Assembly (NCBI GenBank): GCA_004379135.1
Contig: NBNI01000007.1
Coordinates: forward strand, 124,001 to 188,000
Length of the DNA stretch: 64,000 bases
Direction of reading: 5' to 3'
Source of the DNA: Acidimicrobiales bacterium mtb01
GTDB taxonomy: Bacteria > Actinomycetota > Acidimicrobiia > Acidimicrobiales > Ilumatobacteraceae
Below the pieces are notes generated by a model that saw only the letters and a list, made by a program, of their open reading frames with translations, was not told the DNA's origin and did no database searches. Shown piece after piece: positions 1-64,000 of the stretch; the first letter of the stretch is position 1; each line of letters begins with the position of its first letter. Both the position numbers and the translations under genes were made by a program.

Positions 1-2
1 GT

Positions 3-1046
3 GGCGAACTCCGACGTCCTCTCATCGAATCGGGCATCGAGCCGCCGACGGAGGGTCGTCGCCGTCGGCGTTCGAATCGAACCGCGAGCATCGAAGGTCC
101 CGACCAGGACGCCGTTCGCCTCTACATGTACGAGATCAGCCAGATTCCCCTTCTCGACGCCGAGGGCGAGCGTCATCTGGCCCGCCAGATCGAAGCGGGC
201 CACGAAGCACAGCGCGTTCTTCGGGCGCACGAACACCAAGATGGCGCATCGGACGGAGCCGTCGACACCGAATTGTCGTTCGCCGAGCGCCGGAGTCTGC
301 AGCGGGCGGCGGCCGCGGGTGAACGCGCCCGTCAGCAACTGATCACGAGCAACCTCCGATTGGTCGTCAGCATCGCCAAACGTTTCGTTCGACCCAACAT
401 GCCCTTGGCCGACGCCATCCAGAGCGGGAACATCGGCCTCATGAAGGCGGTCGAGAAGTTCGACCACTCGCGGGGCTTCAAGTTCTCCACGTACGCCACC
501 TGGTGGATCCGCCAGTCGATCTCGCGGGCGGTGGCCGAAGAGAGTCGGAACATCCGCCTTCCCGCGCACACGGTCGAGCACATCCAGCGCATCCAGCGCA
601 CCCAGCGCGACTTGATGCAGAAGTTGCAGCGCGAACCGACGATCGCCGAGATCGCGGCCGCGCTCGGCGACGACATCGATCGCGTGGCCGAGTTGCTCCA
701 CTTCGCGGCCGACACGACGAGTCTCGATCAGCCGGCGCGCGACGACACCGATCTGACGGTGGGGGACAACGTGGCCGCCGACGTCTCCTCCGATCCGACC
801 GACTCGATCGAGCGCGACGTCCTGCGTGAAGCCGTGCGCCTGGCCTTGGGCGATCTGCCGGAGCGCGAACAAGAAGTGATGCGCATGCGTTTCGGCATCG
901 ACTGCGACGAGGGAGCGACCCTCGAAGAAGTGGGCCAAGCCTTCAACATCACGCGCGAACGGGTCCGCCAGATCGAGGTGCGCACGCTCACCCGTCTGCG
1001 CCACATGGCCGGCGGCCGGGCGCTGAGGGATTTCGTCCAGGGCTGA
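3..1046 (+). CDS. RNA polymerase sigma-70 factor (group 1/2), 5' truncated by the window
   Basis: Sigma factor that directs RNA polymerase to promoters. The reading frame is open from base 3 with no stop, and DAVRLYMYEISQIP, the start of region 1.2, spans the ATG at 126. That ATG is therefore internal and the true start lies before the window. Region 2 follows (QSGNIGLMKAVEKFD, then KFSTYATWWIRQSI), then region 3, then region 4 with its helix-turn-helix (TLEEVGQAFNITRERVRQIE). The region 2.4 and 4.2 signatures are those of primary or primary-like factors rather than ECF factors. The N-terminal extension cannot be judged, so RpoD/SigA cannot be separated from a SigB-like paralogue. It lies 27 nt upstream of miaB, which has its own -10 box. 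Confidence 0.93.
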   Translation, partial: GELRRPLIESGIEPPTEGRRRRRSNRTASIEGPDQDAVRLYMYEISQIPLLDAEGERHLARQIEAGHEAQRVLRAHEHQDGASDGAVDTELSFAERRSLQRAAAAGERARQQLITSNLRLVVSIAKRFVRPNMPLADAIQSGNIGLMKAVEKFDHSRGFKFSTYATWWIRQSISRAVAEESRNIRLPAHTVEHIQRIQRTQRDLMQKLQREPTIAEIAAALGDDIDRVAELLHFAADTTSLDQPARDDTDLTVGDNVAADVSSDPTDSIERDVLREAVRLALGDLPEREQEVMRMRFGIDCDEGATLEEVGQAFNITRERVRQIEVRTLTRLRHMAGGRALRDFVQG

Positions 1047-1073
1047 CTCGCGACCCGTCGGTAGCCTGCCCTC

Positions 1074-2495
1074 ATGGCCGAATCGCGTCGGTACGTGGTG
1101 CGCACCTTCGGGTGCCAGATGAACGAGCACGACTCCGAACGCATCGCCGGACTGCTCGAATCGGACGGCTTGGCACCCGTCGAATCCGACGACGACGCCG
1201 ACGTGATCGTCCTGAACACCTGCTGCATCCGCGAGAACGCCGACAACAAGTTGTACGGCCATCTCGGATGGCTGCGCCAGTGGAAGGATCAGAAACCCGA
1301 TCGACAGATCGTCGTGTCGGGCTGCCTCGCGCAGAAGGACCGCGACATCGTGCGCGATCGTGCGCCGTGGGTCGACGTGGTCCTCGGAACCCACAACGTG
1401 CACCGCGCGGCCGAACTCGTTCAGACGGCCCGCAGCACGGGGCCGATCACCGAGATCCTCGACGCCGCGGTCATCGACGACCACGCCCTCTTCCCGTCGG
1501 CTCTTCCGGCCAAGCGAACCACGTCGTACGACGCCTGGGTCACCATCCAGATCGGTTGCGACAACTCGTGCGCGTTCTGCATCGTGCCGGCCGTGCGCGG
1601 TGCCGAGATCAGCCGCCCGTTCGACGACGTGGTGGCCGAGGTCGAATCGTTGGCCGCTCAGGGCGTCACCGAGGTGACTCTGCTCGGTCAGAACGTCAAC
1701 AGCTACGGGCGCGATCTGCAATTGGCCCGGCGCCGCGAGGGCCTCGACGCGAACGTGCGCCCGATGTTCGCCGATCTCCTGCGCGCGGTCGGAGGAGTCC
1801 CCGGAATCAAGCGGGTGCGCTTCACGAGCCCGCACCCCAAGGACATGCGTTCGGAAACCTTCGCCGCCATGGCCGACACCGCGGCGGTGTGCGAGCACCT
1901 GCACTATCCGCTGCAGTCGGGCAGCGATCGCGTTCTCGCGCTGATGCACCGTGGCTACACGGCCGATCGCTATCTGGCCCGGCTCGCAGAGGCACGCTCG
2001 GCGGTGCCCGACCTGGCCGTGAGCACCGACATCATCGTGGGTTTCCCGGGCGAGACCGAGGACGACTTCGCCTTCACTCTCGAAGTGGCGGCGGCAGCCG
2101 AGTACGACTACGCGTACACATTCATCTTCTCGCCGCGTGAGGGAACCGAAGCGGCCACCATGGTCGAACACTTCGTCGAACCCGATGTCATCGCCGAGCG
2201 ATTCGCTCGTCTGCGCGTGGTGGTCGAGCGGTCGGCGATCCTGAAGCACCGGGATCGAGTCGGTCGTATCGAGGAAGTTCTGGTCGAAGGGCCGTCCAAG
2301 AAGGACCCTTCGCTGGTGTCGGCTCGTACCCGGCAGAACAAACTCGTCCACTTCCAGCCGTCGGTGCCGGTGCGCACCGGTTCGTACGCCCTGGTCGAGA
2401 TCACCGGAGCAGCGCCCCACCACCTGCGGGGAGAGTTCCGCGAACTCCTGAGCGAGCCGCAGCACAAGGTTCGTATTCCCGTCGCCTCGTCGTGA
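1074..2495 (+). CDS. miaB: tRNA-2-methylthio-N6-dimethylallyladenosine synthase MiaB
   Basis: Radical-SAM methylthiotransferase that adds a methylthio group to i6A37 of tRNAs reading UNN codons. The N-terminal UPF0004 domain carries the three cluster cysteines (TFGC14, NTC50, SGC84). The radical-SAM motif is CDNSCAFC (C162, C166, C169), and a TRAM-like C-terminal domain follows residue 380. The length of 473 aa is typical. The ATG lies 6 nt after a TAGCCT -10 box (1062-1067), so the message is probably leaderless. Its stop overlaps the GTG start of miaA by 4 bp; MiaA makes its i6A substrate, so the two steps of one modification are translationally coupled. Confidence 0.96.
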   Translation: MAESRRYVVRTFGCQMNEHDSERIAGLLESDGLAPVESDDDADVIVLNTCCIRENADNKLYGHLGWLRQWKDQKPDRQIVVSGCLAQKDRDIVRDRAPWVDVVLGTHNVHRAAELVQTARSTGPITEILDAAVIDDHALFPSALPAKRTTSYDAWVTIQIGCDNSCAFCIVPAVRGAEISRPFDDVVAEVESLAAQGVTEVTLLGQNVNSYGRDLQLARRREGLDANVRPMFADLLRAVGGVPGIKRVRFTSPHPKDMRSETFAAMADTAAVCEHLHYPLQSGSDRVLALMHRGYTADRYLARLAEARSAVPDLAVSTDIIVGFPGETEDDFAFTLEVAAAAEYDYAYTFIFSPREGTEAATMVEHFVEPDVIAERFARLRVVVERSAILKHRDRVGRIEEVLVEGPSKKDPSLVSARTRQNKLVHFQPSVPVRTGSYALVEITGAAPHHLRGEFRELLSEPQHKVRIPVASS

Positions 2496-3397
2496 GGACC
2501 ATCGCCCTGCTCGGCCCGACGGCGAGTGGCAAGTCGTCGGTGGCTCTCGCGGTGGCCGAGCGGATTCCGTCGTTGGAGATCGTGTCGATCGACGCGATGC
2601 AGGTGTATCGCGGCATGGACATCGGTACGGCCAAGCCATCGGCCGCCGAGCGCGAGCGCGTGCGTCATCACCTGATCGACATCGTCGACCCGGTCGAGGA
2701 GTTCACGGTCGCCCGCTTCCAGAACGAGTATCGCGACGTTCGCGCGGATATCGCACGTCGTGGTCGCCATGCTCTCCTGGTGGGAGGTACGGGTCTGTAC
2801 GCGCGGGCGGCCATCGACTCGCTCGAGATTCCCGGTCAGTGGCCGGACATCCGTGATCGCCTCGAACGCGAATCCCACGAGATCGGGGCCCCGGCGCTGC
2901 ATCTGCGTTTGACCCGGCTCGATCCGCTCGCCGCCACCAAGATGGAGCCCACCAACGCGCGTCGGATCGTTCGCGCCCTCGAAGTGATCGAGGGGAGCGG
3001 TCGACCGTTCTCGTCGTTCGGACCCGGAGTCGACTCGTATCCCGAGACCGATGTGGTGCAGATCGCCTTGCGCTGGTCTCGCGACGTGTTGTCGCGCCGC
3101 ATCGAGGAGCGGGTGGACGCGATGTTGGCCGCGGGCTGGCTCGACGAGGTGCGGGCACTCGAATCGGTACCGACGTCGCGTACGGCGGCGGCCGCCCTCG
3201 GCTACGAAGAACTCCGCCGTCACCTGTCGGGCGAATGGACGCTCGAACGGTCGCGAGAGGAGATCGTCATCCGGACCCGTCAGTTCGCCGTACGACAGGA
3301 ACGTTGGTTCCGACGCGATCCGCGAGTCGAGTGGATCGACATCGAGGCCGATCCGGTGGGCGAATGCGTGGCCCTCGTCGAGTCGCGGCTGACCTAG
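2492..3397 (+). CDS. miaA: tRNA dimethylallyltransferase MiaA
   Basis: Transfers a dimethylallyl group from DMAPP to N6 of A37 in tRNAs that read codons starting with U. The P-loop GPTASGKSS lies at residues 8-16, followed by the DAMQVYRGMDIGTAKP block that binds substrate and the GGTGLYARA segment. Length is 301 aa, as usual. The GTG start is chosen because it gives a GTGA overlap with miaB, and the P-loop begins seven codons later. It supplies the substrate of MiaB directly upstream. dapF follows after 12 nt. Confidence 0.96.
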   Translation: MRTIALLGPTASGKSSVALAVAERIPSLEIVSIDAMQVYRGMDIGTAKPSAAERERVRHHLIDIVDPVEEFTVARFQNEYRDVRADIARRGRHALLVGGTGLYARAAIDSLEIPGQWPDIRDRLERESHEIGAPALHLRLTRLDPLAATKMEPTNARRIVRALEVIEGSGRPFSSFGPGVDSYPETDVVQIALRWSRDVLSRRIEERVDAMLAAGWLDEVRALESVPTSRTAAAALGYEELRRHLSGEWTLERSREEIVIRTRQFAVRQERWFRRDPRVEWIDIEADPVGECVALVESRLT

Positions 3398-3409
3398 CCT
3401 GAGTCGGTC

Positions 3410-4243
3410 ATGTCCACCGCGCATCACGTCGTTCTCACCAAGCACCACGGGCTGGGCAACGACTTCCTGGTGTACGACACGGCCCAGGACGTTCGCGCGA
3501 GCGACTGGGCCGAACTGGCGCGTCGCTGGTGCGACCGCCGCACCGGTGTCGGCGCCGATGGCCTCCTGCTTCTCGACCGCCAGTCGACTCGCCACGTGGG
3601 GATGACGCTGCACAACGCCGACGGCAGCCGCGCCGAGATGAGCGGCAACGGCATTCGCTGTCTCGTTCAGGCGGCTCACCTCGCCGACTCGACGATTCCC
3701 GGCGATGCGGGCAACAGGTCGATCGAGTACATCGTCGACACCGATGCGGGTCGCCGAACGGTGTCGCTCGTCGGCCAGGTCGACCCGCACACGGTCATGG
3801 CCAGTGTCGACATGGGTGAGGTTTCCGATCTGCCCGAACCGCCGGGTTGGTCGTCGCTCGAATGCCATCCCGATCGGCCCGTGCGCCATGTGTCGCTCGG
3901 CAACCCGCACTCGGTCGTCGGCGTCGACGACGTGCGCGCGGTCGACCTGGGTCGCCTCGGTTCGCTCGTACCGCAGATCAATCTGGAGATCATCGAACCC
4001 GGGCCCGAGCAGAATGGCATCACGATGCGGGTGCACGAGCGTGGAGCCGGCATCACGATGGCGTGTGGTACCGGAGCCTGTGCGGCCGCCGAGGCGGCTC
4101 GCGCGTGGGGCCTCGTCCCGGCGTCGAGCGACGAGGTGATCGTGCACATGGACGGTGGCGACGCGCGGGTGCGCGTCGACGGGAGGCGGGTCGTGCTGAT
4201 CGGGCCGAGCACCTACGTCGGTTCGGTCACGGTGCCTCTGTGA
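3410..4243 (+). CDS. dapF: diaminopimelate epimerase DapF
   Basis: PLP-independent racemase converting LL- to meso-diaminopimelate for lysine and peptidoglycan synthesis. The two catalytic cysteines are visible: C84 in SGNGIRC and C219 in ACGTGAC. The substrate-binding GNPHSVV and the glycine-rich GADG block are also present. At 277 aa it is normal length. A TAGCCT box lies at 3395-3400, 9 nt before the ATG, so it may also have its own promoter. The stop overlaps the hflX GTG by 4 bp, and an aminotransferase that may act in the same pathway is two genes on. Confidence 0.96.
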   Translation: MSTAHHVVLTKHHGLGNDFLVYDTAQDVRASDWAELARRWCDRRTGVGADGLLLLDRQSTRHVGMTLHNADGSRAEMSGNGIRCLVQAAHLADSTIPGDAGNRSIEYIVDTDAGRRTVSLVGQVDPHTVMASVDMGEVSDLPEPPGWSSLECHPDRPVRHVSLGNPHSVVGVDDVRAVDLGRLGSLVPQINLEIIEPGPEQNGITMRVHERGAGITMACGTGACAAAEAARAWGLVPASSDEVIVHMDGGDARVRVDGRRVVLIGPSTYVGSVTVPL

Positions 4244-5574
4244 GCAACACCCCGTATGGCGAGGCGCTCGGCCAGACGCTGATCGAGCGTTCGTTTCGGG
4301 AAAAGATCGTGATGGTGGGAGTCACCCTCGACGGACACACCGACGACGAGACCGACGCCAGCCTCGACGAACTCGAACTCCTCATCGACACCGCCGGTGC
4401 CGACGCCGTCGCGCGGATCACCCAGCGGCGTGACACGCCCGATCACACGTGGTACCTGGGGAAAGGAAAGGTCGACGAACTCAAGCAACTCTGCTTGGCG
4501 GTCGACGCCGACACCGTGGTGTTCGACAACGAACTCGCCCCGGCGCAGCAGTACAACCTCGAAAAGTTGCTCGGTCGAACCGCGATCGATCGAACCGCGG
4601 TGATCCTCGACATCTTCGCGCAGAACGCCAGCACCCTGGAGGGCAAGGCTCAGGTCGAGTTGGCCTTGTTGCGCTATCGCCTGCCGCGTCTGCGTCGCGG
4701 CGCGACCGCCAAGTTGTCGCAGCAGCGCGGTGGTGTCGGATCGCGCTTCGGAAGCGGCGAAACCAAACTCGAAGTCGACCGGCGGCGCATCCAGAAGCGC
4801 ATCGCGCGGCTCGAAGAAGAACTGCGCGAGCTCGGCCGGACCCGCGAACTGCAGCGCAAGGGCCGCTCGCGCAGCGGTCTGGCCAACGTGACGATCGTCG
4901 GATACACCAACGCCGGCAAGTCGACTCTGCTCAATCGCCTGACCGCGGCGGGTGTCCTGGCCGAGAACCGACTGTTCGCCACGCTCGACCCGACCACGCG
5001 CCGTCTCAATCTGCCCGGTGGCGAACCGGTTCTGCTCACCGACACCGTGGGGTTCGTTCGTCGCCTGCCCCACGGCCTGGTGGAGGCGTTCAAGAGCACA
5101 CTCGAGGTGGCGAGTCAGGCCGACTACCTGGTTCACGTGGTCGACGGTTCGTCGCCCGATCCGGAGGGCGAGATCGAAGCCGTGCGCACCGTGCTCCGTG
5201 AGATCGAAGCCGATCGCGTGCCCGAACTGCTGGTGTTCAACAAGCAGGACCGTGCTCCCGATCAGGTGGCGCAATTGGTCGAATCGCATCCGGGTTCGGT
5301 GGGTGTGAGTGCGCTCATGGACTGGGGGATGGGCGATTTCCTGCGCACACTGGCCGATCGCCTGCGGGCGCTGTCGCAGGTGTTCGAGTTGCTCGTGCCC
5401 TACGACCGCGGCGACGTGCTGGCATCCATCCACCGGGAGGGCGAAGTGGTGTCGATCACCGCCGAGGAGACCGGCACGCGGGTGCGGGCGCGCCTCGCCG
5501 ACGCGTCGATCGGCCGTTTGTCGCCCTTCATCGTCGACGGGCAACATGGTTCCATGAGCGAGGAAGCGCGATGA
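4240..5574 (+). CDS. hflX: ribosome-associated GTPase HflX
   Basis: Translational GTPase that splits stalled or stress-inactivated 70S ribosomes. The N-terminal HflX subdomain includes the DRTAVILDIFAQNA block. A coiled-coil helical linker (about 180-205) leads to the G domain with G1 GYTNAGKST (221-229), G3 DTVGFV and G4 NKQD. The GTG at 4240 overlaps the dapF stop as GTGA and gives 444 aa, a normal length. The frame remains open further upstream, but that part overlaps dapF and shows no HflX homology. The C-terminus overlaps the next gene by ATGA. Confidence 0.94.
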   Translation: MSNTPYGEALGQTLIERSFREKIVMVGVTLDGHTDDETDASLDELELLIDTAGADAVARITQRRDTPDHTWYLGKGKVDELKQLCLAVDADTVVFDNELAPAQQYNLEKLLGRTAIDRTAVILDIFAQNASTLEGKAQVELALLRYRLPRLRRGATAKLSQQRGGVGSRFGSGETKLEVDRRRIQKRIARLEEELRELGRTRELQRKGRSRSGLANVTIVGYTNAGKSTLLNRLTAAGVLAENRLFATLDPTTRRLNLPGGEPVLLTDTVGFVRRLPHGLVEAFKSTLEVASQADYLVHVVDGSSPDPEGEIEAVRTVLREIEADRVPELLVFNKQDRAPDQVAQLVESHPGSVGVSALMDWGMGDFLRTLADRLRALSQVFELLVPYDRGDVLASIHREGEVVSITAEETGTRVRARLADASIGRLSPFIVDGQHGSMSEEAR

Positions 5575-6689
5575 CCGGTTTCGTTCCGCCGCCGTATCCA
5601 TACGACCGGCTCGACGCCTTCAAGCCGGCCGCGGCCGCACTGGATGGCGGCGTGGTCGACTTGTCGATCGGAACGCCGTGCGATGCACCGCCCGCTTCGG
5701 TGGTCGCCGCTCTGGCCTCCAGCAACGCCGAACGTGGCTATCCCGCGTCCATCGGCACGGCTCCTTTGCGCACCGCGTTCGCTGAGTGGATGAAGCGCCG
5801 CTTCGACGTGTCGGTGCCGGTGGCGCAGATCGCCGCCTGTGTGGGTTCGAAGGAATTCGTGGCCACGTTGCCGCAGTGGCTCAAACTGCGCACACCCGAA
5901 CGCGACACGATCCTGTATCCGGCGATTTCGTATCCGACATATGAGATGGGGGCCACTCTGGCCGGTTGCCGCGCGGTGTCGGTGCCCGTGGATGGCGACG
6001 GCCGTTTGCGTCTCGACACCATCGCACCATCCGATGCGACGCGGGCTCTGGCGTTGTGGGTCAACAGTCCGTCGAATCCGAGCGGTCAACTCGACGATCT
6101 CGGCGCGGCCGCCGAGTGGGGACGCAAGCACGGCGTCCCGGTCGTGAGCGACGAGTGCTACGCCGAGTTCACATGGGACGGTCCGGGGCGATCGATCCTT
6201 CAGCACGGCACCGACGGCGTGATCGCCTTGCACTCGTTGTCGAAGCGTTCGAACCTGGCCGGTCTGCGCGTGGGGGCGTACGCCGGTGACCCCGAACTCG
6301 TGCACTACCTCGGCGAGGTGCGCAAGCACGTGGGCATGATGGTTCCCGGTCCGGCTCAAGCCGCGGCGGTGGTCGCGCTGGCCGACGACGACCACGTGGC
6401 CGAACAACGGCGCGTGTATCGACGTCGGCTCGAAGTCATGGCCGATGTTCTCGGTTCGTGGCGGTGGTCGGGAGGCCGCGTCGACATCGGCTTGCCGTCG
6501 GGCGGTTTCTACCTCTGGTACGAAGTGGGCGATTCGTGGGCGTACGCCGAAGAGCTCGCGCGCGTGGGCGGTGCGCTCGTGAGCCCGGGCGAGTTCTACG
6601 GAACGCAATCCGATTCGTTCGTGCGCGTGGCCGTGGTGCAGCCCGACGATCGCATCGAACTCGTCACGCGCCGACTCCGGGGCCATTGA
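5571..6689 (+). CDS. dapC: class I/II PLP aminotransferase, probable succinyldiaminopimelate transaminase
   Basis: PLP-dependent aminotransferase of 372 aa. The PLP lysine is K225 in HSLSKRSNLAGLRVG, with NSPSNPSG (165-172) and SDECYAEF contacting the cofactor. The pattern, with the short N-terminal arm PPYPYDRL and the SIGTPCD motif, resembles actinobacterial DapC, which makes N-succinyl-LL-2,6-diaminopimelate. The link is strengthened by dapF two genes upstream. Specificity is inferred; another class I aminotransferase role is possible. The start overlaps hflX by ATGA, and its stop shares one base with the next ATG. Confidence 0.8.
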   Translation: MTGFVPPPYPYDRLDAFKPAAAALDGGVVDLSIGTPCDAPPASVVAALASSNAERGYPASIGTAPLRTAFAEWMKRRFDVSVPVAQIAACVGSKEFVATLPQWLKLRTPERDTILYPAISYPTYEMGATLAGCRAVSVPVDGDGRLRLDTIAPSDATRALALWVNSPSNPSGQLDDLGAAAEWGRKHGVPVVSDECYAEFTWDGPGRSILQHGTDGVIALHSLSKRSNLAGLRVGAYAGDPELVHYLGEVRKHVGMMVPGPAQAAAVVALADDDHVAEQRRVYRRRLEVMADVLGSWRWSGGRVDIGLPSGGFYLWYEVGDSWAYAEELARVGGALVSPGEFYGTQSDSFVRVAVVQPDDRIELVTRRLRGH

Positions 6690-7354
6690 TGGCTCGCTGG
6701 AAGGCATCCACGCGGCTGTGGGCTCTCGGGGCTCTTCTCACGTCGGCCGGATTCGGCTCGGCGGTGGCGAGCATTCTGCGCGATCAGTCCGTGGTGGAGA
6801 GTTTCGTGCGCATGCCGGCGGAATGCGCCACCACGGTTCGCGTGGCGAATTCGGGCGACTTCGTCGTCTATTACGAGAACAAGGGAATCGTCGGCGAGGT
6901 GGGCGGCTGTTCGAACGACGATCGCTCGTACGACAACGAGCCCTTCGATCCCGATGCGTCCGAAGACGACACGTCGGTGTCGGTCACGTTGAACATCACC
7001 GACGATTCGGGTGAGTCGATCGTCCCGGCGATTCTCCTGGGCGAGCGGGCCGAGTACCGCACGCCCGATTACGAGGGAACCGCGATCTTCACGGTCTCGC
7101 TCGAGGCCGATCGCGACTACACCTTCGACGTGCAGGCCGACGACCCCTCGGCAGTCGTGAGTCTGGGACGCGAGGTGAACACCACATCAGGTGTTCTGCT
7201 CCTCACCGGAGTGGGTCTGATCGTGGTGGGCGCACCACTGCTGGCGATCGGCGTGGTGAAGGCGGCCCGTCAGCGACGCCGTCGTCGCACGGTGGTCGAC
7301 TGGAGCGCACCCTCGCCGGAGGATCGCGCGCCTACAGGCGGCGCAGAACCGTGA
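6689..7354 (+). CDS. hypothetical membrane protein with extracytoplasmic domain
   Basis: A 221-aa protein of unknown family. It has an N-terminal hydrophobic segment (about 9-28), an acidic extracytoplasmic domain rich in Asp, Thr and Val with two cysteines (about C45 and C73), a second membrane span (about 170-193) and a short basic cytoplasmic tail beginning RQRRRRR. The beta-rich central part (VTLNITDDSG, FTVSLEADRDYTFDV) suggests a beta-sandwich. It is the last gene of the miaB-led run, starting on the TGATG junction with the aminotransferase. Its 3' end overlaps the 3' end of lexA by 23 bp, a convergent arrangement. Confidence 0.75.
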   Translation: MARWKASTRLWALGALLTSAGFGSAVASILRDQSVVESFVRMPAECATTVRVANSGDFVVYYENKGIVGEVGGCSNDDRSYDNEPFDPDASEDDTSVSVTLNITDDSGESIVPAILLGERAEYRTPDYEGTAIFTVSLEADRDYTFDVQADDPSAVVSLGREVNTTSGVLLLTGVGLIVVGAPLLAIGVVKAARQRRRRRTVVDWSAPSPEDRAPTGGAEP

Positions 7355-7964
7355 CCACCTTGCCGTAGACGCGCACGTCGTCGGCATCGAAGGTCATGGG
7401 CGACAAACGCGCATTGGCCGGTTCGAGAACGATCTGCGCTCCACGACGCTTGAACGTCTTGACCGTGGCCTCGTCGCCGGGGATTCCGGCCACCACGATG
7501 TCGCCGTTGTCGGCCACGTTCTGCTGACGAGCGACGACGAAGTCGCCGTCGAGGATGCCGGCTTCGATCATCGATTCGCCGCGCACGCGCAGCATGAACA
7601 GTTCGCCGTCACCGGTGAAGTCGGCCGGGAGGGGGAGGAGCTCTTCGACGTTCTGCTGCGCGAGCACGTCGGTGCCGGCGGCGACGTCACCCACCAGCGG
7701 GACGTGGTGCACGCGGGCCCGGGCGATGATGGCGCCCGAGTTGCGGTCCCAGTTGACCTTGATGGCCCGGGGGAGGTTGGGGTCGCGTTCGAGGTAGCCC
7801 AAGCGCTGGAGCGTGGAGAGGTGGTTGTGCACCGTGGAAGGCGAGGTGAGGCCCACGGACTCGCCGATCTCGCGAACCGAGGGCGGATAGCCCCGCTCGG
7901 TCATGCTCGCCTCGATGCACTCGAGGATGCCGCGTTGCCGGTCGGTGAGGGTCTGTTCGGTCAT
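7332..7964 (-). CDS. lexA: SOS repressor LexA
   Basis: Transcriptional repressor and self-cleaving protease of the DNA damage response. The winged-helix N-terminus (GYPPSVREIGESVGLTSPST) is followed by the S24 peptidase domain with cleavage site A96-G97 (DVAAGTD), nucleophile S131 (RGESMIEAGI) and general base K169 (ATVKTFKR). The ATG at 7964 gives 210 aa and lies 7 nt after a TACGAT -10 box; 12 more codons are open upstream but cross the promoter. A LexA box overlaps its -35 element, so it is autoregulated. Confidence 0.97.
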   Translation of the reverse strand: MTEQTLTDRQRGILECIEASMTERGYPPSVREIGESVGLTSPSTVHNHLSTLQRLGYLERDPNLPRAIKVNWDRNSGAIIARARVHHVPLVGDVAAGTDVLAQQNVEELLPLPADFTGDGELFMLRVRGESMIEAGILDGDFVVARQQNVADNGDIVVAGIPGDEATVKTFKRRGAQIVLEPANARLSPMTFDADDVRVYGKVVTVLRRL

Positions 7965-7971
7965 AGGGAGC

Positions 7972-8000
7972 ATCGTACGGATGTTCGCCCTGGCAGTCAA
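7972..8000 (-). promoter_or_regulatory. lexA promoter (-35 TTGACT, -10 TACGAT)
   Basis: On the minus strand TTGACT (7995-8000) and TACGAT (7972-7977) are separated by 17 nt, and the lexA ATG begins 7 nt after the -10, consistent with a leaderless message. The LexA box at 7999-8010 overlaps the -35 element, so repressor binding would block polymerase. Confidence 0.75.
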
Positions 8001-8010
8001 ACATTTGTTC
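7999..8010. promoter_or_regulatory. LexA-binding SOS box 1 (lexA side)
   Basis: On the minus strand it reads GAACAAATGTTT, which fits the Gram-positive/actinobacterial SOS consensus GAAC-N4-GTTY. It overlaps the -35 of lexA and lies 17 bp from a second, perfect box that belongs to the divergent LysM gene. Confidence 0.78.
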
Positions 8011-8019
8011 GATCGGGGG

Positions 8020-8048
8020 TTGACACCGAACAGGTGTTCTCATAGCCT
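8020..8048 (+). promoter_or_regulatory. promoter of the LysM gene with perfect SOS box in the spacer
   Basis: TTGACA (8020-8025) and TAGCCT (8043-8048) are spaced by 17 nt. The spacer contains the LexA box GAACAGGTGTTC (8028-8039), a full GAAC-N4-GTTC match. Transcription would start near 8055, giving about 80 nt of leader before the ATG at 8135. Confidence 0.82.
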
Positions 8049-8134
8049 GCGAACACGCGTTCGGTCCGAACCCTGCCACACCCCGTTGGCATGGTGACGA
8101 CCAACAGATCCGACCCGTCACGAAAGGTTCCGAC

Positions 8135-8530
8135 ATGGCCATCGCCCTCGATCCCCGCTACGTCGTCGAAATTCGCCCGATCCACACCGACATGCACGCC
8201 GTGTACGTGCGTCGGCGGATCGTCGTGGGCCTGGTGGCCCTGGTCCTAGCGGTTGCCGCCTGCCTCGGCATCCGCTCTTTGGCGAGCCGCGGAGACGGTG
8301 CTGCCCCCGTCTCCGCGGTGACGCCACCCACCGTGGTCAACGGCGTCGACGTCTCGGGCGCGTTCGCGCTCAGCCAGGGCGTGTACGTGGTCCAGCCGGG
8401 CGACACCATGTGGTCCATCGCGTCGTCGCTCACCGACGGCAGTGTGCGCGACTACGTGCGTCAGCTCATCCAGCTGAACGGCAGCGCCTCGCTCGACGTG
8501 GGCCAGCCCCTCGTCCTGCCGGCCGACTGA
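8135..8530 (+). CDS. LysM-domain membrane protein, candidate SOS cell-division suppressor (YneA/DivS-like)
   Basis: A 131-aa protein with a short N-terminal cytoplasmic part, one transmembrane segment (about 28-46, VVGLVALVLAVAACLGI) and a C-terminal extracellular LysM domain (about 83-128, GVYVVQPGDTMWSIASSL). This matches the build of YneA, the SOS-induced division inhibitor of Bacillus, and the position is the same: divergent from lexA. A LexA box sits in its promoter. The sequence shows the architecture and the operator; the division-arrest role is inference from that synteny. A GAAAGG ribosome-binding site precedes the ATG. Confidence 0.82.
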   Translation: MAIALDPRYVVEIRPIHTDMHAVYVRRRIVVGLVALVLAVAACLGIRSLASRGDGAAPVSAVTPPTVVNGVDVSGAFALSQGVYVVQPGDTMWSIASSLTDGSVRDYVRQLIQLNGSASLDVGQPLVLPAD

Positions 8531-8587
8531 CGCCCCGCCGACCTGACTGAACAGCATGTCAACCGGTCGCCGGGGTACCCTTCGGCG

Positions 8588-9049
8588 ATGCGCTGTGTGA
8601 TGTGCCGGAACGATGACACCAAGGTCATCGACTCGCGCACGGCTGAGGATGGGGCCGCCATCCGGCGCCGTCGCGAATGCCCCGAGTGCAGCCACCGGTT
8701 CACCACCTACGAGCGCATCGAGTCGGTGGCCCTGATGGTCGTCAAGACCAAGGGCGGCCGCGAACCCTTCGATCAGGCCAAGGTCGTCTCGGGCATCCTG
8801 GCCGCGGCCAAGGGCCGTCCGATCGACCTCGAAGCCGCGACCTTGGTCGCCGAGGGCATCGAGGAAGAGATCCGGCTGTCGGGCCAGACCGAGGTCCCGA
8901 GTACACGCGTGGGGGTCGCGGTTCTCGAACGGCTGCGTGAGCTCGACGACGTCGCGTATCTGCGCTTCGCGAGCGTCTACAAGAACTTCGACGGCGCCGA
9001 CGACTTCCGACGTGAGGCCGCGTTGCTCGACAAGTCGCCGGTTTCCTGA
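8588..9049 (+). CDS. nrdR: transcriptional repressor NrdR
   Basis: ATP/dATP-sensing repressor of ribonucleotide reductase genes. A zinc ribbon (C3, C6, C31, C34) is followed by an ATP-cone from about residue 49 (VVKTKGGREPFDQAKVVSGI). Length of 153 aa is typical. The ATG lies 6 nt after a TACCCT box (8576-8581), so the transcript is probably leaderless. nrdJ is two genes downstream and has a candidate NrdR operator at its promoter. Confidence 0.97.
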   Translation: MRCVMCRNDDTKVIDSRTAEDGAAIRRRRECPECSHRFTTYERIESVALMVVKTKGGREPFDQAKVVSGILAAAKGRPIDLEAATLVAEGIEEEIRLSGQTEVPSTRVGVAVLERLRELDDVAYLRFASVYKNFDGADDFRREAALLDKSPVS

Positions 9050-9068
9050 GCCGTCCTAGAGTCGGCTC

Positions 9069-11342
9069 GTGACCGAGAATCGCACCGCCTTCCGTACCTG
9101 TCCGTTGTGCGAGGCCGGTTGCGGTCTCGAGATCAGCGTCGAGATCGCGAGGAAGGGCGATCGCATCGACGAGCGGGTCACGCGCATTCGCGGCGACATG
9201 AACGACGTGTTCTCGCACGGCTACATCTGTCCGAAGGGTTCGACGCTCAAACAATTGCACGAGGATCCCGATCGTCTGCGGCGCCCGCTCGTGAAGCGCA
9301 ACGGCGTGCACGTGGAAGTGTCGTGGCCCGAGGCGTGGGACGAAGTCGCCGGTCGACTGGGCGAGATCATCGAGCGTCACGGGCGCGAATCGGTGGCGGC
9401 TTACCTGGGCAATCCGGGCGCGCACAACGTGGGTGCACTGCTGTACAACCGCACGTTCCTACAGGGCCTGGGCAGTCGGCGTCGCTTCAGCGCGTCCACC
9501 GTCGATCAGATGCCCAAGCAAGTCGCCTGCGGTTACATGTTCGGAAGCGGCGCCACGATTCCGGTGCCCGATCTCGATCACACCGACTACCTGATGATGC
9601 TCGGGGCCAACCCGTACGCCTCGAACGGCAGTCTGTGCACGGCCCCCGACTTCCCGGGCCGCATCGAAGCCATTCGTGCTCGTGGTGGCCGCGTCGTGGT
9701 CGTCGATCCGCGCCGCAGCCGCACCGCCGAGGAAGCCGACCTGTGGGTCCCGATTCGTCCCGGTGCCGACGCGTACTTCTTGATGTCGATCGTGAACGTG
9801 TTGTTCGACGAGGGGCTCGTGCGACTTCCCGATCATGTGGCCGACTTCTTCAACGGAGTCGACGAGGTGCGCGCAGCGTCGAGCGCGTTCGGTCCCGAGA
9901 CCACAAGCGCGGTCACCGGCCTCGAGCCCGAACTGATTCGGCGCGTCGCGCGCGAACTCGCGGCGGCGCCTTCGGCCGCGGTGTATGGGCGCATCGGAAC
10001 CACCACCACCGAGTTCGGAACCACCACCTCGTGGCTCATCGACGTGGTGAACGCGCTCACCGGAAACCTCGATCGGCGGGGCGGAGCGATGTTCACGACA
10101 CCGGCGGTCGGCAGCCCGAGCACGCGCGGAAAGCCCGGTGTGGGCGCGGGTTTTCGCATCGGACGCGGTGGCGGCAAGACGATCGTCAGCGGTCATCCCG
10201 AGGTGATGGGGGAGTACCCGGTCGCCGCACTCGCCGAGGAGATCACCGAAGCCGGTGATCAACGAATTCGCGCCCTCGTCACGATCGCCGGCAATCCGGT
10301 GCTGTCGACGCCGCATTCGCAGCAACTCGACGCCGCTCTCGACGAGCTCGACTTCATGGTCAGTGTCGACATCTACCTCAACGAAACCACGCGTCACGCC
10401 GACGTGATCCTCCCACCTCCGTCGCAACTGCAGCGCGAGCATTACGACGTCGCGCTCTTGTCGTACGCCGTGCGCAACGTGGCCAACTACAGCGACGCGG
10501 TTCTCGCCCTCGACGACGATCAGCCCGACGAGTGGGAGATCTTGTGCAAGTTGGCACTCATCGCCCAAGGCCTCGGGCCCGACGCCGACCCGTCGGTTGC
10601 TGACGACGCGCAGATCGACGCGCTCGTGCGCAGCGCGATCTCCGATCCGACTTCGCCCATCCACGGCCGCGACGCCGACGAGATTCGCACGCAACTCGAC
10701 CGCCATCGCGGCCCCACGCGTCAACTCGATTTCATGTTGCAAACGGGCCCGTACGGCGCGGCCTTCGGATCGAATCCGGGCGGTGTGAGCATCGATCACC
10801 TGCGCGCCAATCCGCACGGTGTCGATTACGGACCGCTGCAATCACGGCTTCCTGATGCGTTGCGCACGAAGTCGGGTCGTATCGAACTCGCACCTTCCGA
10901 ACTGCTCGCCGACGTTGCGCGAATGCACGCGAATCTCGACGAATTCGCGCGACGCGATCTGGTGTTGGTGGGCCGTCGTCATCTGCGCTCGAACAATTCG
11001 TGGATGCACAACATCGAGGTCCTCGTGAAGGGCAAGCCTCGCTGCACACTTCACGTGCACCCCGACGACGCGTCGCGCCTCGGAGTTCGCGATGGTTCCG
11101 TCGCCCGAATCACGTCGCGCGTCGGATCGGTGGATGCTGTCGTCGAGGTCACCGACGGCATCCGTCCGGGCGTCGTGAGCCTCCCGCACGGCTGGGGGCA
11201 CGGGCAGCCCGGCACTCGCCTGCGCGTGGCGGCCGAGCGGGCCGGGGTCAACTCGAACGTTCTGACCGATCACCAAGCCATCGACCCGTTGTCGGGGACG
11301 TCGGTCCTGAACGGCATTCCGGTCACGGTTGTCCCCGTCTGA
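9069..11342 (+). CDS. molybdopterin-dependent oxidoreductase (formate dehydrogenase/nitrate reductase-like, single subunit)
   Basis: A 757-aa member of the MopB/DMSO-reductase superfamily. The N-terminal 4Fe-4S motif is C11-x2-C14-x3-C18 and C54 (HGYICPKG). The molybdopterin domains follow (STVDQMPKQVACGYMFG; YLMMLGANPYASNGSL; VVVDPRRSRTAEEADLW), and the C-terminal MGD-binding domain starts near 635 (VGRRHLRSNNSWMHN). The region equivalent to the formate dehydrogenase Cys/Sec is not evident, so the substrate is unknown. No electron-transfer subunit or maturation gene is adjacent. The GTG start lies 6 nt after TAGAGT (9057-9062). A hairpin terminator follows the stop. Confidence 0.85.
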   Translation: MTENRTAFRTCPLCEAGCGLEISVEIARKGDRIDERVTRIRGDMNDVFSHGYICPKGSTLKQLHEDPDRLRRPLVKRNGVHVEVSWPEAWDEVAGRLGEIIERHGRESVAAYLGNPGAHNVGALLYNRTFLQGLGSRRRFSASTVDQMPKQVACGYMFGSGATIPVPDLDHTDYLMMLGANPYASNGSLCTAPDFPGRIEAIRARGGRVVVVDPRRSRTAEEADLWVPIRPGADAYFLMSIVNVLFDEGLVRLPDHVADFFNGVDEVRAASSAFGPETTSAVTGLEPELIRRVARELAAAPSAAVYGRIGTTTTEFGTTTSWLIDVVNALTGNLDRRGGAMFTTPAVGSPSTRGKPGVGAGFRIGRGGGKTIVSGHPEVMGEYPVAALAEEITEAGDQRIRALVTIAGNPVLSTPHSQQLDAALDELDFMVSVDIYLNETTRHADVILPPPSQLQREHYDVALLSYAVRNVANYSDAVLALDDDQPDEWEILCKLALIAQGLGPDADPSVADDAQIDALVRSAISDPTSPIHGRDADEIRTQLDRHRGPTRQLDFMLQTGPYGAAFGSNPGGVSIDHLRANPHGVDYGPLQSRLPDALRTKSGRIELAPSELLADVARMHANLDEFARRDLVLVGRRHLRSNNSWMHNIEVLVKGKPRCTLHVHPDDASRLGVRDGSVARITSRVGSVDAVVEVTDGIRPGVVSLPHGWGHGQPGTRLRVAAERAGVNSNVLTDHQAIDPLSGTSVLNGIPVTVVPV

Positions 11343-11348
11343 TCCACA

Positions 11349-11367
11349 GCCTGTCAACAGGCTTTTC
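11349..11367 (+). terminator. Rho-independent terminator after the molybdopterin oxidoreductase
   Basis: A perfect 6-bp stem AGCCTG/CAGGCT (11349-11354 with 11359-11364) with loop TCAA is followed by TTT, starting 6 nt past the stop codon. The U run is short, so efficiency is uncertain. Confidence 0.6.
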
Positions 11368-11565
11368 CCCTGAAAAAAGGGCAAATTCACACGGTTGTCC
11401 ACTTCCTCCACACAGGGTGTCGCCCGTACCCTCAGCGTCGCGAAAGGGGTGGTCGACGGCCGTGGCAAGGCACCGGTTTCCGGGCAGCTGGGCGGGTTTT
11501 TCCGGCCTGAACCTACGGTCTCGACCGCTCTTTTCCCGAGGAATGCAGGATGAACCCGACAATCG

Positions 11566-11595
11566 TTGACAAGCACGTAACTACACTGCTGTAAT
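11566..11595 (+). promoter_or_regulatory. nrdJ promoter (TTGACA-18-TGTAAT)
   Basis: A consensus TTGACA (11566-11571) is separated by 18 nt from TGTAAT (11590-11595). Transcription would begin near 11602, leaving about a 100-nt leader before the nrdJ ATG. It is one of the best-matching sigma-70 promoters in the window, as expected for an essential enzyme. Confidence 0.65.
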
Positions 11596-11597
11596 CT

Positions 11598-11611
11598 CAC
11601 AACCGCTTGTG
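11598..11611. promoter_or_regulatory. candidate NrdR operator
   Basis: CACAACCGCTTGTG is a perfect palindrome in its arms (CACAA/TTGTG) with a 4-nt centre, fitting the NrdR-box shape CACWA-N4-TWGTG. It covers the expected transcription start of nrdJ. NrdR usually uses two boxes spaced by whole helical turns, and I could not find a convincing second one, so this is tentative. Confidence 0.5.
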
Positions 11612-11700
11612 GTGACATACGCGGAGGGGGACCGCGACCACCACATCTTGTGCCTCCAACGATCCAGCCAACTTCAGACGACCCCACGAAAGGGATTGCC

Positions 11701-14553
11701 ATGTCACTCGCACCCGACCGCCTCGCCATCGGGATCCGCCGGCACTTCACCACGCCCGGAAAACACCCGTATGACCAGGTGGTTTGGGAGAAGCGGGACG
11801 CGCGCATCTCCAACTGGAAGGACGGCTCGGTCGCCTTCGAGCAGCTCGGCGTCGAATTCCCGGTCACCTGGTCACTGAACGCCACCAACATCGTGGCCCA
11901 GAAGTACTTCCGCGGCACCCCGGGCACCCCGGAGCGCGAATCCTCGCTGCGCCAGGTGATCGACCGCGTGGCCGACACCATCACCCAGTGGGGTCGCGAG
12001 GGCGGTTACTTCGTCGACGAGGCCGAGGCCTCGGCGTTCTGCGACGAGTTGAAGTTCATCCTCGTGACCCAGCGCGCGGCCTTCAACAGCCCGGTGTGGT
12101 TCAACATCGGTGTGAAGGGTGTGCCCCAGCAGGCCAGCGCCTGCTTCATCTTGTCGGTCGACGACACGATGGACGGCATCCTCAACTGGTACCGCGAAGA
12201 AGGCGTGATCTTCAAGGGCGGTTCGGGTTCGGGCATCAACCTGTCGAAGATCCGCTCCAGCGTCGAACTGCTCAACGGCGGCGGCACCGCATCGGGTCCG
12301 GTGTCGTTCATGCGCGGAGCCGACGCGTCGGCCGGGACCATCAAGTCGGGCGGCAAGACTCGCCGTGCCGCCAAGATGGTCATCCTCAACGTCGATCACC
12401 CCGACGTCGAAGAGTTCATCTGGTGCAAGGCCAAGGAAGAGAAGAAGGCTCGCGTGCTGCGTGACGCCGGCTTCGACATGGACCTCGACGGCGTCGACTC
12501 GTTCAGCATCCAGTACCAGAACGCCAACAACTCGGTGCGCGTCACCGACGACTTCATGCAGGCCGTCGTCGACGACAAGGACTGGAGCTTCCGCGCCGTG
12601 ACCACCGGCGAGCCGGTGCGCACCGTGCGCGCCCGCGACCTGTGGCGTCAGATCGCCCTCGCGTCATGGGAGTGCGCCGACCCGGGTCTGCAGTTCGACA
12701 CCACCATCAACAAGTGGCACACCGCGCACGCGACCGGCCGCATCAACGGCTCCAACCCGTGCTCGGAGTACATGCACATCGACAACTCGGCGTGCAACCT
12801 CGCGTCGATCAACCTGTTGAAGTACCTCAACGAGAACGGCGAGTTCGACATCGAGGCGTACAAGCACACCATCGAGACGGTGTTCACGGCTCAGGAGATC
12901 CTCGTCGGCCGGGCCGATTACCCCACCGAGAAGATCGGCGAGAACAGCCGAAAGTTCCGCCAGTTGGGTCTGGGCTACGCCAACCTCGGCGCTCTGCTCA
13001 TGGCCCTCGGTTTGCCCTACGACTCGCTGCAGGGTCGCGCTTGGGCCGGCGCGCTCACGAGCCTCATGACCGGCCACGCGTACGCCACCAGCGCGCGCAC
13101 CGCCAGCCGCATGGGTCCGTTCGCTGGCTTCGCCGAGAACGAGCGCTACATGCTCAACGTTCTTCGCATGCACCGCGACGCCAGCTACCAGATCGAAGGC
13201 ACCGACGCGGTTCCGGCCGCGCTGGTGCGCGCGGGTCAGGAAGCCTGGGAGTCGGCAGTTCGCGACGGCGAGGAATACGGCGTGCGCAACAGCCAGGCCT
13301 CGGTACTCGCGCCCACTGGAACCATCGGCCTGATGATGGACTGCGACACCACGGGCATCGAGCCCGATCTCGGACTCGTCAAGATGAAGAAGTTGGTGGG
13401 TGGCGGCAACATGGTCATCGTCAACCAGACGATCCCCATGGCGCTGCGCAAGCTCGGCTACGACGCCAAGCAGGTCGACGACATCATCGCGTACATCGAC
13501 ACCGAGAAGTCGATTCTCGGTGCGCCGCACCTCAAGGCCGAGCACGTGGCCGTGTTCGCCTGCTCGATGGGCGACAACACCATCCACTACGAGGGTCACG
13601 TGCGCATGATGGGTGCCACCCAGCCGTTCCTGTCGGGCGCCATCTCCAAGACGGTGAACATGCCCGAAGAGGCCTCGGTCGAGGACGTCGAGGCTCTGCA
13701 CCTCTTGTCGTGGCAGCTGGGCCTCAAGGCCGTCGCGATCTACCGCGACAACTGCAAGGTCGCCCAGCCGCTGTCCACCGCCAAGAAGGACGACGACAAG
13801 GCCGACGCCTCGGCGGCTCCGGCCGCTCCGCAGGCCGCCACTCAGGTGATCGAGAAGATCGTCGAACGCGTGGTTCAAAAGCCGGTGCGTCAGAAACTGC
13901 CCCGCAGCCGTCGCGGTCGGACCTTCGAGTTCCGCGTGGCCGACTGCAAGGGCTTCGCGACCATCGGCGAGTACGAGGACGGCCGCCCGGGCGAAGTGTT
14001 CCTCACGGTGTCGAAGCAGGGTTCCACCCTCTCGGGCATCATGGACGCGTTCGCCAAGAGCATCTCGTACGGTCTGCAGTACGGCGTGCCGTTGCGCGCG
14101 TTCGTCGAAGCGTTCGTCAACATGCGCTTCGAGCCGGCCGGAATGACCGACGATCCCGACATCCGGTTCGCGTCGTCCATCATGGACTACTTGTTCCGTC
14201 GTCTGGCTCTCGAGTACATGACCTACGACGAGCGCCAGGAACTCGGCATCTTCTCGGTCGATGAGCGTCTGCAGCCCACACTCCCCGGTGTCGAGGAGTC
14301 GGCCGTCGAGACCTTCAACGGCAGTGAAGTGGCCGCCGATCCGAAGAGCATCCCGTCGGTCGAAGAACTCGTGACGCAGATGGAGATGGGCATTGCTCCG
14401 CCGGCACCGATCAGCGATCACTCCGGTGAGTTGGGCCGTCCGGGCAACAAGCACTCCGATGCGCCGATGTGCATGCAGTGCGGTGTTCAGATGATGCGCG
14501 CGGGTTCGTGCCACGCCTGTCCGTCGTGCGGCAGCACCTCGGGTTGTTCCTGA
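11701..14553 (+). CDS. nrdJ: class II, adenosylcobalamin-dependent ribonucleoside-diphosphate reductase NrdJ
   Basis: Makes deoxyribonucleotides with an AdoCbl-generated thiyl radical, independent of oxygen. The active-site loop NPCSEYMHIDNSACNLASIN, the FKGGSGSGINLSKIRSS block and the C-terminal TSCPD-type domain (about 740-840, FRVADCKGFATIGEY) are present. The protein ends in a cysteine cluster (CMQCG, CHACPSCGS) typical of NrdJ reductive tails. The ATG at 11701 follows a GAAAGGGA site, giving 950 aa, normal for the family. Upstream codons are open but lack homology. NrdR is encoded nearby. No class I reductase is seen in this window. Confidence 0.96.
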   Translation: MSLAPDRLAIGIRRHFTTPGKHPYDQVVWEKRDARISNWKDGSVAFEQLGVEFPVTWSLNATNIVAQKYFRGTPGTPERESSLRQVIDRVADTITQWGREGGYFVDEAEASAFCDELKFILVTQRAAFNSPVWFNIGVKGVPQQASACFILSVDDTMDGILNWYREEGVIFKGGSGSGINLSKIRSSVELLNGGGTASGPVSFMRGADASAGTIKSGGKTRRAAKMVILNVDHPDVEEFIWCKAKEEKKARVLRDAGFDMDLDGVDSFSIQYQNANNSVRVTDDFMQAVVDDKDWSFRAVTTGEPVRTVRARDLWRQIALASWECADPGLQFDTTINKWHTAHATGRINGSNPCSEYMHIDNSACNLASINLLKYLNENGEFDIEAYKHTIETVFTAQEILVGRADYPTEKIGENSRKFRQLGLGYANLGALLMALGLPYDSLQGRAWAGALTSLMTGHAYATSARTASRMGPFAGFAENERYMLNVLRMHRDASYQIEGTDAVPAALVRAGQEAWESAVRDGEEYGVRNSQASVLAPTGTIGLMMDCDTTGIEPDLGLVKMKKLVGGGNMVIVNQTIPMALRKLGYDAKQVDDIIAYIDTEKSILGAPHLKAEHVAVFACSMGDNTIHYEGHVRMMGATQPFLSGAISKTVNMPEEASVEDVEALHLLSWQLGLKAVAIYRDNCKVAQPLSTAKKDDDKADASAAPAAPQAATQVIEKIVERVVQKPVRQKLPRSRRGRTFEFRVADCKGFATIGEYEDGRPGEVFLTVSKQGSTLSGIMDAFAKSISYGLQYGVPLRAFVEAFVNMRFEPAGMTDDPDIRFASSIMDYLFRRLALEYMTYDERQELGIFSVDERLQPTLPGVEESAVETFNGSEVAADPKSIPSVEELVTQMEMGIAPPAPISDHSGELGRPGNKHSDAPMCMQCGVQMMRAGSCHACPSCGSTSGCS

Positions 14554-14606
14554 TTCGGTTCTCATCCTCACGCAACGCGTGACATAAGCCGACAGTCGTT
14601 GCCTTC

Positions 14607-14642
14607 GTGCCGGACTAGCCAGGGAACTGGCGGGTCCGACAC
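14607..14642 (+). other. long imperfect hairpin just upstream of the secreted-protein gene
   Basis: The arms pair in three blocks: GTG/CAC outside, CGGAC/GTCCG in the middle, GCCAG/CTGGC inside, with loop GGAA and small internal loops. It ends 12 nt before the ATG at 14655, next to a GAAAGGCAG ribosome-binding site. It could be a terminator-like stem for nrdJ, an mRNA-stabilising or regulatory leader element, or a protein operator. No riboswitch class is recognised. Confidence 0.45.
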
Positions 14643-14654
14643 GAAAGGCAGCAC

Positions 14655-17435
14655 ATGAGCAAACGATCAACGCGATGGCGGGTGATCGGCCTCGGGATCT
14701 CGTTGGTCGCGGCGATTGTCGCCGCGCCCTCGGTCTCCTCGGCCACACCCGGTGCATCGACGCCCGGCTCTCCATCCGGTGATGGAGTCACGCCGGTGGT
14801 CCTGAGCGGCAACGTCACCTGTGCGCAGCTCAACGCCGACGAGGTCAACTTTCCGACCGTCACCCGCGACTTCGGTGTGAAGGTCGAGCCGGTGACCAGC
14901 GGCACCTACTACTTCACGAGTGCGGATGCGACCCTCGAGGGCGGCCAGCCCGATGATCCGTACAACTACGTCACCCTCTCGAACGTCTCGGGCGGCTACT
15001 TCGATTGGGCGGCGAGCCTCGACATCCAGGCGGTGATCGTCAAGGGCGGCTCGGATTCGAACACCTTCGTGTACTTCCCCGAGGACGTGAACGACACCGG
15101 CCTGCATGCGCCGATCAACCCCGACACGGGACAGCCCTATGGTTTGAGCCACGTGACGTTCTGCCACAACTACGACATGAACGCGACCCTGAACGCCCGG
15201 GTCGACTACACGCGCTACTACTACTGGACGATCGACAAGAGCGTGTCACCGGCCAGCCGAAGCGGTTTCGCCGGACAGGATCTCTCGTACGAGTACTCGG
15301 TCGTGGCCCAGTGGGACTACTACGAGGACGCCGACTGGGCGGTGGCAGGCACGGTGGAGATCGCGAATCCCAGTCCGCTCACGGTCGACTTCACCGCGGC
15401 CGGAACGTTCGACGGTGCGGGTAACGACCTCACGATCGACTGCCCGTCGTACACCTTGGCTCCGGACAGCGAAGTGCTCTGCGACATTTCGTTCATGCCC
15501 ACGAGCGATCCCGACGGTGAGACCGTCTCGGTCGACGTGACGAGCCTGACCACCGAGGTGAATGGAGCCTCGACGACCGACACTTTGGTGACGGGCCTGC
15601 CGACGACCGTCGTGAACGACACCGTGAACGTCCACGACACCTGGCCCTGGAGCGAGACGGCCGAACACGAGGAACTGGGTGCGGTGTTCGAGTACGGCGA
15701 GTTCAACTACTCGCGGATCTACACATGCCCGACCGATCCGGCCGAATACACCGACGGGGTCTTCACCACGAGCATCGTGAACCGCGCCGACATCCACGAA
15801 ACGGGCCAATACGACGAGGCCTCGATCGAGGCGATCTGCTACCAGCCCTGGGCTACCAAGGACGCGGTGGCGACGCGCGGCGTGTCGCACGAATGGAGCG
15901 TCGAGAAGTCGGTCGATCCGACCTCGATCACGGGTGCTCCCGGCGAGGAACTGAATTGGGACTGGACTGTCGACGTCAGCGAGACCGTGTCGGCGACCAC
16001 CTACTCGGTTCTCGGCACCATCACGGTGAACAATCCCAACCCGACCGAGTCGGCGACGGTCGTCGTGACGGACGAACTCGATGATGGCACCGTCGCCACC
16101 GTCGACTGCAACGCCGGGACTCCGGGCAACCAGTCGACGGTCACGGTGTCGGCGGGAGGGTTCGTGCTGTGCACCTATTCGGCCGAACCGGAGGATGACA
16201 GCGCGACGCTCAACACCGCCACGATCACCTACGGCGACGACCTGACCGTCACGGCGACTGCCGAGGTCACCTGGAATACCAACGAACTCGGTGTCACGGC
16301 CGACCTCAGCGACATCGCATTGGGCCTGGACGAGACATTGACCGCGGGTGAGGGTCCCTGGACTTTCGACGGCGCGGGGTCCGGTCACACGTGCGCCACC
16401 AGTTCCTCGGCCTACGGCGCCGATGGGTTGTACACCGGATCGGATTCGAACACCGCCATCCTGGTGGTGACCGACGGTCCGACGGTGACGTCGAGTGCGA
16501 CGGTCGATTATCAGTGCGAGACCGGCTACTTCGACGTCCTGAAGTACGTCGACGGCGTGGTCGATCCGGCCACCGGGTTCAACTTCGCGTTGTACGAAGG
16601 TCCCGATGGCTTCGGCTCGACGCCCATGGCCACCGCGACGAGTGCCGGTGACGCCGACGGCGTATTGCCGTTCGGTGTTCCGACCCTCGACCTCGGTGGC
16701 ACCTACACGGTGTGCGAACTCGCGACGCCGGTCGGCTACGACCCGGTGTGGTCGGTGGGCGGCGAACCCGTGATCCCATACAACCCGGATGCGTCGTCGA
16801 TGGAGGACTACGGCAATCGGTGCGTCGACTTCGGTGTCGACACTTCGTGGCCGATGACCCTCGGCGAGGTCTTGCGGTTCGAGATCGACAACCAGTTGGT
16901 ACCGCTGGGTCACGCGCCTCGTTCACCGGGCTACTGGAAGAACTGGACGATGTACTCCAAGGGCAACCAGGCGCAGACCGCCGCCAACAACGGCGGTTGG
17001 GAGAACGGCTTTTGGCTCACCGAGAACGTCATCGATCAGACGATCGGTGGCGGCATCCGATGGGACGACATCCTGAGCGACACGTTCCCTTCGTTCTGGT
17101 TGACGACGCACCAGGCCCTCGAGATCCTCGACATGCGGGTGGTGACCCTCAACGCCATCATCGGTGATGGGAAGAAGTTGGCCTCCGATCCGGCTCGCCA
17201 ACTGGGCCGCAACTTGCTGGCCGCGCAGTTGAACGTCGGCTCGGGTGCCTGCACCACGCCGGCGGTGCTCGCCGCCATCGTCCAGGCCGAAACCCTTCTC
17301 GACAAGTACGACTTCGACGGCAAGTTGGCGTCGGCCTACTCGATCGGCAAACGCGGTGCGGACGCAGCCTTGGCGCGGACCTTGTCGGGTTACCTCGATC
17401 AATACAACAACGGGATGATCTGCTCCGGTTCATAA
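14655..17435 (+). CDS. large secreted beta-repeat protein with C-terminal GYWKN domain
   Basis: A 926-aa exported protein. The signal peptide (about 1-33) ends near SVSSATPG. Two related blocks, each opening with W-(S/T)-(V/I)-(E/D)-K-S-V-x-P (about 195 and 415), carry DUF11-like adhesive beta-sandwiches (NPSPLTVDF, NPNPTESATVVV). A prealbumin/SpaA-like domain follows (about 625-725, YFDVLKYVDG, TYTVCELATP). The C-terminal domain begins SPGYWKNWTMYSKGNQ and is alpha-helical. There is no LPXTG signal. It is acidic and rich in Thr, Asp and Val. The role is unknown; surface adhesion or matrix formation is an inference. Confidence 0.8.
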   Translation: MSKRSTRWRVIGLGISLVAAIVAAPSVSSATPGASTPGSPSGDGVTPVVLSGNVTCAQLNADEVNFPTVTRDFGVKVEPVTSGTYYFTSADATLEGGQPDDPYNYVTLSNVSGGYFDWAASLDIQAVIVKGGSDSNTFVYFPEDVNDTGLHAPINPDTGQPYGLSHVTFCHNYDMNATLNARVDYTRYYYWTIDKSVSPASRSGFAGQDLSYEYSVVAQWDYYEDADWAVAGTVEIANPSPLTVDFTAAGTFDGAGNDLTIDCPSYTLAPDSEVLCDISFMPTSDPDGETVSVDVTSLTTEVNGASTTDTLVTGLPTTVVNDTVNVHDTWPWSETAEHEELGAVFEYGEFNYSRIYTCPTDPAEYTDGVFTTSIVNRADIHETGQYDEASIEAICYQPWATKDAVATRGVSHEWSVEKSVDPTSITGAPGEELNWDWTVDVSETVSATTYSVLGTITVNNPNPTESATVVVTDELDDGTVATVDCNAGTPGNQSTVTVSAGGFVLCTYSAEPEDDSATLNTATITYGDDLTVTATAEVTWNTNELGVTADLSDIALGLDETLTAGEGPWTFDGAGSGHTCATSSSAYGADGLYTGSDSNTAILVVTDGPTVTSSATVDYQCETGYFDVLKYVDGVVDPATGFNFALYEGPDGFGSTPMATATSAGDADGVLPFGVPTLDLGGTYTVCELATPVGYDPVWSVGGEPVIPYNPDASSMEDYGNRCVDFGVDTSWPMTLGEVLRFEIDNQLVPLGHAPRSPGYWKNWTMYSKGNQAQTAANNGGWENGFWLTENVIDQTIGGGIRWDDILSDTFPSFWLTTHQALEILDMRVVTLNAIIGDGKKLASDPARQLGRNLLAAQLNVGSGACTTPAVLAAIVQAETLLDKYDFDGKLASAYSIGKRGADAALARTLSGYLDQYNNGMICSGS

Positions 17436-17442
17436 TGGAGCG

Positions 17443-17853
17443 ATGAAATCGGACGACGACCTCGTCACGTCCCGCGGTCTGACCGTTCCGGCCTCGGCCC
17501 TCGAGTGGGTGTTCACTCGATCGGCCGGGGCCGGCGGCCAGAACGTCAACAAGGTGTCCACCAAGGTCGTGTTGCGGGTGCCGCGCTCCGAGATCCGCGG
17601 GCGCGCCATTCTCCTCGAGCGCATCGCCGAGGCACTGCCCGACACGATCACCGTGAGTTCACAGACGAGCCGGAGTCAGTGGCGCAATCGCCAGTTGTGC
17701 CTCACCCGACTGGCCGAGCGCATCGACGAAGCCGCCGCACCTCCTCCTCCTTCGCGTCGGGCCACCAAGCCCAGTCGGGGAGCAGTGCAACGACGCCTCG
17801 ACTCCAAGAAGAAGCATTCCGAGAAGAAAGCGGGTCGTCGCACCGAGTGGTGA
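17443..17853 (+). CDS. arfB: alternative ribosome-rescue factor ArfB (GGQ peptidyl-tRNA hydrolase)
   Basis: Releases nascent peptides from ribosomes stalled without a stop codon. The RF1-like domain has the catalytic GGQ at residues 31-33 (SAGAGGQNVNKVSTKV), and the C-terminus is the basic tail that enters the mRNA channel (KKKHSEKKAGRRTEW). The length of 136 aa agrees with YaeJ/ArfB. A CATAAT -10-like box ends 6 nt before the ATG, suggesting leaderless transcription. It starts 7 nt after the previous stop. Confidence 0.93.
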   Translation: MKSDDDLVTSRGLTVPASALEWVFTRSAGAGGQNVNKVSTKVVLRVPRSEIRGRAILLERIAEALPDTITVSSQTSRSQWRNRQLCLTRLAERIDEAAAPPPPSRRATKPSRGAVQRRLDSKKKHSEKKAGRRTEW

Positions 17854-17873
17854 ACGGCGGCTACGGTCTCCTC

Positions 17874-18326
17874 GTGCCGCGACGATCGCCGTTCACGTCC
17901 GACCGTCTTCTCAAGACCGTCAACGCGTTCCACGACTCGGTCCTGCGCGTCACTCGCGGCCGAGTCGGCTGGTCGGCCGATGGGATGCCGGTTCTCCGCC
18001 TCACCACCGTCGGGCGACGGTCGGGTCAGCTGCGCACGGTGCTCCTGAGTTCACCGATCCAGTTCGGCGACGAGTGGATCGTGGTTGGTTCGAAGGGCGG
18101 GGGAGAGCGCCACGCCGACTGGTTCGTGAACCTCCGGGCCGATCCGCGAGTCACCGTCGAGACCAAGAAGTATGGCGTCCGAACCGTCACGGCGCGTATC
18201 GCCACGCCCGAGCAGAAAGCCGAATGGTGGCCGCAGGCGGTCGCCAAGTTCCGTCACTACGGCGAGTTCCAGTCGCGCACCACGCGCGACATCCCGATGG
18301 TGGTGTTGAAGGTCTCCGGCGACTAG
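17874..18326 (+). CDS. nitroreductase/deazaflavin-dependent (DDN-like) family protein
   Basis: A small split-barrel protein related to F420-binding Ddn proteins of actinobacteria. Visible family features are LRLTTVGRRSGQLRTVLLSS, then WIVVGSKGGGERHADWFVNLRADP and the C-terminal IPMVVLK strand. The GTG at 17874 is chosen because a TACGGT -10 box ends 7 nt upstream; GTG at 17850, overlapping the arfB stop as GTGA, is an alternative that adds 8 residues. It gives 150 aa. Cofactor (F420 versus FMN or heme) and substrate cannot be told from sequence. It ends 4 bp inside the convergent acyl-CoA dehydrogenase. Confidence 0.82.
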   Translation: MPRRSPFTSDRLLKTVNAFHDSVLRVTRGRVGWSADGMPVLRLTTVGRRSGQLRTVLLSSPIQFGDEWIVVGSKGGGERHADWFVNLRADPRVTVETKKYGVRTVTARIATPEQKAEWWPQAVAKFRHYGEFQSRTTRDIPMVVLKVSGD

Positions 18327-19525
18327 TTGCGCGGGACCTTGCTCCAGGGCAGGTCCTTGTCGACGCGCGGCTCGCCGGGCAGACCGAGAACCTGTTCGCC
18401 GAGGATGTTGCGCATGATCTCGCTGGTACCGCCCTCGATCGAATTCGCCCGGGCACGCAGGAACGAATGCCGCACCCCTCCCTCGGAGCCGTCGACCGAG
18501 AGATCTTCCGGGCGACGGAACGTGTAGTCGAAGCCGATCAGACCGTCGGCACCGAGCAGAGCCACCGACAATTCGGTGATCTTCTTGTTGAGTTCGGCCA
18601 TCATCAACTTGGCGATCGAACCCTCCGGACCCGGATTGCCGGCCTTGGCCGCCTGCGACGCGCGCAGGTTGGTGAGGCGCAACGCTTCGCTCTTGCACCA
18701 CAGGCGCAGCAGGTCGTCGCGGTGCGCGTGGCCGTGACCCCTCTCCTTGTAGATCTTGATCGCTTCGTCGATCGGGCCGCGACGACGCGCGGTGCCGCCC
18801 CCGCTTCCGCCGATCGCGGTGCGCTCGTTCATGAGCGTGGTGAGCGCGACGCGCCATCCCTCACCCACCTGACCGATGCGGTGGACGTCGGGCACGCGGG
18901 CATCGGTCATGTAGACCTCGTTGAACTCGGCCTCGCCGGTGATCTGACGCAACGGGCGCACCTCGACTCCGGGAGCGCGCATGTCGAGGGCGAAATAGGT
19001 CATGCCCTTGTGCTTGGGCTGATCGGCATCGGTGCGCGTGACGAGCATGCCCCAGTCGCCGAGATGGGCGAGGGTGTTCCAGACCTTCTGGCCGTTCACG
19101 ACCCATTCGTCGCCGTCACGAACCGCGCGCGTGCCGAGGCCGGCGAAGTCGGAGCCGGCACCGGGTTCGCTGAACAACTGGCACCAACGCTCCTCGCCGG
19201 TGAACATCGGACGCAGGAAACGCTGCTTGGCCTCGTCCGATCCGTGGGTGACGATGGTCGGTCCGGCCAGAGCGATGAAGAACGTCGACGGATCCTGCGG
19301 TTGCGCGCCGGCCTTGCGCAGACGCTCCTCCACGATCTTGTTCAGTTCCGGGCGGACACCCAGGCCGCCGTGGCCCTCGGGGAAGTGGACCCACGCGAGC
19401 CCGGCGTCGAATCGGTGGCCGCGGAAGGCGATGTTGTCCATCGCCTTGGGGTCGTGGTTCGACAGAAGCGAGTCGAGGGCGGCTTCGACCCTGGCCAATT
19501 CACGATCGGTGGTGACGGTGCTCAT
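18323..19525 (-). CDS. acyl-CoA dehydrogenase family protein
   Basis: FAD-dependent alpha,beta-dehydrogenation of an acyl-CoA. The N-terminal helical domain is followed by the flavin and substrate block CQLFSEPGAGSDFAGL, the beta domain (VVNGQKVWNTLAHLGDWGMLVTR) and the C-terminal helical domain ending RNILGEQVLGLPGEPRVD. The segment IEGGTSEIMRNIL is the usual C-terminal FAD-binding motif. At 400 aa it is normal. It resembles the FadE-type enzymes used for sterol side chains and branched acyl groups, but the substrate is not determinable. It is downstream of the alanine dehydrogenase gene with a 62-nt gap. Confidence 0.9.
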   Translation of the reverse strand: MSTVTTDRELARVEAALDSLLSNHDPKAMDNIAFRGHRFDAGLAWVHFPEGHGGLGVRPELNKIVEERLRKAGAQPQDPSTFFIALAGPTIVTHGSDEAKQRFLRPMFTGEERWCQLFSEPGAGSDFAGLGTRAVRDGDEWVVNGQKVWNTLAHLGDWGMLVTRTDADQPKHKGMTYFALDMRAPGVEVRPLRQITGEAEFNEVYMTDARVPDVHRIGQVGEGWRVALTTLMNERTAIGGSGGGTARRRGPIDEAIKIYKERGHGHAHRDDLLRLWCKSEALRLTNLRASQAAKAGNPGPEGSIAKLMMAELNKKITELSVALLGADGLIGFDYTFRRPEDLSVDGSEGGVRHSFLRARANSIEGGTSEIMRNILGEQVLGLPGEPRVDKDLPWSKVPRN

Positions 19526-19587
19526 GCGACGAGTCTCGCACTCGGCCCGACCGTCATCGAAACGGAGACGGTCTCGGGTCGGGTGCG

Positions 19588-20706
19588 TCACGCACCAGCC
19601 AGGTCGGCGGCGACCGCGGGATGGACCACGCGACCGCTCTCGACGTTGACGGCTCCCGCCAATTCGGGGTGGACCCGCAACGCACCCGACCATCCATTGG
19701 CCAAGGCACGCACGTAGGGGAGAGTCGCCGCGGTGAGCGCGGCCGTCGACGAACGCGGTACGGCCGCTGGCATATTGGGCGTGGCCGACACGCGCACGTG
19801 GCCCATGAGGCGCACCGGATCGGCGTGCGACGTGAGTTGCACGCCTTCGACGCACCCACCCTGGTCGATCGCGATGTCGACGACCACCGACCCCTCGGGC
19901 ATCAGATCGAGGATCTTCTTCGTGATGACGATGGGCGCCTTGTGGCCCGGAGCGAGGACGGCACCAACCATCACTTCGGTGACCGGAGCGAGTTCTTCGA
20001 TGGCCCGCGCCGACGACACGATGGCCCGGGCCAACGGACCGCAGTCGCGCGCCACGGACTCGGCGCGTTCGAGATTCAGATCGGCCACGATCACTTCGGC
20101 GCCCATCCCGGCCGCGACTTCGGCGGCATGCCGCCCCGACACGCCGGCTCCGATCACGAGCACCGTGGTGGGTTCGACGCCTGGCAGTCCACCCATCAGC
20201 ATTCCGCGACCGCCGTTGCGCGCCTCGAGATACGACGCGGCGATCTGGGTGGCCAGGCGGCCGGCCACCATGCTCATCGGTGCCAGTAACGGGAATGTTC
20301 GATCGACCTCGACCGACTCGTACGCAATGGCACGACATTCCGACGCGCACAGTGCGTGAGCGACTTCCGGTGCGGCGGCGAGATGGAGATACGTGAAGAG
20401 GGTGTGGTGGGCCCGGAACTTGTCGAACTCGGACGGCTGCGGCTCCTTGACGTGCAGGAGCAGGGTGGCCTCGTCGAACACCGAATCGGCGGACGGGACG
20501 ATGCGAGCACCGGCGGCCGCGTACTCGTCGTCCTTGAATCCCGAACCGAGTCCGGCACCAGTCTCCACGATCACGGTGCGTCCGTCGGCCACGAGGGATG
20601 CGGCACCTTTGGGCGTGAGCGACACGCGCCGCTCGTGTTCCTTGACCTCCTTCAGGACACCGACGACCTGCGCCGATTCCCACACCGAGGATGCTTCGCG
20701 AGACAT
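19588..20706 (-). CDS. ald: alanine dehydrogenase
   Basis: NAD-dependent interconversion of L-alanine and pyruvate plus ammonia. Seen are the N-terminal GVLKEVKEHERRVSLTP with substrate-binding R and K, LHLAAAPEVAHAL, the Rossmann motif VIGAGVSGRHAAEVAAGMGA, and DIAIDQGGCVEG plus NMPAAVPRSS towards the end. The start ATG at 20706 follows an AAGGAG site at 5-nt spacing; a GTG two codons earlier would touch the site itself. It is 372 aa, typical of Ald and shorter than transhydrogenase PntA. Confidence 0.92.
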   Translation of the reverse strand: MSREASSVWESAQVVGVLKEVKEHERRVSLTPKGAASLVADGRTVIVETGAGLGSGFKDDEYAAAGARIVPSADSVFDEATLLLHVKEPQPSEFDKFRAHHTLFTYLHLAAAPEVAHALCASECRAIAYESVEVDRTFPLLAPMSMVAGRLATQIAASYLEARNGGRGMLMGGLPGVEPTTVLVIGAGVSGRHAAEVAAGMGAEVIVADLNLERAESVARDCGPLARAIVSSARAIEELAPVTEVMVGAVLAPGHKAPIVITKKILDLMPEGSVVVDIAIDQGGCVEGVQLTSHADPVRLMGHVRVSATPNMPAAVPRSSTAALTAATLPYVRALANGWSGALRVHPELAGAVNVESGRVVHPAVAADLAGA

Positions 20707-20815
20707 GCCCACTCCTTCCGCCTGGTGACCTCATTCAACCAATGGTCGAGCGGCGCCGTCGGTGGTCTTTCGTCCCATCCTCGTCGGAACTTCCGACCGG
20801 AGGTCGATGAATCGA

Positions 20816-21778
20816 CTAGTTCTGGGTGAAGCGCAGGGCGCCCCGTGCGTGGACCCGATCCATGAAGTCGGGCAGATAGGCGAGGGTCGGATTCTCGCGC
20901 ACCATCTCGTCGAGGATCACCGCGTCATCGCCAACGAGTACGCGCCACTCATCGTTCTTGACGGCGTTCAGGATGATCGTGGCCGCTTGTGCGGCGGAGG
21001 TCGGCGCGTTGTCGCGGAACGCCTCGCCCTGGGCCTGGATGCCGAGGCGCAGGTCTTCGTCGCTCGCGCCGCTCACGTCGAGGCCCGCCTTGGTGAGTCG
21101 CGCCCGAAGTTGTGCGATCTGCTCCTCGGTCATCTCCTTCGGATCACCGCCCAGCAATTTGCGCGAGTTGATGGCGATCGAGGTGCCGATGTGCCCGGGC
21201 ATCACGAGGGTGGCCTTCAGATGCGGTGCGTTGATCCGGAAGTCGGTGATGAGGGCTTCGGTGAATCCCTTCACCGCGAACTTGGCCGAGCTGTAGGCGG
21301 TGTGGGGAATGTTCGGCCCGAGCGATGCCCAGAAACCGTTCACCGAACTGGTGTTGATCACCTGGCCGATGTCCGCCTTGAGAAGGAGGGGAAGGAACGC
21401 ACGCGTGTTGTAGTACACGCCGTACCAGCACACGCCGAACGTCTTCTCCCATTGATCACGCTCGTCGTCGACGATGCTTCCACCGCCGCCGATGCCCGCG
21501 TTGTTGAAGAGGAGGTTCACGTGATCGCGCCATCCGGACACGACGTCCCGGAATGCGAGCACATCCGATTCGATCGATACGTCGGCGACGTGGCTCAGGA
21601 CCCGTCCGGGGTTGCCCGCGCACAGGGCCGATGTCTCGGCCATGTTGTCCTCGATGACGTCGCACATCGCGACGTCGCAGCCATCGGCCGTGAGCTGACG
21701 AACGAGTTCGCGTCCCATGCCGGTGCCACCGCCGGTGACCACGGCGACGCGATCGGAGAATCCTGAGGCGAAGCGCAT
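20816..21778 (-). CDS. short-chain dehydrogenase/reductase
   Basis: Classical SDR of 320 aa with TGGGTGMG cofactor loop (about 15-22), NNAG, and the catalytic Ser-Tyr-Lys set (NTSSVNGF, YSSAK). An extended C-terminus (about 230-320) contains KEMTEEQIAQLRARL. No substrate is evident; the gene stands near lipid-catabolism genes. The ATG is 6 nt after a TAGGGT box, so the transcript is probably leaderless and separately promoted. Confidence 0.88.
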   Translation of the reverse strand: MRFASGFSDRVAVVTGGGTGMGRELVRQLTADGCDVAMCDVIEDNMAETSALCAGNPGRVLSHVADVSIESDVLAFRDVVSGWRDHVNLLFNNAGIGGGGSIVDDERDQWEKTFGVCWYGVYYNTRAFLPLLLKADIGQVINTSSVNGFWASLGPNIPHTAYSSAKFAVKGFTEALITDFRINAPHLKATLVMPGHIGTSIAINSRKLLGGDPKEMTEEQIAQLRARLTKAGLDVSGASDEDLRLGIQAQGEAFRDNAPTSAAQAATIILNAVKNDEWRVLVGDDAVILDEMVRENPTLAYLPDFMDRVHARGALRFTQN

Positions 21779-21851
21779 GAGAAAACCCTAGTCGGAGGGG
21801 GTTTTGGGGAAATCCCTCAAGGGGCACCGGGGGAGGCCCGATACCTGCCCC

Positions 21852-23636
21852 GTGAATTCCCAACGACCGGTCCGTTTCGCACCTTTCGTGGTGCTCGTCG
21901 CCCTGGTGGCCTACGTGGCCATCGTCGTGGCGATGATGACCGGGGAATCGGTCGCCCGTGCGGCGGCCGTGGGCGACGTCGCGAACAACACTCCGTGGGT
22001 GTTGCCGTCGATGCCGCCCAAGTGCGCGGCGCAGCAGATCGACTCCGGCAACGTCGGGGGCTGCGTCATCAGTGATTACGGCACCCCCGACTCGAAGGGC
22101 TGGGGAACGCCGCCGTTCCCGTACAGCGCTCCCGGATCGGAGCGGCTGGCCGGTTGGAAGTGGCTCGGCTGGTCGTACAACAAGTCGGAGGCCCTGACCG
22201 CGTGGGAAGCGGCGATGACGGTGAACGCCGAATCGTTCGGACGTATCCGCAAGGAACAGTTGCGGGCTCCGCAGGAATCGTTCTATTTGTTCCGTGGTTT
22301 CCTGAGCGAGATCCAGGAATCGGGCTATCGCATCAACGACGCGATGGCGTACAACTTCCGCTGCACCTCGAACACGCGCAAGGACTGCTCGGGACTCGAC
22401 GCCCGGTCGCTGTCGTTCCATTCGTGGGGCCTCGCCGTCGACATCAACGTGGTCGCCAATCCCGAAGTCCGCTACTACCCGGATCCGGCCGTGGGCGGTT
22501 CGGCCTGTGCGACGCCCATGAAGACCGATCTTCCGCAGTGGGTCGTGCAGACCGCCGAGAAGTGGGGCCTGTTGTGGGGTGGCTACGGCTGGAACGGCGG
22601 CTGCGCCTCGCCGTCGTCGAACAAGTCGAGCATTCTGCGCGACCCCATGCACTTCGAGTTCCGCGGCACACCCGAGCAGGCCATCGCCATCGCTCGATTC
22701 AACGGAGTCGCGATCGACGATCCCACCATCGTCACCAATGCGACCGGAAAGAACGTGAGTCGAATCTTCGGTGACGATCGCTTCGCCTCGGCCGCCGCCG
22801 CCGCGGGACAGTGGCCGTCGGCGAACACGGTGTTCGTGGCCAACGGCAACTCCTTCCCCGACTCGTTGGCCGCCGGAGTGGCCGCCGCCGGACTCAGCGT
22901 TCCGCTGCTTCTCGTCACGTCCACCTCCGTTCCGGAGTCGACCAAAGGTCAGCTTGCGCGTCTGAAGCCCAAGTCGATCATCGTCGCCGGTGGCCCGGCG
23001 GTCGTGTCGGACGACGTTCTCGCCCAGATCCGGTCGATCACCAAGGTGAAGCCCAAGCGCATCGCCGGCGACGATCGCTACCTGACCGCGGAAATGCTGA
23101 CGCGCGCGGCGGTGTACGGAGGCAAGTCGGCCGAGGTGTGGGTCGCCAGCGGCCGCGACTTCCAGGACCCGCTCATCGCTTCGTCCGCGGCGGCCATGTA
23201 CCGCCAGCCGTTCGTGTTGATCGACGGTCAGGGTTCGCTTACGGCGACGCAACGCGAGTTGTTCGCGTCGCTCGGCGTGACGTCGATCAATCTGGTCGCC
23301 GCCCCCGGAACCGTCAGCCCCGCGATGATCGCCGAGTTGTGGAGCCTCGGAACGGTCACGACGTTCGAGGCCTGGGACGTCTCGGAGCGCTCGGTGTCGG
23401 TGTGGGCGGAACTGCCGCAAACCTCCGGCGTCGCCCTGGCCACCAGCCAGAACTTCCCCGACGCCCTGGCCGCGGTGCCTTTCGCCCGCTACGGGTCGGC
23501 GCTCATGCTCGTGCCCGGTCCGTGCGTCCCGTCGGTCACCTATGGAGCCATCACCCGACTGGCGTCGTCGAACGTGACGCTCTTCGGCGGGCCGGTCGCA
23601 CTGGCGACTCCGGTCGAGACTCTCTCATTGTGCTGA
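21852..23636 (+). CDS. secreted VanY-like D-Ala-D-Ala carboxypeptidase with CWB2 cell-wall-binding repeats
   Basis: Exported peptidoglycan enzyme of about 594 aa. After an N-terminal hydrophobic signal or anchor (FVVLVALVAYVAIVVAMM), a peptidase M15 domain shows SFHSWGLAVDIN and DPMHFEF, the zinc-binding His/Asp/His. It is followed by three cell-wall-binding type 2 repeats starting about 300 (NVSRIFGDDRFASAAAAAG; KRIAGDDRYLTAEMLTRAA). The GTG at 21852 is preferred; the frame is open 48 nt further up. The likely role is trimming stem peptides while bound to wall polymer. Confidence 0.86.
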   Translation: MNSQRPVRFAPFVVLVALVAYVAIVVAMMTGESVARAAAVGDVANNTPWVLPSMPPKCAAQQIDSGNVGGCVISDYGTPDSKGWGTPPFPYSAPGSERLAGWKWLGWSYNKSEALTAWEAAMTVNAESFGRIRKEQLRAPQESFYLFRGFLSEIQESGYRINDAMAYNFRCTSNTRKDCSGLDARSLSFHSWGLAVDINVVANPEVRYYPDPAVGGSACATPMKTDLPQWVVQTAEKWGLLWGGYGWNGGCASPSSNKSSILRDPMHFEFRGTPEQAIAIARFNGVAIDDPTIVTNATGKNVSRIFGDDRFASAAAAAGQWPSANTVFVANGNSFPDSLAAGVAAAGLSVPLLLVTSTSVPESTKGQLARLKPKSIIVAGGPAVVSDDVLAQIRSITKVKPKRIAGDDRYLTAEMLTRAAVYGGKSAEVWVASGRDFQDPLIASSAAAMYRQPFVLIDGQGSLTATQRELFASLGVTSINLVAAPGTVSPAMIAELWSLGTVTTFEAWDVSERSVSVWAELPQTSGVALATSQNFPDALAAVPFARYGSALMLVPGPCVPSVTYGAITRLASSNVTLFGGPVALATPVETLSLC

Positions 23637-23649
23637 AATCGGTCACGCG

Positions 23650-24420
23650 ATGCGCGTGATGACCTGGAACATCTGGTGGCAGTTCGGCCCCTACGCCGAA
23701 CGGCAACCCGCCATCGTCCATGTGCTGGCGGCGGAGAATCCTGATGTGGTGCTCCTGCAGGAAGTCTCGCGCGACGACGAACAAGCGCAGCGTCTCGGCT
23801 CCGAACTCGGTTTCCACGTCGCGATCACGCACGATCGCTGGCCCATGGCCAACGCGATCCTGTCGCGCTGGCCGCTCTCGCGCATCGAGCAGGTGTCGCT
23901 GCCCGGCCTCGATGGAGCCGATGGTCCCCGACGGCTGCTCACCGCCGTGGCCGCCACGCCGTGGGGAGATTGGCCGTTCGGCTGCACGCACCTGTCGCAT
24001 CGTTTCGACGAGTCGGATGTACGAGTCGCGCAAGTGGACGTCATCGCCGATCACGTCCGCGAACTGCGGGGGGATCCCACTCACGATCGCCCCGTCGTAC
24101 TCGGTGGCGACTTCAACGCCGTTCCCGATTCCGACGAAGTCAGGCGGCTCACGGGTCGTACGGCGGTGCGTCACCGCAACCTGGTGTTCAACGACGTGTG
24201 GGAGCAGTGCGGCGACGGCTCGGGTCACACGTGGAGTGGAGCCAACCCGTATCAGGTCGAGGCCAACTGGCCGAATCGCCGGATCGACTACCTGTTCGTC
24301 ACGTGGCCGCGGCCGAAGCCGTCGGGTCACCCGAAGCGAGCGTGGCTGGCCGGTGTCGACGCCGTGGACGGCGTGCAAGCGAGCGACCACTATGCGGTCG
24401 TGGCCGATTTCGTCGTCTAG
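23650..24420 (+). CDS. endonuclease/exonuclease/phosphatase family protein
   Basis: A 256-aa EEP-fold metal-dependent phosphoesterase. Motifs in order are MTWNIWW, LLQEVSRD (metal-binding Glu), GDFNAVPDSDEV, RRIDYLFV and the catalytic SDHYAV near the end. Such proteins cleave DNA, phosphoinositides or sphingolipids; nothing here decides among them. There is no signal peptide, so it is probably cytoplasmic. It starts 13 nt after the wall-binding protein and is followed by thymidine kinase after 12 nt. Confidence 0.87.
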   Translation: MRVMTWNIWWQFGPYAERQPAIVHVLAAENPDVVLLQEVSRDDEQAQRLGSELGFHVAITHDRWPMANAILSRWPLSRIEQVSLPGLDGADGPRRLLTAVAATPWGDWPFGCTHLSHRFDESDVRVAQVDVIADHVRELRGDPTHDRPVVLGGDFNAVPDSDEVRRLTGRTAVRHRNLVFNDVWEQCGDGSGHTWSGANPYQVEANWPNRRIDYLFVTWPRPKPSGHPKRAWLAGVDAVDGVQASDHYAVVADFVV

Positions 24421-24432
24421 GTTTGCTCGTCG

Positions 24433-25035
24433 GTGGCGACGCTGCGATTCAGTTTCGGAACGATGGGCTCGGGCAAGAGCACGCTCGCGTTACAGATCCA
24501 CCACAATCTGTCGTCGCGCGACCGTCACGGGCTGCTCCTCACCAAACTCGACCGTGACGGAACGCAGGTCACCAGTCGCCTCGGCGTGTCGGCCCCGGCC
24601 ATCGAGGTCACACCCGAACTCGACGTGTTCTCGCTGGCTCGCCAGCGGATGCCGCTCGACTTCGTGGTGTGCGACGAAACCCAGTTCTACACCGTCGACC
24701 AGTGCGACCAGTTGGCGCGCATCGTCGACGAATTGGATGTCGATGTCTACGCGTTCGGACTCATCACCGACTTCCGAGGACTGCTGTTCGACGGAACCCG
24801 CCGCATGCTCGAAGTGGCTGACGAGCGCGTTGAGATGCAGGTGGAGGCGCGGTGCTGGTGCGGCTCACGAGCCACCCACAACGCCCGCGTCGTGAACGGC
24901 TTGGTGGTGTACGAGGGCGAAACCGTCGTGGTGGGCGACACCGAGGACGCGCCATCCGAGCCATTGTTCGGCGACGTGGTCCGCTACGAACTTCTCTGCC
25001 GCCGGCACTACCTGGCCGGCGAGATGAACGACTAG
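24433..25035 (+). CDS. tdk: thymidine kinase
   Basis: Type II TK that phosphorylates thymidine in the salvage pathway. The P-loop is GTMGSGKST (9-17), the DE motif is VVCDETQFYT and the lasso region AFGLITDFRGLLFDG precedes the structural zinc site (CWCGSRAT near 147 and LLCRRHY at the C-terminus). At 200 aa it is normal. The GTG at 24433 follows a TAGGTT box that overlaps the stop of the previous gene. It overlaps the 3' end of the convergent P450 gene by 4 bp. Confidence 0.95.
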   Translation: MATLRFSFGTMGSGKSTLALQIHHNLSSRDRHGLLLTKLDRDGTQVTSRLGVSAPAIEVTPELDVFSLARQRMPLDFVVCDETQFYTVDQCDQLARIVDELDVDVYAFGLITDFRGLLFDGTRRMLEVADERVEMQVEARCWCGSRATHNARVVNGLVVYEGETVVVGDTEDAPSEPLFGDVVRYELLCRRHYLAGEMND

Positions 25036-26297
25036 CTCCAGGAACACGGCATGCGCTTGATGCCGTTGATGAATGCGCTCTGCAGGTAGGCCGGATCGCC
25101 GGTGATGCGCATGTTCGGCATGCGGCGCCGGATCTCGTCGAACATCACCGCGATCTCGCGACGGGCGAGATTGGCGCCGAGGCAGAAATGCGGTCCGCCG
25201 GCTCCGAACCCCACCTGGGCCGGGGTGACCGGACGGGTCACGTCGAACTTGAACGGGTCATTGAAGACGCGCTCGTCGCGATTGCCCGACGAGTAGAACA
25301 TGACGACCTTGTCGCCGGCCTTCAACTTCTGGCCCGCGATCTCGGTGTCCTCGGTGGCGGTGCGGCGGAAGTGGATCACCGGTGTCGCGTAGCGGACGAT
25401 TTCTTCGACAGCGGTTTTGGTGTGGGCGTCGAAGTCGTCGAACCAGATCTTCCTCTGGTCAGGATTGTTGGTGAGCAGGCGCATGCCGTGGCTGATGGCG
25501 TTGCGGGTGGTCTCGTTGCCGGCAACGACGAGGAGGATGAAGAAGGAACCGAACTCCTGAGCGGTGAGGCGTTCGCCGTCGACGACCGCGTTCATCATCG
25601 CCGAGGTGACGTCGTCCTGCGGATTCTTCACGCGGTCCTCGCCGAGGGCCTGGGCGTACATGAACATCTCCAGGGCGACGGTCATCAGTTCTTCGTACGA
25701 GCCCACGAATTCGGGGTCGCCCACGCCGAGGATGACATTGGTCCAGTGGAAGATCCGCTTGTGGTCTTCCTCGGGGATGCCCATCATGTCGCAGATGATG
25801 GCGAGGGGAAGCGGAGCCGCCACCTCTTCGACGAAGTCGCATTCGGCCTTCGGGAATCGGACGAGCAGGTCGTCGACGAGTTTGGTGGCGCGCACCCGGA
25901 CCTGCTCCTCGACGCGGGTGATCTCCTTGGGCGTGAATCCGCGCGACACGATGTTGCGCAAGCGGAAGTGCTTGGGATCGTCCATGTTGATCATCGACCC
26001 GAAGAACTCGTTCATCTCCTGCGGAAGATCACCGATGTTCGAGCCCTTGCCGCTGCAGAACAACTGCGGATTGCGGCTCACGTGCCAGATGTCGTCGTGA
26101 CGGGTGAGCGCGCGATAGCCCGGGCCGGGCGGGAAGGGGGCGCCTTCGATCACACGCTCCTCGAAGAAGGCGAACGGCGCCTCGTCGCGCAGCGTCTTGA
26201 ACGCGCCGTCGCGGTACGCACGATCCTTCAACCAGAACTCCTGATCGGAGAGATCGATCTCGTCGAGGGGAACCTGGGGGAGTTCGTGCACGCTCAT
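25032..26297 (-). CDS. cytochrome P450 (CYP125/CYP142-like)
   Basis: Heme monooxygenase of 421 aa. The I-helix oxygen-activation motif is AGNETT (259-264), the ExxR is at 299-302 (EEIVR), and the heme-ligand cysteine is C372 in FGAGGPHFCLG. The overall pattern (INMDDPKHFRLRNIVSRGF, VIHFRRTATEDTEIAGQKL) resembles actinobacterial CYP125/142/124 enzymes that hydroxylate sterol or branched side chains; that substrate is an inference. The ATG lies 7 nt after TACGGT, so the message is probably leaderless. It is transcribed away from rnpB's 3' end. Confidence 0.92.
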   Translation of the reverse strand: MSVHELPQVPLDEIDLSDQEFWLKDRAYRDGAFKTLRDEAPFAFFEERVIEGAPFPPGPGYRALTRHDDIWHVSRNPQLFCSGKGSNIGDLPQEMNEFFGSMINMDDPKHFRLRNIVSRGFTPKEITRVEEQVRVRATKLVDDLLVRFPKAECDFVEEVAAPLPLAIICDMMGIPEEDHKRIFHWTNVILGVGDPEFVGSYEELMTVALEMFMYAQALGEDRVKNPQDDVTSAMMNAVVDGERLTAQEFGSFFILLVVAGNETTRNAISHGMRLLTNNPDQRKIWFDDFDAHTKTAVEEIVRYATPVIHFRRTATEDTEIAGQKLKAGDKVVMFYSSGNRDERVFNDPFKFDVTRPVTPAQVGFGAGGPHFCLGANLARREIAVMFDEIRRRMPNMRITGDPAYLQSAFINGIKRMPCSWS

Positions 26298-26323
26298 GCA
26301 CGAGACCGTAGTGGGGAAGGTGA

Positions 26324-26680
<357 letters not shown>

Positions 26681-26707
26681 TCGAGAGTCAGTGTACGAGT
26701 GCGTGCG

Positions 26708-27505
26708 TCACTCGCCGTCGAGATATTCGTACACCATCGAATTGAGACTGGGGGTCTCGAGGTTCACCGTGGTGCGCGAATCCGCAGGTCCGAGCGTGAC
26801 TTGAACGGGTGCCAACGTTCCGAATGCACCCGGCACCGCGTAGAAGAGTGACGCGTCTCCCTCTTCGCGCCACTTGGCGTCGACGGCCAGGCCCTGGGAC
26901 GTGACGAGGCGAGCGGGGTTCAGGACCGCGCCGAGGGTGGCGGCGTGACGCGCCTCCTGCTCTCCGATGCCCATCGCGGCGCCGCGCAGAGCCTTGTCGC
27001 GCAGCATCGGCACGTAGAACTGGTACGTCGCACCGGCGAGAGTCTCGAGCGCGTACGCGAGTGCGAGCACATCGCTGGTCGGATCATCCGACGACGCGAT
27101 GAGGCCGAGTGCGGGCTCGACGTAGATCGACTGCAAGCGCGGGTTCGGATCGGTGAACGCCGTGCCACCGGCCGCCTCGGTGAGCGAGGCCGTTGCGGCC
27201 GCGTGCTCCTTGTGGTCGGCCTGGAAGCGACCCGCCAACTTGGCGGCGTCGCCCGACAAGTAGCCGGCGTCCTTGGCCGCTTCGTACACGAAGATCGCGT
27301 TGTATTCGAGCGACGTCGCGGTGCGCAGAAGAGTCACGTCGGTGACCTCGGCGGTTGGCAGCTTGGCCAGGTCGGGAGCCAGGCCCACGCGAGCAATGCC
27401 CGACTTCGATCCGCCTCCACCGCAGGCGGAGATGAGTGCACCGAGCGAGACCGTGGCGCCGCTGGCGAGCAGGAAACGACGGCGGGAGAGATTCTGCATG
27501 TCCAT
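26708..27505 (-). CDS. Tat-exported ferritin-like domain protein
   Basis: A 265-aa protein with a twin-arginine signal (LSRRRFLLASGATVSLGALI) ending in a lipobox-like SACGGGG, so it may be lipid-anchored outside the membrane. The body is a four-helix ferritin-like domain: LEYNAIFVYE, DHKEHAAAT, LETLAGATYQFYV and EQEARHAATLG supply Glu/His pairs suited to a di-metal site. It begins 2 nt after a second ferritin-like gene, so the two are one operon. Function unknown; metal or peroxide handling is inference. Confidence 0.83.
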   Translation of the reverse strand: MDMQNLSRRRFLLASGATVSLGALISACGGGGSKSGIARVGLAPDLAKLPTAEVTDVTLLRTATSLEYNAIFVYEAAKDAGYLSGDAAKLAGRFQADHKEHAAATASLTEAAGGTAFTDPNPRLQSIYVEPALGLIASSDDPTSDVLALAYALETLAGATYQFYVPMLRDKALRGAAMGIGEQEARHAATLGAVLNPARLVTSQGLAVDAKWREEGDASLFYAVPGAFGTLAPVQVTLGPADSRTTVNLETPSLNSMVYEYLDGE

Positions 27506-27507
27506 CG

Positions 27508-28005
27508 TCAGGCCTCCGGGGTGAGCGCGACGGTGTCGGCGGGGGTGGTGAGGAACGCATCGGCATCGGAGACGGGGGAGAGTCCGGCGATGACGGCGAG
27601 TGCGGAAGCGTGACGAGCTTCGGCGTTCACGATGGAAGCGACGAGTGCCGACCCTTCGGTGCCGTCGAGGGCCGACAGGAGCGACAGGTGAGTGGCCACC
27701 AAGGTGTTCTCGAGTTCCCACGCCGACGTCGCGAACGAGTCGTCGTTCAGGAACGCGTTGCGGCTGGCGACGAAGAGCGAGTCGAGGCGGGCCTGCGGAG
27801 CATTTCGACCGATGAGGGCCGAGATCGCCTGGCTGGCGGCGTCGTGATGAGCGGCGATGCAGGCGACACTCGCCGTGTGTTCGCCACCCACGCCGTTGTC
27901 GGCGGCGGCGGCGAACAGATCGCGTGCCGCCAGTTCGGCCTGCTGGGCGAAGGCCAGCAACTCGATGTCGGCCGGGGTGGGCCGACGCGGGGGCATAGTC
28001 GTCAC
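27508..28005 (-). CDS. ferritin-like domain protein (partner of the Tat-exported one)
   Basis: About 165 aa with no signal peptide. Helices carry AELAARDLFAAAA, ACIAAHHDAASQAI, WELENTLVATH and NAEARHASALAVIAG, again a Glu/His four-helix pattern like its neighbour. The GTG at 28005 is chosen because an AAAGGA site lies 6 nt upstream; an ATG three codons later is the alternative. It lies directly ahead of the Tat-exported protein and may travel with it or act in the cytoplasm. Confidence 0.72.
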   Translation of the reverse strand: MTTMPPRRPTPADIELLAFAQQAELAARDLFAAAADNGVGGEHTASVACIAAHHDAASQAISALIGRNAPQARLDSLFVASRNAFLNDDSFATSAWELENTLVATHLSLLSALDGTEGSALVASIVNAEARHASALAVIAGLSPVSDADAFLTTPADTVALTPEA

Positions 28006-28044
28006 TGCGGTTCCTTTCGGGAGGTCCAAAGAACGGGTCTCAGC

Positions 28045-29517
28045 CTAGAAGTCGAGGGCCGAGAGGGCGGGTATCCAACCGGTCGAACGGGTCACAGCCT
28101 CGGCCCATCGAGCCCGGATGTCGGCGCGGTCGACCGCGGGATCGGGTTCGATCACGGCCTGCGGACGCCAGGCGGCGGCCACGTCGTCGAGCCCGTTCCA
28201 GGTGTCCACGGCCAGGCCGGCCAGAAAAGCCGCCCCGAGCGTGGTGGCTTCGGCGACCGGCGAGACGGCGACCGGACGGCCGATCGCGGTGGCCAAGGCG
28301 GCCACGAACGTGGGGTTGCGGCTCATCCCGCCGTCGATGCGCAACTCGTCGACGTCGAGCGTCGGATGATCGGCCACCGCGGCCTCCAGCAGGTCGGCCC
28401 CACGATGTGCGACGCCCTCGAGAACCGCACGAACGACATGGGCGCGCGTCGAGCCGCGGGTGAGACCGAGCAACGCCCCGCGGGCGCCGTAGTCCCATGT
28501 CGGTGTGGCCATGCCGAGCAGGGCCGGCACGAACCACACGTCGTCGCTCGACGAGACGGAACTGGCGAGCGCGTGGCTCTCCTCGGCCGTGGCGATGAGA
28601 GCCATGTCGTCGCGCAACCACTCCACGCAACTTCCGGCCGACAGCATGATCGACTCGGCGCCCCATGACAAGGCATCGTCGAAGCTCCACGCCACGATCG
28701 GAAACGTTCCGTGAGAGGTGCGGTCGGGAGTCGTCGGAGCGATCGGACCCGTCAGCAGATCGAGCATTCCTCCGGTGCCGAACGTGCACTTGGCCATTCC
28801 GGGTCGAACACACGATTGGCCCATCAGCGAACCCTGCTGGTCGCCGACGAGTGCGGTGATGATCGGTGCACCGGGGAGGGCGTGCGCCCGTCCGATCTCG
28901 CCCGACGTCGACACGATGGTGGGCAGCATCGCCGCGTCCACTCCCATCGCGGCCATGGCGCGCTCGTTCCAGTGCGGCGAACCCTGATGCATCGTCGCCA
29001 ATCCGGTGACGGCGGCGTTCGAGTGGTCGGTCACGTGCAGTCGCGATGTACCCGACAAGGTCCAGGCGACCCATGTGTCGACGGTTCCGAGGCACAGTTC
29101 GGACGGCTCGCGACCCGCCGCGTAGGTCGCGAGCAACCACTTGGCCTTGGTGGCCGATTGGTTGGGGGCGAGGGCGAGTCCGTGCTCGGCCTTGGCCATC
29201 ATGCAGTCGCCGACCGTCCGCAGGTCCTGCCAGCCGAGAGCCGGGCCGAGGGGACGACCGCTCGACCGATCCCACAGGATCGTCGACGCGCGTTGATTGG
29301 TGATGCCGACCGCTCTCACCGGCCCGGCCTCGTCGAGGGCGGCGTGCGCGACTTCGAGCACCAACTCGGCCATGCGTGCCGCATCGAACTCGACGAGACC
29401 CGCGAACGGAGTGTCGGGGGCGAACGCGCGGTGGTGCAGGGAAGCGATCGTGGCGTCGGGGCGAACGACCGCGGCGCGCAGACCGCTCGTGCCGACGTCG
29501 ATCACGAGAACCGACAC
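28045..29517 (-). CDS. glpK: glycerol kinase-like FGGY carbohydrate kinase
   Basis: Sugar/polyol kinase of 490 aa. Diagnostic stretches are GITNQRASTILWD, LGWQDLRT, VGDQQGSLMGQ, KCTFGTGGMLDL and DGGMSRNPTFV, which match GlpK more closely than xylulokinase or gluconokinase. It would phosphorylate glycerol to glycerol 3-phosphate, the substrate of GlpD at the head of the same operon. GTG start, 1 nt after the stop of the preceding small membrane protein. Glycerol specificity is supported by context but not proven. Confidence 0.82.
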   Translation of the reverse strand: MSVLVIDVGTSGLRAAVVRPDATIASLHHRAFAPDTPFAGLVEFDAARMAELVLEVAHAALDEAGPVRAVGITNQRASTILWDRSSGRPLGPALGWQDLRTVGDCMMAKAEHGLALAPNQSATKAKWLLATYAAGREPSELCLGTVDTWVAWTLSGTSRLHVTDHSNAAVTGLATMHQGSPHWNERAMAAMGVDAAMLPTIVSTSGEIGRAHALPGAPIITALVGDQQGSLMGQSCVRPGMAKCTFGTGGMLDLLTGPIAPTTPDRTSHGTFPIVAWSFDDALSWGAESIMLSAGSCVEWLRDDMALIATAEESHALASSVSSSDDVWFVPALLGMATPTWDYGARGALLGLTRGSTRAHVVRAVLEGVAHRGADLLEAAVADHPTLDVDELRIDGGMSRNPTFVAALATAIGRPVAVSPVAEATTLGAAFLAGLAVDTWNGLDDVAAAWRPQAVIEPDPAVDRADIRARWAEAVTRSTGWIPALSALDF

Positions 29518-29518
29518 G

Positions 29519-29923
29519 TCAGGCCCCGGCTCGTCGCGTCATCGATCCGGCCAGGCCGCCGATCACGCCCATCACCACGGCGACCGTGAGGTTGAACAGA
29601 ACGCCGCTCCAGCGAACGTCGCCGCCGCGTGCGAGTTTGACGATCACGAGCACGGTCTGCGGAACGATGTAGGCCACCGACGCCGTGATGATGCCGTGCG
29701 AGAGGGGAGTTCCCTGGGTCTGATGTCGGGCGGCGACGCCGGCACCGAGGAAGAAGCCGACCGCCGCTCCGAAGGACAGCAGAACCGCCAACGTCGCGCG
29801 GCCGCCCTGCGGATCACCGTCGCCGGCGACCAGCCGAGCGGCGACCGAGAGCGGCACGGCGAACGTGAGCGACACCGAGGCTCCCGCGCGCAACGCCCGT
29901 CGGTCCCAGCGGGATTCGCTCAT
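29519..29923 (-). CDS. small membrane protein in the glpD-glpK operon
   Basis: A 134-aa protein with four predicted hydrophobic segments (about 16-32, 45-63, 75-96, 108-127). No family is recognised. It overlaps the AGPS-like gene by ATGA at its start and is followed by glpK after 1 nt, so it is co-translated with glycerol-metabolism genes. It is not GlpF, being too short and lacking NPA motifs. Confidence 0.72.
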   Translation of the reverse strand: MSESRWDRRALRAGASVSLTFAVPLSVAARLVAGDGDPQGGRATLAVLLSFGAAVGFFLGAGVAARHQTQGTPLSHGIITASVAYIVPQTVLVIVKLARGGDVRWSGVLFNLTVAVVMGVIGGLAGSMTRRAGA

Positions 29924-31413
29924 GTGGTCCTCCTTGTCGCGAAACGATCGGGAAGACCCATCTTCCCCGGATTGAGAATGCCGTGCGGATCGAGTGCGTC
30001 CTTGATGGCGCTCACGACTTCGAGAGCCGACCCGAGGGCCTCGGCGGAGAAGCGAGCGCGATTGAGCCCGACCCCGTGGTGGTGGCTGAGGTTGCCACCT
30101 GCCGAGAGGATCGCGCGAGTGCCCGCATCCCACAACGCGTTGTAAGTCTTCTCGAATTCGTCGGCCGGCGGGCTGGCCGCGAACGTGAAGTACAGGCAGG
30201 CGCCGTCGGTGTAGCTGTGCGACAGGTGGCAGGTCGCCGAGCGCGCGTGTTCGACCCCGAGCAGAGCCGACCGGGCGGCGTCGAAGATGGCCGGCAGACG
30301 CGACCACGCGCCGGTGATCTCCATGGTGTCGACCACGAATCCCTTGCGGGTGAGCGCCTGTAGCGCACTCGTGTCGTTGCGGTGATGCATCCACTTCTCG
30401 ACCGCTTCCACATCGCGCGGCAGGCAGCCGGCCGTCGCCAGGCATTCCTCGTCGACAACGGACATGTTCGCCGACACCGATGCGACGTCACCCTCGTCGA
30501 GAACGAGCAGGACGCAGACGTTTCCGTCGCCACCCTGACCGCGCTTGCTCTCGGGGCCGTCGTACAGACGAAGCACCGCCGGAGTCGCACCGCGTTGCAT
30601 GATGCGCCGACACGCGTCGAGACCCGATTCGAAATCGATGAATCCGTACACGGCGCGTCGTTCGCACACCGGAGCCGGGTGCAGACGAAGCCAAGCGCGT
30701 GTGATGATGCCGAGAGTTCCTTCGCTGCCCACGAACACCTGGTTGAGATCGGGTCCGGCCGCCGCTCGCGGTGCGCCCCCGGTGCGGATCACTCGACCGT
30801 CGGCGAGAACGACCTCCAGGCCGACCACCATGTCCTCGATCTTCCCGTAGCGCGTGGAGTACTGGCCGGCCCCGCGACACGCGAGCCAGCCGCCCACGGT
30901 GGAGATGTCGAAGCTCTGCGGATAGTGACCGAGGGTGAGGCCGAATCGTCCGAGGTGCTCCTCGAGATCGGGCCCGAAGGTTCCGGGAAGGACTTCGGCC
31001 ACGAGAGACACCTCGTCGACGGCGACGACTCCGTGCATGGCCGACAAGTCGAGCAGGACTCCGCCGTGCAGCGGAATCGACGCACCGCACACGCCGCTGC
31101 GCCCGCCGGCCGCCGTGACGGGAATGCGCTCGTGGTGGCAAACGGAGAGGATCGCGCTGACTTGTCCGGTCGTCGTGGGACGGCACAGCGCCGCGGCCGA
31201 TTGCGGAACGAATCCGTCGAGGGCCCAGCGCATGGCCAGCGGCCACCAGTCGCGACTCGCGTCGGCGATCGTCTCCGAGTCGGTCGACGTCGTGAGCGTC
31301 GGGGCGATCGCGGCGAGTCGACGCGCCACATCGTCCGACACCGCCACGGATTCGGTGGCGAGCCGCGGTGCGCGCGGGGCGACGAGCTCGATCGGGGGAG
31401 TGGGTTCACGCAT
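29920..31413 (-). CDS. FAD-linked oxidase, alkyldihydroxyacetonephosphate synthase-like
   Basis: A 497-aa flavoprotein of the VAO/PCMH fold. The FAD-binding domain shows PVTAAGGRSGVCGASIP and GWLACRGAGQYSTRYGKIED; the C-terminal domain has the SHHHGVG motif and ends HGILNPGKMG. These are the hallmarks of AGPS, which swaps the acyl of acyl-DHAP for an alkyl chain in ether lipid synthesis, and of related D-lactate/glycolate dehydrogenases. Position between glpD and glpK favours a glycerol-phosphate or DHAP-derived substrate. Overlaps glpD by 8 bp. Confidence 0.83.
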   Translation of the reverse strand: MREPTPPIELVAPRAPRLATESVAVSDDVARRLAAIAPTLTTSTDSETIADASRDWWPLAMRWALDGFVPQSAAALCRPTTTGQVSAILSVCHHERIPVTAAGGRSGVCGASIPLHGGVLLDLSAMHGVVAVDEVSLVAEVLPGTFGPDLEEHLGRFGLTLGHYPQSFDISTVGGWLACRGAGQYSTRYGKIEDMVVGLEVVLADGRVIRTGGAPRAAAGPDLNQVFVGSEGTLGIITRAWLRLHPAPVCERRAVYGFIDFESGLDACRRIMQRGATPAVLRLYDGPESKRGQGGDGNVCVLLVLDEGDVASVSANMSVVDEECLATAGCLPRDVEAVEKWMHHRNDTSALQALTRKGFVVDTMEITGAWSRLPAIFDAARSALLGVEHARSATCHLSHSYTDGACLYFTFAASPPADEFEKTYNALWDAGTRAILSAGGNLSHHHGVGLNRARFSAEALGSALEVVSAIKDALDPHGILNPGKMGLPDRFATRRTT

Positions 31414-32905
31414 ACGACTCGACCTCCCGGCGACAGATGCGGTCGAAGGATTCGACTTCGAGTTCGATGCGGGTCGCGTCCCAACCCAGCAACGGGGCGA
31501 TCAGTTCGGCGGTCGTTCGCGCGGCCCGTCGCGCACCCTCGCGATCGAACAGGAGTGCACGCGTACGCCGCGACAACACGTCGTCGAGAGTTGTCGCCAT
31601 CTCCGCAGTGACGGCGTACACCGCTTCGGCGCGGGTGTAGGGAAGGCCATCGACGAGAGGGAGGCCGAGCGTCGAGTCGGCCGCCACCAGAGCGGCGAGT
31701 TCGCGATCGCGCTGCCGGCCGCTGATAGCCAGGCGCTTCGTGCGGCACTTGTCGTTGCGTCCGAGTCGCTCGACGACCAGATCGACCGTCTCCTCGGCCA
31801 TGTGCCGATACGTCGTCAACTTTCCGCCGTTCACGGTGATCACGCCGTTCGCGCCCTCTTTCACGAGATGGCGCCGCGAGAGATCGGCGGTGCGTCCGTC
31901 GGCCTCGCCGGTCACGAGAGGGCGCAGGCCGGCCCAGGTGCCGGTGATGTCGGCTTCGGTGACGCCCGTGGTGACCGACGCGTTGAGCGCGCGCAGCACG
32001 TATTCGATGTCGGCCCGAGTGCATTGCGGGTCGTCGAGCGGGCCGTCGTAATCGGTGTCGGTCGTCCCGACGTACGTGTGCGTGAACGTGCCATCGGGGC
32101 GCGGACCCCACGGCACCACGAAGAGGCTGCGCTTGTCCTTCGGAACCGGGATGACCACCGCGATCGCGTTGCGCACCTTGTCCCACGGAACCGTGACGTG
32201 GATCCCCTTGGCGGGCCGAGTGGGCACCTCGGTGTTCCAGACGCCCGTCGCGTCGACGATCACTCTCGCGCGAACGGGGATCCGACGATCGTCGACCGTC
32301 ACCGAACCATGCTCGTACACGCACCGATTCACGACGACGGCACCGTGTTCGGCGGCGGTACGCGCCAAGCTGATGCACAGGCGCGCGTCGTCGGCTTGCG
32401 CGTCGTAATACACGTACGCCGAAGCGAGGCGTTGGGTCGGCATTGTCGGCATGTACGCGGCGGCCCGCTTCTTGCGCAGTCGTCGATGCAGTCGACCGAT
32501 GCGAATTCCGCCGGTCGCGTCGTACATCCAGAGCGCCGAACCGAGGGCGCGGGCGATCTTCTTCGACACGACACCATCCTTGGTGAGGATCGGAATCATG
32601 AAGGGGAGCACCGACACGAGATGAGGAGCGTTGCGAATGAGACGCTGACGTTCGTGCAGCGCTTCGTAGACGAGTCGGACGTCGCCTTGTTGCAGATAGC
32701 GCAAACCGCCGTGGATGAGTTTCGAACTCTTCGACGACGTGCCGCTGGCGAAGTCGCCCTTCTCCACCAGCGCGGTGCGCAGACCACGCCGCGCGGCGTC
32801 GACCGCGACACCGAGTCCGGTCACGCCGCCGCCCACCACCAAGAGGTCGAACTCCTCGCGTTCGAGCGCGGCCACCATGGCGGAGCGTTCGAACGGGCGA
32901 GCCAC
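31406..32905 (-). CDS. glpD: glycerol-3-phosphate dehydrogenase GlpD
   Basis: FAD-dependent oxidation of glycerol 3-phosphate to DHAP at the membrane. The dinucleotide motif is VVGGGVTGLGVAVDAARRG (about 23-41), then GDFASGTSSKSSKLIHGGLRY, the IVDATGVWN block and a C-terminal helical domain. Length of 499 aa is typical. The GTG start lies 6 nt after TACGGT, suggesting leaderless transcription. First gene of a four-gene operon and divergent from a Fur-family regulator. Confidence 0.93.
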   Translation of the reverse strand: MARPFERSAMVAALEREEFDLLVVGGGVTGLGVAVDAARRGLRTALVEKGDFASGTSSKSSKLIHGGLRYLQQGDVRLVYEALHERQRLIRNAPHLVSVLPFMIPILTKDGVVSKKIARALGSALWMYDATGGIRIGRLHRRLRKKRAAAYMPTMPTQRLASAYVYYDAQADDARLCISLARTAAEHGAVVVNRCVYEHGSVTVDDRRIPVRARVIVDATGVWNTEVPTRPAKGIHVTVPWDKVRNAIAVVIPVPKDKRSLFVVPWGPRPDGTFTHTYVGTTDTDYDGPLDDPQCTRADIEYVLRALNASVTTGVTEADITGTWAGLRPLVTGEADGRTADLSRRHLVKEGANGVITVNGGKLTTYRHMAEETVDLVVERLGRNDKCRTKRLAISGRQRDRELAALVAADSTLGLPLVDGLPYTRAEAVYAVTAEMATTLDDVLSRRTRALLFDREGARRAARTTAELIAPLLGWDATRIELEVESFDRICRREVESYA

Positions 32906-32947
32906 GTGCCCACCGTAGTGGGCGCTCTGACCAGGACTTTTACGAGA

Positions 32948-32971
32948 CAGATTTCACAGTCTGCGAATCTG
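32948..32971. promoter_or_regulatory. inverted repeat in the glpD/Fur-family divergent region
   Basis: CAGATT (32948-32953) and AATCTG (32966-32971) form a 24-bp inverted repeat. It lies directly before the -35 of the Fur-family gene and about 31 bp upstream of the glpD -10. Its position suits an operator for autoregulation or for control of both genes, but it does not match the classic Fur or PerR box well. Confidence 0.4.
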
Positions 32972-32977
32972 CACTTC

Positions 32978-33007
32978 TTGAAGATTGGCAAGACGCGCAC
33001 GTACCGT
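32978..33007 (+). promoter_or_regulatory. promoter of the Fur-family regulator (TTGAAG-18-TACCGT)
   Basis: TTGAAG (32978-32983) and TACCGT (33002-33007) with 18-nt spacing. The ATG lies 6 nt after the -10, so the mRNA is probably leaderless. Confidence 0.6.
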
Positions 33008-33013
33008 GTCGTC

Positions 33014-33436
33014 ATGCGTTCACCGGCCGAATTGACCGAAGCCTTCCGGGCCCACGGCCTGAAGGTCACGCCCCAGCGCCAACTGCTCTTCCGCCTGATG
33101 CACGGCAACGAGTGCCACCCCACGGCCGAATCCCTCTTCCAGTCGGCCAGCGAGCAGATGCCCGGCATCTCGCTGCGCACCGTGTACCAGACGCTCAACG
33201 ATCTGGCCTCCATGGGCGAGCTCCGGTCGCTCGATCTGGGCACTGGCGCGGTGCGGTTCGACCCCAACATCGACGAGCACCACCATGTGGTCTGCGATCG
33301 GTGCGGCGACATTCGCGACGTCTACGTGTCGGGCTCCGACGCGTTGTCCATCCAAGGTCTCGACGGGTTCGCGGTGTCCAACACATCGATCCTGTTCAAC
33401 GGTCTCTGCCCGCGTTGTTCCGCGGTCAGCGAGTAA
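33014..33436 (+). CDS. Fur-family transcriptional regulator (PerR-like)
   Basis: A 140-aa metal-dependent regulator. The winged helix (HGLKVTPQRQLLFRLMHG, SLRTVYQTLNDLASMGEL) is followed by the HHHVVCDRCGD sensing segment (H89-H91, C94, C97) and the second structural zinc pair C132/C135 (LCPRCS). The ATG follows a good promoter. Rubrerythrin begins 48 nt downstream, so a peroxide-sensing PerR role is likely; Fur or Zur cannot be excluded. It is divergent from glpD. Confidence 0.9.
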   Translation: MRSPAELTEAFRAHGLKVTPQRQLLFRLMHGNECHPTAESLFQSASEQMPGISLRTVYQTLNDLASMGELRSLDLGTGAVRFDPNIDEHHHVVCDRCGDIRDVYVSGSDALSIQGLDGFAVSNTSILFNGLCPRCSAVSE

Positions 33437-33484
33437 TACCCAGCCAACCCCACCACCAACAACAACTGCAAAAGGAGTCATGTC

Positions 33485-33898
33485 ATGAGCCTCAAGGGCA
33501 CCAAGACACATGAGAACCTGAAGCACGCGTTCGCCGGCGAGAGCCAGGCCAACCGTCGCTATCTCTGGTTCGCGCAGAAGGCCGACGTCGAGGGCTACCC
33601 CGATGCCGCTGCTCTGTTCCGTTCGGTCGCCGAGGGAGAGACCGGCCACGCGCACGGCCACCTCGAGTTCCTGTCGGAAGCCGGCGACCCCGCCACCGAT
33701 CTTCCGATCGGCGAGACCTCCGACAACTTCAAGGCGTCGATCGCCGGTGAGACCTACGAGTACACCCAGATGTACCCCGGCTTCGCCAAGACCGCGCGCG
33801 ATGAAGGCTTCGCCGAGATCGCCGATTGGTTCGAGACCCTGGCTCGCGCCGAGAAGAGCCACGCCGGTCGTTTCGAGCAGGGCCTCAACGCCCTCTGA
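33485..33898 (+). CDS. rubrerythrin (rubredoxin-less)
   Basis: Di-iron peroxide-reducing four-helix protein of 137 aa. Ligand motifs are [35 protein letters not shown] and [12 protein letters not shown]. The C-terminal rubredoxin domain of classical rubrerythrins is absent, so it belongs to the short form and needs an external electron donor. An AAAGGAG site lies 7 nt before the ATG at 33485; an out-of-frame ATG at 33480 has no room for it. It heads a cluster with a CCG/Fe-S protein and DUF3501. Confidence 0.93.
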
Positions 33899-33956
33899 TC
33901 GACCCTGATCGCATCGGATCCTCCCGCCACCTGGTGACGCGCGCGGTGACCCGCGG

Positions 33957-33971
33957 CGCCACTTGGTGGCG
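33957..33971 (+). other. perfect hairpin between rubrerythrin and the CCG protein
   Basis: CGCCAC/GTGGCG, six base pairs with a 3-nt loop, and a weaker related hairpin near 33926-33936. There is no U run. It could reduce read-through or stabilise the upstream rubrerythrin transcript relative to the downstream genes. Confidence 0.35.
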
Positions 33972-33998
33972 AGGAGGCCGAGGCAGGAGTATCTGGAC

Positions 33999-35300
33999 AT
34001 GACCATCACGTACGACCCGAACCACCCGAAGTATCTGGACGAGAAAGACGTCCGTGATGAGTTGACGCGCGTGTACGACCTGTGCCACGGCTGCCGGTTG
34101 TGCTTCAAGTACTGCACCGCGTTCCCCACGCTCTTCGACTTCGTCGATCGCCACGACGACCAGGACGCCGGCAAGATGACGCCGGCCCAGCAGGACCAGG
34201 TCATCGACGAGTGCTTCCAGTGCAAGCTCTGCTACATCAACTGCCCGTACATCCCGGGCCAGAGCGAATGGGAGCTCGACTTCCCGCGCCTCATGCTGCG
34301 CGCCGATGCCATGCGGCATCACAACAAGCAGATCACCGTGCGTGATCGCCTCACCACCGACGTGATGGGCCGTACCGACATTCTCGGCAAGGTCGCCACC
34401 GCCACGCCCGTCATGAACAAGATGATGGGCGCCAAGAACGGATCGCTGGTCCGCAAGGTGATCGAGAAGACCGCCGGCGTATCGAGCCAGCGTCTGCTTC
34501 CGCCGTTCGCCCGCCAACGCTTCACCACCTGGTTCAAGCGCCGCCCCAAACTGCGCCTCGGCAAGCGCCAGGGCCGCGTCGCGGTGTACCCCACCTGCCT
34601 CGTCGAGTACCAGGCTCCCGAAATCGGCCATGACCTCGTGAAGGTGTACGAGCGCAACGGCGTCGAATGCACCTTGGCCGACACCACCAAGTGCTGCGGT
34701 GCGCCGTTCCTGCACAGCGGCGACATCGACCAGTTCAAGAAGGTCGCCGCCGAGAACGTGAAGGCACTGGCCGAGAGCGTCCGCAAGGGCAACGACATCG
34801 TCGTTCCGCAGCCAACCTGCGGCTACGTCCTGAAGAAGGATTACGTCGACTACATCGGCGGGCCCGACGCCAAGTTGGTGGCCGAGCACACGTTCGACGC
34901 GGCCGAGTACCTCGTGAACCTGCACAAGGGCGAGGGCACGTCGCTCGACACCGAATTCACCGGTGACGTCCCCGAAACCATCACCTACCACACGCCGTGC
35001 CACCTGCGGGCCCAGAACATCGGTCTCAAGAGCCGCGACCTCATGAAGCTCACCGGCGCCAAGATCAAGTTGGTGCAGCAGTGTTCGGGCATCGACGGCA
35101 TGTGGGGCCTTCGCGCCGAGAACGCCGAATTGTCCATCCCCATCGCCCGAAAGTTGGGTGACGAGATCATCAAGGCCGGTGGCGACGTCGTGACGGGCGA
35201 TTGCCATCTCGCCAACACCGCGATCAACGAACAAACCGGCCGCGAGCCTCTGCACCCCCTGCAAGTGGTGGCGCGCGCCTACGGAATCCCCCAGGAGTGA
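33999..35300 (+). CDS. 4Fe-4S and CCG-domain protein (HdrD/GlpC-like)
   Basis: A 433-aa iron-sulfur oxidoreductase subunit. Two ferredoxin-type clusters lie at C29/C32/C35/C39 ([11 protein letters not shown]) and C72/C75/C78/C82 ([11 protein letters not shown]). Two CCG domains follow (CLVEY...KCCGAPF and HTPCHLR...GDCHLAN). No membrane spans. With rubrerythrin upstream and DUF3501 downstream it forms a recurrent three-gene set; it may pass electrons to rubrerythrin, which is inference. The ATG is preceded by a weak GGAG site. Confidence 0.88.
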
Positions 35301-35303
35301 TCC

Positions 35304-35888
35304 ATGAAACTGACCCTCGACGACATCCTCGACGTGCGCGCCTACGAGCGCGATCGTGACTCGTACCGTCGGAGCATCATCGACCTGAAGTCGCGGCGGC
35401 GTCTCCCGCTCGGCACGTTCGTGTCGCTCATCTTCGAGAACCGCGAGACGATTCGCTCGCAGATCCAGGAGATGGCGCGAGCCGAACAACTCATGACCGA
35501 CGAAGAGATCCAGATCGAACTCGACATCTACAACTCGTTGATCCCCGACGCGGGCCGTCTCTGCGCGACGCTCTTCATCGAACTCACGAGCGACGACTCG
35601 ATGCGCGAGTGGCTGCCACGACTGGTGGGCATCGAGCGCTCGCTGGTTCTGCGCCTCGCCGATGGCCGCGAGATCCGCTCGTATCCCGAGGCTCAGCACG
35701 AGTCGCAGCTCACCCGCACCGACATCACCTCGGCGGTGCACTACCTCCACTTCGACGTGACCTCCGACGAGGCGGCCGCCCTCGAGGCGGGCGGTGCCGT
35801 GCTCGTGTGCGACCATCCGGCCTATCGCGAGGAGATCGCGCTGAGCAGGGTGAACGTCGCCGAATTGCTCTCTGACCTGCGGAACTGA
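35304..35888 (+). CDS. DUF3501 family protein
   Basis: A 194-aa cytoplasmic protein opening with LTLDDILDVRAYERDRDSYR, which is the DUF3501 signature, then FIFENRETIRSQIQEM-like and VHYLHFDV segments. No catalytic motif is recognisable. It starts 3 nt after the CCG/4Fe-4S gene and is conserved beside rubrerythrin and that protein in many bacteria, so it likely acts in the same oxidative-stress or electron-transfer process. Confidence 0.82.
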   Translation: MKLTLDDILDVRAYERDRDSYRRSIIDLKSRRRLPLGTFVSLIFENRETIRSQIQEMARAEQLMTDEEIQIELDIYNSLIPDAGRLCATLFIELTSDDSMREWLPRLVGIERSLVLRLADGREIRSYPEAQHESQLTRTDITSAVHYLHFDVTSDEAAALEAGGAVLVCDHPAYREEIALSRVNVAELLSDLRN

Positions 35889-35940
35889 CCCTTTACAACG
35901 TCGTCGGCCCGGTCCTAGGGTTGCCCGTGGGGGGCAAGTC

Positions 35941-36171
35941 ATGGACGTCGTATGGCGCGAATTGGGGGCATGTCGGGGTCTCGATCCCGAGGTGTTCTTT
36001 CCGGAGACCGAGGAGGATGCCGAGGTCGCCAAGGACATCTGCCTCACCTGCGACGTCCGTATCGCCTGCCTCGAACACGCGTTGAACAGCCGCGAGAAGG
36101 TGGGCGTGTGGGGCGGCACCACCGAGCGCGAACGTCGACGCATCATCCGACAGCGTCGTCGCACGGCTTAG
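35941..36171 (+). CDS. WhiB-family transcriptional regulator
   Basis: A 76-aa Wbl protein, a family confined to actinobacteria and their phages. The 4Fe-4S cysteines are C11, C34, C37 and C43, the turn motif is GVWGG (55-59), and a basic DNA-binding tail follows (RERRRIIRQRRRTA). A TAGGGT box at 35916-35921 is a probable -10. It lies between the rubrerythrin cluster and trpD, so it may be a redox-responsive regulator; which Wbl class it belongs to is not clear. Confidence 0.95.
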   Translation: MDVVWRELGACRGLDPEVFFPETEEDAEVAKDICLTCDVRIACLEHALNSREKVGVWGGTTERERRRIIRQRRRTA

Positions 36172-36200
36172 TGCCCGAGTCGCGCCCGTAGCCTGACGGC

Positions 36201-37244
36201 GTGAACCCCGCGCTCGTCGACATCGGCGGATGGCCGTCGCTCATCACGCGCCTGCTCGATCGCGAAGACTTGCCGGCCGCGCATGCGCGGGCGGCCATGG
36301 CCACCATCTTGTCGGGTGACGCGACGCCCGCGCAGTTGATCGGCTTCATCATCGCGTTGCGGGCCAAGGGTGAAACCCCCGAAGAATTGTCGGGACTCCT
36401 CGATGCCGTGCTCGACGCCGCCGAGATCGTGCCGTTGTCGGACGACCTGCGCGAGCGCGCGGTCGACATCGTCGGAACCGGCGGCGACCGGAGTCATTCG
36501 ATCAACGTGAGCACGATGGCGGCCCTCGTGGTGGCCGGAGCCGGTGTTCCGGTGTGCAAGCACGGGGCTCGCGCGTCGTCGTCGAAGTGCGGAACCGCCG
36601 ATGTGCTCGAAGCCCTCGGTGTGGCCATCGAGGTGGGCCCCGACGTGGTGCTGCGATGCGTGGAGGAAGCGGGTATGGGTTTCTGCCTCGCTCCGCGTTA
36701 CCACCCGGCGTTCCGATTCGCCGCGGCGGCTCGTCGCGAAGTCGGTGTGCCTACCGTGTTCAACCTGCTCGGCCCGATGGCCAATCCGGGTCGCGTGCGC
36801 CGCCAACTCATCGGCGTCGCCAACCCGCAGGTGGCCGATCGCATGCTGGCGTCGTTGCGCCTCCACGGCTCGCTGTCGTCGTGGGTCGTGCACGGCGGCG
36901 GGCTCGACGAACTCACGACGACCGGAACCTCCACCGTGCTCTCGTTGCGCGACGGTCAGGTGCGTTCGTTCTCGGTCGATCCGGTGGCGCTCGGATTGGC
37001 TCCGGCCATCCCCGACGAACTCGAGGGCGGAACTCCCGATGTCAACGCCGACGCGGTGCGTCGCGTCCTGGCCGGCGAACACGGAGCGCACCGCAACATC
37101 GTCGTCCTGAACGCGGCGGCGGGTCTGGTGGTCGCGGAACGCGCGACCGATCTCGCAGACGGAATCGAACTCGCCGCGCAGTCGATCGACTCCGGATCGG
37201 CCGCGAAGGTCCTGCAGTGTCTCGTCGAGGTCTCCCACAGTTGA
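36201..37244 (+). CDS. trpD: anthranilate phosphoribosyltransferase
   Basis: Second step of tryptophan synthesis, joining anthranilate to PRPP. Motifs are DIVGTGGDRSHSINVST (PRPP-binding), VCKHGARASSSKCGTADVLEALG and FNLLGPMANP. At 347 aa it has normal length. GTG start, 6 nt after TAGCCT (36189-36194). No other trp gene is adjacent; thrB is translationally coupled through a TTGA overlap. Confidence 0.95.
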   Translation: MNPALVDIGGWPSLITRLLDREDLPAAHARAAMATILSGDATPAQLIGFIIALRAKGETPEELSGLLDAVLDAAEIVPLSDDLRERAVDIVGTGGDRSHSINVSTMAALVVAGAGVPVCKHGARASSSKCGTADVLEALGVAIEVGPDVVLRCVEEAGMGFCLAPRYHPAFRFAAAARREVGVPTVFNLLGPMANPGRVRRQLIGVANPQVADRMLASLRLHGSLSSWVVHGGGLDELTTTGTSTVLSLRDGQVRSFSVDPVALGLAPAIPDELEGGTPDVNADAVRRVLAGEHGAHRNIVVLNAAAGLVVAERATDLADGIELAAQSIDSGSAAKVLQCLVEVSHS

Positions 37245-38062
37245 GGATCTCGGTCCCGGCCTCCTCGGCCAATCTCGGAGCGGGATTCGATGTGCTCGGA
37301 ATGGCGCTCGCCATCCCGGCCGAACTCGGAATCGTCGACGGAGAAGTTCCCGAGAAGGCGGAAATCGCGCGCGGCGCCCATCCGGCGGCCACCGCGTTCG
37401 CGTCCGCGGGGGGTCGCGGGCAGGTCTGGGTGCGCACGAGCATTCCGTCGGGCCGCGGTCTCGGATTCTCGGGTGCGGTGCGGGTGGGGGCCATCGCCCT
37501 GGCCCTGCAGCAGTCGAGTTCCGACGACGTCCTCGCGACACGACGCAAGGAGATCTTCGAACGGGCCGCGGTGCTCGAAGGTCACGGTGACAACGTGGCC
37601 GCCAGCGCGTTCGGCGGCGTCGTGGTGGTGGCCGACGGTTCGGTCGGTCGGGTTCCGCTCGCGGTCGATCCCGCGGTCGTGGTGTGGATCCCGTCGTTCA
37701 AGACGAACACCTCCGAAAGCCGCGCGACGTTGTCGACGTCGGTGTCGCGCGTCGATGCGGTGTTCAACATCGGCCGGTCGTCATTGTTCGTGGCCGCCCT
37801 CGCCAGTGGCGAGGTGGAGCTGCTGCGCGAGGCGACCCGCGATCGCCTGCATCAAGACGCGCGGTTGGCCGCGGCGACCGCGAGTCGCGATGCGCTCGAA
37901 GCGGCGCTGAACACCTCTGCGTGGGCGGCATGGCTGTCGGGCTCGGGGCCGACCGTGGCGGTGATGTGCGATCGACTCGATGCCGAGCGGATCAGCGCAG
38001 CATGGCCGAACGGTCGCTCCATGATCGTGAGTATCGACCGGATCGGGGCGCACTGGCTGTGA
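37241..38062 (+). CDS. thrB: homoserine kinase
   Basis: GHMP-family kinase that phosphorylates homoserine for threonine synthesis. VPASSANLGAGFDVLGMAL opens the protein, the ATP loop is IPSGRGLGFSGA (a variant of GLGSSAA), and SGSGPTVAV is the C-terminal GHMP motif. The start is inferred as TTG at 37241, overlapping the trpD stop, because homology begins at once; 273 aa. The last 71 bp overlap the convergent nuclease gene. Confidence 0.87.
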   Translation: MRISVPASSANLGAGFDVLGMALAIPAELGIVDGEVPEKAEIARGAHPAATAFASAGGRGQVWVRTSIPSGRGLGFSGAVRVGAIALALQQSSSDDVLATRRKEIFERAAVLEGHGDNVAASAFGGVVVVADGSVGRVPLAVDPAVVVWIPSFKTNTSESRATLSTSVSRVDAVFNIGRSSLFVAALASGEVELLREATRDRLHQDARLAAATASRDALEAALNTSAWAAWLSGSGPTVAVMCDRLDAERISAAWPNGRSMIVSIDRIGAHWL

Positions 38063-39737
38063 GGTCGAGCCGACGCAACGTCGGCAGGCCGCGAGCCGGA
38101 AGCGCCCACTCGCCCGAGCATTCCTCGACCAGTACGTCATCGGCCGTTTCGAGATGACGGGCCACGCACATGACTTCGTCGGCCACGTGACGGGGCAGCG
38201 GTGCGGCCGGTTCGGATGGATCGGGTGACGCGAGATGTTCGGCCAAGCCGAGCGGTGCATCGAACGACGAGAACAAGCGGTCGTCGTTCCGGACGCTGGC
38301 GAGAACGCCTCCCTCGAGGACGATGCAGGCGTCACCGAGTCGAACGGTGAGCGTTTCGGCGTTGCGCAGCCCGTCGATCGAACGCTGGCGTTGGAGTGCG
38401 GTGAGCAAAGCCTGGGCCCGGTCGCGCATCTCGGCCGCCTCCTCGAATCGCTGATTGGCGGCCAGGTCGACGATGCGCTCGTGGAGCAGGTCGATCAACG
38501 CGTCGGGCGACTCGGTGAGTGCCGACACGATGAACTCGACGATTCGGCCGTATGTCTCGCGGTCGGCCTGGCCCGAACACGGACAATGGGCGACACCGAG
38601 TTGTGCGGCCGAGCAGACCGGAGCGTCGGCAGGGGCGACGTAGTTGCGACCCATGCGCACGGTGCAACGCCGCAAGGGGACCACCGACTCGATCGCTTCG
38701 ATCACCAGTCGAGCCGACGTGCGCGTGGTGAACGGACCGAGATGGAGTCCGCGCTTGGCCGGATTCTTGGACACGACGAGGCGAGGCCATTCCTCATCGG
38801 TGGTGAGTCGCACGTAGCAGTAGCGGTCGACGTTGGTGCCGGCTCGGTTGTAGTGGGGGAGGAGACGACCGATGAGCCGCAACTCGAGAATCGCCGCCAC
38901 GAGCGGGTGCGGAGTGGGAATGCAGTGGATCGAGTGCGTCTGGCGGAGCATCGCCCCGATCTTGCGGCGGGATTCGGCGGTGCCGAAGTAGCTGCGCACT
39001 CGCTGCCTCACGTTGGTCGCCTTGCCGACGTACAGCGGTTTGCCGGACGCGTCGGCGAACACGTACACCCCTGACGATCGCGGCAGGTCCTCGGTGAGTC
39101 GCAGTTTGGCGGCCAGAGGGTGCGTCTCGAGGCGAGGCAGTCCGATGAGGTCGTCGAGACCCATGACGCCGAAGCCGGAGGCGCGCTCGATGAGGAAGTG
39201 CAGAAGGTCGGCGGTGGCCAGTGCGTCGTCGAGTGCGCGGTGGCACGGCTGGTGGGCCAACCGGAGTCGTGAGGCGAGGGTGCCGAGTTTGCAGTCGGGA
39301 ACCTCATCGCGGACGAGTCGACGCGCGAGGGGCACCGTGTCGATCACGCGATTGGTGAGCGGTTCGCGATCGGCCGTGATGAGTGCCGCGTTCACGAACC
39401 CGACGTCGAAGCGCGCGTTGTGGGCGACGAGCACGGCGTCGCCGATGAAGTCGACGAGCGACGGCAGCACGGCCTCGATGCGCGGTGCGGGCAGGAGCAT
39501 GGCCTCGCTGATGCCGGTGAGGATGGTGATGTACGGAGGAATCGGAACGCCCGGATTGACGAGTGTCTGGAAGGTGCCGAGGCATTCGCCGCCGCGGTAC
39601 TTCACCGCACCGATCTCGGTGATCCGGTCGACGCCGGCCGAACCGCCGGTGGTCTCGAGGTCGAGGATGCAGAAAGTGACGTCGGACAGTGGCGTTCCGA
39701 TCTCGTCGAACGACTTCTGTTGCTGCCCCGAGGCCAT
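37992..39737 (-). CDS. DEDDh exonuclease fused to UvrC-like GIY-YIG endonuclease (SOS-regulated)
   Basis: A 581-aa DNA repair nuclease. The N-terminal DnaQ-type exonuclease has the DEDD residues in FCILDLETTGG, LVAHNARFDVGFV and the HRALDDALAT block. The GIY-YIG domain follows near 235 (SSGVYVFADASGKPLYVGKA) and then UvrC-like sequence with CSAAQLGVAHCPC and a UVR-type helix. This fusion is known in actinobacteria (Mycobacterium Rv2191 type). The ATG lies 6 nt after the -10, and a perfect LexA box lies in its promoter, so it belongs to the SOS regulon. Confidence 0.92.
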   Translation of the reverse strand: MASGQQQKSFDEIGTPLSDVTFCILDLETTGGSAGVDRITEIGAVKYRGGECLGTFQTLVNPGVPIPPYITILTGISEAMLLPAPRIEAVLPSLVDFIGDAVLVAHNARFDVGFVNAALITADREPLTNRVIDTVPLARRLVRDEVPDCKLGTLASRLRLAHQPCHRALDDALATADLLHFLIERASGFGVMGLDDLIGLPRLETHPLAAKLRLTEDLPRSSGVYVFADASGKPLYVGKATNVRQRVRSYFGTAESRRKIGAMLRQTHSIHCIPTPHPLVAAILELRLIGRLLPHYNRAGTNVDRYCYVRLTTDEEWPRLVVSKNPAKRGLHLGPFTTRTSARLVIEAIESVVPLRRCTVRMGRNYVAPADAPVCSAAQLGVAHCPCSGQADRETYGRIVEFIVSALTESPDALIDLLHERIVDLAANQRFEEAAEMRDRAQALLTALQRQRSIDGLRNAETLTVRLGDACIVLEGGVLASVRNDDRLFSSFDAPLGLAEHLASPDPSEPAAPLPRHVADEVMCVARHLETADDVLVEECSGEWALPARGLPTLRRLDLTASAPRSGRYSRSWSDRSAMLR

Positions 39738-39743
39738 TCGCCG

Positions 39744-39772
39744 AGTGTCACCGAACAGGTGTTCTGTGTCAA
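39744..39772 (-). promoter_or_regulatory. SOS promoter of the DnaQ-UvrC nuclease (LexA box 39753-39764)
   Basis: On the minus strand TTGACA (39767-39772) and GACACT (39744-39749) are spaced 17 nt. The spacer holds the LexA box GAACACCTGTTC (plus strand GAACAGGTGTTC), the same 12-mer as at 8028-8039. The ATG follows the -10 by 6 nt. The layout is the same as in the LysM promoter. Confidence 0.82.
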
Positions 39773-40734
39773 GCACCATTACGCTCGCGCACGTGGCGAA
39801 CTACGAGGTCGGCGTGTACGAGCTGGGCGACGGCTGCCTGGCGTACCTCCAGCCCGACGGGAGTTGGGGTTGGAGCAACGCCGGTCTGGTGGTGGGCGAC
39901 GGAGCGTCGCTGCTCGTCGACACGTTGTTCGACCTGAAGCTCACGAGTCGAATGCTCGATTCGCTCGCGCCCTTCACCCGCACGTCCCCCATTCGGTCGT
40001 TGGTCAACACGCACGCCAATGGCGACCACTGCTACGGCAATCAACTGGTCGTCGGAGCCGAGATCATCGCGTCGACCGCGGCCGCCCACGAGATGACCGA
40101 GGTCCCGCCGGCCATGTTGGCGGCCCTGAACGCCGCCCCGGGCGAAGTCGGCGAACTGTTCCGCAGTTTCTTCGGTGCGTTCGAGTTCTCCGGGATCGAG
40201 CCGCGTCTACCCGACCGCACGTTCGACGGACGACTCGAGATCGAAGTGGGCGGACGCGTCATCGAGCTGATCGAAGTCGGCCCGGCCCACACCCGCGGCG
40301 ACGTGATCGCGTACGTGCCCGATGCGCGCACCGTGTACACCGGCGACATCTTGTTCATCGGCGGCACTCCGATCGTGTGGGCCGGCCCGTTGTCGAATTG
40401 GGTCGCCGCGTGCGATCTGATGCTCGGAATGGACGTCGAGACCGTGGTTCCCGGGCACGGTCCGCTCACCGACAAGGGCGGCATCGTCGAGGTGCGCGAT
40501 TATCTCGACTTCGTCGATCGTGAAGCGTCGGCGCGTTGCGCCGCGGGAGTCGACGCGTTCGAGGCGGCGCGCGACATCGCTCGGGCGATGGACGTTCCGT
40601 ACTCGTCGTGGGGCGAATTCGGCCGAATCGCGGTGAATGTCGAAACCGTGTATCGCTCGGTCGACCCGGACCATTCGACGCCCGACGTCGTGGAGCAGTT
40701 CAGGCGGATGGCAACGATCGAGCGCGCGTCCTGA
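39766..40734 (+). CDS. MBL-fold metallo-hydrolase
   Basis: Metallo-beta-lactamase fold hydrolase of up to 322 aa. Metal motifs are NTHANGDHCYG (THxxxDH type), the Asp in YTGDILFIGG and VPGHGPLTD. The N-terminus is ambiguous: GTG at 39766 touches the LexA box of the divergent gene, while GTG at 39793 starts at ANYEVGVYELGDG. Substrate is unknown. If 39766 is right, LexA might affect it too. The 3' end overlaps the convergent SURF1 gene by 35 bp. Confidence 0.82.
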   Translation: MSSTITLAHVANYEVGVYELGDGCLAYLQPDGSWGWSNAGLVVGDGASLLVDTLFDLKLTSRMLDSLAPFTRTSPIRSLVNTHANGDHCYGNQLVVGAEIIASTAAAHEMTEVPPAMLAALNAAPGEVGELFRSFFGAFEFSGIEPRLPDRTFDGRLEIEVGGRVIELIEVGPAHTRGDVIAYVPDARTVYTGDILFIGGTPIVWAGPLSNWVAACDLMLGMDVETVVPGHGPLTDKGGIVEVRDYLDFVDREASARCAAGVDAFEAARDIARAMDVPYSSWGEFGRIAVNVETVYRSVDPDHSTPDVVEQFRRMATIERAS

Positions 40735-41428
40735 TCGAGCGTCGCACCGCGAGAACCCAACCCACCGCCACGCACACCGCGAAGATGATCCACTGGATCG
40801 CGTACGACAGGTGCGACCCCTCGCTCAGTTCGGGAAGGGGAACCGCTTGCAGCATCGGGTCGTCGGCTGGCGAGGATGCCTGGGCGAGGAGGGCGACCCG
40901 CAGTAGTTCGGGTTCGACCTGAGCGGCCAGACGGTCGAGATCGAGCCGGAACATCTCGGCGAGTTCGCCCTCGGCTTCGCGGGCCTGACCCGAACGTCGT
41001 TGTTCGCTTCCGCGCAGGATTCCGCCCACGGTGACCGTTCCCGATGGAGCGGGCGGGGGAGTCTGGTCGAGCGCCACGAATCCTCGATTGATGGCGATGG
41101 CACGACCGTCGTCGAGAAGAAGTGGGGTCACCACGTTCAGGCCGGCTCGACCTCCTTGGGACCGATTGAGGATCAGGACCTGTTCGTCGGCGAGATAGGT
41201 GCCCGTTGCCGTCGCGGAACGCCATGCCAACGACGACGGATCGGAGTCATCGAGGCTTCCTGCGTCCACGGGTTCGAGAGTCGCGCGGCTTCGCACATCG
41301 GCGTTGAAGTCCTGTCGCTGGTGGAGGCGGTCGAATTGCCAGGCCGACAAGAAGGCCATGCCCACGATTCCGGCCAGACAGAGGAGATGGAAACCGATCC
41401 AACGGGGGCGCAGGAGGAACCGGTACAC
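40700..41428 (-). CDS. SURF1-family cytochrome oxidase assembly protein
   Basis: A 242-aa membrane protein with the SURF1 build: a first span near 10-30 (FHLLCLAGIVGMAFLSAWQ), a periplasmic domain with LILNRSQGGRAGLNVVTPL and AINRGFVAL, and a last span near 210-230 (AIQWIIFAVCVAVGWVLA). It assists heme a insertion into cytochrome c oxidase. The GTG at 41428 begins YRFLLRPRWIG and lies 8 nt after TACAGT; no oxidase genes are nearby. Confidence 0.88.
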   Translation of the reverse strand: MYRFLLRPRWIGFHLLCLAGIVGMAFLSAWQFDRLHQRQDFNADVRSRATLEPVDAGSLDDSDPSSLAWRSATATGTYLADEQVLILNRSQGGRAGLNVVTPLLLDDGRAIAINRGFVALDQTPPPAPSGTVTVGGILRGSEQRRSGQAREAEGELAEMFRLDLDRLAAQVEPELLRVALLAQASSPADDPMLQAVPLPELSEGSHLSYAIQWIIFAVCVAVGWVLAVRRSIRTRARSLPSA

Positions 41429-41459
41429 GCCGGACAACTGTATGTGGCACTCTGAGGAA

Positions 41460-41951
41460 ATGTCGCTTCCCGATTTCCACATTCCGCACGCGGAGAAGAT
41501 CGAGTGGATGATCGAGACGAACGGCTGGGCACTCGAGCCCGTAGGTGCCGACGTCGAATCGCATCCGCCCCGGCCGGGCTATTCGTACACGATCGGCTTT
41601 CCCGACAAGTTCGGCTTTCCCGAAGTCGTGATCTTCGGTCTCACTCCGGTCGCGGCCAAGGGCATCCTCGATCTGGTGGCGCAGCAATTGGCGGCCGGGG
41701 TCGAGATCCCGATCGACGCGCCGATCGTCGGCCTGCTCGACAACGAGCTGCGGTGCGTGTTCGCCTCGGTCGATCTCGGCGATTGGTCCTCGTACTTCTC
41801 GACCGGAATCGCCTGGCATCGCGGCGGTGACTTCGGCGTCGTTCAGTTGCTGTGGCCCGATCGGCAGGGTTGGTTGCCCTACGAGGACGGTTTCGACCAT
41901 CGTGTTCGTTCGGCGCAGCCGATGATCGGACGCGAGCCGCTGGCACACTGA
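41460..41951 (+). CDS. DUF4262 family protein
   Basis: A 163-aa soluble protein with the DUF4262 pattern PGYSYTIGFPDKFGFPEVVIFGL, then WHRGGDFGVVQLLWPD. The domain is common in actinobacteria and has no assigned biochemistry. A GAGGAA site directly abuts the ATG, so spacing is poor and the message may be near-leaderless. It is divergent from SURF1 with only 31 nt between start codons. Confidence 0.83.
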   Translation: MSLPDFHIPHAEKIEWMIETNGWALEPVGADVESHPPRPGYSYTIGFPDKFGFPEVVIFGLTPVAAKGILDLVAQQLAAGVEIPIDAPIVGLLDNELRCVFASVDLGDWSSYFSTGIAWHRGGDFGVVQLLWPDRQGWLPYEDGFDHRVRSAQPMIGREPLAH

Positions 41952-41955
41952 TCCC

Positions 41956-42336
41956 GTGCAACCCGTTCTGATCTACGACGGCGACTGCGCGTTCTGCTCG
42001 AGTTCGGTGCGGTTCATCGAACGCCGGGTGAAGCGTCACCCGCGCCTCGAGCCGTGGCAGCGGCTCGACCTCGCCGAGTTCGGCCTCACCCCGGAGCAGT
42101 GCGAGGCGGCGGTGCAGTGGGTGGGGGCCGATGGACGCACTGCCTCGGGTCACGAGGCGGTCGGGCGCCTGCTGATTCATGCCGGCGGCGCATGGGGTCT
42201 GGTGGGTCGGGTGATCCTGGCCCCGGGTATCCGGTCGGTGGCCAAGGTGACGTACTCGTGGGTCGCCCGCAACCGGCATCGCCTGCCCGGAGGGACGCCC
42301 GAGTGCGGTCTTCCGTCGGCCGACGGGCAGAATTAG
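41956..42336 (+). CDS. DCC-family thiol-disulfide oxidoreductase-like protein
   Basis: A 126-aa DUF393/DCC protein. It opens with VLIYDGDCAFCSSSVRF, with D8, C11 and C14 forming the DxxCxxC signature, and has the typical GHEAVGRLL segment. A predicted thioredoxin-like redox role is family knowledge; the partner is unknown. GTG start 4 nt after the DUF4262 stop, so co-transcribed with it and probably with the mutase behind. Confidence 0.84.
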   Translation: MQPVLIYDGDCAFCSSSVRFIERRVKRHPRLEPWQRLDLAEFGLTPEQCEAAVQWVGADGRTASGHEAVGRLLIHAGGAWGLVGRVILAPGIRSVAKVTYSWVARNRHRLPGGTPECGLPSADGQN

Positions 42337-42339
42337 CCC

Positions 42340-43986
42340 GTGAGCGCATCCAACCCGAATCCCCGCGCGGAATGGCAGAAGGCCTTCGAGGAGTCGCGTC
42401 TGCGCGACGTGCCTTTCCAGACGATGTCGGGCATTCCGCTCGACCCGGTGTACGGCACCGACGACGGCGAATTCCCGGGTCAGTACCCGTACACGCGCGG
42501 ACCGTACGCGTCGATGTATCGCTCGAAGTTGTGGACCATGCGCATGTTCGCCGGGTTCGGCACCGCGATCGACACCAACCTGCGCTTCAAGGAGATCATC
42601 CGCGCCGGCGGAGACGGCTTGTCGACGGCGTTCGACATGCCCACGTTGCTCGGCCTCGACTCCGACGACCCGATGGCACTCGGTGAAGTCGGCCGTTGCG
42701 GAGTCGCCATCGACACGCTCGCCGACATGCGAGACCTGTTCTCCGGCATCGACCTCGGCAACATCACCACGTCGATGACCATCAACTCGCCGGCCGCCGT
42801 GTTGCTCGCGATGTTCGTTGCCCAGGCCGAGTCGGCCGGGGTGCCGCGCGCCAAGTTGGGCGGCACGCTCCAGAACGACATCTTGAAGGAGTACCAGGCG
42901 CAGAAGGAGTTCGTGTTCCCGCCGCGCCAGTCGATGCGGCTCGTGCGCGACACCGTGGCGTTCACCGCGGCCGAGATGCCGCGTTGGCACTCCATCTCCA
43001 TTTCCGGTTACCACATCCGCGAAGCGGGTTCGACCGCCGCCGAAGAACTGGCGTTCACTCTCGGCAACGGTTTCGCCTACGTCGAGTTGGCGCGGCAGGC
43101 CGGATTGCCCGTCGACGCCTTCGCGCCCCGCCTCTCGTTCTTCTTCAACGCGCACATCGACTTCTTCGAAGAGATCGCCAAGTACCGCGCCGCCCGCCGC
43201 ATCTGGGCGCGCTGGATGAAGGAGCGCTACGGCGCCACCAGCGAACGATCGATGCAACTGCGATTCCACACGCAGACCGCCGGTGTGTCGCTCACCGCCC
43301 AGCAGCCCGAGGTCAACCTCATCCGCACCGCGATCGAAGCCCTCGCCGGTGTTCTGGGCGGAACCCAGTCGCTTCACACCAACTCGATGGACGAGGCTCT
43401 CGCTCTTCCCACCGAGAAGGCGGCTCGACTGGCCCTGCGTACGCAGCAGGTCATCGCCTACGAGACCAACGTGGCGCACGTCGCCGATCCACTGGGCGGT
43501 TCGCACTTCGTCGAGGCGCTCACCGATGAGATGGAGGCGCGGGCCGAGGAGATCTTCGCGCGCATCGACGAGATGGGTCGCGGCTCCATGCTCGAGGGCT
43601 GCATCACCGGCATCGAGGAGAATTGGTTCCAGGGGCGCATCGCCGACTCGGCGTACGAACTCGAGCGCGCTTTCAACCGGGGCGAGCGCATCATCGTCGG
43701 TGTGAATCGATTCCTCGAGGGGAACGAAGAGGATTCGCTCGACATCCTCAAGATCACCAACGAGGACGAGGCCAAGCAGCGCCAGCGACTCGGCCAGGTG
43801 AAGCGCGAGCGCAACGAGTCGGCCGTGCTCGACGCACTCGATCGTCTGGCCAAGGACGCCGTCGACCCCGAAGTGAACCTGATGCCCGCCCTCATCGACG
43901 CGTCCAACGTGTTCGCGACGGTGGGCGAGATGATGACCACCATGGCGGGTGTGTTCGGCCGCCACGTCGAGGTGCCCACGATCTGA
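42340..43986 (+). CDS. icmA: acyl-CoA mutase large subunit, isobutyryl-CoA mutase-like
   Basis: B12-dependent carbon-skeleton mutase, substrate-binding TIM-barrel subunit without its own B12 domain (548 aa). The core reads WTMRMFAGFGTA, LQNDILKEYQAQKEF, SISGYHIREAGSTAAEELAF and RFHTQTAGVSLTAQQP. By family knowledge the residue contacting the CoA acyl group is Tyr with a partner Arg 118 residues later in methylmalonyl-CoA mutase, but Phe and Gln in isobutyryl-CoA mutase. Here they are F70 and Q188, spacing 118. So isobutyryl/n-butyryl-CoA is the likely substrate, although annotation pipelines may call it methylmalonyl-CoA mutase. Coupled to its small subunit. Confidence 0.86.
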   Translation: MSASNPNPRAEWQKAFEESRLRDVPFQTMSGIPLDPVYGTDDGEFPGQYPYTRGPYASMYRSKLWTMRMFAGFGTAIDTNLRFKEIIRAGGDGLSTAFDMPTLLGLDSDDPMALGEVGRCGVAIDTLADMRDLFSGIDLGNITTSMTINSPAAVLLAMFVAQAESAGVPRAKLGGTLQNDILKEYQAQKEFVFPPRQSMRLVRDTVAFTAAEMPRWHSISISGYHIREAGSTAAEELAFTLGNGFAYVELARQAGLPVDAFAPRLSFFFNAHIDFFEEIAKYRAARRIWARWMKERYGATSERSMQLRFHTQTAGVSLTAQQPEVNLIRTAIEALAGVLGGTQSLHTNSMDEALALPTEKAARLALRTQQVIAYETNVAHVADPLGGSHFVEALTDEMEARAEEIFARIDEMGRGSMLEGCITGIEENWFQGRIADSAYELERAFNRGERIIVGVNRFLEGNEEDSLDILKITNEDEAKQRQRLGQVKRERNESAVLDALDRLAKDAVDPEVNLMPALIDASNVFATVGEMMTTMAGVFGRHVEVPTI

Positions 43987-44396
43987 TGGCCGCCATCCGT
44001 GTTCTCGTCGCCAAGGTGGGCCTCGACGGCCACGATCGTGGCGTCAAGGTGGTCGCCCGATTGCTGCGCGACGCCGGGCTCGAAGTGATCTACACCGGTT
44101 TGTTCCAGACTCCTGAGACCGTGGCCGCGGCCGCGGTCGACGAAGACGTCGACGTGATCGGACTCTCCATGCTGTCGGGCGCTCACATGACGTTGGCTCC
44201 GCTGGTCGTGCAGGCCGTGCGCGCGCGCAACTCCGACATTCCGGTGGTCGTGGGCGGCATCATCCCCAACCAGGACGTGACCGAACTTCTCGAAGCCGGA
44301 GTCGCCGCGTGCCTCGGACCGGGTGCTCCGGCCGAAGAAGTGGTTCAGACCGTGATCACTGCAGCCCGTGGAGAGCACCGCCGTCAAGCGGTATAG
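43986..44396 (+). CDS. icmB: cobalamin-binding small subunit of acyl-CoA mutase
   Basis: A 136-aa Rossmann-like B12 domain with the DxHxxG motif (GLDGHDRG; H16 would ligate cobalt), then LSMLSGAHMTL and VVGGIIPNQD, which contact the nucleotide tail. The ATG is formed on the TGATG junction with the large subunit, so the two are made together and form the heteromeric mutase. The last 41 bp overlap the convergent SDR gene. Confidence 0.93.
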   Translation: MAAIRVLVAKVGLDGHDRGVKVVARLLRDAGLEVIYTGLFQTPETVAAAAVDEDVDVIGLSMLSGAHMTLAPLVVQAVRARNSDIPVVVGGIIPNQDVTELLEAGVAACLGPGAPAEEVVQTVITAARGEHRRQAV

Positions 44397-45105
44397 CCAC
44401 GCCGGTCACGAACTTGGCGTGCTCGGAGCACACGAACGCGGCCACGTGGCCGAAATCGTCGGGATCACCCAGTCGGCCGGCCGGCACCGTCTTTGCGACG
44501 GCATCGAGGTCGCCGTAGATCGACGACAGTCGATCGGTCGCGTGCAGACCGGGCTGTAGCGAGTTGACGGTGATGCCGTCGCCGGCCACCTCGCGCGCGA
44601 GTGTCTTCAGGAATCCGGTGAGACCGGCGCGAGCGGTGTTCGACAGGATCAACCGATCGATGGGTTCGCGCACCGACGACGACGTGATGGCGAGAACGCG
44701 ACCCCACTTCTGCTTCTGCATGGCCGGAACGACGGCCTTGCACATCGCGACGGTGGACACGAGGTTGAGCCGCAAGGCGGCGTCGTAGGACTCGACGGGA
44801 GTGGAGGCGAAGTTGCCCGGGGGAGGGCCGCCGGCGTTGGCGACGAGGATGTCGATACCACCGACGAGTTCGTTGGCTTTGGCGACCACCGCGTCGACCT
44901 GCGCGAGGTCGGACACATCGGCCACGACCGCGTGAACGACGCTTCCCGCGGGAAAGGTGGTCAGTGCCCGGTCGAGTTTCTCCCGTGAACGCGCGGCGAT
45001 GACGACCTGCACCCCATCGGCGGCCAGGGCGCAAGCGGTCGACAGACCGAGCCCGCTCGACGCACCGGTGACGAGGGCGCGACGCCCCGAGATTCCGAGA
45101 TCCAT
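44356..45105 (-). CDS. SDR-family oxidoreductase with atypical active site
   Basis: A 249-aa Rossmann protein with GASSGLG (14-20) and NAGGPPPG, ending HVAAFVCSEHAKFVTGVAIPLDGG as in FabG-like SDRs. The usual YxxxK is missing: the aligned segment is LSNTARAGLTGFLKTLA, with Ser/Arg at those places. This belongs to a known divergent SDR group of unclear reaction. It starts 7 nt after the Dabb-domain gene, so the two share an operon. Confidence 0.85.
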   Translation of the reverse strand: MDLGISGRRALVTGASSGLGLSTACALAADGVQVVIAARSREKLDRALTTFPAGSVVHAVVADVSDLAQVDAVVAKANELVGGIDILVANAGGPPPGNFASTPVESYDAALRLNLVSTVAMCKAVVPAMQKQKWGRVLAITSSSVREPIDRLILSNTARAGLTGFLKTLAREVAGDGITVNSLQPGLHATDRLSSIYGDLDAVAKTVPAGRLGDPDDFGHVAAFVCSEHAKFVTGVAIPLDGGALHGLQ

Positions 45106-45112
45106 CGCGTGA

Positions 45113-45409
45113 TCAGTCGATCTCGTACTGGATGGCCGCCCGCTCGGAGATGTAGTCGGCGGTGTGGGCGGCGATGAACGCCTTGTGGTCCGGATGATCG
45201 CGGTACACGAGATAGTCGTCGAGGCTGCTGAAGTCGGCGACCACCCCGAAGTCGAACGTTCCCGGGTTCACGCCCAGATTGGAGCCGAATCGGTAGTTCT
45301 TGATCTGCGGGATCTTGGCGGGAAGTTCGGAGAGACCGCGCTTGGTGGCCTCGACGTGATCGGCGCCGACACCTTCCTTCCAGCGGAACAGAACGATGTG
45401 GCGAATCAT
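45113..45409 (-). CDS. Dabb (stress-responsive A/B barrel) domain protein
   Basis: A 98-aa dimeric alpha/beta barrel protein. MIRHIVLFRWKEG opens the domain and YRDHPDHKAFI is the conserved later block. The family includes stress-responsive proteins and small polyketide cyclases; no catalytic role can be assigned. The ATG at 45409 is 6 nt after TACGCT, suggesting a leaderless message; earlier in-frame codons lack homology. Followed by the SDR gene. Confidence 0.86.
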   Translation of the reverse strand: MIRHIVLFRWKEGVGADHVEATKRGLSELPAKIPQIKNYRFGSNLGVNPGTFDFGVVADFSSLDDYLVYRDHPDHKAFIAAHTADYISERAAIQYEID

Positions 45410-45452
45410 GGCGTCAGCGTAGACGACACTCGTTGGACGCCGCCGGGCCGGC

Positions 45453-46391
45453 TCAGTAGTCGTCGAGGATTGCTCGAAGGCGCGCGTCGGCACCGGGTCG
45501 GGCACCGATGTGTTCGATCACCCAGGCCGACACCTGGGTTGCGTGGCGGGCGGCCTCGATGGCCGAACCATGCTTCAGGTGATGTGCGAGGAATGCGCCG
45601 GCGAACGAATCGCCGGCACCCGTCGCGTCGACGAGACGGTTGGTCGCGGGCGGTACGCGAACGGCATCGCGACCGTCGTAGACGAGTGCACCGTCGGCGT
45701 CGAGTTTCAACACCACCAGCGCACCCGGGAAGAGCTTGGCGATTCCTTCGGCGATCTCGTTCGGGTCGTCGGCACCGGTGAGCACCTGTCCCTCCTCCTT
45801 GTTGGGGAGGACGATGTCGATGTCGAGGTCGTTGCACGTGTCGAGGAAGTTCGCGACACCCATCTCCTGGATCATCTGGAACGAACCGGGGTCGAACGAG
45901 ATGGTGGCGCCATTTTCACGGGCCCACCGCGCCGCCTTGCGGGCCGCCGAGCGCGGAGGGTCGGTGAAGAACGACCAGGCGGTGAGATGGAGATGTCGGC
46001 ACGAACCGATCACGTCGAGCGGCAATTCGGACGGCATGAGGTAGAAGTCGGCGCCGTGGCCGGAGACCATCGAGCGTTGGCCGGTGTGATCGACGAACAC
46101 GGCGACCGAGCCGGTGGAATGCGCCTCGGTTTCGACGAAGTGGGCCTCGACCTTCTCGCGTCGCAGATCTTCGACCGCCAATTGACCGAAACGATCGCGT
46201 CCGATCTTGCCCACGAACGACGTGGGGAGGTGATTGCGACTGGCCCACACCGCGACGTTGGCGGCGCTGCCCCCGGGCGTGAGCATGACTTCGCCGAACG
46301 TGTCGCCGCCCCGGAGCAATTCGTTGTTGGTGCGGATCAACACGTCCCACGCGAAGTCGCCGAGGACGCACAAGTCGGTCACCCGAATCAC
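45453..46391 (-). CDS. PfkB-family carbohydrate kinase
   Basis: A 312-aa ribokinase-fold kinase. PGGSAANVAVWASR near the start and LVDATGAGDSFAGAFLAH near the end are the two PfkB signatures, with D in DATGAGDS as catalytic base. The sugar or nucleoside is unknown. The start could be GTG 46391 or GTG 46382; a TACCGT box lies 7 nt before the latter. It is divergent from the EamA transporter. Confidence 0.88.
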   Translation of the reverse strand: MIRVTDLCVLGDFAWDVLIRTNNELLRGGDTFGEVMLTPGGSAANVAVWASRNHLPTSFVGKIGRDRFGQLAVEDLRREKVEAHFVETEAHSTGSVAVFVDHTGQRSMVSGHGADFYLMPSELPLDVIGSCRHLHLTAWSFFTDPPRSAARKAARWARENGATISFDPGSFQMIQEMGVANFLDTCNDLDIDIVLPNKEEGQVLTGADDPNEIAEGIAKLFPGALVVLKLDADGALVYDGRDAVRVPPATNRLVDATGAGDSFAGAFLAHHLKHGSAIEAARHATQVSAWVIEHIGARPGADARLRAILDDY

Positions 46392-46406
46392 GGTATCGGC
46401 GGTTGA

Positions 46407-47297
46407 ATGGGACCGATGTCGTCGGGTCGTGGTTCATTGGTCGTCCCGGCCGTGGCCTCGGTGTGGATCATCTGGGGCTCGACCTACCTCGGTATCGAGA
46501 TCGGCCTCGAGACCATGCCGCCCTTCTTCATGCAGGGTTCGCGCTTCGTGCTGGCCTCGATCCTCGTGTTGGCGTGGTTGAAGTGGCGCGGGACGCCCTG
46601 GCCGACTTGGCGCCAGACGCGCAACGCGTCCGTGATCGGCGTCATGCTGCTCGTCGGTGGTCTCGGACTCGTGACCTTGGCCGAGGATCGCGGTGTCGAC
46701 ACCGGCCTGGTCGCCACGATCATCGCGATCCAGCCGATGCTGATGTCGCTTTGGGGTGGCCTCTGGCGGCAGTGGCCCCGTCGCTGGGAATGGGTCGGCA
46801 TGGTCATCGGCTTGGGAGGTGTGGTGATCCTCGTCGCCGACAACGGCCTGAGCGGATCGTGGGGTGGAGTCGCGCTCGTGTTCATCGCGTCGTTCAATTG
46901 GAGCCTCGGTTCGGCCATCAGTCGGCGAATCGACATGCCGAGCGGCGTGATGACGACGGGAATCGAGATGGCGGCGGCCGCCGTCGGGTACATGCTCATT
47001 TCGCTACTTCGTCGAGAGGACATCGGCGTTCCGAGTCTGCGCAGTTCGCTCGCCGTGCTGTACCTCCTGACTTTCGGTTCGATCGTCGCGTTCACCGCGT
47101 TCACCTATCTGATCGCGACAGTCCGTCCGCCTTTGGCGATGAGTTACGCGTACGTGAATCCGCTGATCGCGGTCGTGCTCGGGGTGCTTTTCGCCGACGA
47201 ATCGGTGTCGGCCAACATGGCCGTCGCACTGCCGGTGATCCTGATCGGGGTCGCGATCGTCACCAACGCATCGCGGTCGGTACAGTCGGATTCATGA
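46407..47297 (+). CDS. EamA-family (DMT) membrane transporter
   Basis: A 296-aa integral membrane protein with two EamA repeats and about ten spans. The opening IIWGSTYLGIEIGLETMPP and PVILIGVAIVTN end are typical of YedA-like metabolite exporters. Substrate unknown. ATG at 46407 or three codons later. The 3' end overlaps the start of the thioredoxin-like lipoprotein gene by ATGA, so the two are translationally coupled. Confidence 0.88.
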   Translation: MGPMSSGRGSLVVPAVASVWIIWGSTYLGIEIGLETMPPFFMQGSRFVLASILVLAWLKWRGTPWPTWRQTRNASVIGVMLLVGGLGLVTLAEDRGVDTGLVATIIAIQPMLMSLWGGLWRQWPRRWEWVGMVIGLGGVVILVADNGLSGSWGGVALVFIASFNWSLGSAISRRIDMPSGVMTTGIEMAAAAVGYMLISLLRREDIGVPSLRSSLAVLYLLTFGSIVAFTAFTYLIATVRPPLAMSYAYVNPLIAVVLGVLFADESVSANMAVALPVILIGVAIVTNASRSVQSDS

Positions 47298-47809
47298 AAC
47301 GCCTCGCCGTTCTCGCGTGCATCGCCGTGCTGGCGGTGTCCTGCGGAAGCGAGACCGCCGACGCGCCGGCCCCGGTGGCCGCCGAGTCCACCGCGCTTCC
47401 GGCGCCCACCGAGTCCACCGCGCTTCCGGCGCCCACCGTGCAGTCGGGTCTGGTGTCGCGCGACGATGTGGCGATCACCGCTCCGACGGTGCTGTGGTTC
47501 TGGGCGCCCGGTTGAGGCAGCTGCAACGCCGAAGCGCCCTCGGTCGAGGCCGCATTCCAACAGTACGGATCGCAGGTCCAGTTCGTCGGTGTCGCGTGGG
47601 CCGGCTCCACCCAGGCGATGCTCGACTTCATCGACCGTCACGATCTGTCGTTCGCCAACATCGAGGACAGCGACGGCCAGGTGTTCGGCGAATACGGAGT
47701 GCCGTACCAACCGGCGTGGGTGTTCCTCGCGGCCGACGGAACTCTCACCCGGGTCCAAGGTGCGCTCGACGGCAACCGCTTGGCTGAATACATCGCCGAG
47801 ATCATCTGA
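47294..47809 (+). CDS. thioredoxin-fold lipoprotein with in-frame TGA, candidate selenoprotein
   Basis: Read through TGA 47513-47515, this is one 171-aa protein. It has a lipoprotein signal (LAVSC17), a Pro/Ala/Thr linker with a 9-residue tandem repeat, then a TlpA/SoxW-like thioredoxin domain: VLWFWAPG-U74-GSCNAEAPS, where relatives have WCxxC. The TGA replaces only the first redox cysteine and the second, C77, is intact. The cis-Pro loop is VPYQPAWVF. No other stop interrupts the frame, and a hairpin fitting the bacterial SECIS model follows. A Sec-dependent extracytoplasmic thiol reductase is the best reading; a nonsense mutation or sequencing error is the alternative. Coupled to EamA by ATGA. 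Confidence 0.82.
47384..47437 (+). repeat. 27-bp perfect tandem duplication in the lipoprotein linker
   Basis: Two identical 27-bp units (47384-47410 and 47411-47437) encode ESTALPAPT twice, lengthening the flexible linker between lipid anchor and thioredoxin domain. The exact identity implies a recent slippage event. Confidence 0.92.
47534..47553 (+). promoter_or_regulatory. candidate bacterial SECIS hairpin
   Basis: RNA hairpin inside the coding region: GCG/CGC (47534-47536 with 47551-47553), one C-C mismatch, then CCUC/GAGG (47538-47541 with 47546-47549) and apical loop GGUC. The loop begins 26 nt after the TGA. The bacterial SECIS model expects an apical loop with G in its first two positions 16-37 nt past the UGA, so it fits. 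Confidence 0.68.
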
Positions 47810-47823
47810 CTAACCTCCCTCAC

Positions 47824-48981
47824 ATGGGGGAGTCGCCGGTCCACGTTCCGACCCGAGGTTCGCTGCCGGCCCGCGTCGGGGTCGGTGTCCAATCGGTTCC
47901 CGAGCACGGCGCGTCGGTGATGGACGCCTCGGTGTACCGAGACCCGGTTCGCTTCGAACTCGAGCGCACCAAAGTGCTGACTTCGCACTGGCTGTTGGCG
48001 GGCCGATCCGAGCAGGTACGCGAACCCGGTGATTGGCTGACCTACGAAGGTCACGGCGAATCGATCGTCATCACTCGTCAGCCCGCCGGAGCGCTCGCCG
48101 CGTTCCACAACGTGTGCCAGCACCGCGGACCCGCGTTCGTGACAGCGATGAGTGGCTGCGCGGCGCGTCGTTTCACGTGTCCGTATCACGGCTGGGTGTA
48201 CGACACGACCGGCCGAGTGGTCGGTGTTCCCGAGCGCGAGGATTTCGATCCGGCGCACCTCGACGGTCTGCGCGCTCCGGCCGTGGCCGCCGACGAATGG
48301 GGTGGCTGGGTCTGGATCAACTTGGCCGGACCCGACGCGGCAACGCCACTTCTCGAAGCGATCGGCGCCGACATCGTGAGCGATCTCGGCGCGTTCCGCA
48401 TGGATGACATGGTTCTGCACGAGGTGCTCGAGTTCGACGTGCCGGTCAACTACAAGGCCGTCGTCGACGGGTTCAACGAGATCTACCACGTGACCGAGTT
48501 GCACCACGTTCCGCCGGAGTTCACCAAAGCCGCGCGCTGTGCCTCGTTCCACATCGTCGGTGACAACTACATGTGCTTCGTTCCCAAACCCGAGCACCTG
48601 TCCGAACTCGAGTCGGCCGACTACGACCACCACCGCTACGCGATCTGCCACTACGTGGTGTTCCCGAACACCGTCTTCAATTGCAACCCCGAGCACATCC
48701 AGGTGTTCCAGCCGATTCCGATCGGTGTCGATCGCACCCGCTTCCTCTGTTGGGAGATCGTCTATCCGGGCGACCACAGCGATCCGCAGTACGAGAAGTA
48801 CTGGAAGAAGACCATGCTCCATTGGGCCGGCCTGAAGCACGTGGTGGGGGAGGACATCGGCATCTACGAGCAAATGGCCCGCACCAAGAACTCGAGCGGA
48901 TTCACGCGGCAGGTTCTGTCGGAGCGCGAATGCAAGATCGCGCACTACCACGAGAACATGGATCGCAAGATCCGGATCTGA
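47824..48981 (+). CDS. Rieske non-heme iron oxygenase, alpha subunit
   Basis: A 385-aa aromatic-ring-hydroxylating-type oxygenase. The Rieske 2Fe-2S motif is CxH at CQHRG and CxxH at CPYHGW (about 98-120). The mononuclear iron site is in DGFNEIYHVTELHHVPPE. The substrate is unknown: relatives act on aromatics, sterols or quaternary amines. The ATG is 7 nt after TAACCT (47811-47816), pointing to a leaderless transcript. No reductase or ferredoxin gene is adjacent. The stop codon lies in a 24-bp duplication. Confidence 0.88.
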   Translation: MGESPVHVPTRGSLPARVGVGVQSVPEHGASVMDASVYRDPVRFELERTKVLTSHWLLAGRSEQVREPGDWLTYEGHGESIVITRQPAGALAAFHNVCQHRGPAFVTAMSGCAARRFTCPYHGWVYDTTGRVVGVPEREDFDPAHLDGLRAPAVAADEWGGWVWINLAGPDAATPLLEAIGADIVSDLGAFRMDDMVLHEVLEFDVPVNYKAVVDGFNEIYHVTELHHVPPEFTKAARCASFHIVGDNYMCFVPKPEHLSELESADYDHHRYAICHYVVFPNTVFNCNPEHIQVFQPIPIGVDRTRFLCWEIVYPGDHSDPQYEKYWKKTMLHWAGLKHVVGEDIGIYEQMARTKNSSGFTRQVLSERECKIAHYHENMDRKIRI

Positions 48982-49005
48982 ACGGTTCGCAAGATCCGAA
49001 TCTGA
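48958..49005 (+). repeat. 24-bp tandem duplication across the Rieske gene stop codon
   Basis: Units 48958-48981 and 48982-49005 share 20 of 24 positions. The first encodes MDRKIRI then TGA; the second, in the same frame, would encode TVRKIRI then TGA. Confidence 0.8.
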
Positions 49006-49070
49006 CCTGCTCACACAGCTTTTCCGAGGTTCTTCTCAAGGCTTGATGCGGAGCGTTCGATACCCATCCC

Positions 49071-49922
49071 GTGAATCGGATGGCCACGATCGTCGTCGGA
49101 GCGGTGCTCGCTCTGGGCGTCTTCGCATCGCCGGCCTCGGCCAACGCGAACAAGCCTTCCATTGGTTACGTCGTGAAGGCGGGGGATTCGTTGAGCCGTA
49201 TCGCGTCGAAGGCTGGTGTGTCGCTCGATGCCCTGCTGGCGGCCAACGGTTTCAAGCGTTCGACCGTGATCCTGCCCGGTCAGACCATCGCGCTGCCGTC
49301 GGGCGCGTCGAAAGCGAGCGCAACGTCGACCGCCGCCGTGCAGTCGGTGGCCGGAATCGGCTCGTACGTCGTGAAGGCGGGGGATTCGTTGAGCCGCATC
49401 GCATCGAAGGCCGGTGTGTCGCTCGATGCCCTGCTGGCCGCGAACGGTTTTCAGCGCAGTTCCGTGATCGTTCCCGGCCAGACCATTGCCCTGCCGGCCG
49501 GCGCGGCGTCGTTGTCGGCACCCGTCGTCACGACACCCAAGCCCTCGCGCATCGATCGAGTGGTCGAATTCGCACGTGCTCAGGTGGGCAAGCCGTACCA
49601 ATTCGGTTCGGCTGGTCCGGACGCTTACGACTGTTCGGGTCTCGTGCGCGCCGCGTTCAAGCAGATCGGTGTCGATCTTCCCCATCAGAGCCTCCTCCAG
49701 TCGCAGCGCGGTGTCGCGGTCGATTGGATCGCCGACGACATTCGCGCCGGCGATCTGGTGTTCACGTTCTCGTCGCGCAACCCCACCCAGATCAGCCACG
49801 TGGGAATCGCGATCAGCGCGACCGAGTGGATCGAAGCCCCGTTCACGGGTGCGTCCGTGCGGGTCACGCGTCTGCCGAGCGACGCTCGCATCCAAGCAGT
49901 CCAGCGCATCGTCAACGACTGA
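49071..49922 (+). CDS. secreted NlpC/P60 peptidoglycan hydrolase with two LysM domains
   Basis: A 283-aa exported cell-wall endopeptidase. Signal peptide about 1-26 (ending SPASANAN), LysM domains at about 33-76 and 99-142 that share the 18-residue block VVKAGDSLSRIASKAGVS, then an NlpC/P60 catalytic domain with Cys in DAYDCSGLVRAAF and His in SHVGIAI. It likely cleaves stem peptides during growth or division. GTG at 49071; ATG three codons on is an alternative. Confidence 0.93.
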   Translation: MNRMATIVVGAVLALGVFASPASANANKPSIGYVVKAGDSLSRIASKAGVSLDALLAANGFKRSTVILPGQTIALPSGASKASATSTAAVQSVAGIGSYVVKAGDSLSRIASKAGVSLDALLAANGFQRSSVIVPGQTIALPAGAASLSAPVVTTPKPSRIDRVVEFARAQVGKPYQFGSAGPDAYDCSGLVRAAFKQIGVDLPHQSLLQSQRGVAVDWIADDIRAGDLVFTFSSRNPTQISHVGIAISATEWIEAPFTGASVRVTRLPSDARIQAVQRIVND

Positions 49923-49960
49923 GCGAACGGACGATCCGCCGGGTCTCCTAGGCTTCGGCG

Positions 49961-50731
49961 ATGAACTTCCAGAACCTGCGTCTCGACGTCGACGGCCGGA
50001 TCGCGCATCTCACGCTGGCCCGTTCGCGTCGACTCAACGCCTTGTCGAAGGACCTTCTGCGCGAGGTCGTCGCCGCCTGCGAGGAAGTGAATCGAAGCGA
50101 CGACGTTCGCGTCATGGTGGTGAGTGGCGAGGGAACTTCCTTCTCGGCTGGATTCGATCTGAGCGACTTCGCCTCCGGCGACACGAACCCTCGAGAGAGC
50201 GCCGACCTCGGCCGGCTGGCCACCGAGGCGCTGACCGATGTTCGGGCTCTCACGATCGCGGCCATCTCCGGCCACTGCGTGGGCGGCGGATTGGTCCTCG
50301 CCGGGGCGTGTGACCTGCGCGTGGCGGCCAGCGACGTTCGCTTCTCCATTCCCGAAGTCGACCTCGGTATCCCGTTGGCGTGGGGCGGCATTCCGCGACT
50401 GGTGCGCGAGATCGGCCCCGCTCTCACCAAGGAACTGGTCCTCACGTGTCGGCCGTTCGGTGCCGACGAGGCCAAGAGCATCGGGTTCCTCAACGAAGTG
50501 GTCGCTCCCGATCGCGTCATGAGTCGCGCCGGTGAGCTGGCCCGATCGCTGGCCGACAAGCCTCGATACGCCCTCACCGTCACCAAGCAGCAGGTGAACG
50601 CGGTGATGGAGGAGATCGCCGGAACCGGGCGCAACACGACCGATGCCGAGGTGCTCGTGTTCGCGATGCGCGACCCCGAGAGTCGCGAAGCGAGTCGTCG
50701 TTTTCTGGAGGCACGCTCCCGACCCCGTTGA
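49961..50731 (+). CDS. enoyl-CoA hydratase/isomerase family protein
   Basis: Crotonase-fold protein of 256 aa. The CoA-binding and oxyanion segments are SGEGTSFSAGFDLSDF and ISGHCVGGGLVLAGACDLRVA. Both catalytic glutamates of true hydratases are not clearly present, so it could be a hydratase, isomerase or another crotonase. The ATG lies 6 nt after TAGGCT (49949-49954), so the message is probably leaderless. Confidence 0.9.
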   Translation: MNFQNLRLDVDGRIAHLTLARSRRLNALSKDLLREVVAACEEVNRSDDVRVMVVSGEGTSFSAGFDLSDFASGDTNPRESADLGRLATEALTDVRALTIAAISGHCVGGGLVLAGACDLRVAASDVRFSIPEVDLGIPLAWGGIPRLVREIGPALTKELVLTCRPFGADEAKSIGFLNEVVAPDRVMSRAGELARSLADKPRYALTVTKQQVNAVMEEIAGTGRNTTDAEVLVFAMRDPESREASRRFLEARSRPR

Positions 50732-50808
50732 GCACGACGGGGGCATGTGGTCGGCACCTAAAGTGCCGATTGGGGAGACGTCCGCGGACGTCCGAAGGGG
50801 GGGCAGGC

Positions 50809-52569
50809 GTGTTCGATTACGTGGTCAAGGGTGGAACGATCGTCGATGGCACCGGGTCGGCCCCGCGTGCGGGCGACGTCGCGGTGCGCGGCGGAGTGAT
50901 CGTCGAAGTCGGAGGTTCGATCTCCGGATCGGCTCGCGAGGTCATCGACGCCGATGGCGCTCTCGTCACACCGGGTTGGGTCGACGTGCACACGCACTAC
51001 GACGGCCAGGTGAGTTGGGACGACGTGATGGATCCGTCGGCCGGCAATGGCGCGACCACCATCGTGATGGGCAACTGCGGCGTCGGATTCGCTCCGGTCC
51101 GTCCCGGTAGCGAGAAGGCGCTCATCGAGTTGATGGAAGGCGTCGAGGACATCCCGGGCACCGCGCTGTACGAAGGAATCGAATGGGGTCGGTGGGAGAC
51201 GTTCTCCGATTACATGGACTACATCGGTTCGCGCCGGTACTCGCTCGACATCGGCGCGCAACTCGCGCACGGTGCCCTCCGCTACTACGTGATGGGCGAG
51301 CGGGGAGCGCGCAACGAGGACGCGACCGCCGATGACCTCGTGGCCATGTCGCGGATCGTGACCGAGTCGTTGCGGGCCGGCGCATTGGGGTTCAGCACGT
51401 CGCGGACCATCGGTCACCGCGCGCTCGACGGTTCACCGGTCCCGGGAACCTTCGCTCCGGCCGAGGAGCTCTCCGCGCTCGCCGATGCGATGGCGGCGGC
51501 CGGACGCGGCGTCTTCGAGATGATCCCGGCCGGGACCGTCGGCAAGTTGGAAGGACTCGGCGGTGAGCGCACGACGCCGCACGACGAGCACGCGTTGATG
51601 GCCGAGTTCTCGCGGCGCAGCGGCCGGCCGGTCACGTTCACGCTCGTGCAGTCGCCCGACTATCCGCCCGACACCTGGCGCGAACTCCTCGACGCAACCG
51701 TGGCGGCCAATCGTGACGGCGCCCGGCTCAATCCGCAGGTGTCGTCACGACCGATCGGTCTCGTGTCGGGTCTGTCGGGTTATCACGCGTTCCTGCGCCG
51801 ACCCACGTACATGAAGTTGGCGTCGCTGCCGCTCGATCAACGCGTTCGCGAGATGGCCAAGCCGGAGATCAAGGCGGCGATCCTGTCGGAATCCGACGTT
51901 CCGGTCGAGCGACCGGGATCGATGGCCACCACGTATCGCCTCTTCCAGATGGCGGCGCCGTTCCTGTATCCGCTCGGCAATCCGGTGGATTACGAGCCGA
52001 CCCCCGACCGGATGCTCGGCGCGTTGGCCGCGGCCAAGGGCGAGGACGTGCTGAGCGTGTTGTACGACCACCTCATCAGCGACGGTGGGCATTCGATGTG
52101 CGCGCTCATGGGCGGCGCCGACGTTCACCAGCGGATGGAAGTACTGCGCGAGATGCTTGTGCATTCCGAGACGGTCACCGGGTTGTCGGATGCGGGCGCG
52201 CACGTCACGCTCATCTGCGATGCGACGATGCCCACCACCCAACTCACGTTCTGGGCCCGTGACCGGCACCAGGGCGAGCGGATTCCGATCGAGTTCCTGG
52301 TGCAGAAGCAGACCGCGCGCAACGCCGATCTCTACGGCTTGTCCGATCGCGGTCGACTTGTTCCGGGTCTGCGGGCCGACCTGAACGTGATCGACTTCGA
52401 GAATCTCACCGTGGCCCCGCCCCGCGGATTCGACGATCTGCCGGCTGGGGGAACGCGACTCATCCAGCCCGTGCGCGGCTACCTCGCCACGATGGTGAAC
52501 GGCCGCGTCACTCGCCGCAACGACGCCGACACCGGTGAGCGTCCCGGAACTCTCGTGCGGAGTCGCTGA
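50809..52569 (+). CDS. D-aminoacylase-type amidohydrolase
   Basis: A 586-aa metal-dependent hydrolase of the N-acyl-D-amino-acid deacylase group. [15 protein letters not shown] opens a beta-sandwich, the metal motif is [15 protein letters not shown], and the cap region has [10 protein letters not shown], then [14 protein letters not shown] with a catalytic Asp. GTG at 50809 is preceded by a GGGGGG-type site. Its substrate is unknown. A close paralogue lies at 54299-55981, so the pair likely derives from duplication. Confidence 0.87.
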
Positions 52570-52570
52570 C

Positions 52571-53434
52571 ATGAATGCGCACGAGATGATGGAGGCGCTG
52601 GCCGACACGAGCCTCACTCGCGAACAGGGCATCCAGCGGATGATCGACTTCATGGCGCCCCATGGTTCGCGATACTTCGACGCGATCTACGGATCGTTCT
52701 TCGGTCGCGAGGCGATCGCGGCCTGGTTGATTCCGACCATGGCCGAGATCGAGTTCATCGAGTTCCGCCCCACGCAACCGCCGGCGCTCCTCGACGACGG
52801 CGAAGGTGGCACATCACTCGACGAGTGGCAGATGTTCGCCGGCGACATGCCGTTGTCGAAGGGCGTCAGCGTCCGCCGTTATCGCGATGGCTTCATCACC
52901 TGGGCGTGCGACGTGTACGACACGGGCCCGTTCCGTCAGCCCGGACCCAACGGCGAAGTCGCTCCGTTGCCGCCCGCACCGTCGCTCGACGGTTGGGATC
53001 GTTGGGTCGGCACTGCGGTCACCGCGGCCCGTGAGGTCGACTTCGACAAGGACTGCGACCAGTTCCACCCCACCGACTCGATCTACATCGACCCCATCTT
53101 CGGAGAGTTCCGCGGACAGGCCCGGATCCGCGAGTGGATGGTCGACGTGATGCCCAAGTGCGGGAACATCGAGTTCTCGCCGGTCGGCCCCGAACTGAAC
53201 GACGGCACCACGTACGTGCAGGAGTGGGTGCAAATGGCGGCGCTGCCGAGCGGCGAGCGGGTGCCGATGACGCGGGGAACGAGCGTGCGCCGTTACCGCG
53301 ACGGTTGGACGGTGTACGCGGCCGACTACTTCGACACCGCGACGGTGATGACTCCCGCGGTCATGAAGGCCAGCATCGAGTGCGGCTCGACCATCGGCGT
53401 CGCCGACATCATGAAGTGGCGCTCGGCCGGCTGA
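52571..53434 (+). CDS. protein with two SnoaL/NTF2-like domains
   Basis: A 287-aa protein made of two similar halves: each contains a YF-DAIYG or SIYIDPIFG type start, an R-W/W-L helix and VSVRRYRDGFITWACDVYDTG or TSVRRYRDGWTVYAADYFDT. Such alpha+beta barrels bind or isomerise small polyketide- or steroid-like molecules. It starts 1 nt after the stop of the amidohydrolase, so they are one transcript. Catalytic role not determinable. Confidence 0.82.
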   Translation: MNAHEMMEALADTSLTREQGIQRMIDFMAPHGSRYFDAIYGSFFGREAIAAWLIPTMAEIEFIEFRPTQPPALLDDGEGGTSLDEWQMFAGDMPLSKGVSVRRYRDGFITWACDVYDTGPFRQPGPNGEVAPLPPAPSLDGWDRWVGTAVTAAREVDFDKDCDQFHPTDSIYIDPIFGEFRGQARIREWMVDVMPKCGNIEFSPVGPELNDGTTYVQEWVQMAALPSGERVPMTRGTSVRRYRDGWTVYAADYFDTATVMTPAVMKASIECGSTIGVADIMKWRSAG

Positions 53435-53443
53435 ATCACGCGG

Positions 53444-54211
53444 TCAGTCGAACTCGCGCAGACGGACCGACAGGCAGGTCACGCAGCCTTCCAACTTGAT
53501 GTACTCGGAGATGTCGACGCAGATCGGCTCGTAGCCGAGGTCACGGAACATCTGCGCGCTACGAGGCGCGTCGGCGGCCATCAGCAAGCGCTTGTCGTCG
53601 ATGAGAACGACGTGGGCCCCCGATTCCTCGGGCATCGACATGTACTGGGGGAACACCGACGAATCGTCGACCGCGGGATCCCAGCCCACCACGGTTCCGT
53701 CGGGGAGTGCGGTGACGGCCGACTTGAGGTGGAGGACCTTCGTCACGGGTACCGCGACGACTCGGGCGCCCATCGGTTCGACGAGGGCCGCGAACTGATC
53801 GATACCCGACTGGTTGGTCCGGCCGCCGCGGCCGATGTAGATGGTGTCGCCGATCTTCAGGACGTCACCGCCGTCCATGGTGCCCGGGGCTTCGATGCGG
53901 GCGATGCGGCAACCAAGTTCGCGGACGATCGGCTCGACCGCTTCGATCTCCGGCTTGCGGGTGTCGTCGCCGGGTCGGGTGATGATCGCGAGGTCGCGGA
54001 AAATCACCACGGCGTCCTCCACGAACACGCAGTCGGGGCACGAGTCGAGCGTCGGAACCTCGCGAACCGACCAGCCCGAGTCGTGCAGGACAGCCACATA
54101 CGACTCCCATTGCCGGCGGGCGAGATCGATGTCGACGGGTCGTCGTTCGAGGTGCGTGAGAACTCCGTCGGCGAGTCGCGAACTCGTGCGTCGGACCAGG
54201 GCTACGGTCAT
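53444..54211 (-). CDS. dimethylargininase (DDAH) family protein
   Basis: A 255-aa guanidine-modifying enzyme. DCVFVEDAVVIF and EAPGTMDGGDVLKIG bind the guanidinium, LHLKSAVTALPDGT holds the catalytic His, and EGCVTCLSVRL near the C-terminus the nucleophilic Cys. It would hydrolyse methylated arginine, or arginine itself, to citrulline. The ATG is 6 nt after TAGGCT, suggesting a leaderless transcript. It converges on the SnoaL-like gene and is divergent from the second amidohydrolase. Confidence 0.9.
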   Translation of the reverse strand: MTVALVRRTSSRLADGVLTHLERRPVDIDLARRQWESYVAVLHDSGWSVREVPTLDSCPDCVFVEDAVVIFRDLAIITRPGDDTRKPEIEAVEPIVRELGCRIARIEAPGTMDGGDVLKIGDTIYIGRGGRTNQSGIDQFAALVEPMGARVVAVPVTKVLHLKSAVTALPDGTVVGWDPAVDDSSVFPQYMSMPEESGAHVVLIDDKRLLMAADAPRSAQMFRDLGYEPICVDISEYIKLEGCVTCLSVRLREFD

Positions 54212-54298
54212 TCGACGAGCCTAGGGCTCTTCTACAATCCGTCGGGGGAACGCGGGGACTCACGGGAACGCCCGCGAACACAGGGAGACGCTGGAGAC

Positions 54299-55981
54299 AT
54301 GGCACACGATCTGATCATTCGCGGCGGCACGGTCATCGATGGCACGGGTGCGGCCGGAGTTCGCGCCGACGTGGCCGTCGACGGCGATCGCATCACCGCC
54401 ATCGGCGATCTCGCCGCGTCCACCGCCAAGCGGGAGATCGACGCGAGCGGGAAGGTGGTCACACCCGGCTTCGTCGACCTACACACGCACCTCGACGCCC
54501 AGGTGGCATGGGATCCGTACATGACGTCGTCGTCATGGCACGGAGTCACCACCGTTCTCACCGGCAACTGCGGCGTGACCTTCGCGCCGGTCGCTCCGAG
54601 TTCGAAGTCGTATCTCGCCGAGTTGATGGAGAGCGTCGAGGACATCCCGCGCGAGGCGATCCTCAACGGACTTCCGTGGGACTGGGAGACCTTCCCGCAG
54701 TACCTCGAATCGGTGCAGCGCTTGCGGCCCGCACTCAACGTCGTCGGCCTGCTTGGACACTGCGCCGTCCGCTATCACGTGATGGGCGATCGCTCGATGG
54801 CCGAGGATGCCGTCGCGACCGACGACGAGTTGGCTCGTATGCGCGACATCACCGCCGAGGCGATCGCGGGTGGTGCGGTCGGCTTCTCGACGTCGCGAAT
54901 CCTCGTCCACACCGTGCCCGACGGGCGCAAGGTCCCCGGCACGTTCGCGTCGATCGATGAGTACCTCGCCGTCGCGGACGGAATGAACGACGGCGGAGGC
55001 GGACTCTTCCAGGCCGTGCTCGACTTCGAAACCAAGTTCCAGCACGAGATCGACCTGTTGCGCGCGATGGCCCGCCGTGGCGGTCGTGTTCTCTTCTCGG
55101 GCGGAGTCGGCAACGGCAACGCCGACGCCGCCGGCTTCTGGAACGGCATGCTCGCCGACATCCGCGCCAACGACGGCGACATCACCACCATTTCGATGAC
55201 GCGACCGAGCGGAAGTCTGATGGGCCTGTATCAGGTGCCGCCGGTCGGAAGCTCGCGGTGGCGCGCCGTCATGGCGTTGCCCACGCTCGAGGACCGCCTT
55301 GCCGCACTGGCCGATGCGTCCACTCGCGCCGAGTTGATCGAAGAGGGCAAGGCGCGCGGCACGTGGTACGACCCGCAGTACATCCACCCGCTGGGTCAGG
55401 GCGTCGTTCCCGAGTACGACGTCGAGGGCGGCGAGTCGCTCGCCGACATCGCGGCCCGGGCCGGTAAGCATCCGGTCGAGGTGATCGTCGAGCGTCTGCT
55501 CGAATCGCAGGGCCGCGAGTTGTTCAACGTGTGGTTCTTCAACCGCAACCGGGCCAACATCGGCGAGTTCCTCAAACTCGATGCGGTGGTTCCGGGCCTG
55601 GGCGATGCCGGTGCGCACGCGGGTCAGATCTGCGACGCCGATGCGCCCACGCACTATCTCGCGTATTGGGCGCGCGACCGCCGGATCGCCACCCTTCCTG
55701 ACGCGGTCAGCCGACTCACGTCGAAGCCGGCGGCGGTTCTCCGACTCATCGATCGCGGAACTCTTCGCGCCGGAGCGTTCGCCGACATCAACGTGTTCGA
55801 TCCGGACGCGCTGCAGGTGGGGTACCCCGAATACGTGAACGACTTCCCGAACGGCAAGGGACGTCTGCGAGTGGGAGCCAGCGGCTACGCGGCGACCCTC
55901 GTGAACGGCGAAGTCGTCACCGAGAATGGCGTCAACACGGGCGCTCGTCCGGGACGAGTCGTTCGCGAATTCGCGCGCTGA
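54299..55981 (+). CDS. D-aminoacylase-type amidohydrolase (paralogue)
   Basis: A 560-aa relative of the protein at 50809-52569. LIIRGGTVIDGTG, VDLHTHLDAQVAWDP, GNCGVTFAPV and GLGDAGAHAGQICDADAP align with it. The central region differs, so the substrates may differ. ATG at 54299 has a GGAG site 5 nt upstream, and the frame is open further up without homology. The leader (54230-54298) contains many GGGGA/CGGGA repeats. Confidence 0.87.
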   Translation: MAHDLIIRGGTVIDGTGAAGVRADVAVDGDRITAIGDLAASTAKREIDASGKVVTPGFVDLHTHLDAQVAWDPYMTSSSWHGVTTVLTGNCGVTFAPVAPSSKSYLAELMESVEDIPREAILNGLPWDWETFPQYLESVQRLRPALNVVGLLGHCAVRYHVMGDRSMAEDAVATDDELARMRDITAEAIAGGAVGFSTSRILVHTVPDGRKVPGTFASIDEYLAVADGMNDGGGGLFQAVLDFETKFQHEIDLLRAMARRGGRVLFSGGVGNGNADAAGFWNGMLADIRANDGDITTISMTRPSGSLMGLYQVPPVGSSRWRAVMALPTLEDRLAALADASTRAELIEEGKARGTWYDPQYIHPLGQGVVPEYDVEGGESLADIAARAGKHPVEVIVERLLESQGRELFNVWFFNRNRANIGEFLKLDAVVPGLGDAGAHAGQICDADAPTHYLAYWARDRRIATLPDAVSRLTSKPAAVLRLIDRGTLRAGAFADINVFDPDALQVGYPEYVNDFPNGKGRLRVGASGYAATLVNGEVVTENGVNTGARPGRVVREFAR

Positions 55982-55982
55982 G

Positions 55983-57029
55983 TCAGCCCGCCACGTCGGC
56001 GTGATGCGCCGCGACCAAGTCGGGGTACGAGCGCGTGTAGTAGTTCCAGAGTTGCTCGCCGAAGAGCGACGCCGAGGTGCTGCTCGTGCCCGACGCGCCC
56101 GACAGCAGTTCGTCGCGCTTGGCCATGAAACCGGCCTCGCGGTGGCGCGGACTCGCCGCCACCGCCTCGACGAATCGTGAGTCGAGTTCGAGTGGAGCCA
56201 GGCTGGTGCGCAGGTCGGGTCCGTGGAAGTAGGCCGACGAAAAGCGCGGTTGATCGGCCACGACCCGGTGCTTGGTGGCCACGAGATAGTTGCCGGTCAT
56301 CGACTGCAGCATCTCGCCCAGGTTCACGACGATCGCGTCGTCGCGCGGTGGAACCTCGATCCAGTCGCCGTTCGGGTTGAGCGCCTGCAGGCCGCCGACG
56401 CCGTGTTGCAGGAGGAGCGTGAGGAACCCGGCGTCGTTGTGCTCGTTGACCCCGGCTCCGCCCTTCGGCGTCGTCGGGTACGAGATCAACTTCACCAACG
56501 AGTACCGGCGTTCTCCGAAGCGATCGCGAAAGGTCGTGGGCGGCAGGCCGAGGCCGCGCGCCAGAACCGACATGAGTTCGTCGGCCAGTTCGCCCATGGT
56601 CCGGAAGAACTCGACGACCGCCGCGCGGAAACCGGGAAGGGTCGACTCGGGGAGCCACTGGTTCGGCCCATCGATGCGCAGAAACGCTGGTGACGTTCCG
56701 GCCGGATAGGGCGGGTTCTCCGTCGAGAGGTCGAGTTGCTCGCGATGGTCGACCTTGTTGTCGGTCAACTCGGATCCGATGTCCTCCCAGCCCCGGAAGT
56801 ACGGCGAGTTGACCTTGGCGATGCGCTGTTTGACGTCGTGGGGGAGTGCGAAGAACGAACGCAGAAGAGCGAAGTAGCGGTCGAGGAACGACTCGTCGAT
56901 GCCGTGATCGACCAGGGTGAAGAAGCCGACCTCGTGGCACACGCGCACCAGATCACGAGCGGCCGCATCGGGGTCGCCGCGACGCCATGACGCAGCGGAA
57001 ATTTCGGGGATCTCGGTGAAAACAGCCAT
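55983..57029 (-). CDS. isopenicillin N synthase-like 2-oxoglutarate/Fe(II) oxygenase
   Basis: A 348-aa 2OG-Fe(II) dioxygenase of the IPNS/gibberellin-oxidase group. DIOX_N leads (EVGFFTLVDHGID), then the iron ligands His and Asp in NEHNDAGFLTL and His in ATKHRVV, with RFSSAYFHGP holding the 2OG-binding Arg. Substrate unknown. The ATG at 57029 is chosen because upstream in-frame codons are the 69-bp repeat and tRNA DNA. Stop is 1 nt from the amidohydrolase stop. Confidence 0.89.
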   Translation of the reverse strand: MAVFTEIPEISAASWRRGDPDAAARDLVRVCHEVGFFTLVDHGIDESFLDRYFALLRSFFALPHDVKQRIAKVNSPYFRGWEDIGSELTDNKVDHREQLDLSTENPPYPAGTSPAFLRIDGPNQWLPESTLPGFRAAVVEFFRTMGELADELMSVLARGLGLPPTTFRDRFGERRYSLVKLISYPTTPKGGAGVNEHNDAGFLTLLLQHGVGGLQALNPNGDWIEVPPRDDAIVVNLGEMLQSMTGNYLVATKHRVVADQPRFSSAYFHGPDLRTSLAPLELDSRFVEAVAASPRHREAGFMAKRDELLSGASGTSSTSASLFGEQLWNYYTRSYPDLVAAHHADVAG

Positions 57030-57031
57030 GC

Positions 57032-57169
57032 TGGAGTGGGTGACGGGATCCGTCGCTTCGCTCCTCCCGATTCGATCGACCGTACGAGCGCCTTCGGCGC
57101 TGGAGCGGGTGAAGGGATCCGTCGCTTCGCTCCTCCCGATTCGATCGACCGTACGAGCGCCTTCGGCGC
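57032..57169. repeat. 69-bp tandem repeat carrying the 3' end of tRNA-Gly
   Basis: Two full units (57032-57100, 57101-57169) differ at only about three positions, and a partial third unit (57170-57186) is the 3' end of the tRNA-Gly gene itself. Each unit thus has the tRNA acceptor 3' strand and CCA, followed on the minus strand by hairpins AGCGCC-GAA-GGCGCT and GCGAAGC-type. No integrase is nearby. Confidence 0.9.
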
Positions 57170-57244
<75 letters not shown>

Positions 57245-57253
57245 AAGGGAGGC

Positions 57254-57865
57254 TCATGTTAGCGAGCCGGACCTCCGTCGGGCACGGGCGATCAGCACCA
57301 CCAAGCCGACCGCAATGAGCGCGATCGCGCCGTACTGGATGTAGTCGCCCCAGCGTCCGGCCTTCTTCCATTGGTCGCCCAGTCCCCAGCCGATCGAGAT
57401 CCAGATCGTGTTCCACGCCAGCGATCCGAACGCGGTCAGCAGCGAGAAACGACCGATCGGCATCTTCTCGGCGCCGGCCGGGATCGACACGACCGAGCGG
57501 ACCACCGGCACCAGTCGACCGAACAGAACGACGAGCGTTCCGTGACGCTCGAACCACTGGAATCCCTTGTGCACATCGGACTTCTTCAGTCCGACGAAGC
57601 GTCCGATACCGGCGAGGAATGCTTCGAGTCGATCTTCGTTCAGGAGACGGCCGATCCCGTAGAGGAAGTACGCGCCAACGACCGAGCCGATCGTGGCGAA
57701 CGCGACCGCACCCACGAAACCGAACCGCGTCTCGCTCACGTTGAATCCGGTGAGCAGCAGAACAAGTTCGGAGGGGATGGGCGGGAAGATGTTCTCGAGC
57801 GCCACCAGAGCGGCCACGCCGAGCAACCCGATGGCGTCGATGAAGTCGGCGGCCCAATCGATCAT
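57254..57865 (-). CDS. DedA-family membrane protein
   Basis: A 203-aa SNARE-associated/DedA protein. LENIFPPIPSELVLLLTGF, the GAYFLYGIGR block and the signature FGRLVPVVRSVVSIPAGAEKM are all present, with four to five spans. DedA proteins flip phospholipid or carrier lipids such as undecaprenyl phosphate and support proton-dependent envelope functions. It lies upstream on the same strand as tRNA-Gly. Confidence 0.92.
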   Translation of the reverse strand: MIDWAADFIDAIGLLGVAALVALENIFPPIPSELVLLLTGFNVSETRFGFVGAVAFATIGSVVGAYFLYGIGRLLNEDRLEAFLAGIGRFVGLKKSDVHKGFQWFERHGTLVVLFGRLVPVVRSVVSIPAGAEKMPIGRFSLLTAFGSLAWNTIWISIGWGLGDQWKKAGRWGDYIQYGAIALIAVGLVVLIARARRRSGSLT

Positions 57866-58072
57866 CGTGTCGAGCCTAGATGTTGGCGGCGCGGCGAGGG
57901 CGGTGTTCAGTACGGGTCGACGGTCGACTTGAACTTGCTCATCGGATGCGGTCCGGCCGCGATGGGCGAGTGGTTAGCCGGCTCATCCGATTCGCGGCAG
58001 GTGGGTGAGCATTCGATCACGGGAATCCCGCTCATGGTTCGACACCAGGTCGGGGGCTATCGTCGATCGGGC

Positions 58073-59806
58073 GTGTTGAAGAGGTTGCTGTCCGAGGCGT
58101 TGAAGCCATTCCGAAGACTTCTCGCCGTGGTTGTCGTCTTCCAGGCCATCCAAGCCGTGGCCGGTCTCCTTCTTCCCACCCTCAACGCCGACATCATCGA
58201 CAAGGGTGTCGCGCGCGGCGACACCGGATACATCGGCCGCCTCGGTCTGGTGATGCTCGGAGTGTCGTTCATTCAGGTCTTCTTCTCGGTCCTCGCCGTG
58301 CGCTGGGGAGCCCGGATCGCGATGGGCTTCGGTCGTGATCTCCGCGCGTCGCTGTTCCACCAGGTGAACTCGTTCTCGGCCCGTGAGCTCAACCGTTTCG
58401 GTTCACCATCGCTCATCACCCGCATCACCAACGACGTCCAGCAGGTCCAGATGCTGGTTCTCATGACTTGCACGATGTTGCTCGCGGCTCCCTTCACAGC
58501 GGTGGCCGGCGTCGCCCTCGCCATCCACGAAGACGCCGGACTGTCCTGGATCATCGTGGTCGCGATCCCGGTGGTCGTCGTGCTGCTCGCGAACATCATC
58601 GGGCGGATGGTGCCGAACTTCCGCGTCATGCAGGAGAAGGTCGACCGCATCAACGAGATCCTTCGCGAGCAGCTCACCGGAATACGCGTCGTTCGCGCGT
58701 TCGTTCGCGAGCCCGAGGAGATCGAACGTTTCCGATCGGCCAACTCGTCGTTGACCTCCACCGCTCTTCGGGGCGGCCGCCTCCAGGGACTGATGTTCCC
58801 GACGGTCACGCTGGTGGTCAACGCGTCGTGCGTCGCGGTGGTGTGGGTCGGTGCCTATCGAGTCGAGGACGGTTCGACGCAGATCGGGTCGTTGCTCGCT
58901 TTCCTCACCTACCTCATCCAGATCCTGATGGCGGTGTTGATGTCGACGTTCATGGCCGCTCTGTGGCCGCGGGCCTCGGCGAGCGCCGAGCGAATCGTCG
59001 AGGTCCTCGACACTGAGACATCGGTGGTCGTGGCCCCCGACGCCCGCACCACGGTCGACGAACGGGCCACGCTCGAGTTCCGTCACGTCGGGTTCAGCTA
59101 TCCGGGCGCCGCCGAGCCGGTACTGCGCGACGTGTCGTTCCGAGTCGGCCCGGGGGAGACCCTCGCGATCATCGGCAGCACGGGTTCGGGCAAGACGACG
59201 CTCGTCAACCTCATCCCTCGTCTCGTCGACGCGACGGCCGGTTCGGTCGTCGTCGACGGAGTCGACGTTCGCCAACTCGCACCCGAGGTGATCTGGTCAC
59301 GGGTGGGCCTGGTGCCGCAGAAGCCATTCCTCTTCTCGGGAACCGTGGCCTCGAATCTGCGGTACGGGCGATCCGACGCCACCGAAGCCGAAATGTGGGA
59401 AGCGCTCGAGATCGCCCAGGCGGCCGACTTCGTCGCCCAGATGCCCGGAGGACTCGACGCGCCGATCACACAGGGTGGGGCCAACGTGTCGGGTGGTCAG
59501 CGTCAACGCCTCTCGATCGCCCGCGCGGTGATCCGCCGCCCCGAGTTCTACGTGTTCGACGACGCCTTCTCGGCCCTCGACCTCGCGACCGACGCGCGTC
59601 TGCGCTCCGCCCTCGCGCCGGTCACGCGTGATTCGGTGATGATCGTGGTCGCGCAACGCGTCTCCACCATCCGCCACGCCGATCACATCCTGGTCCTCGA
59701 GGACGGCGAGGTGATGGGACTCGGAACGCACGACGAGTTGCTCGCGACATGTCCGACCTATCAGGAAATCGTCCAGTCCCAGTACAGCGAGGAGAGCGTG
59801 GCATGA
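58073..59806 (+). CDS. ABC exporter half-transporter A (degenerate ATP site)
   Basis: A 577-aa half-ABC exporter: six-span membrane domain (about 15-310), NBD with Walker A GSTGSGKT and signature NVSGGQRQ. Walker B ends VFDDAFSALD with Asp where the catalytic Glu is expected, and the switch reads VVAQRVST with Gln in place of His, so its ATP site is degenerate. The GTG at 58073 is preferred, 9 nt after TATCGT; an ATG at 58034 is an alternative. Coupled to the next gene by an ATGA overlap, giving a heterodimer. Confidence 0.9.
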   Translation: MLKRLLSEALKPFRRLLAVVVVFQAIQAVAGLLLPTLNADIIDKGVARGDTGYIGRLGLVMLGVSFIQVFFSVLAVRWGARIAMGFGRDLRASLFHQVNSFSARELNRFGSPSLITRITNDVQQVQMLVLMTCTMLLAAPFTAVAGVALAIHEDAGLSWIIVVAIPVVVVLLANIIGRMVPNFRVMQEKVDRINEILREQLTGIRVVRAFVREPEEIERFRSANSSLTSTALRGGRLQGLMFPTVTLVVNASCVAVVWVGAYRVEDGSTQIGSLLAFLTYLIQILMAVLMSTFMAALWPRASASAERIVEVLDTETSVVVAPDARTTVDERATLEFRHVGFSYPGAAEPVLRDVSFRVGPGETLAIIGSTGSGKTTLVNLIPRLVDATAGSVVVDGVDVRQLAPEVIWSRVGLVPQKPFLFSGTVASNLRYGRSDATEAEMWEALEIAQAADFVAQMPGGLDAPITQGGANVSGGQRQRLSIARAVIRRPEFYVFDDAFSALDLATDARLRSALAPVTRDSVMIVVAQRVSTIRHADHILVLEDGEVMGLGTHDELLATCPTYQEIVQSQYSEESVA

Positions 59807-61644
59807 ATCAGCCCCGCGGCGCCTCGGTGACCGAGATGCGGACCGGCCGGTTCCATTCGGTCGGAATCCCCACCGAGAAGTCGAAGGACTTCGGAGGAAC
59901 ATCACGTCGACTGGCCCGCCGTCTCGGCCGCGACGGAACGGTCGTCATCGTCATCATGGTGTTGGCCGTCGTCAGCGTCACGCTGGTGGTCCTCGGGCCG
60001 CGCATCCTCGGGCGGGCCACCGACATCGTGTTCGAGGGACTGTTCTCGGGCGGCATCGACTTCGGCCGCCTGCACCGCACGCTCGGCCTGGCCCTGGCCG
60101 TGTACGTCGGCTCGTATCTCCTCGGTTACCTCCAGGCCTTCTTGTTGGCCGGAGTCGTCCAGCGCACGATGTTCCGGCTGCGCCGTGACGTGGAAGCCAA
60201 GATCCACGCGCTGCCGTTGTCGTACGTCGACCAGAACTCGCGTGGCGATCTGCTGAGTCGCGTCACCAACGACATCGACAACATCTCGCAGAGTCTCCAA
60301 CAGTCGCTCAGCCAGTTGCTCACCTCGGTTCTCACGATCATCGGCGTCCTCGTGATGATGTTCGAGGTCTCGTTCCTGCTCGCGCTCATCGCACTGGCCG
60401 TCATTCCCATCTCGCTGTTCGCGACCAAGAGCATCGCCTCGCGGTCGAAGGTCAAGTTCATGGCCCAGTGGGCCAAGACCGGTCAGGTGAACGGAATCAT
60501 CGAGGAGACGTTCACGGGCCACGCGATCGTCAAGGCGTTCGGCCAGCAATCCGAAGTCGAGACGCGTTTCGCGCGAACCAATCAGGACTTGTTCGAAGCG
60601 GCCGACGGGGCGCAATTCATGTCGGGCTCGATCCAGCCCGTCATGATGTTCCTTGGCAACCTCAATTACGTGGCCATCGCCGTGATCGGCGGAATGCGCG
60701 TGACATCGGGAGCATTGACGCTGGGCGACATCCAGGCCTTCGCCCAGTATTCGCGCCAGTTCACCGTTCCGCTCACCACCACCGCGTCGATGTTCAACGT
60801 CCTGCAGTCGGGCGTGGCCTCGGCCGAGCGCGTCTTCGAACTCCTCGACGCGACCGAGCAGACGCCCGATCGGGGCGAGGCTCCCACCGAACCGACACGA
60901 GGCGACATCCGCTTCGAGAACGTGTCGTTCTCGTACTCACCCGAGCGGCCGCTGATCTCCGACCTGTCGTTCGGGGCGCGTCCGGGCGAGACGGTGGCGA
61001 TCGTCGGGCCCACCGGAGCCGGCAAGACCACGCTCGTGAATTTGCTGATGCGGTTCTACGAACTCGACGGAGGACGCATCGTCCTCGACGGTCGCGACAT
61101 CGCATCGATTCCGCGGTCGGCTCTTCGTTCGCAAATCGGCATGGTGTTGCAGGACACCTGGTTGTTCAACGGCACGATTCGGGAGAACATCGCGTTCGGC
61201 AATCCGCAGGCCACCGAGCAGCAGATCCTTGCCGCCGCCAAGGCCACCTACGTCGATCGCTTCGTGCATTCGCTTCCCGATGGTTACGACACGGTGCTCG
61301 ACGGCGAGGGTGCGGCGGTGAGCGCGGGCGAGAAGCAGCTCCTGACCATTGCCCGCGCGTTCCTGGCCGACCCGGCCATCCTCATCCTCGACGAGGCGAC
61401 CAGTTCGGTCGACACCCGTACCGAAGTGCTCATCCAGAAGGCGATGTCCGCGCTGCGCCGCGACCGTACGAGCTTCGTGATCGCGCACCGCCTCTCCACC
61501 ATTCGCGACGCGACCGTCATCCTCGTCATGGAGAACGGAGCGATCGTCGAACAGGGATCGCACGACGAATTGCTGCGCGCCAAAGGCGCGTACCACCGGC
61601 TGTATCAGTCGCAGTTCAGCGGCGCGGCGACCGAACTGGGTTGA
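59803..61644 (+). CDS. ABC exporter half-transporter B
   Basis: A 613-aa half-transporter. An extra N-terminal stretch of about 45 aa precedes six spans, then the NBD with Walker A GPTGAGKTT, Walker B LILDEATSSVD (Glu present) and H-loop IAHRLST. Its signature reads AVSAGEKQ instead of LSGGQ. Combined with A, one composite site is canonical (B Walker motifs with A signature) and one is degenerate, as in TM287/288- and TmrAB-type drug or lipid exporters. Confidence 0.92.
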   Translation: MNQPRGASVTEMRTGRFHSVGIPTEKSKDFGGTSRRLARRLGRDGTVVIVIMVLAVVSVTLVVLGPRILGRATDIVFEGLFSGGIDFGRLHRTLGLALAVYVGSYLLGYLQAFLLAGVVQRTMFRLRRDVEAKIHALPLSYVDQNSRGDLLSRVTNDIDNISQSLQQSLSQLLTSVLTIIGVLVMMFEVSFLLALIALAVIPISLFATKSIASRSKVKFMAQWAKTGQVNGIIEETFTGHAIVKAFGQQSEVETRFARTNQDLFEAADGAQFMSGSIQPVMMFLGNLNYVAIAVIGGMRVTSGALTLGDIQAFAQYSRQFTVPLTTTASMFNVLQSGVASAERVFELLDATEQTPDRGEAPTEPTRGDIRFENVSFSYSPERPLISDLSFGARPGETVAIVGPTGAGKTTLVNLLMRFYELDGGRIVLDGRDIASIPRSALRSQIGMVLQDTWLFNGTIRENIAFGNPQATEQQILAAAKATYVDRFVHSLPDGYDTVLDGEGAAVSAGEKQLLTIARAFLADPAILILDEATSSVDTRTEVLIQKAMSALRRDRTSFVIAHRLSTIRDATVILVMENGAIVEQGSHDELLRAKGAYHRLYQSQFSGAATELG

Positions 61645-61645
61645 G

Positions 61646-62131
61646 TCAGCCCAGCAATTGCTCGATGGCGCCGACGATCGCCGGATCGTCGGGTGCGACC
61701 ATCGGACTGAATCGGGCCACGATGCGGCCATCGCCGGCCACGAGGAACTTCTCGAAGTTCCAGCGGATGTCGCCCGAGGTTCCCTCGGTGTCGGCGACCT
61801 TCGTGAGTTCGCCGTAGATCGGGTGGCGGCCGTCGCCGTTCACGTCGATCTTCTCGGTGAGCGGGAAGGTGACGCCGTACGTGACCGAGCAGAACGTGGC
61901 GATCTCATCCGGTGACCCGGGTTCCTGGCCCGCGAACTGATTGCACGGAACTCCGACCACGCTCAGGCCCTTGGCACCGAAGCGCTTCTGGAGATCCTCG
62001 AGTCCGGTGTACTGAGGGGTGAGACCGCACTTGCTCGCCACGTTGACCACGAGATACGCCTTGGCACCGAACGAGCCGAGCGAGGACGGCGAGCCGTCGA
62101 GACGGTGGATCGGAAGATCGAGAATGCTCAT
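61646..62131 (-). CDS. glutathione peroxidase family protein (Cys type)
   Basis: A 161-aa thiol peroxidase. VNVASKCGLTPQY holds the peroxidatic Cys (not Sec), VGVPCNQFAGQEPG the Gln motif and WNFEKFLV the Trp/Asn of the tetrad. Reductant is probably thioredoxin, as is usual for such bacterial Gpx proteins. The ATG at 62131 is chosen over an upstream frame that runs into the tRNA-Pro gene. Confidence 0.92.
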   Translation of the reverse strand: MSILDLPIHRLDGSPSSLGSFGAKAYLVVNVASKCGLTPQYTGLEDLQKRFGAKGLSVVGVPCNQFAGQEPGSPDEIATFCSVTYGVTFPLTEKIDVNGDGRHPIYGELTKVADTEGTSGDIRWNFEKFLVAGDGRIVARFSPMVAPDDPAIVGAIEQLLG

Positions 62132-62168
62132 GGACGAACCCTGCCACAGCACGGCTCGTCGTCGAGAG

Positions 62169-62240
62169 TCGGGGAGGGGGGATTTGAACCCCCGACCTCC
62201 TGCACCCAAAGCAGGAACGCTACCACTGCGCCACTCCCCG
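62169..62240 (-). tRNA. tRNA-Pro (anticodon TGG)
   Basis: Minus-strand cloverleaf: acceptor CGGGGAG/CTCCCCG, D arm GCGC/GCGT with a short loop, anticodon stem CCTGC/GCAGG with loop TTTGGGT (anticodon TGG), T arm GGGGG/CCCCC with TTCAAAT and discriminator A. CCA is not encoded (CTC follows). It lies just upstream of the histidine kinase, on the opposite strand. Confidence 0.94.
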
Positions 62241-62281
62241 GTCACCGAGATACTACCCGCCACTCCCTTACGATCGAGAGC

Positions 62282-63847
62282 GTGACCGCTGTCGTCGTGG
62301 TGATCGTCGTGTGGGCGCTCTCACTCGCGGTCATCGCTCGACTCGTGCGGCAACGCTCTTTGCAGGAGAAGAAGCGGCGCGAGACCTTGATGCGTGCTCT
62401 GGTCGAGACGTCGAGCGGTGTCGCACTCGTGTTCGACGCGAAGCGGCGGGTCGTCATCGCCAACGACGACATTCGTCGCCACTCGGGTGGCTCGGCAACG
62501 GGGCGCCCGGTCGTCAAGGCATTGGGAGTCGCCGACGATTCAGTGGCCGTGAAGGTTCTCGACGACGTCATGGCGGCGGTGCTCGCCGGTGATTCGTCCG
62601 CGGCCGAACTGCCTGACGAGGAGGACGACGGCTCGATGCGCATTCTCGAGATCGAGGGTCGACCGTTGGAAGGCGGTCAGGGTTTCCTCCACGTGAGCGA
62701 CGCGACCGAACGTCGTGAGCGCGCGATGCGTTCGGCGCAATCAGAACGAATGGAAGCCCTCGGAGCCTTGGCCGGGGGTCTGGCCCACGACTTCAACAAT
62801 CTGCTGTTCGTCACTCTCGGCAACCTGCAGTTGATGGCCACCAACGATGTCGTCATCAACGACGAGAAGTTGTCGAAGTTCGTGTCGCGATCGGTCGCCG
62901 CCGTCGAACGTGGCGCCGAGATCACCAAGTCGTTGCTCGCTGTGGCCCGCAGTCAGCCACTCGAGGAGAGCGCCGTCACCCTCGCCGATCTCGTGAAGGG
63001 AATCCTGCCCCTGGTTCGGCAAGCACTTGGAGCAGGTCGCACCGTGTCCGTCGACATCCCCGATCAGTCGGTGCAGTTGATGCTCGACGCCGGACGCCTG
63101 TCGTCGTGCATCTTGAATCTCGCGTTCAACGCCCGCGACGCCATGGGCCCGAACGGCTCGCTCACCATCGCCGCTCACCGGGTCGACGAACTCGATCCGT
63201 CCTGGGGCCTCACCGGATCGTTCATCCGCCTGTCGATCGCCGACGACGGATCGGGGATGAGCGACGAGGTGGTCGCGCGCGCGTTCGAGCCGTTCTTCAC
63301 CACCAAGAAGCCGGGCAGCGGCACGGGTCTCGGGTTGGCCACGGTGTACGCGTTCGCGCGGCAGACCGGCGGCACGGCGACGCTCACGAGCCGACTCGGT
63401 GCCGGCACCACGGTGTCGCTCGTCCTGCCGATCCACGATCCGTCGGACGCAGAAGCGGCGAGCGCGCCTCGCCGCCGCGCCGGCCGTCGTGTCGTGGTGG
63501 CCGACGACGAGCAGTCGCTGGCCGAACTCGTGGCGTCGTGGCTCATCGACGTCGGCGTCGACGCCCGATTCGCCACGTCGCCGAAATCGGCGCTCGATCT
63601 CGTCGAGGAATTCGCACCCGACGTGCTGGTGTCCGACGCGAACTTCGGCGAGGAGATCGACGGGATCGAACTCGCCAAGCTGGCGAAGGCGATCCAACCC
63701 GACCTGGCCGTGATCTTCATGACCGGTTACAGCTCGAGCATGCGAACCCTGCAGGAACTGGGGGAGCGGACACTCGCCAAACCCTTCTCGCGCGACGACC
63801 TGTACGGTGCGCTCATGCCGTATCTCGCCGAGGCCAGCGATGTCTGA
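62282..63847 (+). CDS. hybrid sensor histidine kinase
   Basis: A 521-aa membrane-linked kinase: one N-terminal span (about 1-20), PAS-like domain (about 36-150), HisKA with phospho-acceptor H169 (GGLAHDFNNLL, the class seen in NtrB-like kinases), HATPase with N283 (NLAFNARDAMG), DDGSGMS and GTGLGL, then a receiver domain with phospho-acceptor D452 and K500 (LAKPFS). GTG start, 7 nt after TACGAT. It overlaps the following response regulator by 8 bp. Confidence 0.93.
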   Translation: MTAVVVVIVVWALSLAVIARLVRQRSLQEKKRRETLMRALVETSSGVALVFDAKRRVVIANDDIRRHSGGSATGRPVVKALGVADDSVAVKVLDDVMAAVLAGDSSAAELPDEEDDGSMRILEIEGRPLEGGQGFLHVSDATERRERAMRSAQSERMEALGALAGGLAHDFNNLLFVTLGNLQLMATNDVVINDEKLSKFVSRSVAAVERGAEITKSLLAVARSQPLEESAVTLADLVKGILPLVRQALGAGRTVSVDIPDQSVQLMLDAGRLSSCILNLAFNARDAMGPNGSLTIAAHRVDELDPSWGLTGSFIRLSIADDGSGMSDEVVARAFEPFFTTKKPGSGTGLGLATVYAFARQTGGTATLTSRLGAGTTVSLVLPIHDPSDAEAASAPRRRAGRRVVVADDEQSLAELVASWLIDVGVDARFATSPKSALDLVEEFAPDVLVSDANFGEEIDGIELAKLAKAIQPDLAVIFMTGYSSSMRTLQELGERTLAKPFSRDDLYGALMPYLAEASDV

Positions 63848-64000
63848 GTCCGCTCGGGTCCTGGTGATCGATGATGAGCCGGCGATCTGCGAGCTCATCG
63901 AAGCGGTGGCCGAATCGGCCGGATTCACCGTCCGTGCCGCGAGTTCGCCGGGCGAGATCGAAGCGGCGATCCAGGGCAGGTTCGATCTCGTCGTGCTCGA
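63840..64000 (+). CDS. response regulator receiver domain protein (3' truncated)
   Basis: Starts ATG TCT GAG, overlapping the kinase stop in another frame. The visible 53 residues begin SESARVLVIDDEPAICELIEA, with the acidic pocket DDE at 11-13 as in CheY-like receivers, and end just before the expected phospho-acceptor Asp at FDLVVL. The output domain lies beyond the window. It is the natural partner of the hybrid kinase. Confidence 0.88.
   Translation, partial: MSESARVLVIDDEPAICELIEAVAESAGFTVRAASSPGEIEAAIQGRFDLVVL

Follow-up and report, generated by a model that had tools for sequence, protein, structure and literature searches.

This locus raises the question of whether a reading frame interrupted by TGA yields a short lipoprotein or a full-length selenoprotein. 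In the window, by which we mean the whole 64-kb stretch of DNA analysed, the gene lies at 47294–47809 on the forward strand. It starts with ATG at 47294, ends with a TGA read as stop (47807–47809) and contains a single internal in-frame TGA at 47513–47515 (residue 74), with 73 residues upstream and 97 downstream. The internal TGA occupies the first redox-cysteine position of the motif WFWAPG-U-GSCNAEAPSV, and the second cysteine of UGSC (C77, TGC, 47522–47524) is intact. These features, already described in a first-pass annotation of the DNA, were confirmed. With U74 included, the read-through product has 171 aa and reads MKRLAVLACIAVLAVSCGS... WFWAPG-U-GSCNAEAPSVEAAF... VPYQPAWVFLAADG... We took those TGA codons of the 64-kb window that are preceded by 30 or more open codons and followed by 40 or more, and ranked them by coding-like codon use on either side; TGA 47513 came second among 376. 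The top-ranked TGA is followed by a start codon one codon later, as at an ordinary gene boundary. A chance origin of the open frame around TGA 47513 is very unlikely.

The read-through product begins with a lipoprotein-like signal peptide, which a low-complexity linker joins to a thioredoxin-like domain. The Pfam profiles AhpC-TSA (41.1 bits), Thioredoxin (32.3 bits) and Redoxin all matched above their cut-offs, and the AhpC-TSA match (residues 47–152) runs across the internal TGA. None of the NCBIfam models scored above cut-off for this product. The signal peptide and lipobox region (47294–47350, forward strand) includes the lipobox-like stretch MKRLAVLACIAVLAVSC, and the predicted lipidated residue is Cys17 (codon 47342–47344). 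A permissive lipobox pattern, applied at every candidate start, matches each of the 30 rows but L033. Between lipobox and domain, the linker (47384–47437) carries an exact 27-nt tandem repeat (ESTALPAPT twice), and its length varies among close orthologues. Pro140 of the QPA stretch (47711–47713) is presumably the cis-proline expected to face the active site in a thioredoxin fold. An AlphaFold model, built on a three-row alignment, reached a pLDDT of only 53 and was set aside as too poor.

A protein search of the source genome and 60 relatives retrieved matches in 60 of the 61 genomes, many of them with exactly one in-frame TGA. The best-scoring loci, 30 with our own, were fetched and aligned. 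The column of the internal TGA holds TGA in 29 of them, in the context WFW[AS]P-x-U-x-x-C, and Cys in L048 (L064 is the same locus, and each analysis included a single copy). The first-pass annotation had asked whether homologues carry Cys at this position; they do, and the in-frame UGA aligns with their redox Cys, as in bacterial selenoproteins. Identity to the window protein falls as low as 33% among the 29 rows, and 14 columns are invariant, among them W68, F69, W70, P72, U74, C77, E80, V84 and P140. The dN/dS of our gene and its two nearest orthologues is 0.04–0.07 over the 20 codons before the TGA and 0.05 over the 95 codons after it; across the nine pairs tried, the value after the TGA ranged from 0.05 to 0.29. 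A scan of genome contigs returned two loci only, the same genes as L020 and L021. Across the phylum, matches turned up in 206 of the 396 genomes searched, and the best hits include the TGA form in other families. In G212 (L055, contig G212:C154), a Cys copy and a Sec copy lie ~750 bases apart, at positions ~898 and ~1648.

Downstream of the internal TGA, we predict a bacterial SECIS hairpin at 47534–47553 (forward strand), made of 3 bp, a C.C mismatch and 4 bp, with a GGUC apical loop that begins 26 nt after the UGA. Minimum-energy folding of the window sequence first revealed it, and it was then tested on the orthologues. When only distinct rows are counted (23 of the 29), 97.5% of the pair cells of the 7-bp hairpin are standard, and three of the seven pairs show changes on both sides; column pair 24–39 is found as C-G, G-C, A-U and U-A. 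None of 500 shuffles reached the observed value on any of five measures. Since shuffles ignore relatedness, it is the double-sided changes that weigh most. Sliding the partner by 1–3 columns lowers pairing to 28–57%, and RNAalifold independently recovers the same seven pairs. The codons of stem and loop are frozen (Ser+9 is TCG in 28/28 rows, Val+10 is GTC in 28/28 and Glu is GAG in 27/28), against a pooled use in the same genes of 0.39 for Ser TCG and 0.38 for Val GTC, whereas the Gly, Val and Ala codons at +25 to +27 vary. L047 was left out of these counts because it carries the other hairpin described below.

The available part of the published SECIS model gives a loop of 3–9 nt with G in its first two places, 16–37 nt after the UGA, an upper stem of at least 4 bp and an MFE of at most -7.5 (PMC13188914). 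The hairpin at 47534–47553 agrees with it in distance (26 nt), upper stem (4 bp) and loop (GGUC), and the 45 nt after the UGA have an MFE of -15.2. A loose search with these constraints found no fitting hairpin behind the terminal TGA at 47807–47809. We rejected that search as a test, as it also fits 7/9 and 11/19 Cys rows; the constraints being nonspecific, only position and conservation separate Sec from Cys. Single-sequence folding was likewise discarded as proof: the fold of 51 nt from 47510 is no better than shuffles (z 0.24), so the case for a SECIS rests on comparison.

In some Sec rows, the 26-nt hairpin (class I) is replaced by a stem of at least 5–6 bp whose loop lies 34 nt after the UGA (class II). 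With a 26-nt hairpin scored as at least six of seven pairs plus the loop GGTC, and a 34-nt hairpin as at least five contiguous pairs, all 47 Sec rows carried one or the other (36 at 26 nt, 11 at 34 nt), the 34-nt form having been defined on rows that were later counted. Neither occurred among the nine Cys rows compared. In held-out rows, a hairpin fits 15 of 19 Sec sequences (3 at 26 nt, 12 at 34 nt) against 1 of 22 Cys sequences (Fisher 1.6e-6). The held-out Sec rows L116, L123, L131 and L132 match neither form, and L121 can be fitted only by allowing a mismatch in its upper stem; the held-out Cys row L113 keeps 6/7 class I pairs, with the loop ATTC. Three f44 rows (L062, L066 and L074) have the class I hairpin; the remaining 11 Sec rows of their group carry the 34-nt form. 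In the tandem pair of G212, the hairpin is found in the Sec copy only. A non-Trp residue before Sec was considered as a mark of all Sec forms and dropped, Trp being present in 1/33 first-group and 13/14 second-group rows. Duplicate loci (L051, L052, L053 and L057, equal to L031, L019, L041 and L046) were removed from the hairpin and Trp counts and from the tree.

These comparisons dispose of two readings. That TGA 47513 is a sequencing error for TGC or TGT, or marks a decaying pseudogene, would be helped by the several to many contigs of the window genome and most compared genomes, but the same TGA in 29/30 loci from separate genomes, including G035 with its single 4.83-Mb contig, together with the low dN/dS on both sides and the constrained hairpin, leaves it a negligible chance, and the error or frameshift for which the first-pass annotation had allowed is very unlikely. 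A UGA acting as stop, with a 73-residue lipoprotein free of the redox domain as the true product, is what a standard gene caller would be expected to output; it is just as improbable, as most of the conserved columns follow the TGA, dN/dS there is 0.05 among the nearest orthologues, and the UxxC motif and Pro140 loop are complete.

The source genome (2.56 Mb, 7 contigs, 97.7% complete) contains the machinery that Sec decoding needs. One tRNA-Sec scores 65.8 bits, above the Rfam cut-off, and ARAGORN also calls a tRNA-SeC with anticodon tca. The selA (334 bits), selB (298 bits) and selD (326 bits) matches are all above cut-off, and selA adjoins selB. The tRNA-Sec, selB and selD models match all 14 control genomes, above cut-off in only 5, 2 and 2 of them, respectively, so only above-cut-off matches were counted for the source genome. 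The search for selA, selB, selD and tRNA-Sec, proposed as a check in the first-pass annotation, therefore found all four, and its view of an exported thioredoxin-fold lipoprotein whose first redox position holds Sec is supported by selABCD, by the Cys homologues and by the TGA in 29/30 loci.

Among relatives, the gene and the machinery occur together. A TGA-bearing match, defined as at least one match with exactly one TGA (in G040 and G051 possibly a paralogue), is accompanied by selA (at least 296 bits) or a strong tRNA-Sec (at least 58 bits) in 34 of 34 genomes, our own included, against 14 of the 27 others (Fisher p 3e-6). In the 38 genomes with a completeness of 90% or more and a contamination of no more than 5%, the figures are 19/19 and 7/19. 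Taken by gene, selA is present in 28/34 genomes with a TGA-bearing match and 10/27 others, and tRNA-Sec in 31/34 and 13/27; nine single-gene gaps (selA or tRNA-Sec) fall in genomes that are 53–90% complete. As 14/27 genomes without a TGA-bearing match still have Sec machinery, other selenoproteins could maintain it. A Sec-containing formate dehydrogenase was considered as a user in the source genome and rejected, since none of the five molybdopterin oxidoreductase matches has a TGA inside the match. One molybdopterin oxidoreductase match (PF00384, 107 bits, no internal TGA) lies in the window at 9273–10553 (G000:C1:133273-134553). The same genome has a second TGA-interrupted redoxin-like gene (G000:C2:316332-316658; L093, frame 1240–2331) with the motif WSSYUGC and a predicted hairpin with loop CGGGT, 20 nt past its UGA.

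A reading of the UGA as Cys or Trp, through a changed code or a suppressor tRNA, has somewhat more to recommend it than an error or a stop. Homologues have Cys at the position, and some bacterial tRNA-Sec-like tRNAs carry Cys, which counts for decoding as Cys. Against this, our gene and 21 of the 30 rows overall end in TGA, so UGA keeps its stop meaning; selA, selB and selD are all present; and SelB-dependent decoding, unlike a changed code, would predict a conserved hairpin downstream of the UGA. We regard this reading as highly improbable.

Given the conserved Sec codon, the Sec machinery, the conserved hairpin, the lipobox-like signal and the fold family assigned by sequence, we are confident that gene 47294–47809 encodes a full-length selenoprotein with Sec at UGA 47513, most probably an exported, lipid-anchored thiol-disulfide oxidoreductase. 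The UGA would be decoded as Sec by tRNA-Sec and SelB under the direction of the in-gene hairpin at 47534–47553, and the lipoprotein signal peptide would direct export of the product, which would be anchored on the outside of the cell membrane. In thioredoxins, a nucleophile and a resolving thiol act in turn. By the same scheme, the selenolate of U74 would attack a substrate disulfide, C77 would resolve the mixed intermediate (UGSC), and the thioredoxin-fold domain would exchange disulfides in envelope proteins.

Of the proteins with solved structures, MPT53/DsbE (88.8 bits) and DsbF (71.5 bits) of M. tuberculosis are closest in sequence, with StoA and ResA far behind. MPT53/DsbE (PDB 1LU4) and DsbF (PDB 3IOS) are exported proteins with the same thioredoxin-like domain; the alignments cover 94 and 107 query residues, respectively, and take in the active-site strand, the helix and the QPA loop. 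The mycobacterial proteins have CxxC, whereas the window protein has UxxC. With its thioredoxin-like domain, UxxC motif and conserved Pro loop, the window protein falls by sequence within the TlpA-like/MPT53-DsbE-DsbF family; its export and lipid anchoring are read from the lipobox pattern. The f58 Cys rows, which look like MPT53 orthologues and may come from mycobacteria, carry neither hairpin. ResA and StoA are extracytoplasmic TlpA-type thiol-disulfide oxidoreductases with Cys, not Sec, and match weakly, at 49.4 bits against a cut-off of 170 (ResA, NF002854) and 40.6 bits against 210 (StoA, NF041202).

As to the direction of the reaction, we infer that a reductase is more likely than an oxidase. 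This leaning is due to the lack of a VKOR match in the source genome (C. glutamicum was positive in the same search) and to a weak CcdA/DsbD_TM-like match (25.4 bits, below the cut-off of 27.1) that could supply electrons; the latter adjoins a Cys TlpA paralogue, not the selenoprotein gene. Selenenylsulfides, moreover, are usually more reducing than disulfides, which argues against an oxidase. The main alternative keeps the selenoprotein and reverses its role: a U-C selenenylsulfide would oxidise the thiols of exported proteins to disulfides, in the manner of mycobacterial DsbE and DsbF in vitro. According to the accessible text of the mycobacterial study, DsbE and DsbF, the closest solved relatives, act as oxidants when hirudin folding is assayed and leave insulin unreduced, a point against a reductase role (PMC3853704). 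The same text suggests Mt-DsbD (Rv2874) or Rv2877c as their membrane partner and links VKOR to DsbA rather than to DsbE/DsbF (PMC3853704). We see the oxidase as possible, though the less probable of the two roles.

Immediately upstream is a gene for an EamA-family exporter (46407–47297, forward strand), which we regard as a neighbour and not as a conserved partner. The first-pass annotation had described the two genes as coupled and suggested a shared function. The coupling stands in that the start of the selenoprotein gene overlaps the EamA stop in a 4-nt ATGA (47294–47297); the functional link is not supported, since EamA is absent upstream of L022 and L030, internally deleted in L021 and without a match beside other loci. 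It is found upstream in 10 of the 12 loci L019–L030, and the two exceptions belong to the same genus. Among the other loci searched (L031–L080), in flanks of up to ~1500 bases (156 upstream for L033), no EamA match was seen except beside L049, L050 and L052, which repeat L020, L021 and our own gene. The loci L031–L047 without an adjacent match include seven of the same genus. Such patchiness even within a genus makes a shared export function unlikely, and EamA was rejected as a functional partner, its adjacency being limited to part of the genus. In L021 (986–1501; equal to L050), the EamA homologue has an internal deletion of ~138 residues (76–213), real or an assembly effect, and the selenoprotein is intact.

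Selenoproteins of this general kind have been described. A thiol-disulfide isomerase-like selenoprotein (cd02966, UxxC) was published from the Sargasso Sea in 2005, and a 2026 review, in the portion accessible, lists several UxxC TlpA/redoxin/Prx-like families. Sec in TlpA-like UxxC proteins is accordingly less unusual than the first-pass annotation, which called it uncommon, had stated. As those sources describe them in the passages available, these proteins are like ours in that UxxC opens with Sec, the fold is TlpA-like or related and a bacterial SECIS lies within the gene, a likeness of descriptions and not of compared sequences. The accessible table of the review also has a UGC-containing TlpA disulfide reductase family selenoprotein, TlpA-like with UGC instead of UxxC. 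The WSSYUGC gene of the source genome, a different protein from the UxxC selenoprotein of the window, may be of that type, judging by its motif. The terms 'lipoprotein', 'Actinomycetota' and 'Actinobacteri' have no occurrences in the main text of the review as available, and the open-licence PMC matches listed, in the parts accessible, include no paper on this lipid-anchored DsbE/MPT53-like Sec subfamily or its SECIS shift. UxxC TlpA-like selenoproteins are a known kind, to which the lipid-anchored DsbE/MPT53-like actinobacterial subfamily would probably add a further member.

The history of the Sec codon was examined on two trees. In the 56-row tree, 32 of the 33 first-group (SecI) rows cluster, with one Cys row among them and the long-branch L040 apart, and the 14 second-group rows, including L062, L066 and L074, form one group (93/81); the distribution of Sec and Cys needs three changes. 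The 97-row tree (66 Sec, 31 Cys) was rooted on Cys paralogues. In this tree, 77 rows, mostly of the WFWAP type, cluster (98/82), and 13 Cys rows lie inside Sec rows. Six changes suffice, four of which are forced by starred branches, and one six-change scenario consists of one gain and five losses. This tree leaves many forks unresolved and has long branches for L114 and L131. Two more distant TGA-bearing TlpA-like genes, L132 (G286, NFWESWUTVC) and L133 (G073, NFFESWUVVC), are placed beside, not inside, the 77-row group and may be a separate Sec family. Because the rows came from best hits of Sec-row profiles and hand-picked stretches, distant Cys relatives are under-sampled. With this Sec-biased sampling and the unresolved forks, the 97-row tree favours a putatively old Sec state with several losses. 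We tentatively suggest, at somewhat less than even confidence, that Sec was the ancestral state of the mostly WFWAP-type DsbE/MPT53-like family of Actinomycetota, that Cys forms arose by repeated Sec loss, including those closest to mycobacterial DsbE/MPT53, and that the SECIS moved by ~8 nt while the Sec codon stayed fixed.

If the full-length selenoprotein is real, these actinobacteria rely on selenium for the disulfide chemistry of their envelope. As the redox domain follows the UGA, many genomes are then likely to list the gene as a short, truncated lipoprotein. The family also offers a natural comparison of Sec and Cys: one catalytic position differs between orthologues, and even between the tandem copies of G212, and structures of Cys relatives have been solved. 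It would further lend itself to studying how a SECIS may shift inside its gene, and what accompanies a change from Sec to Cys.
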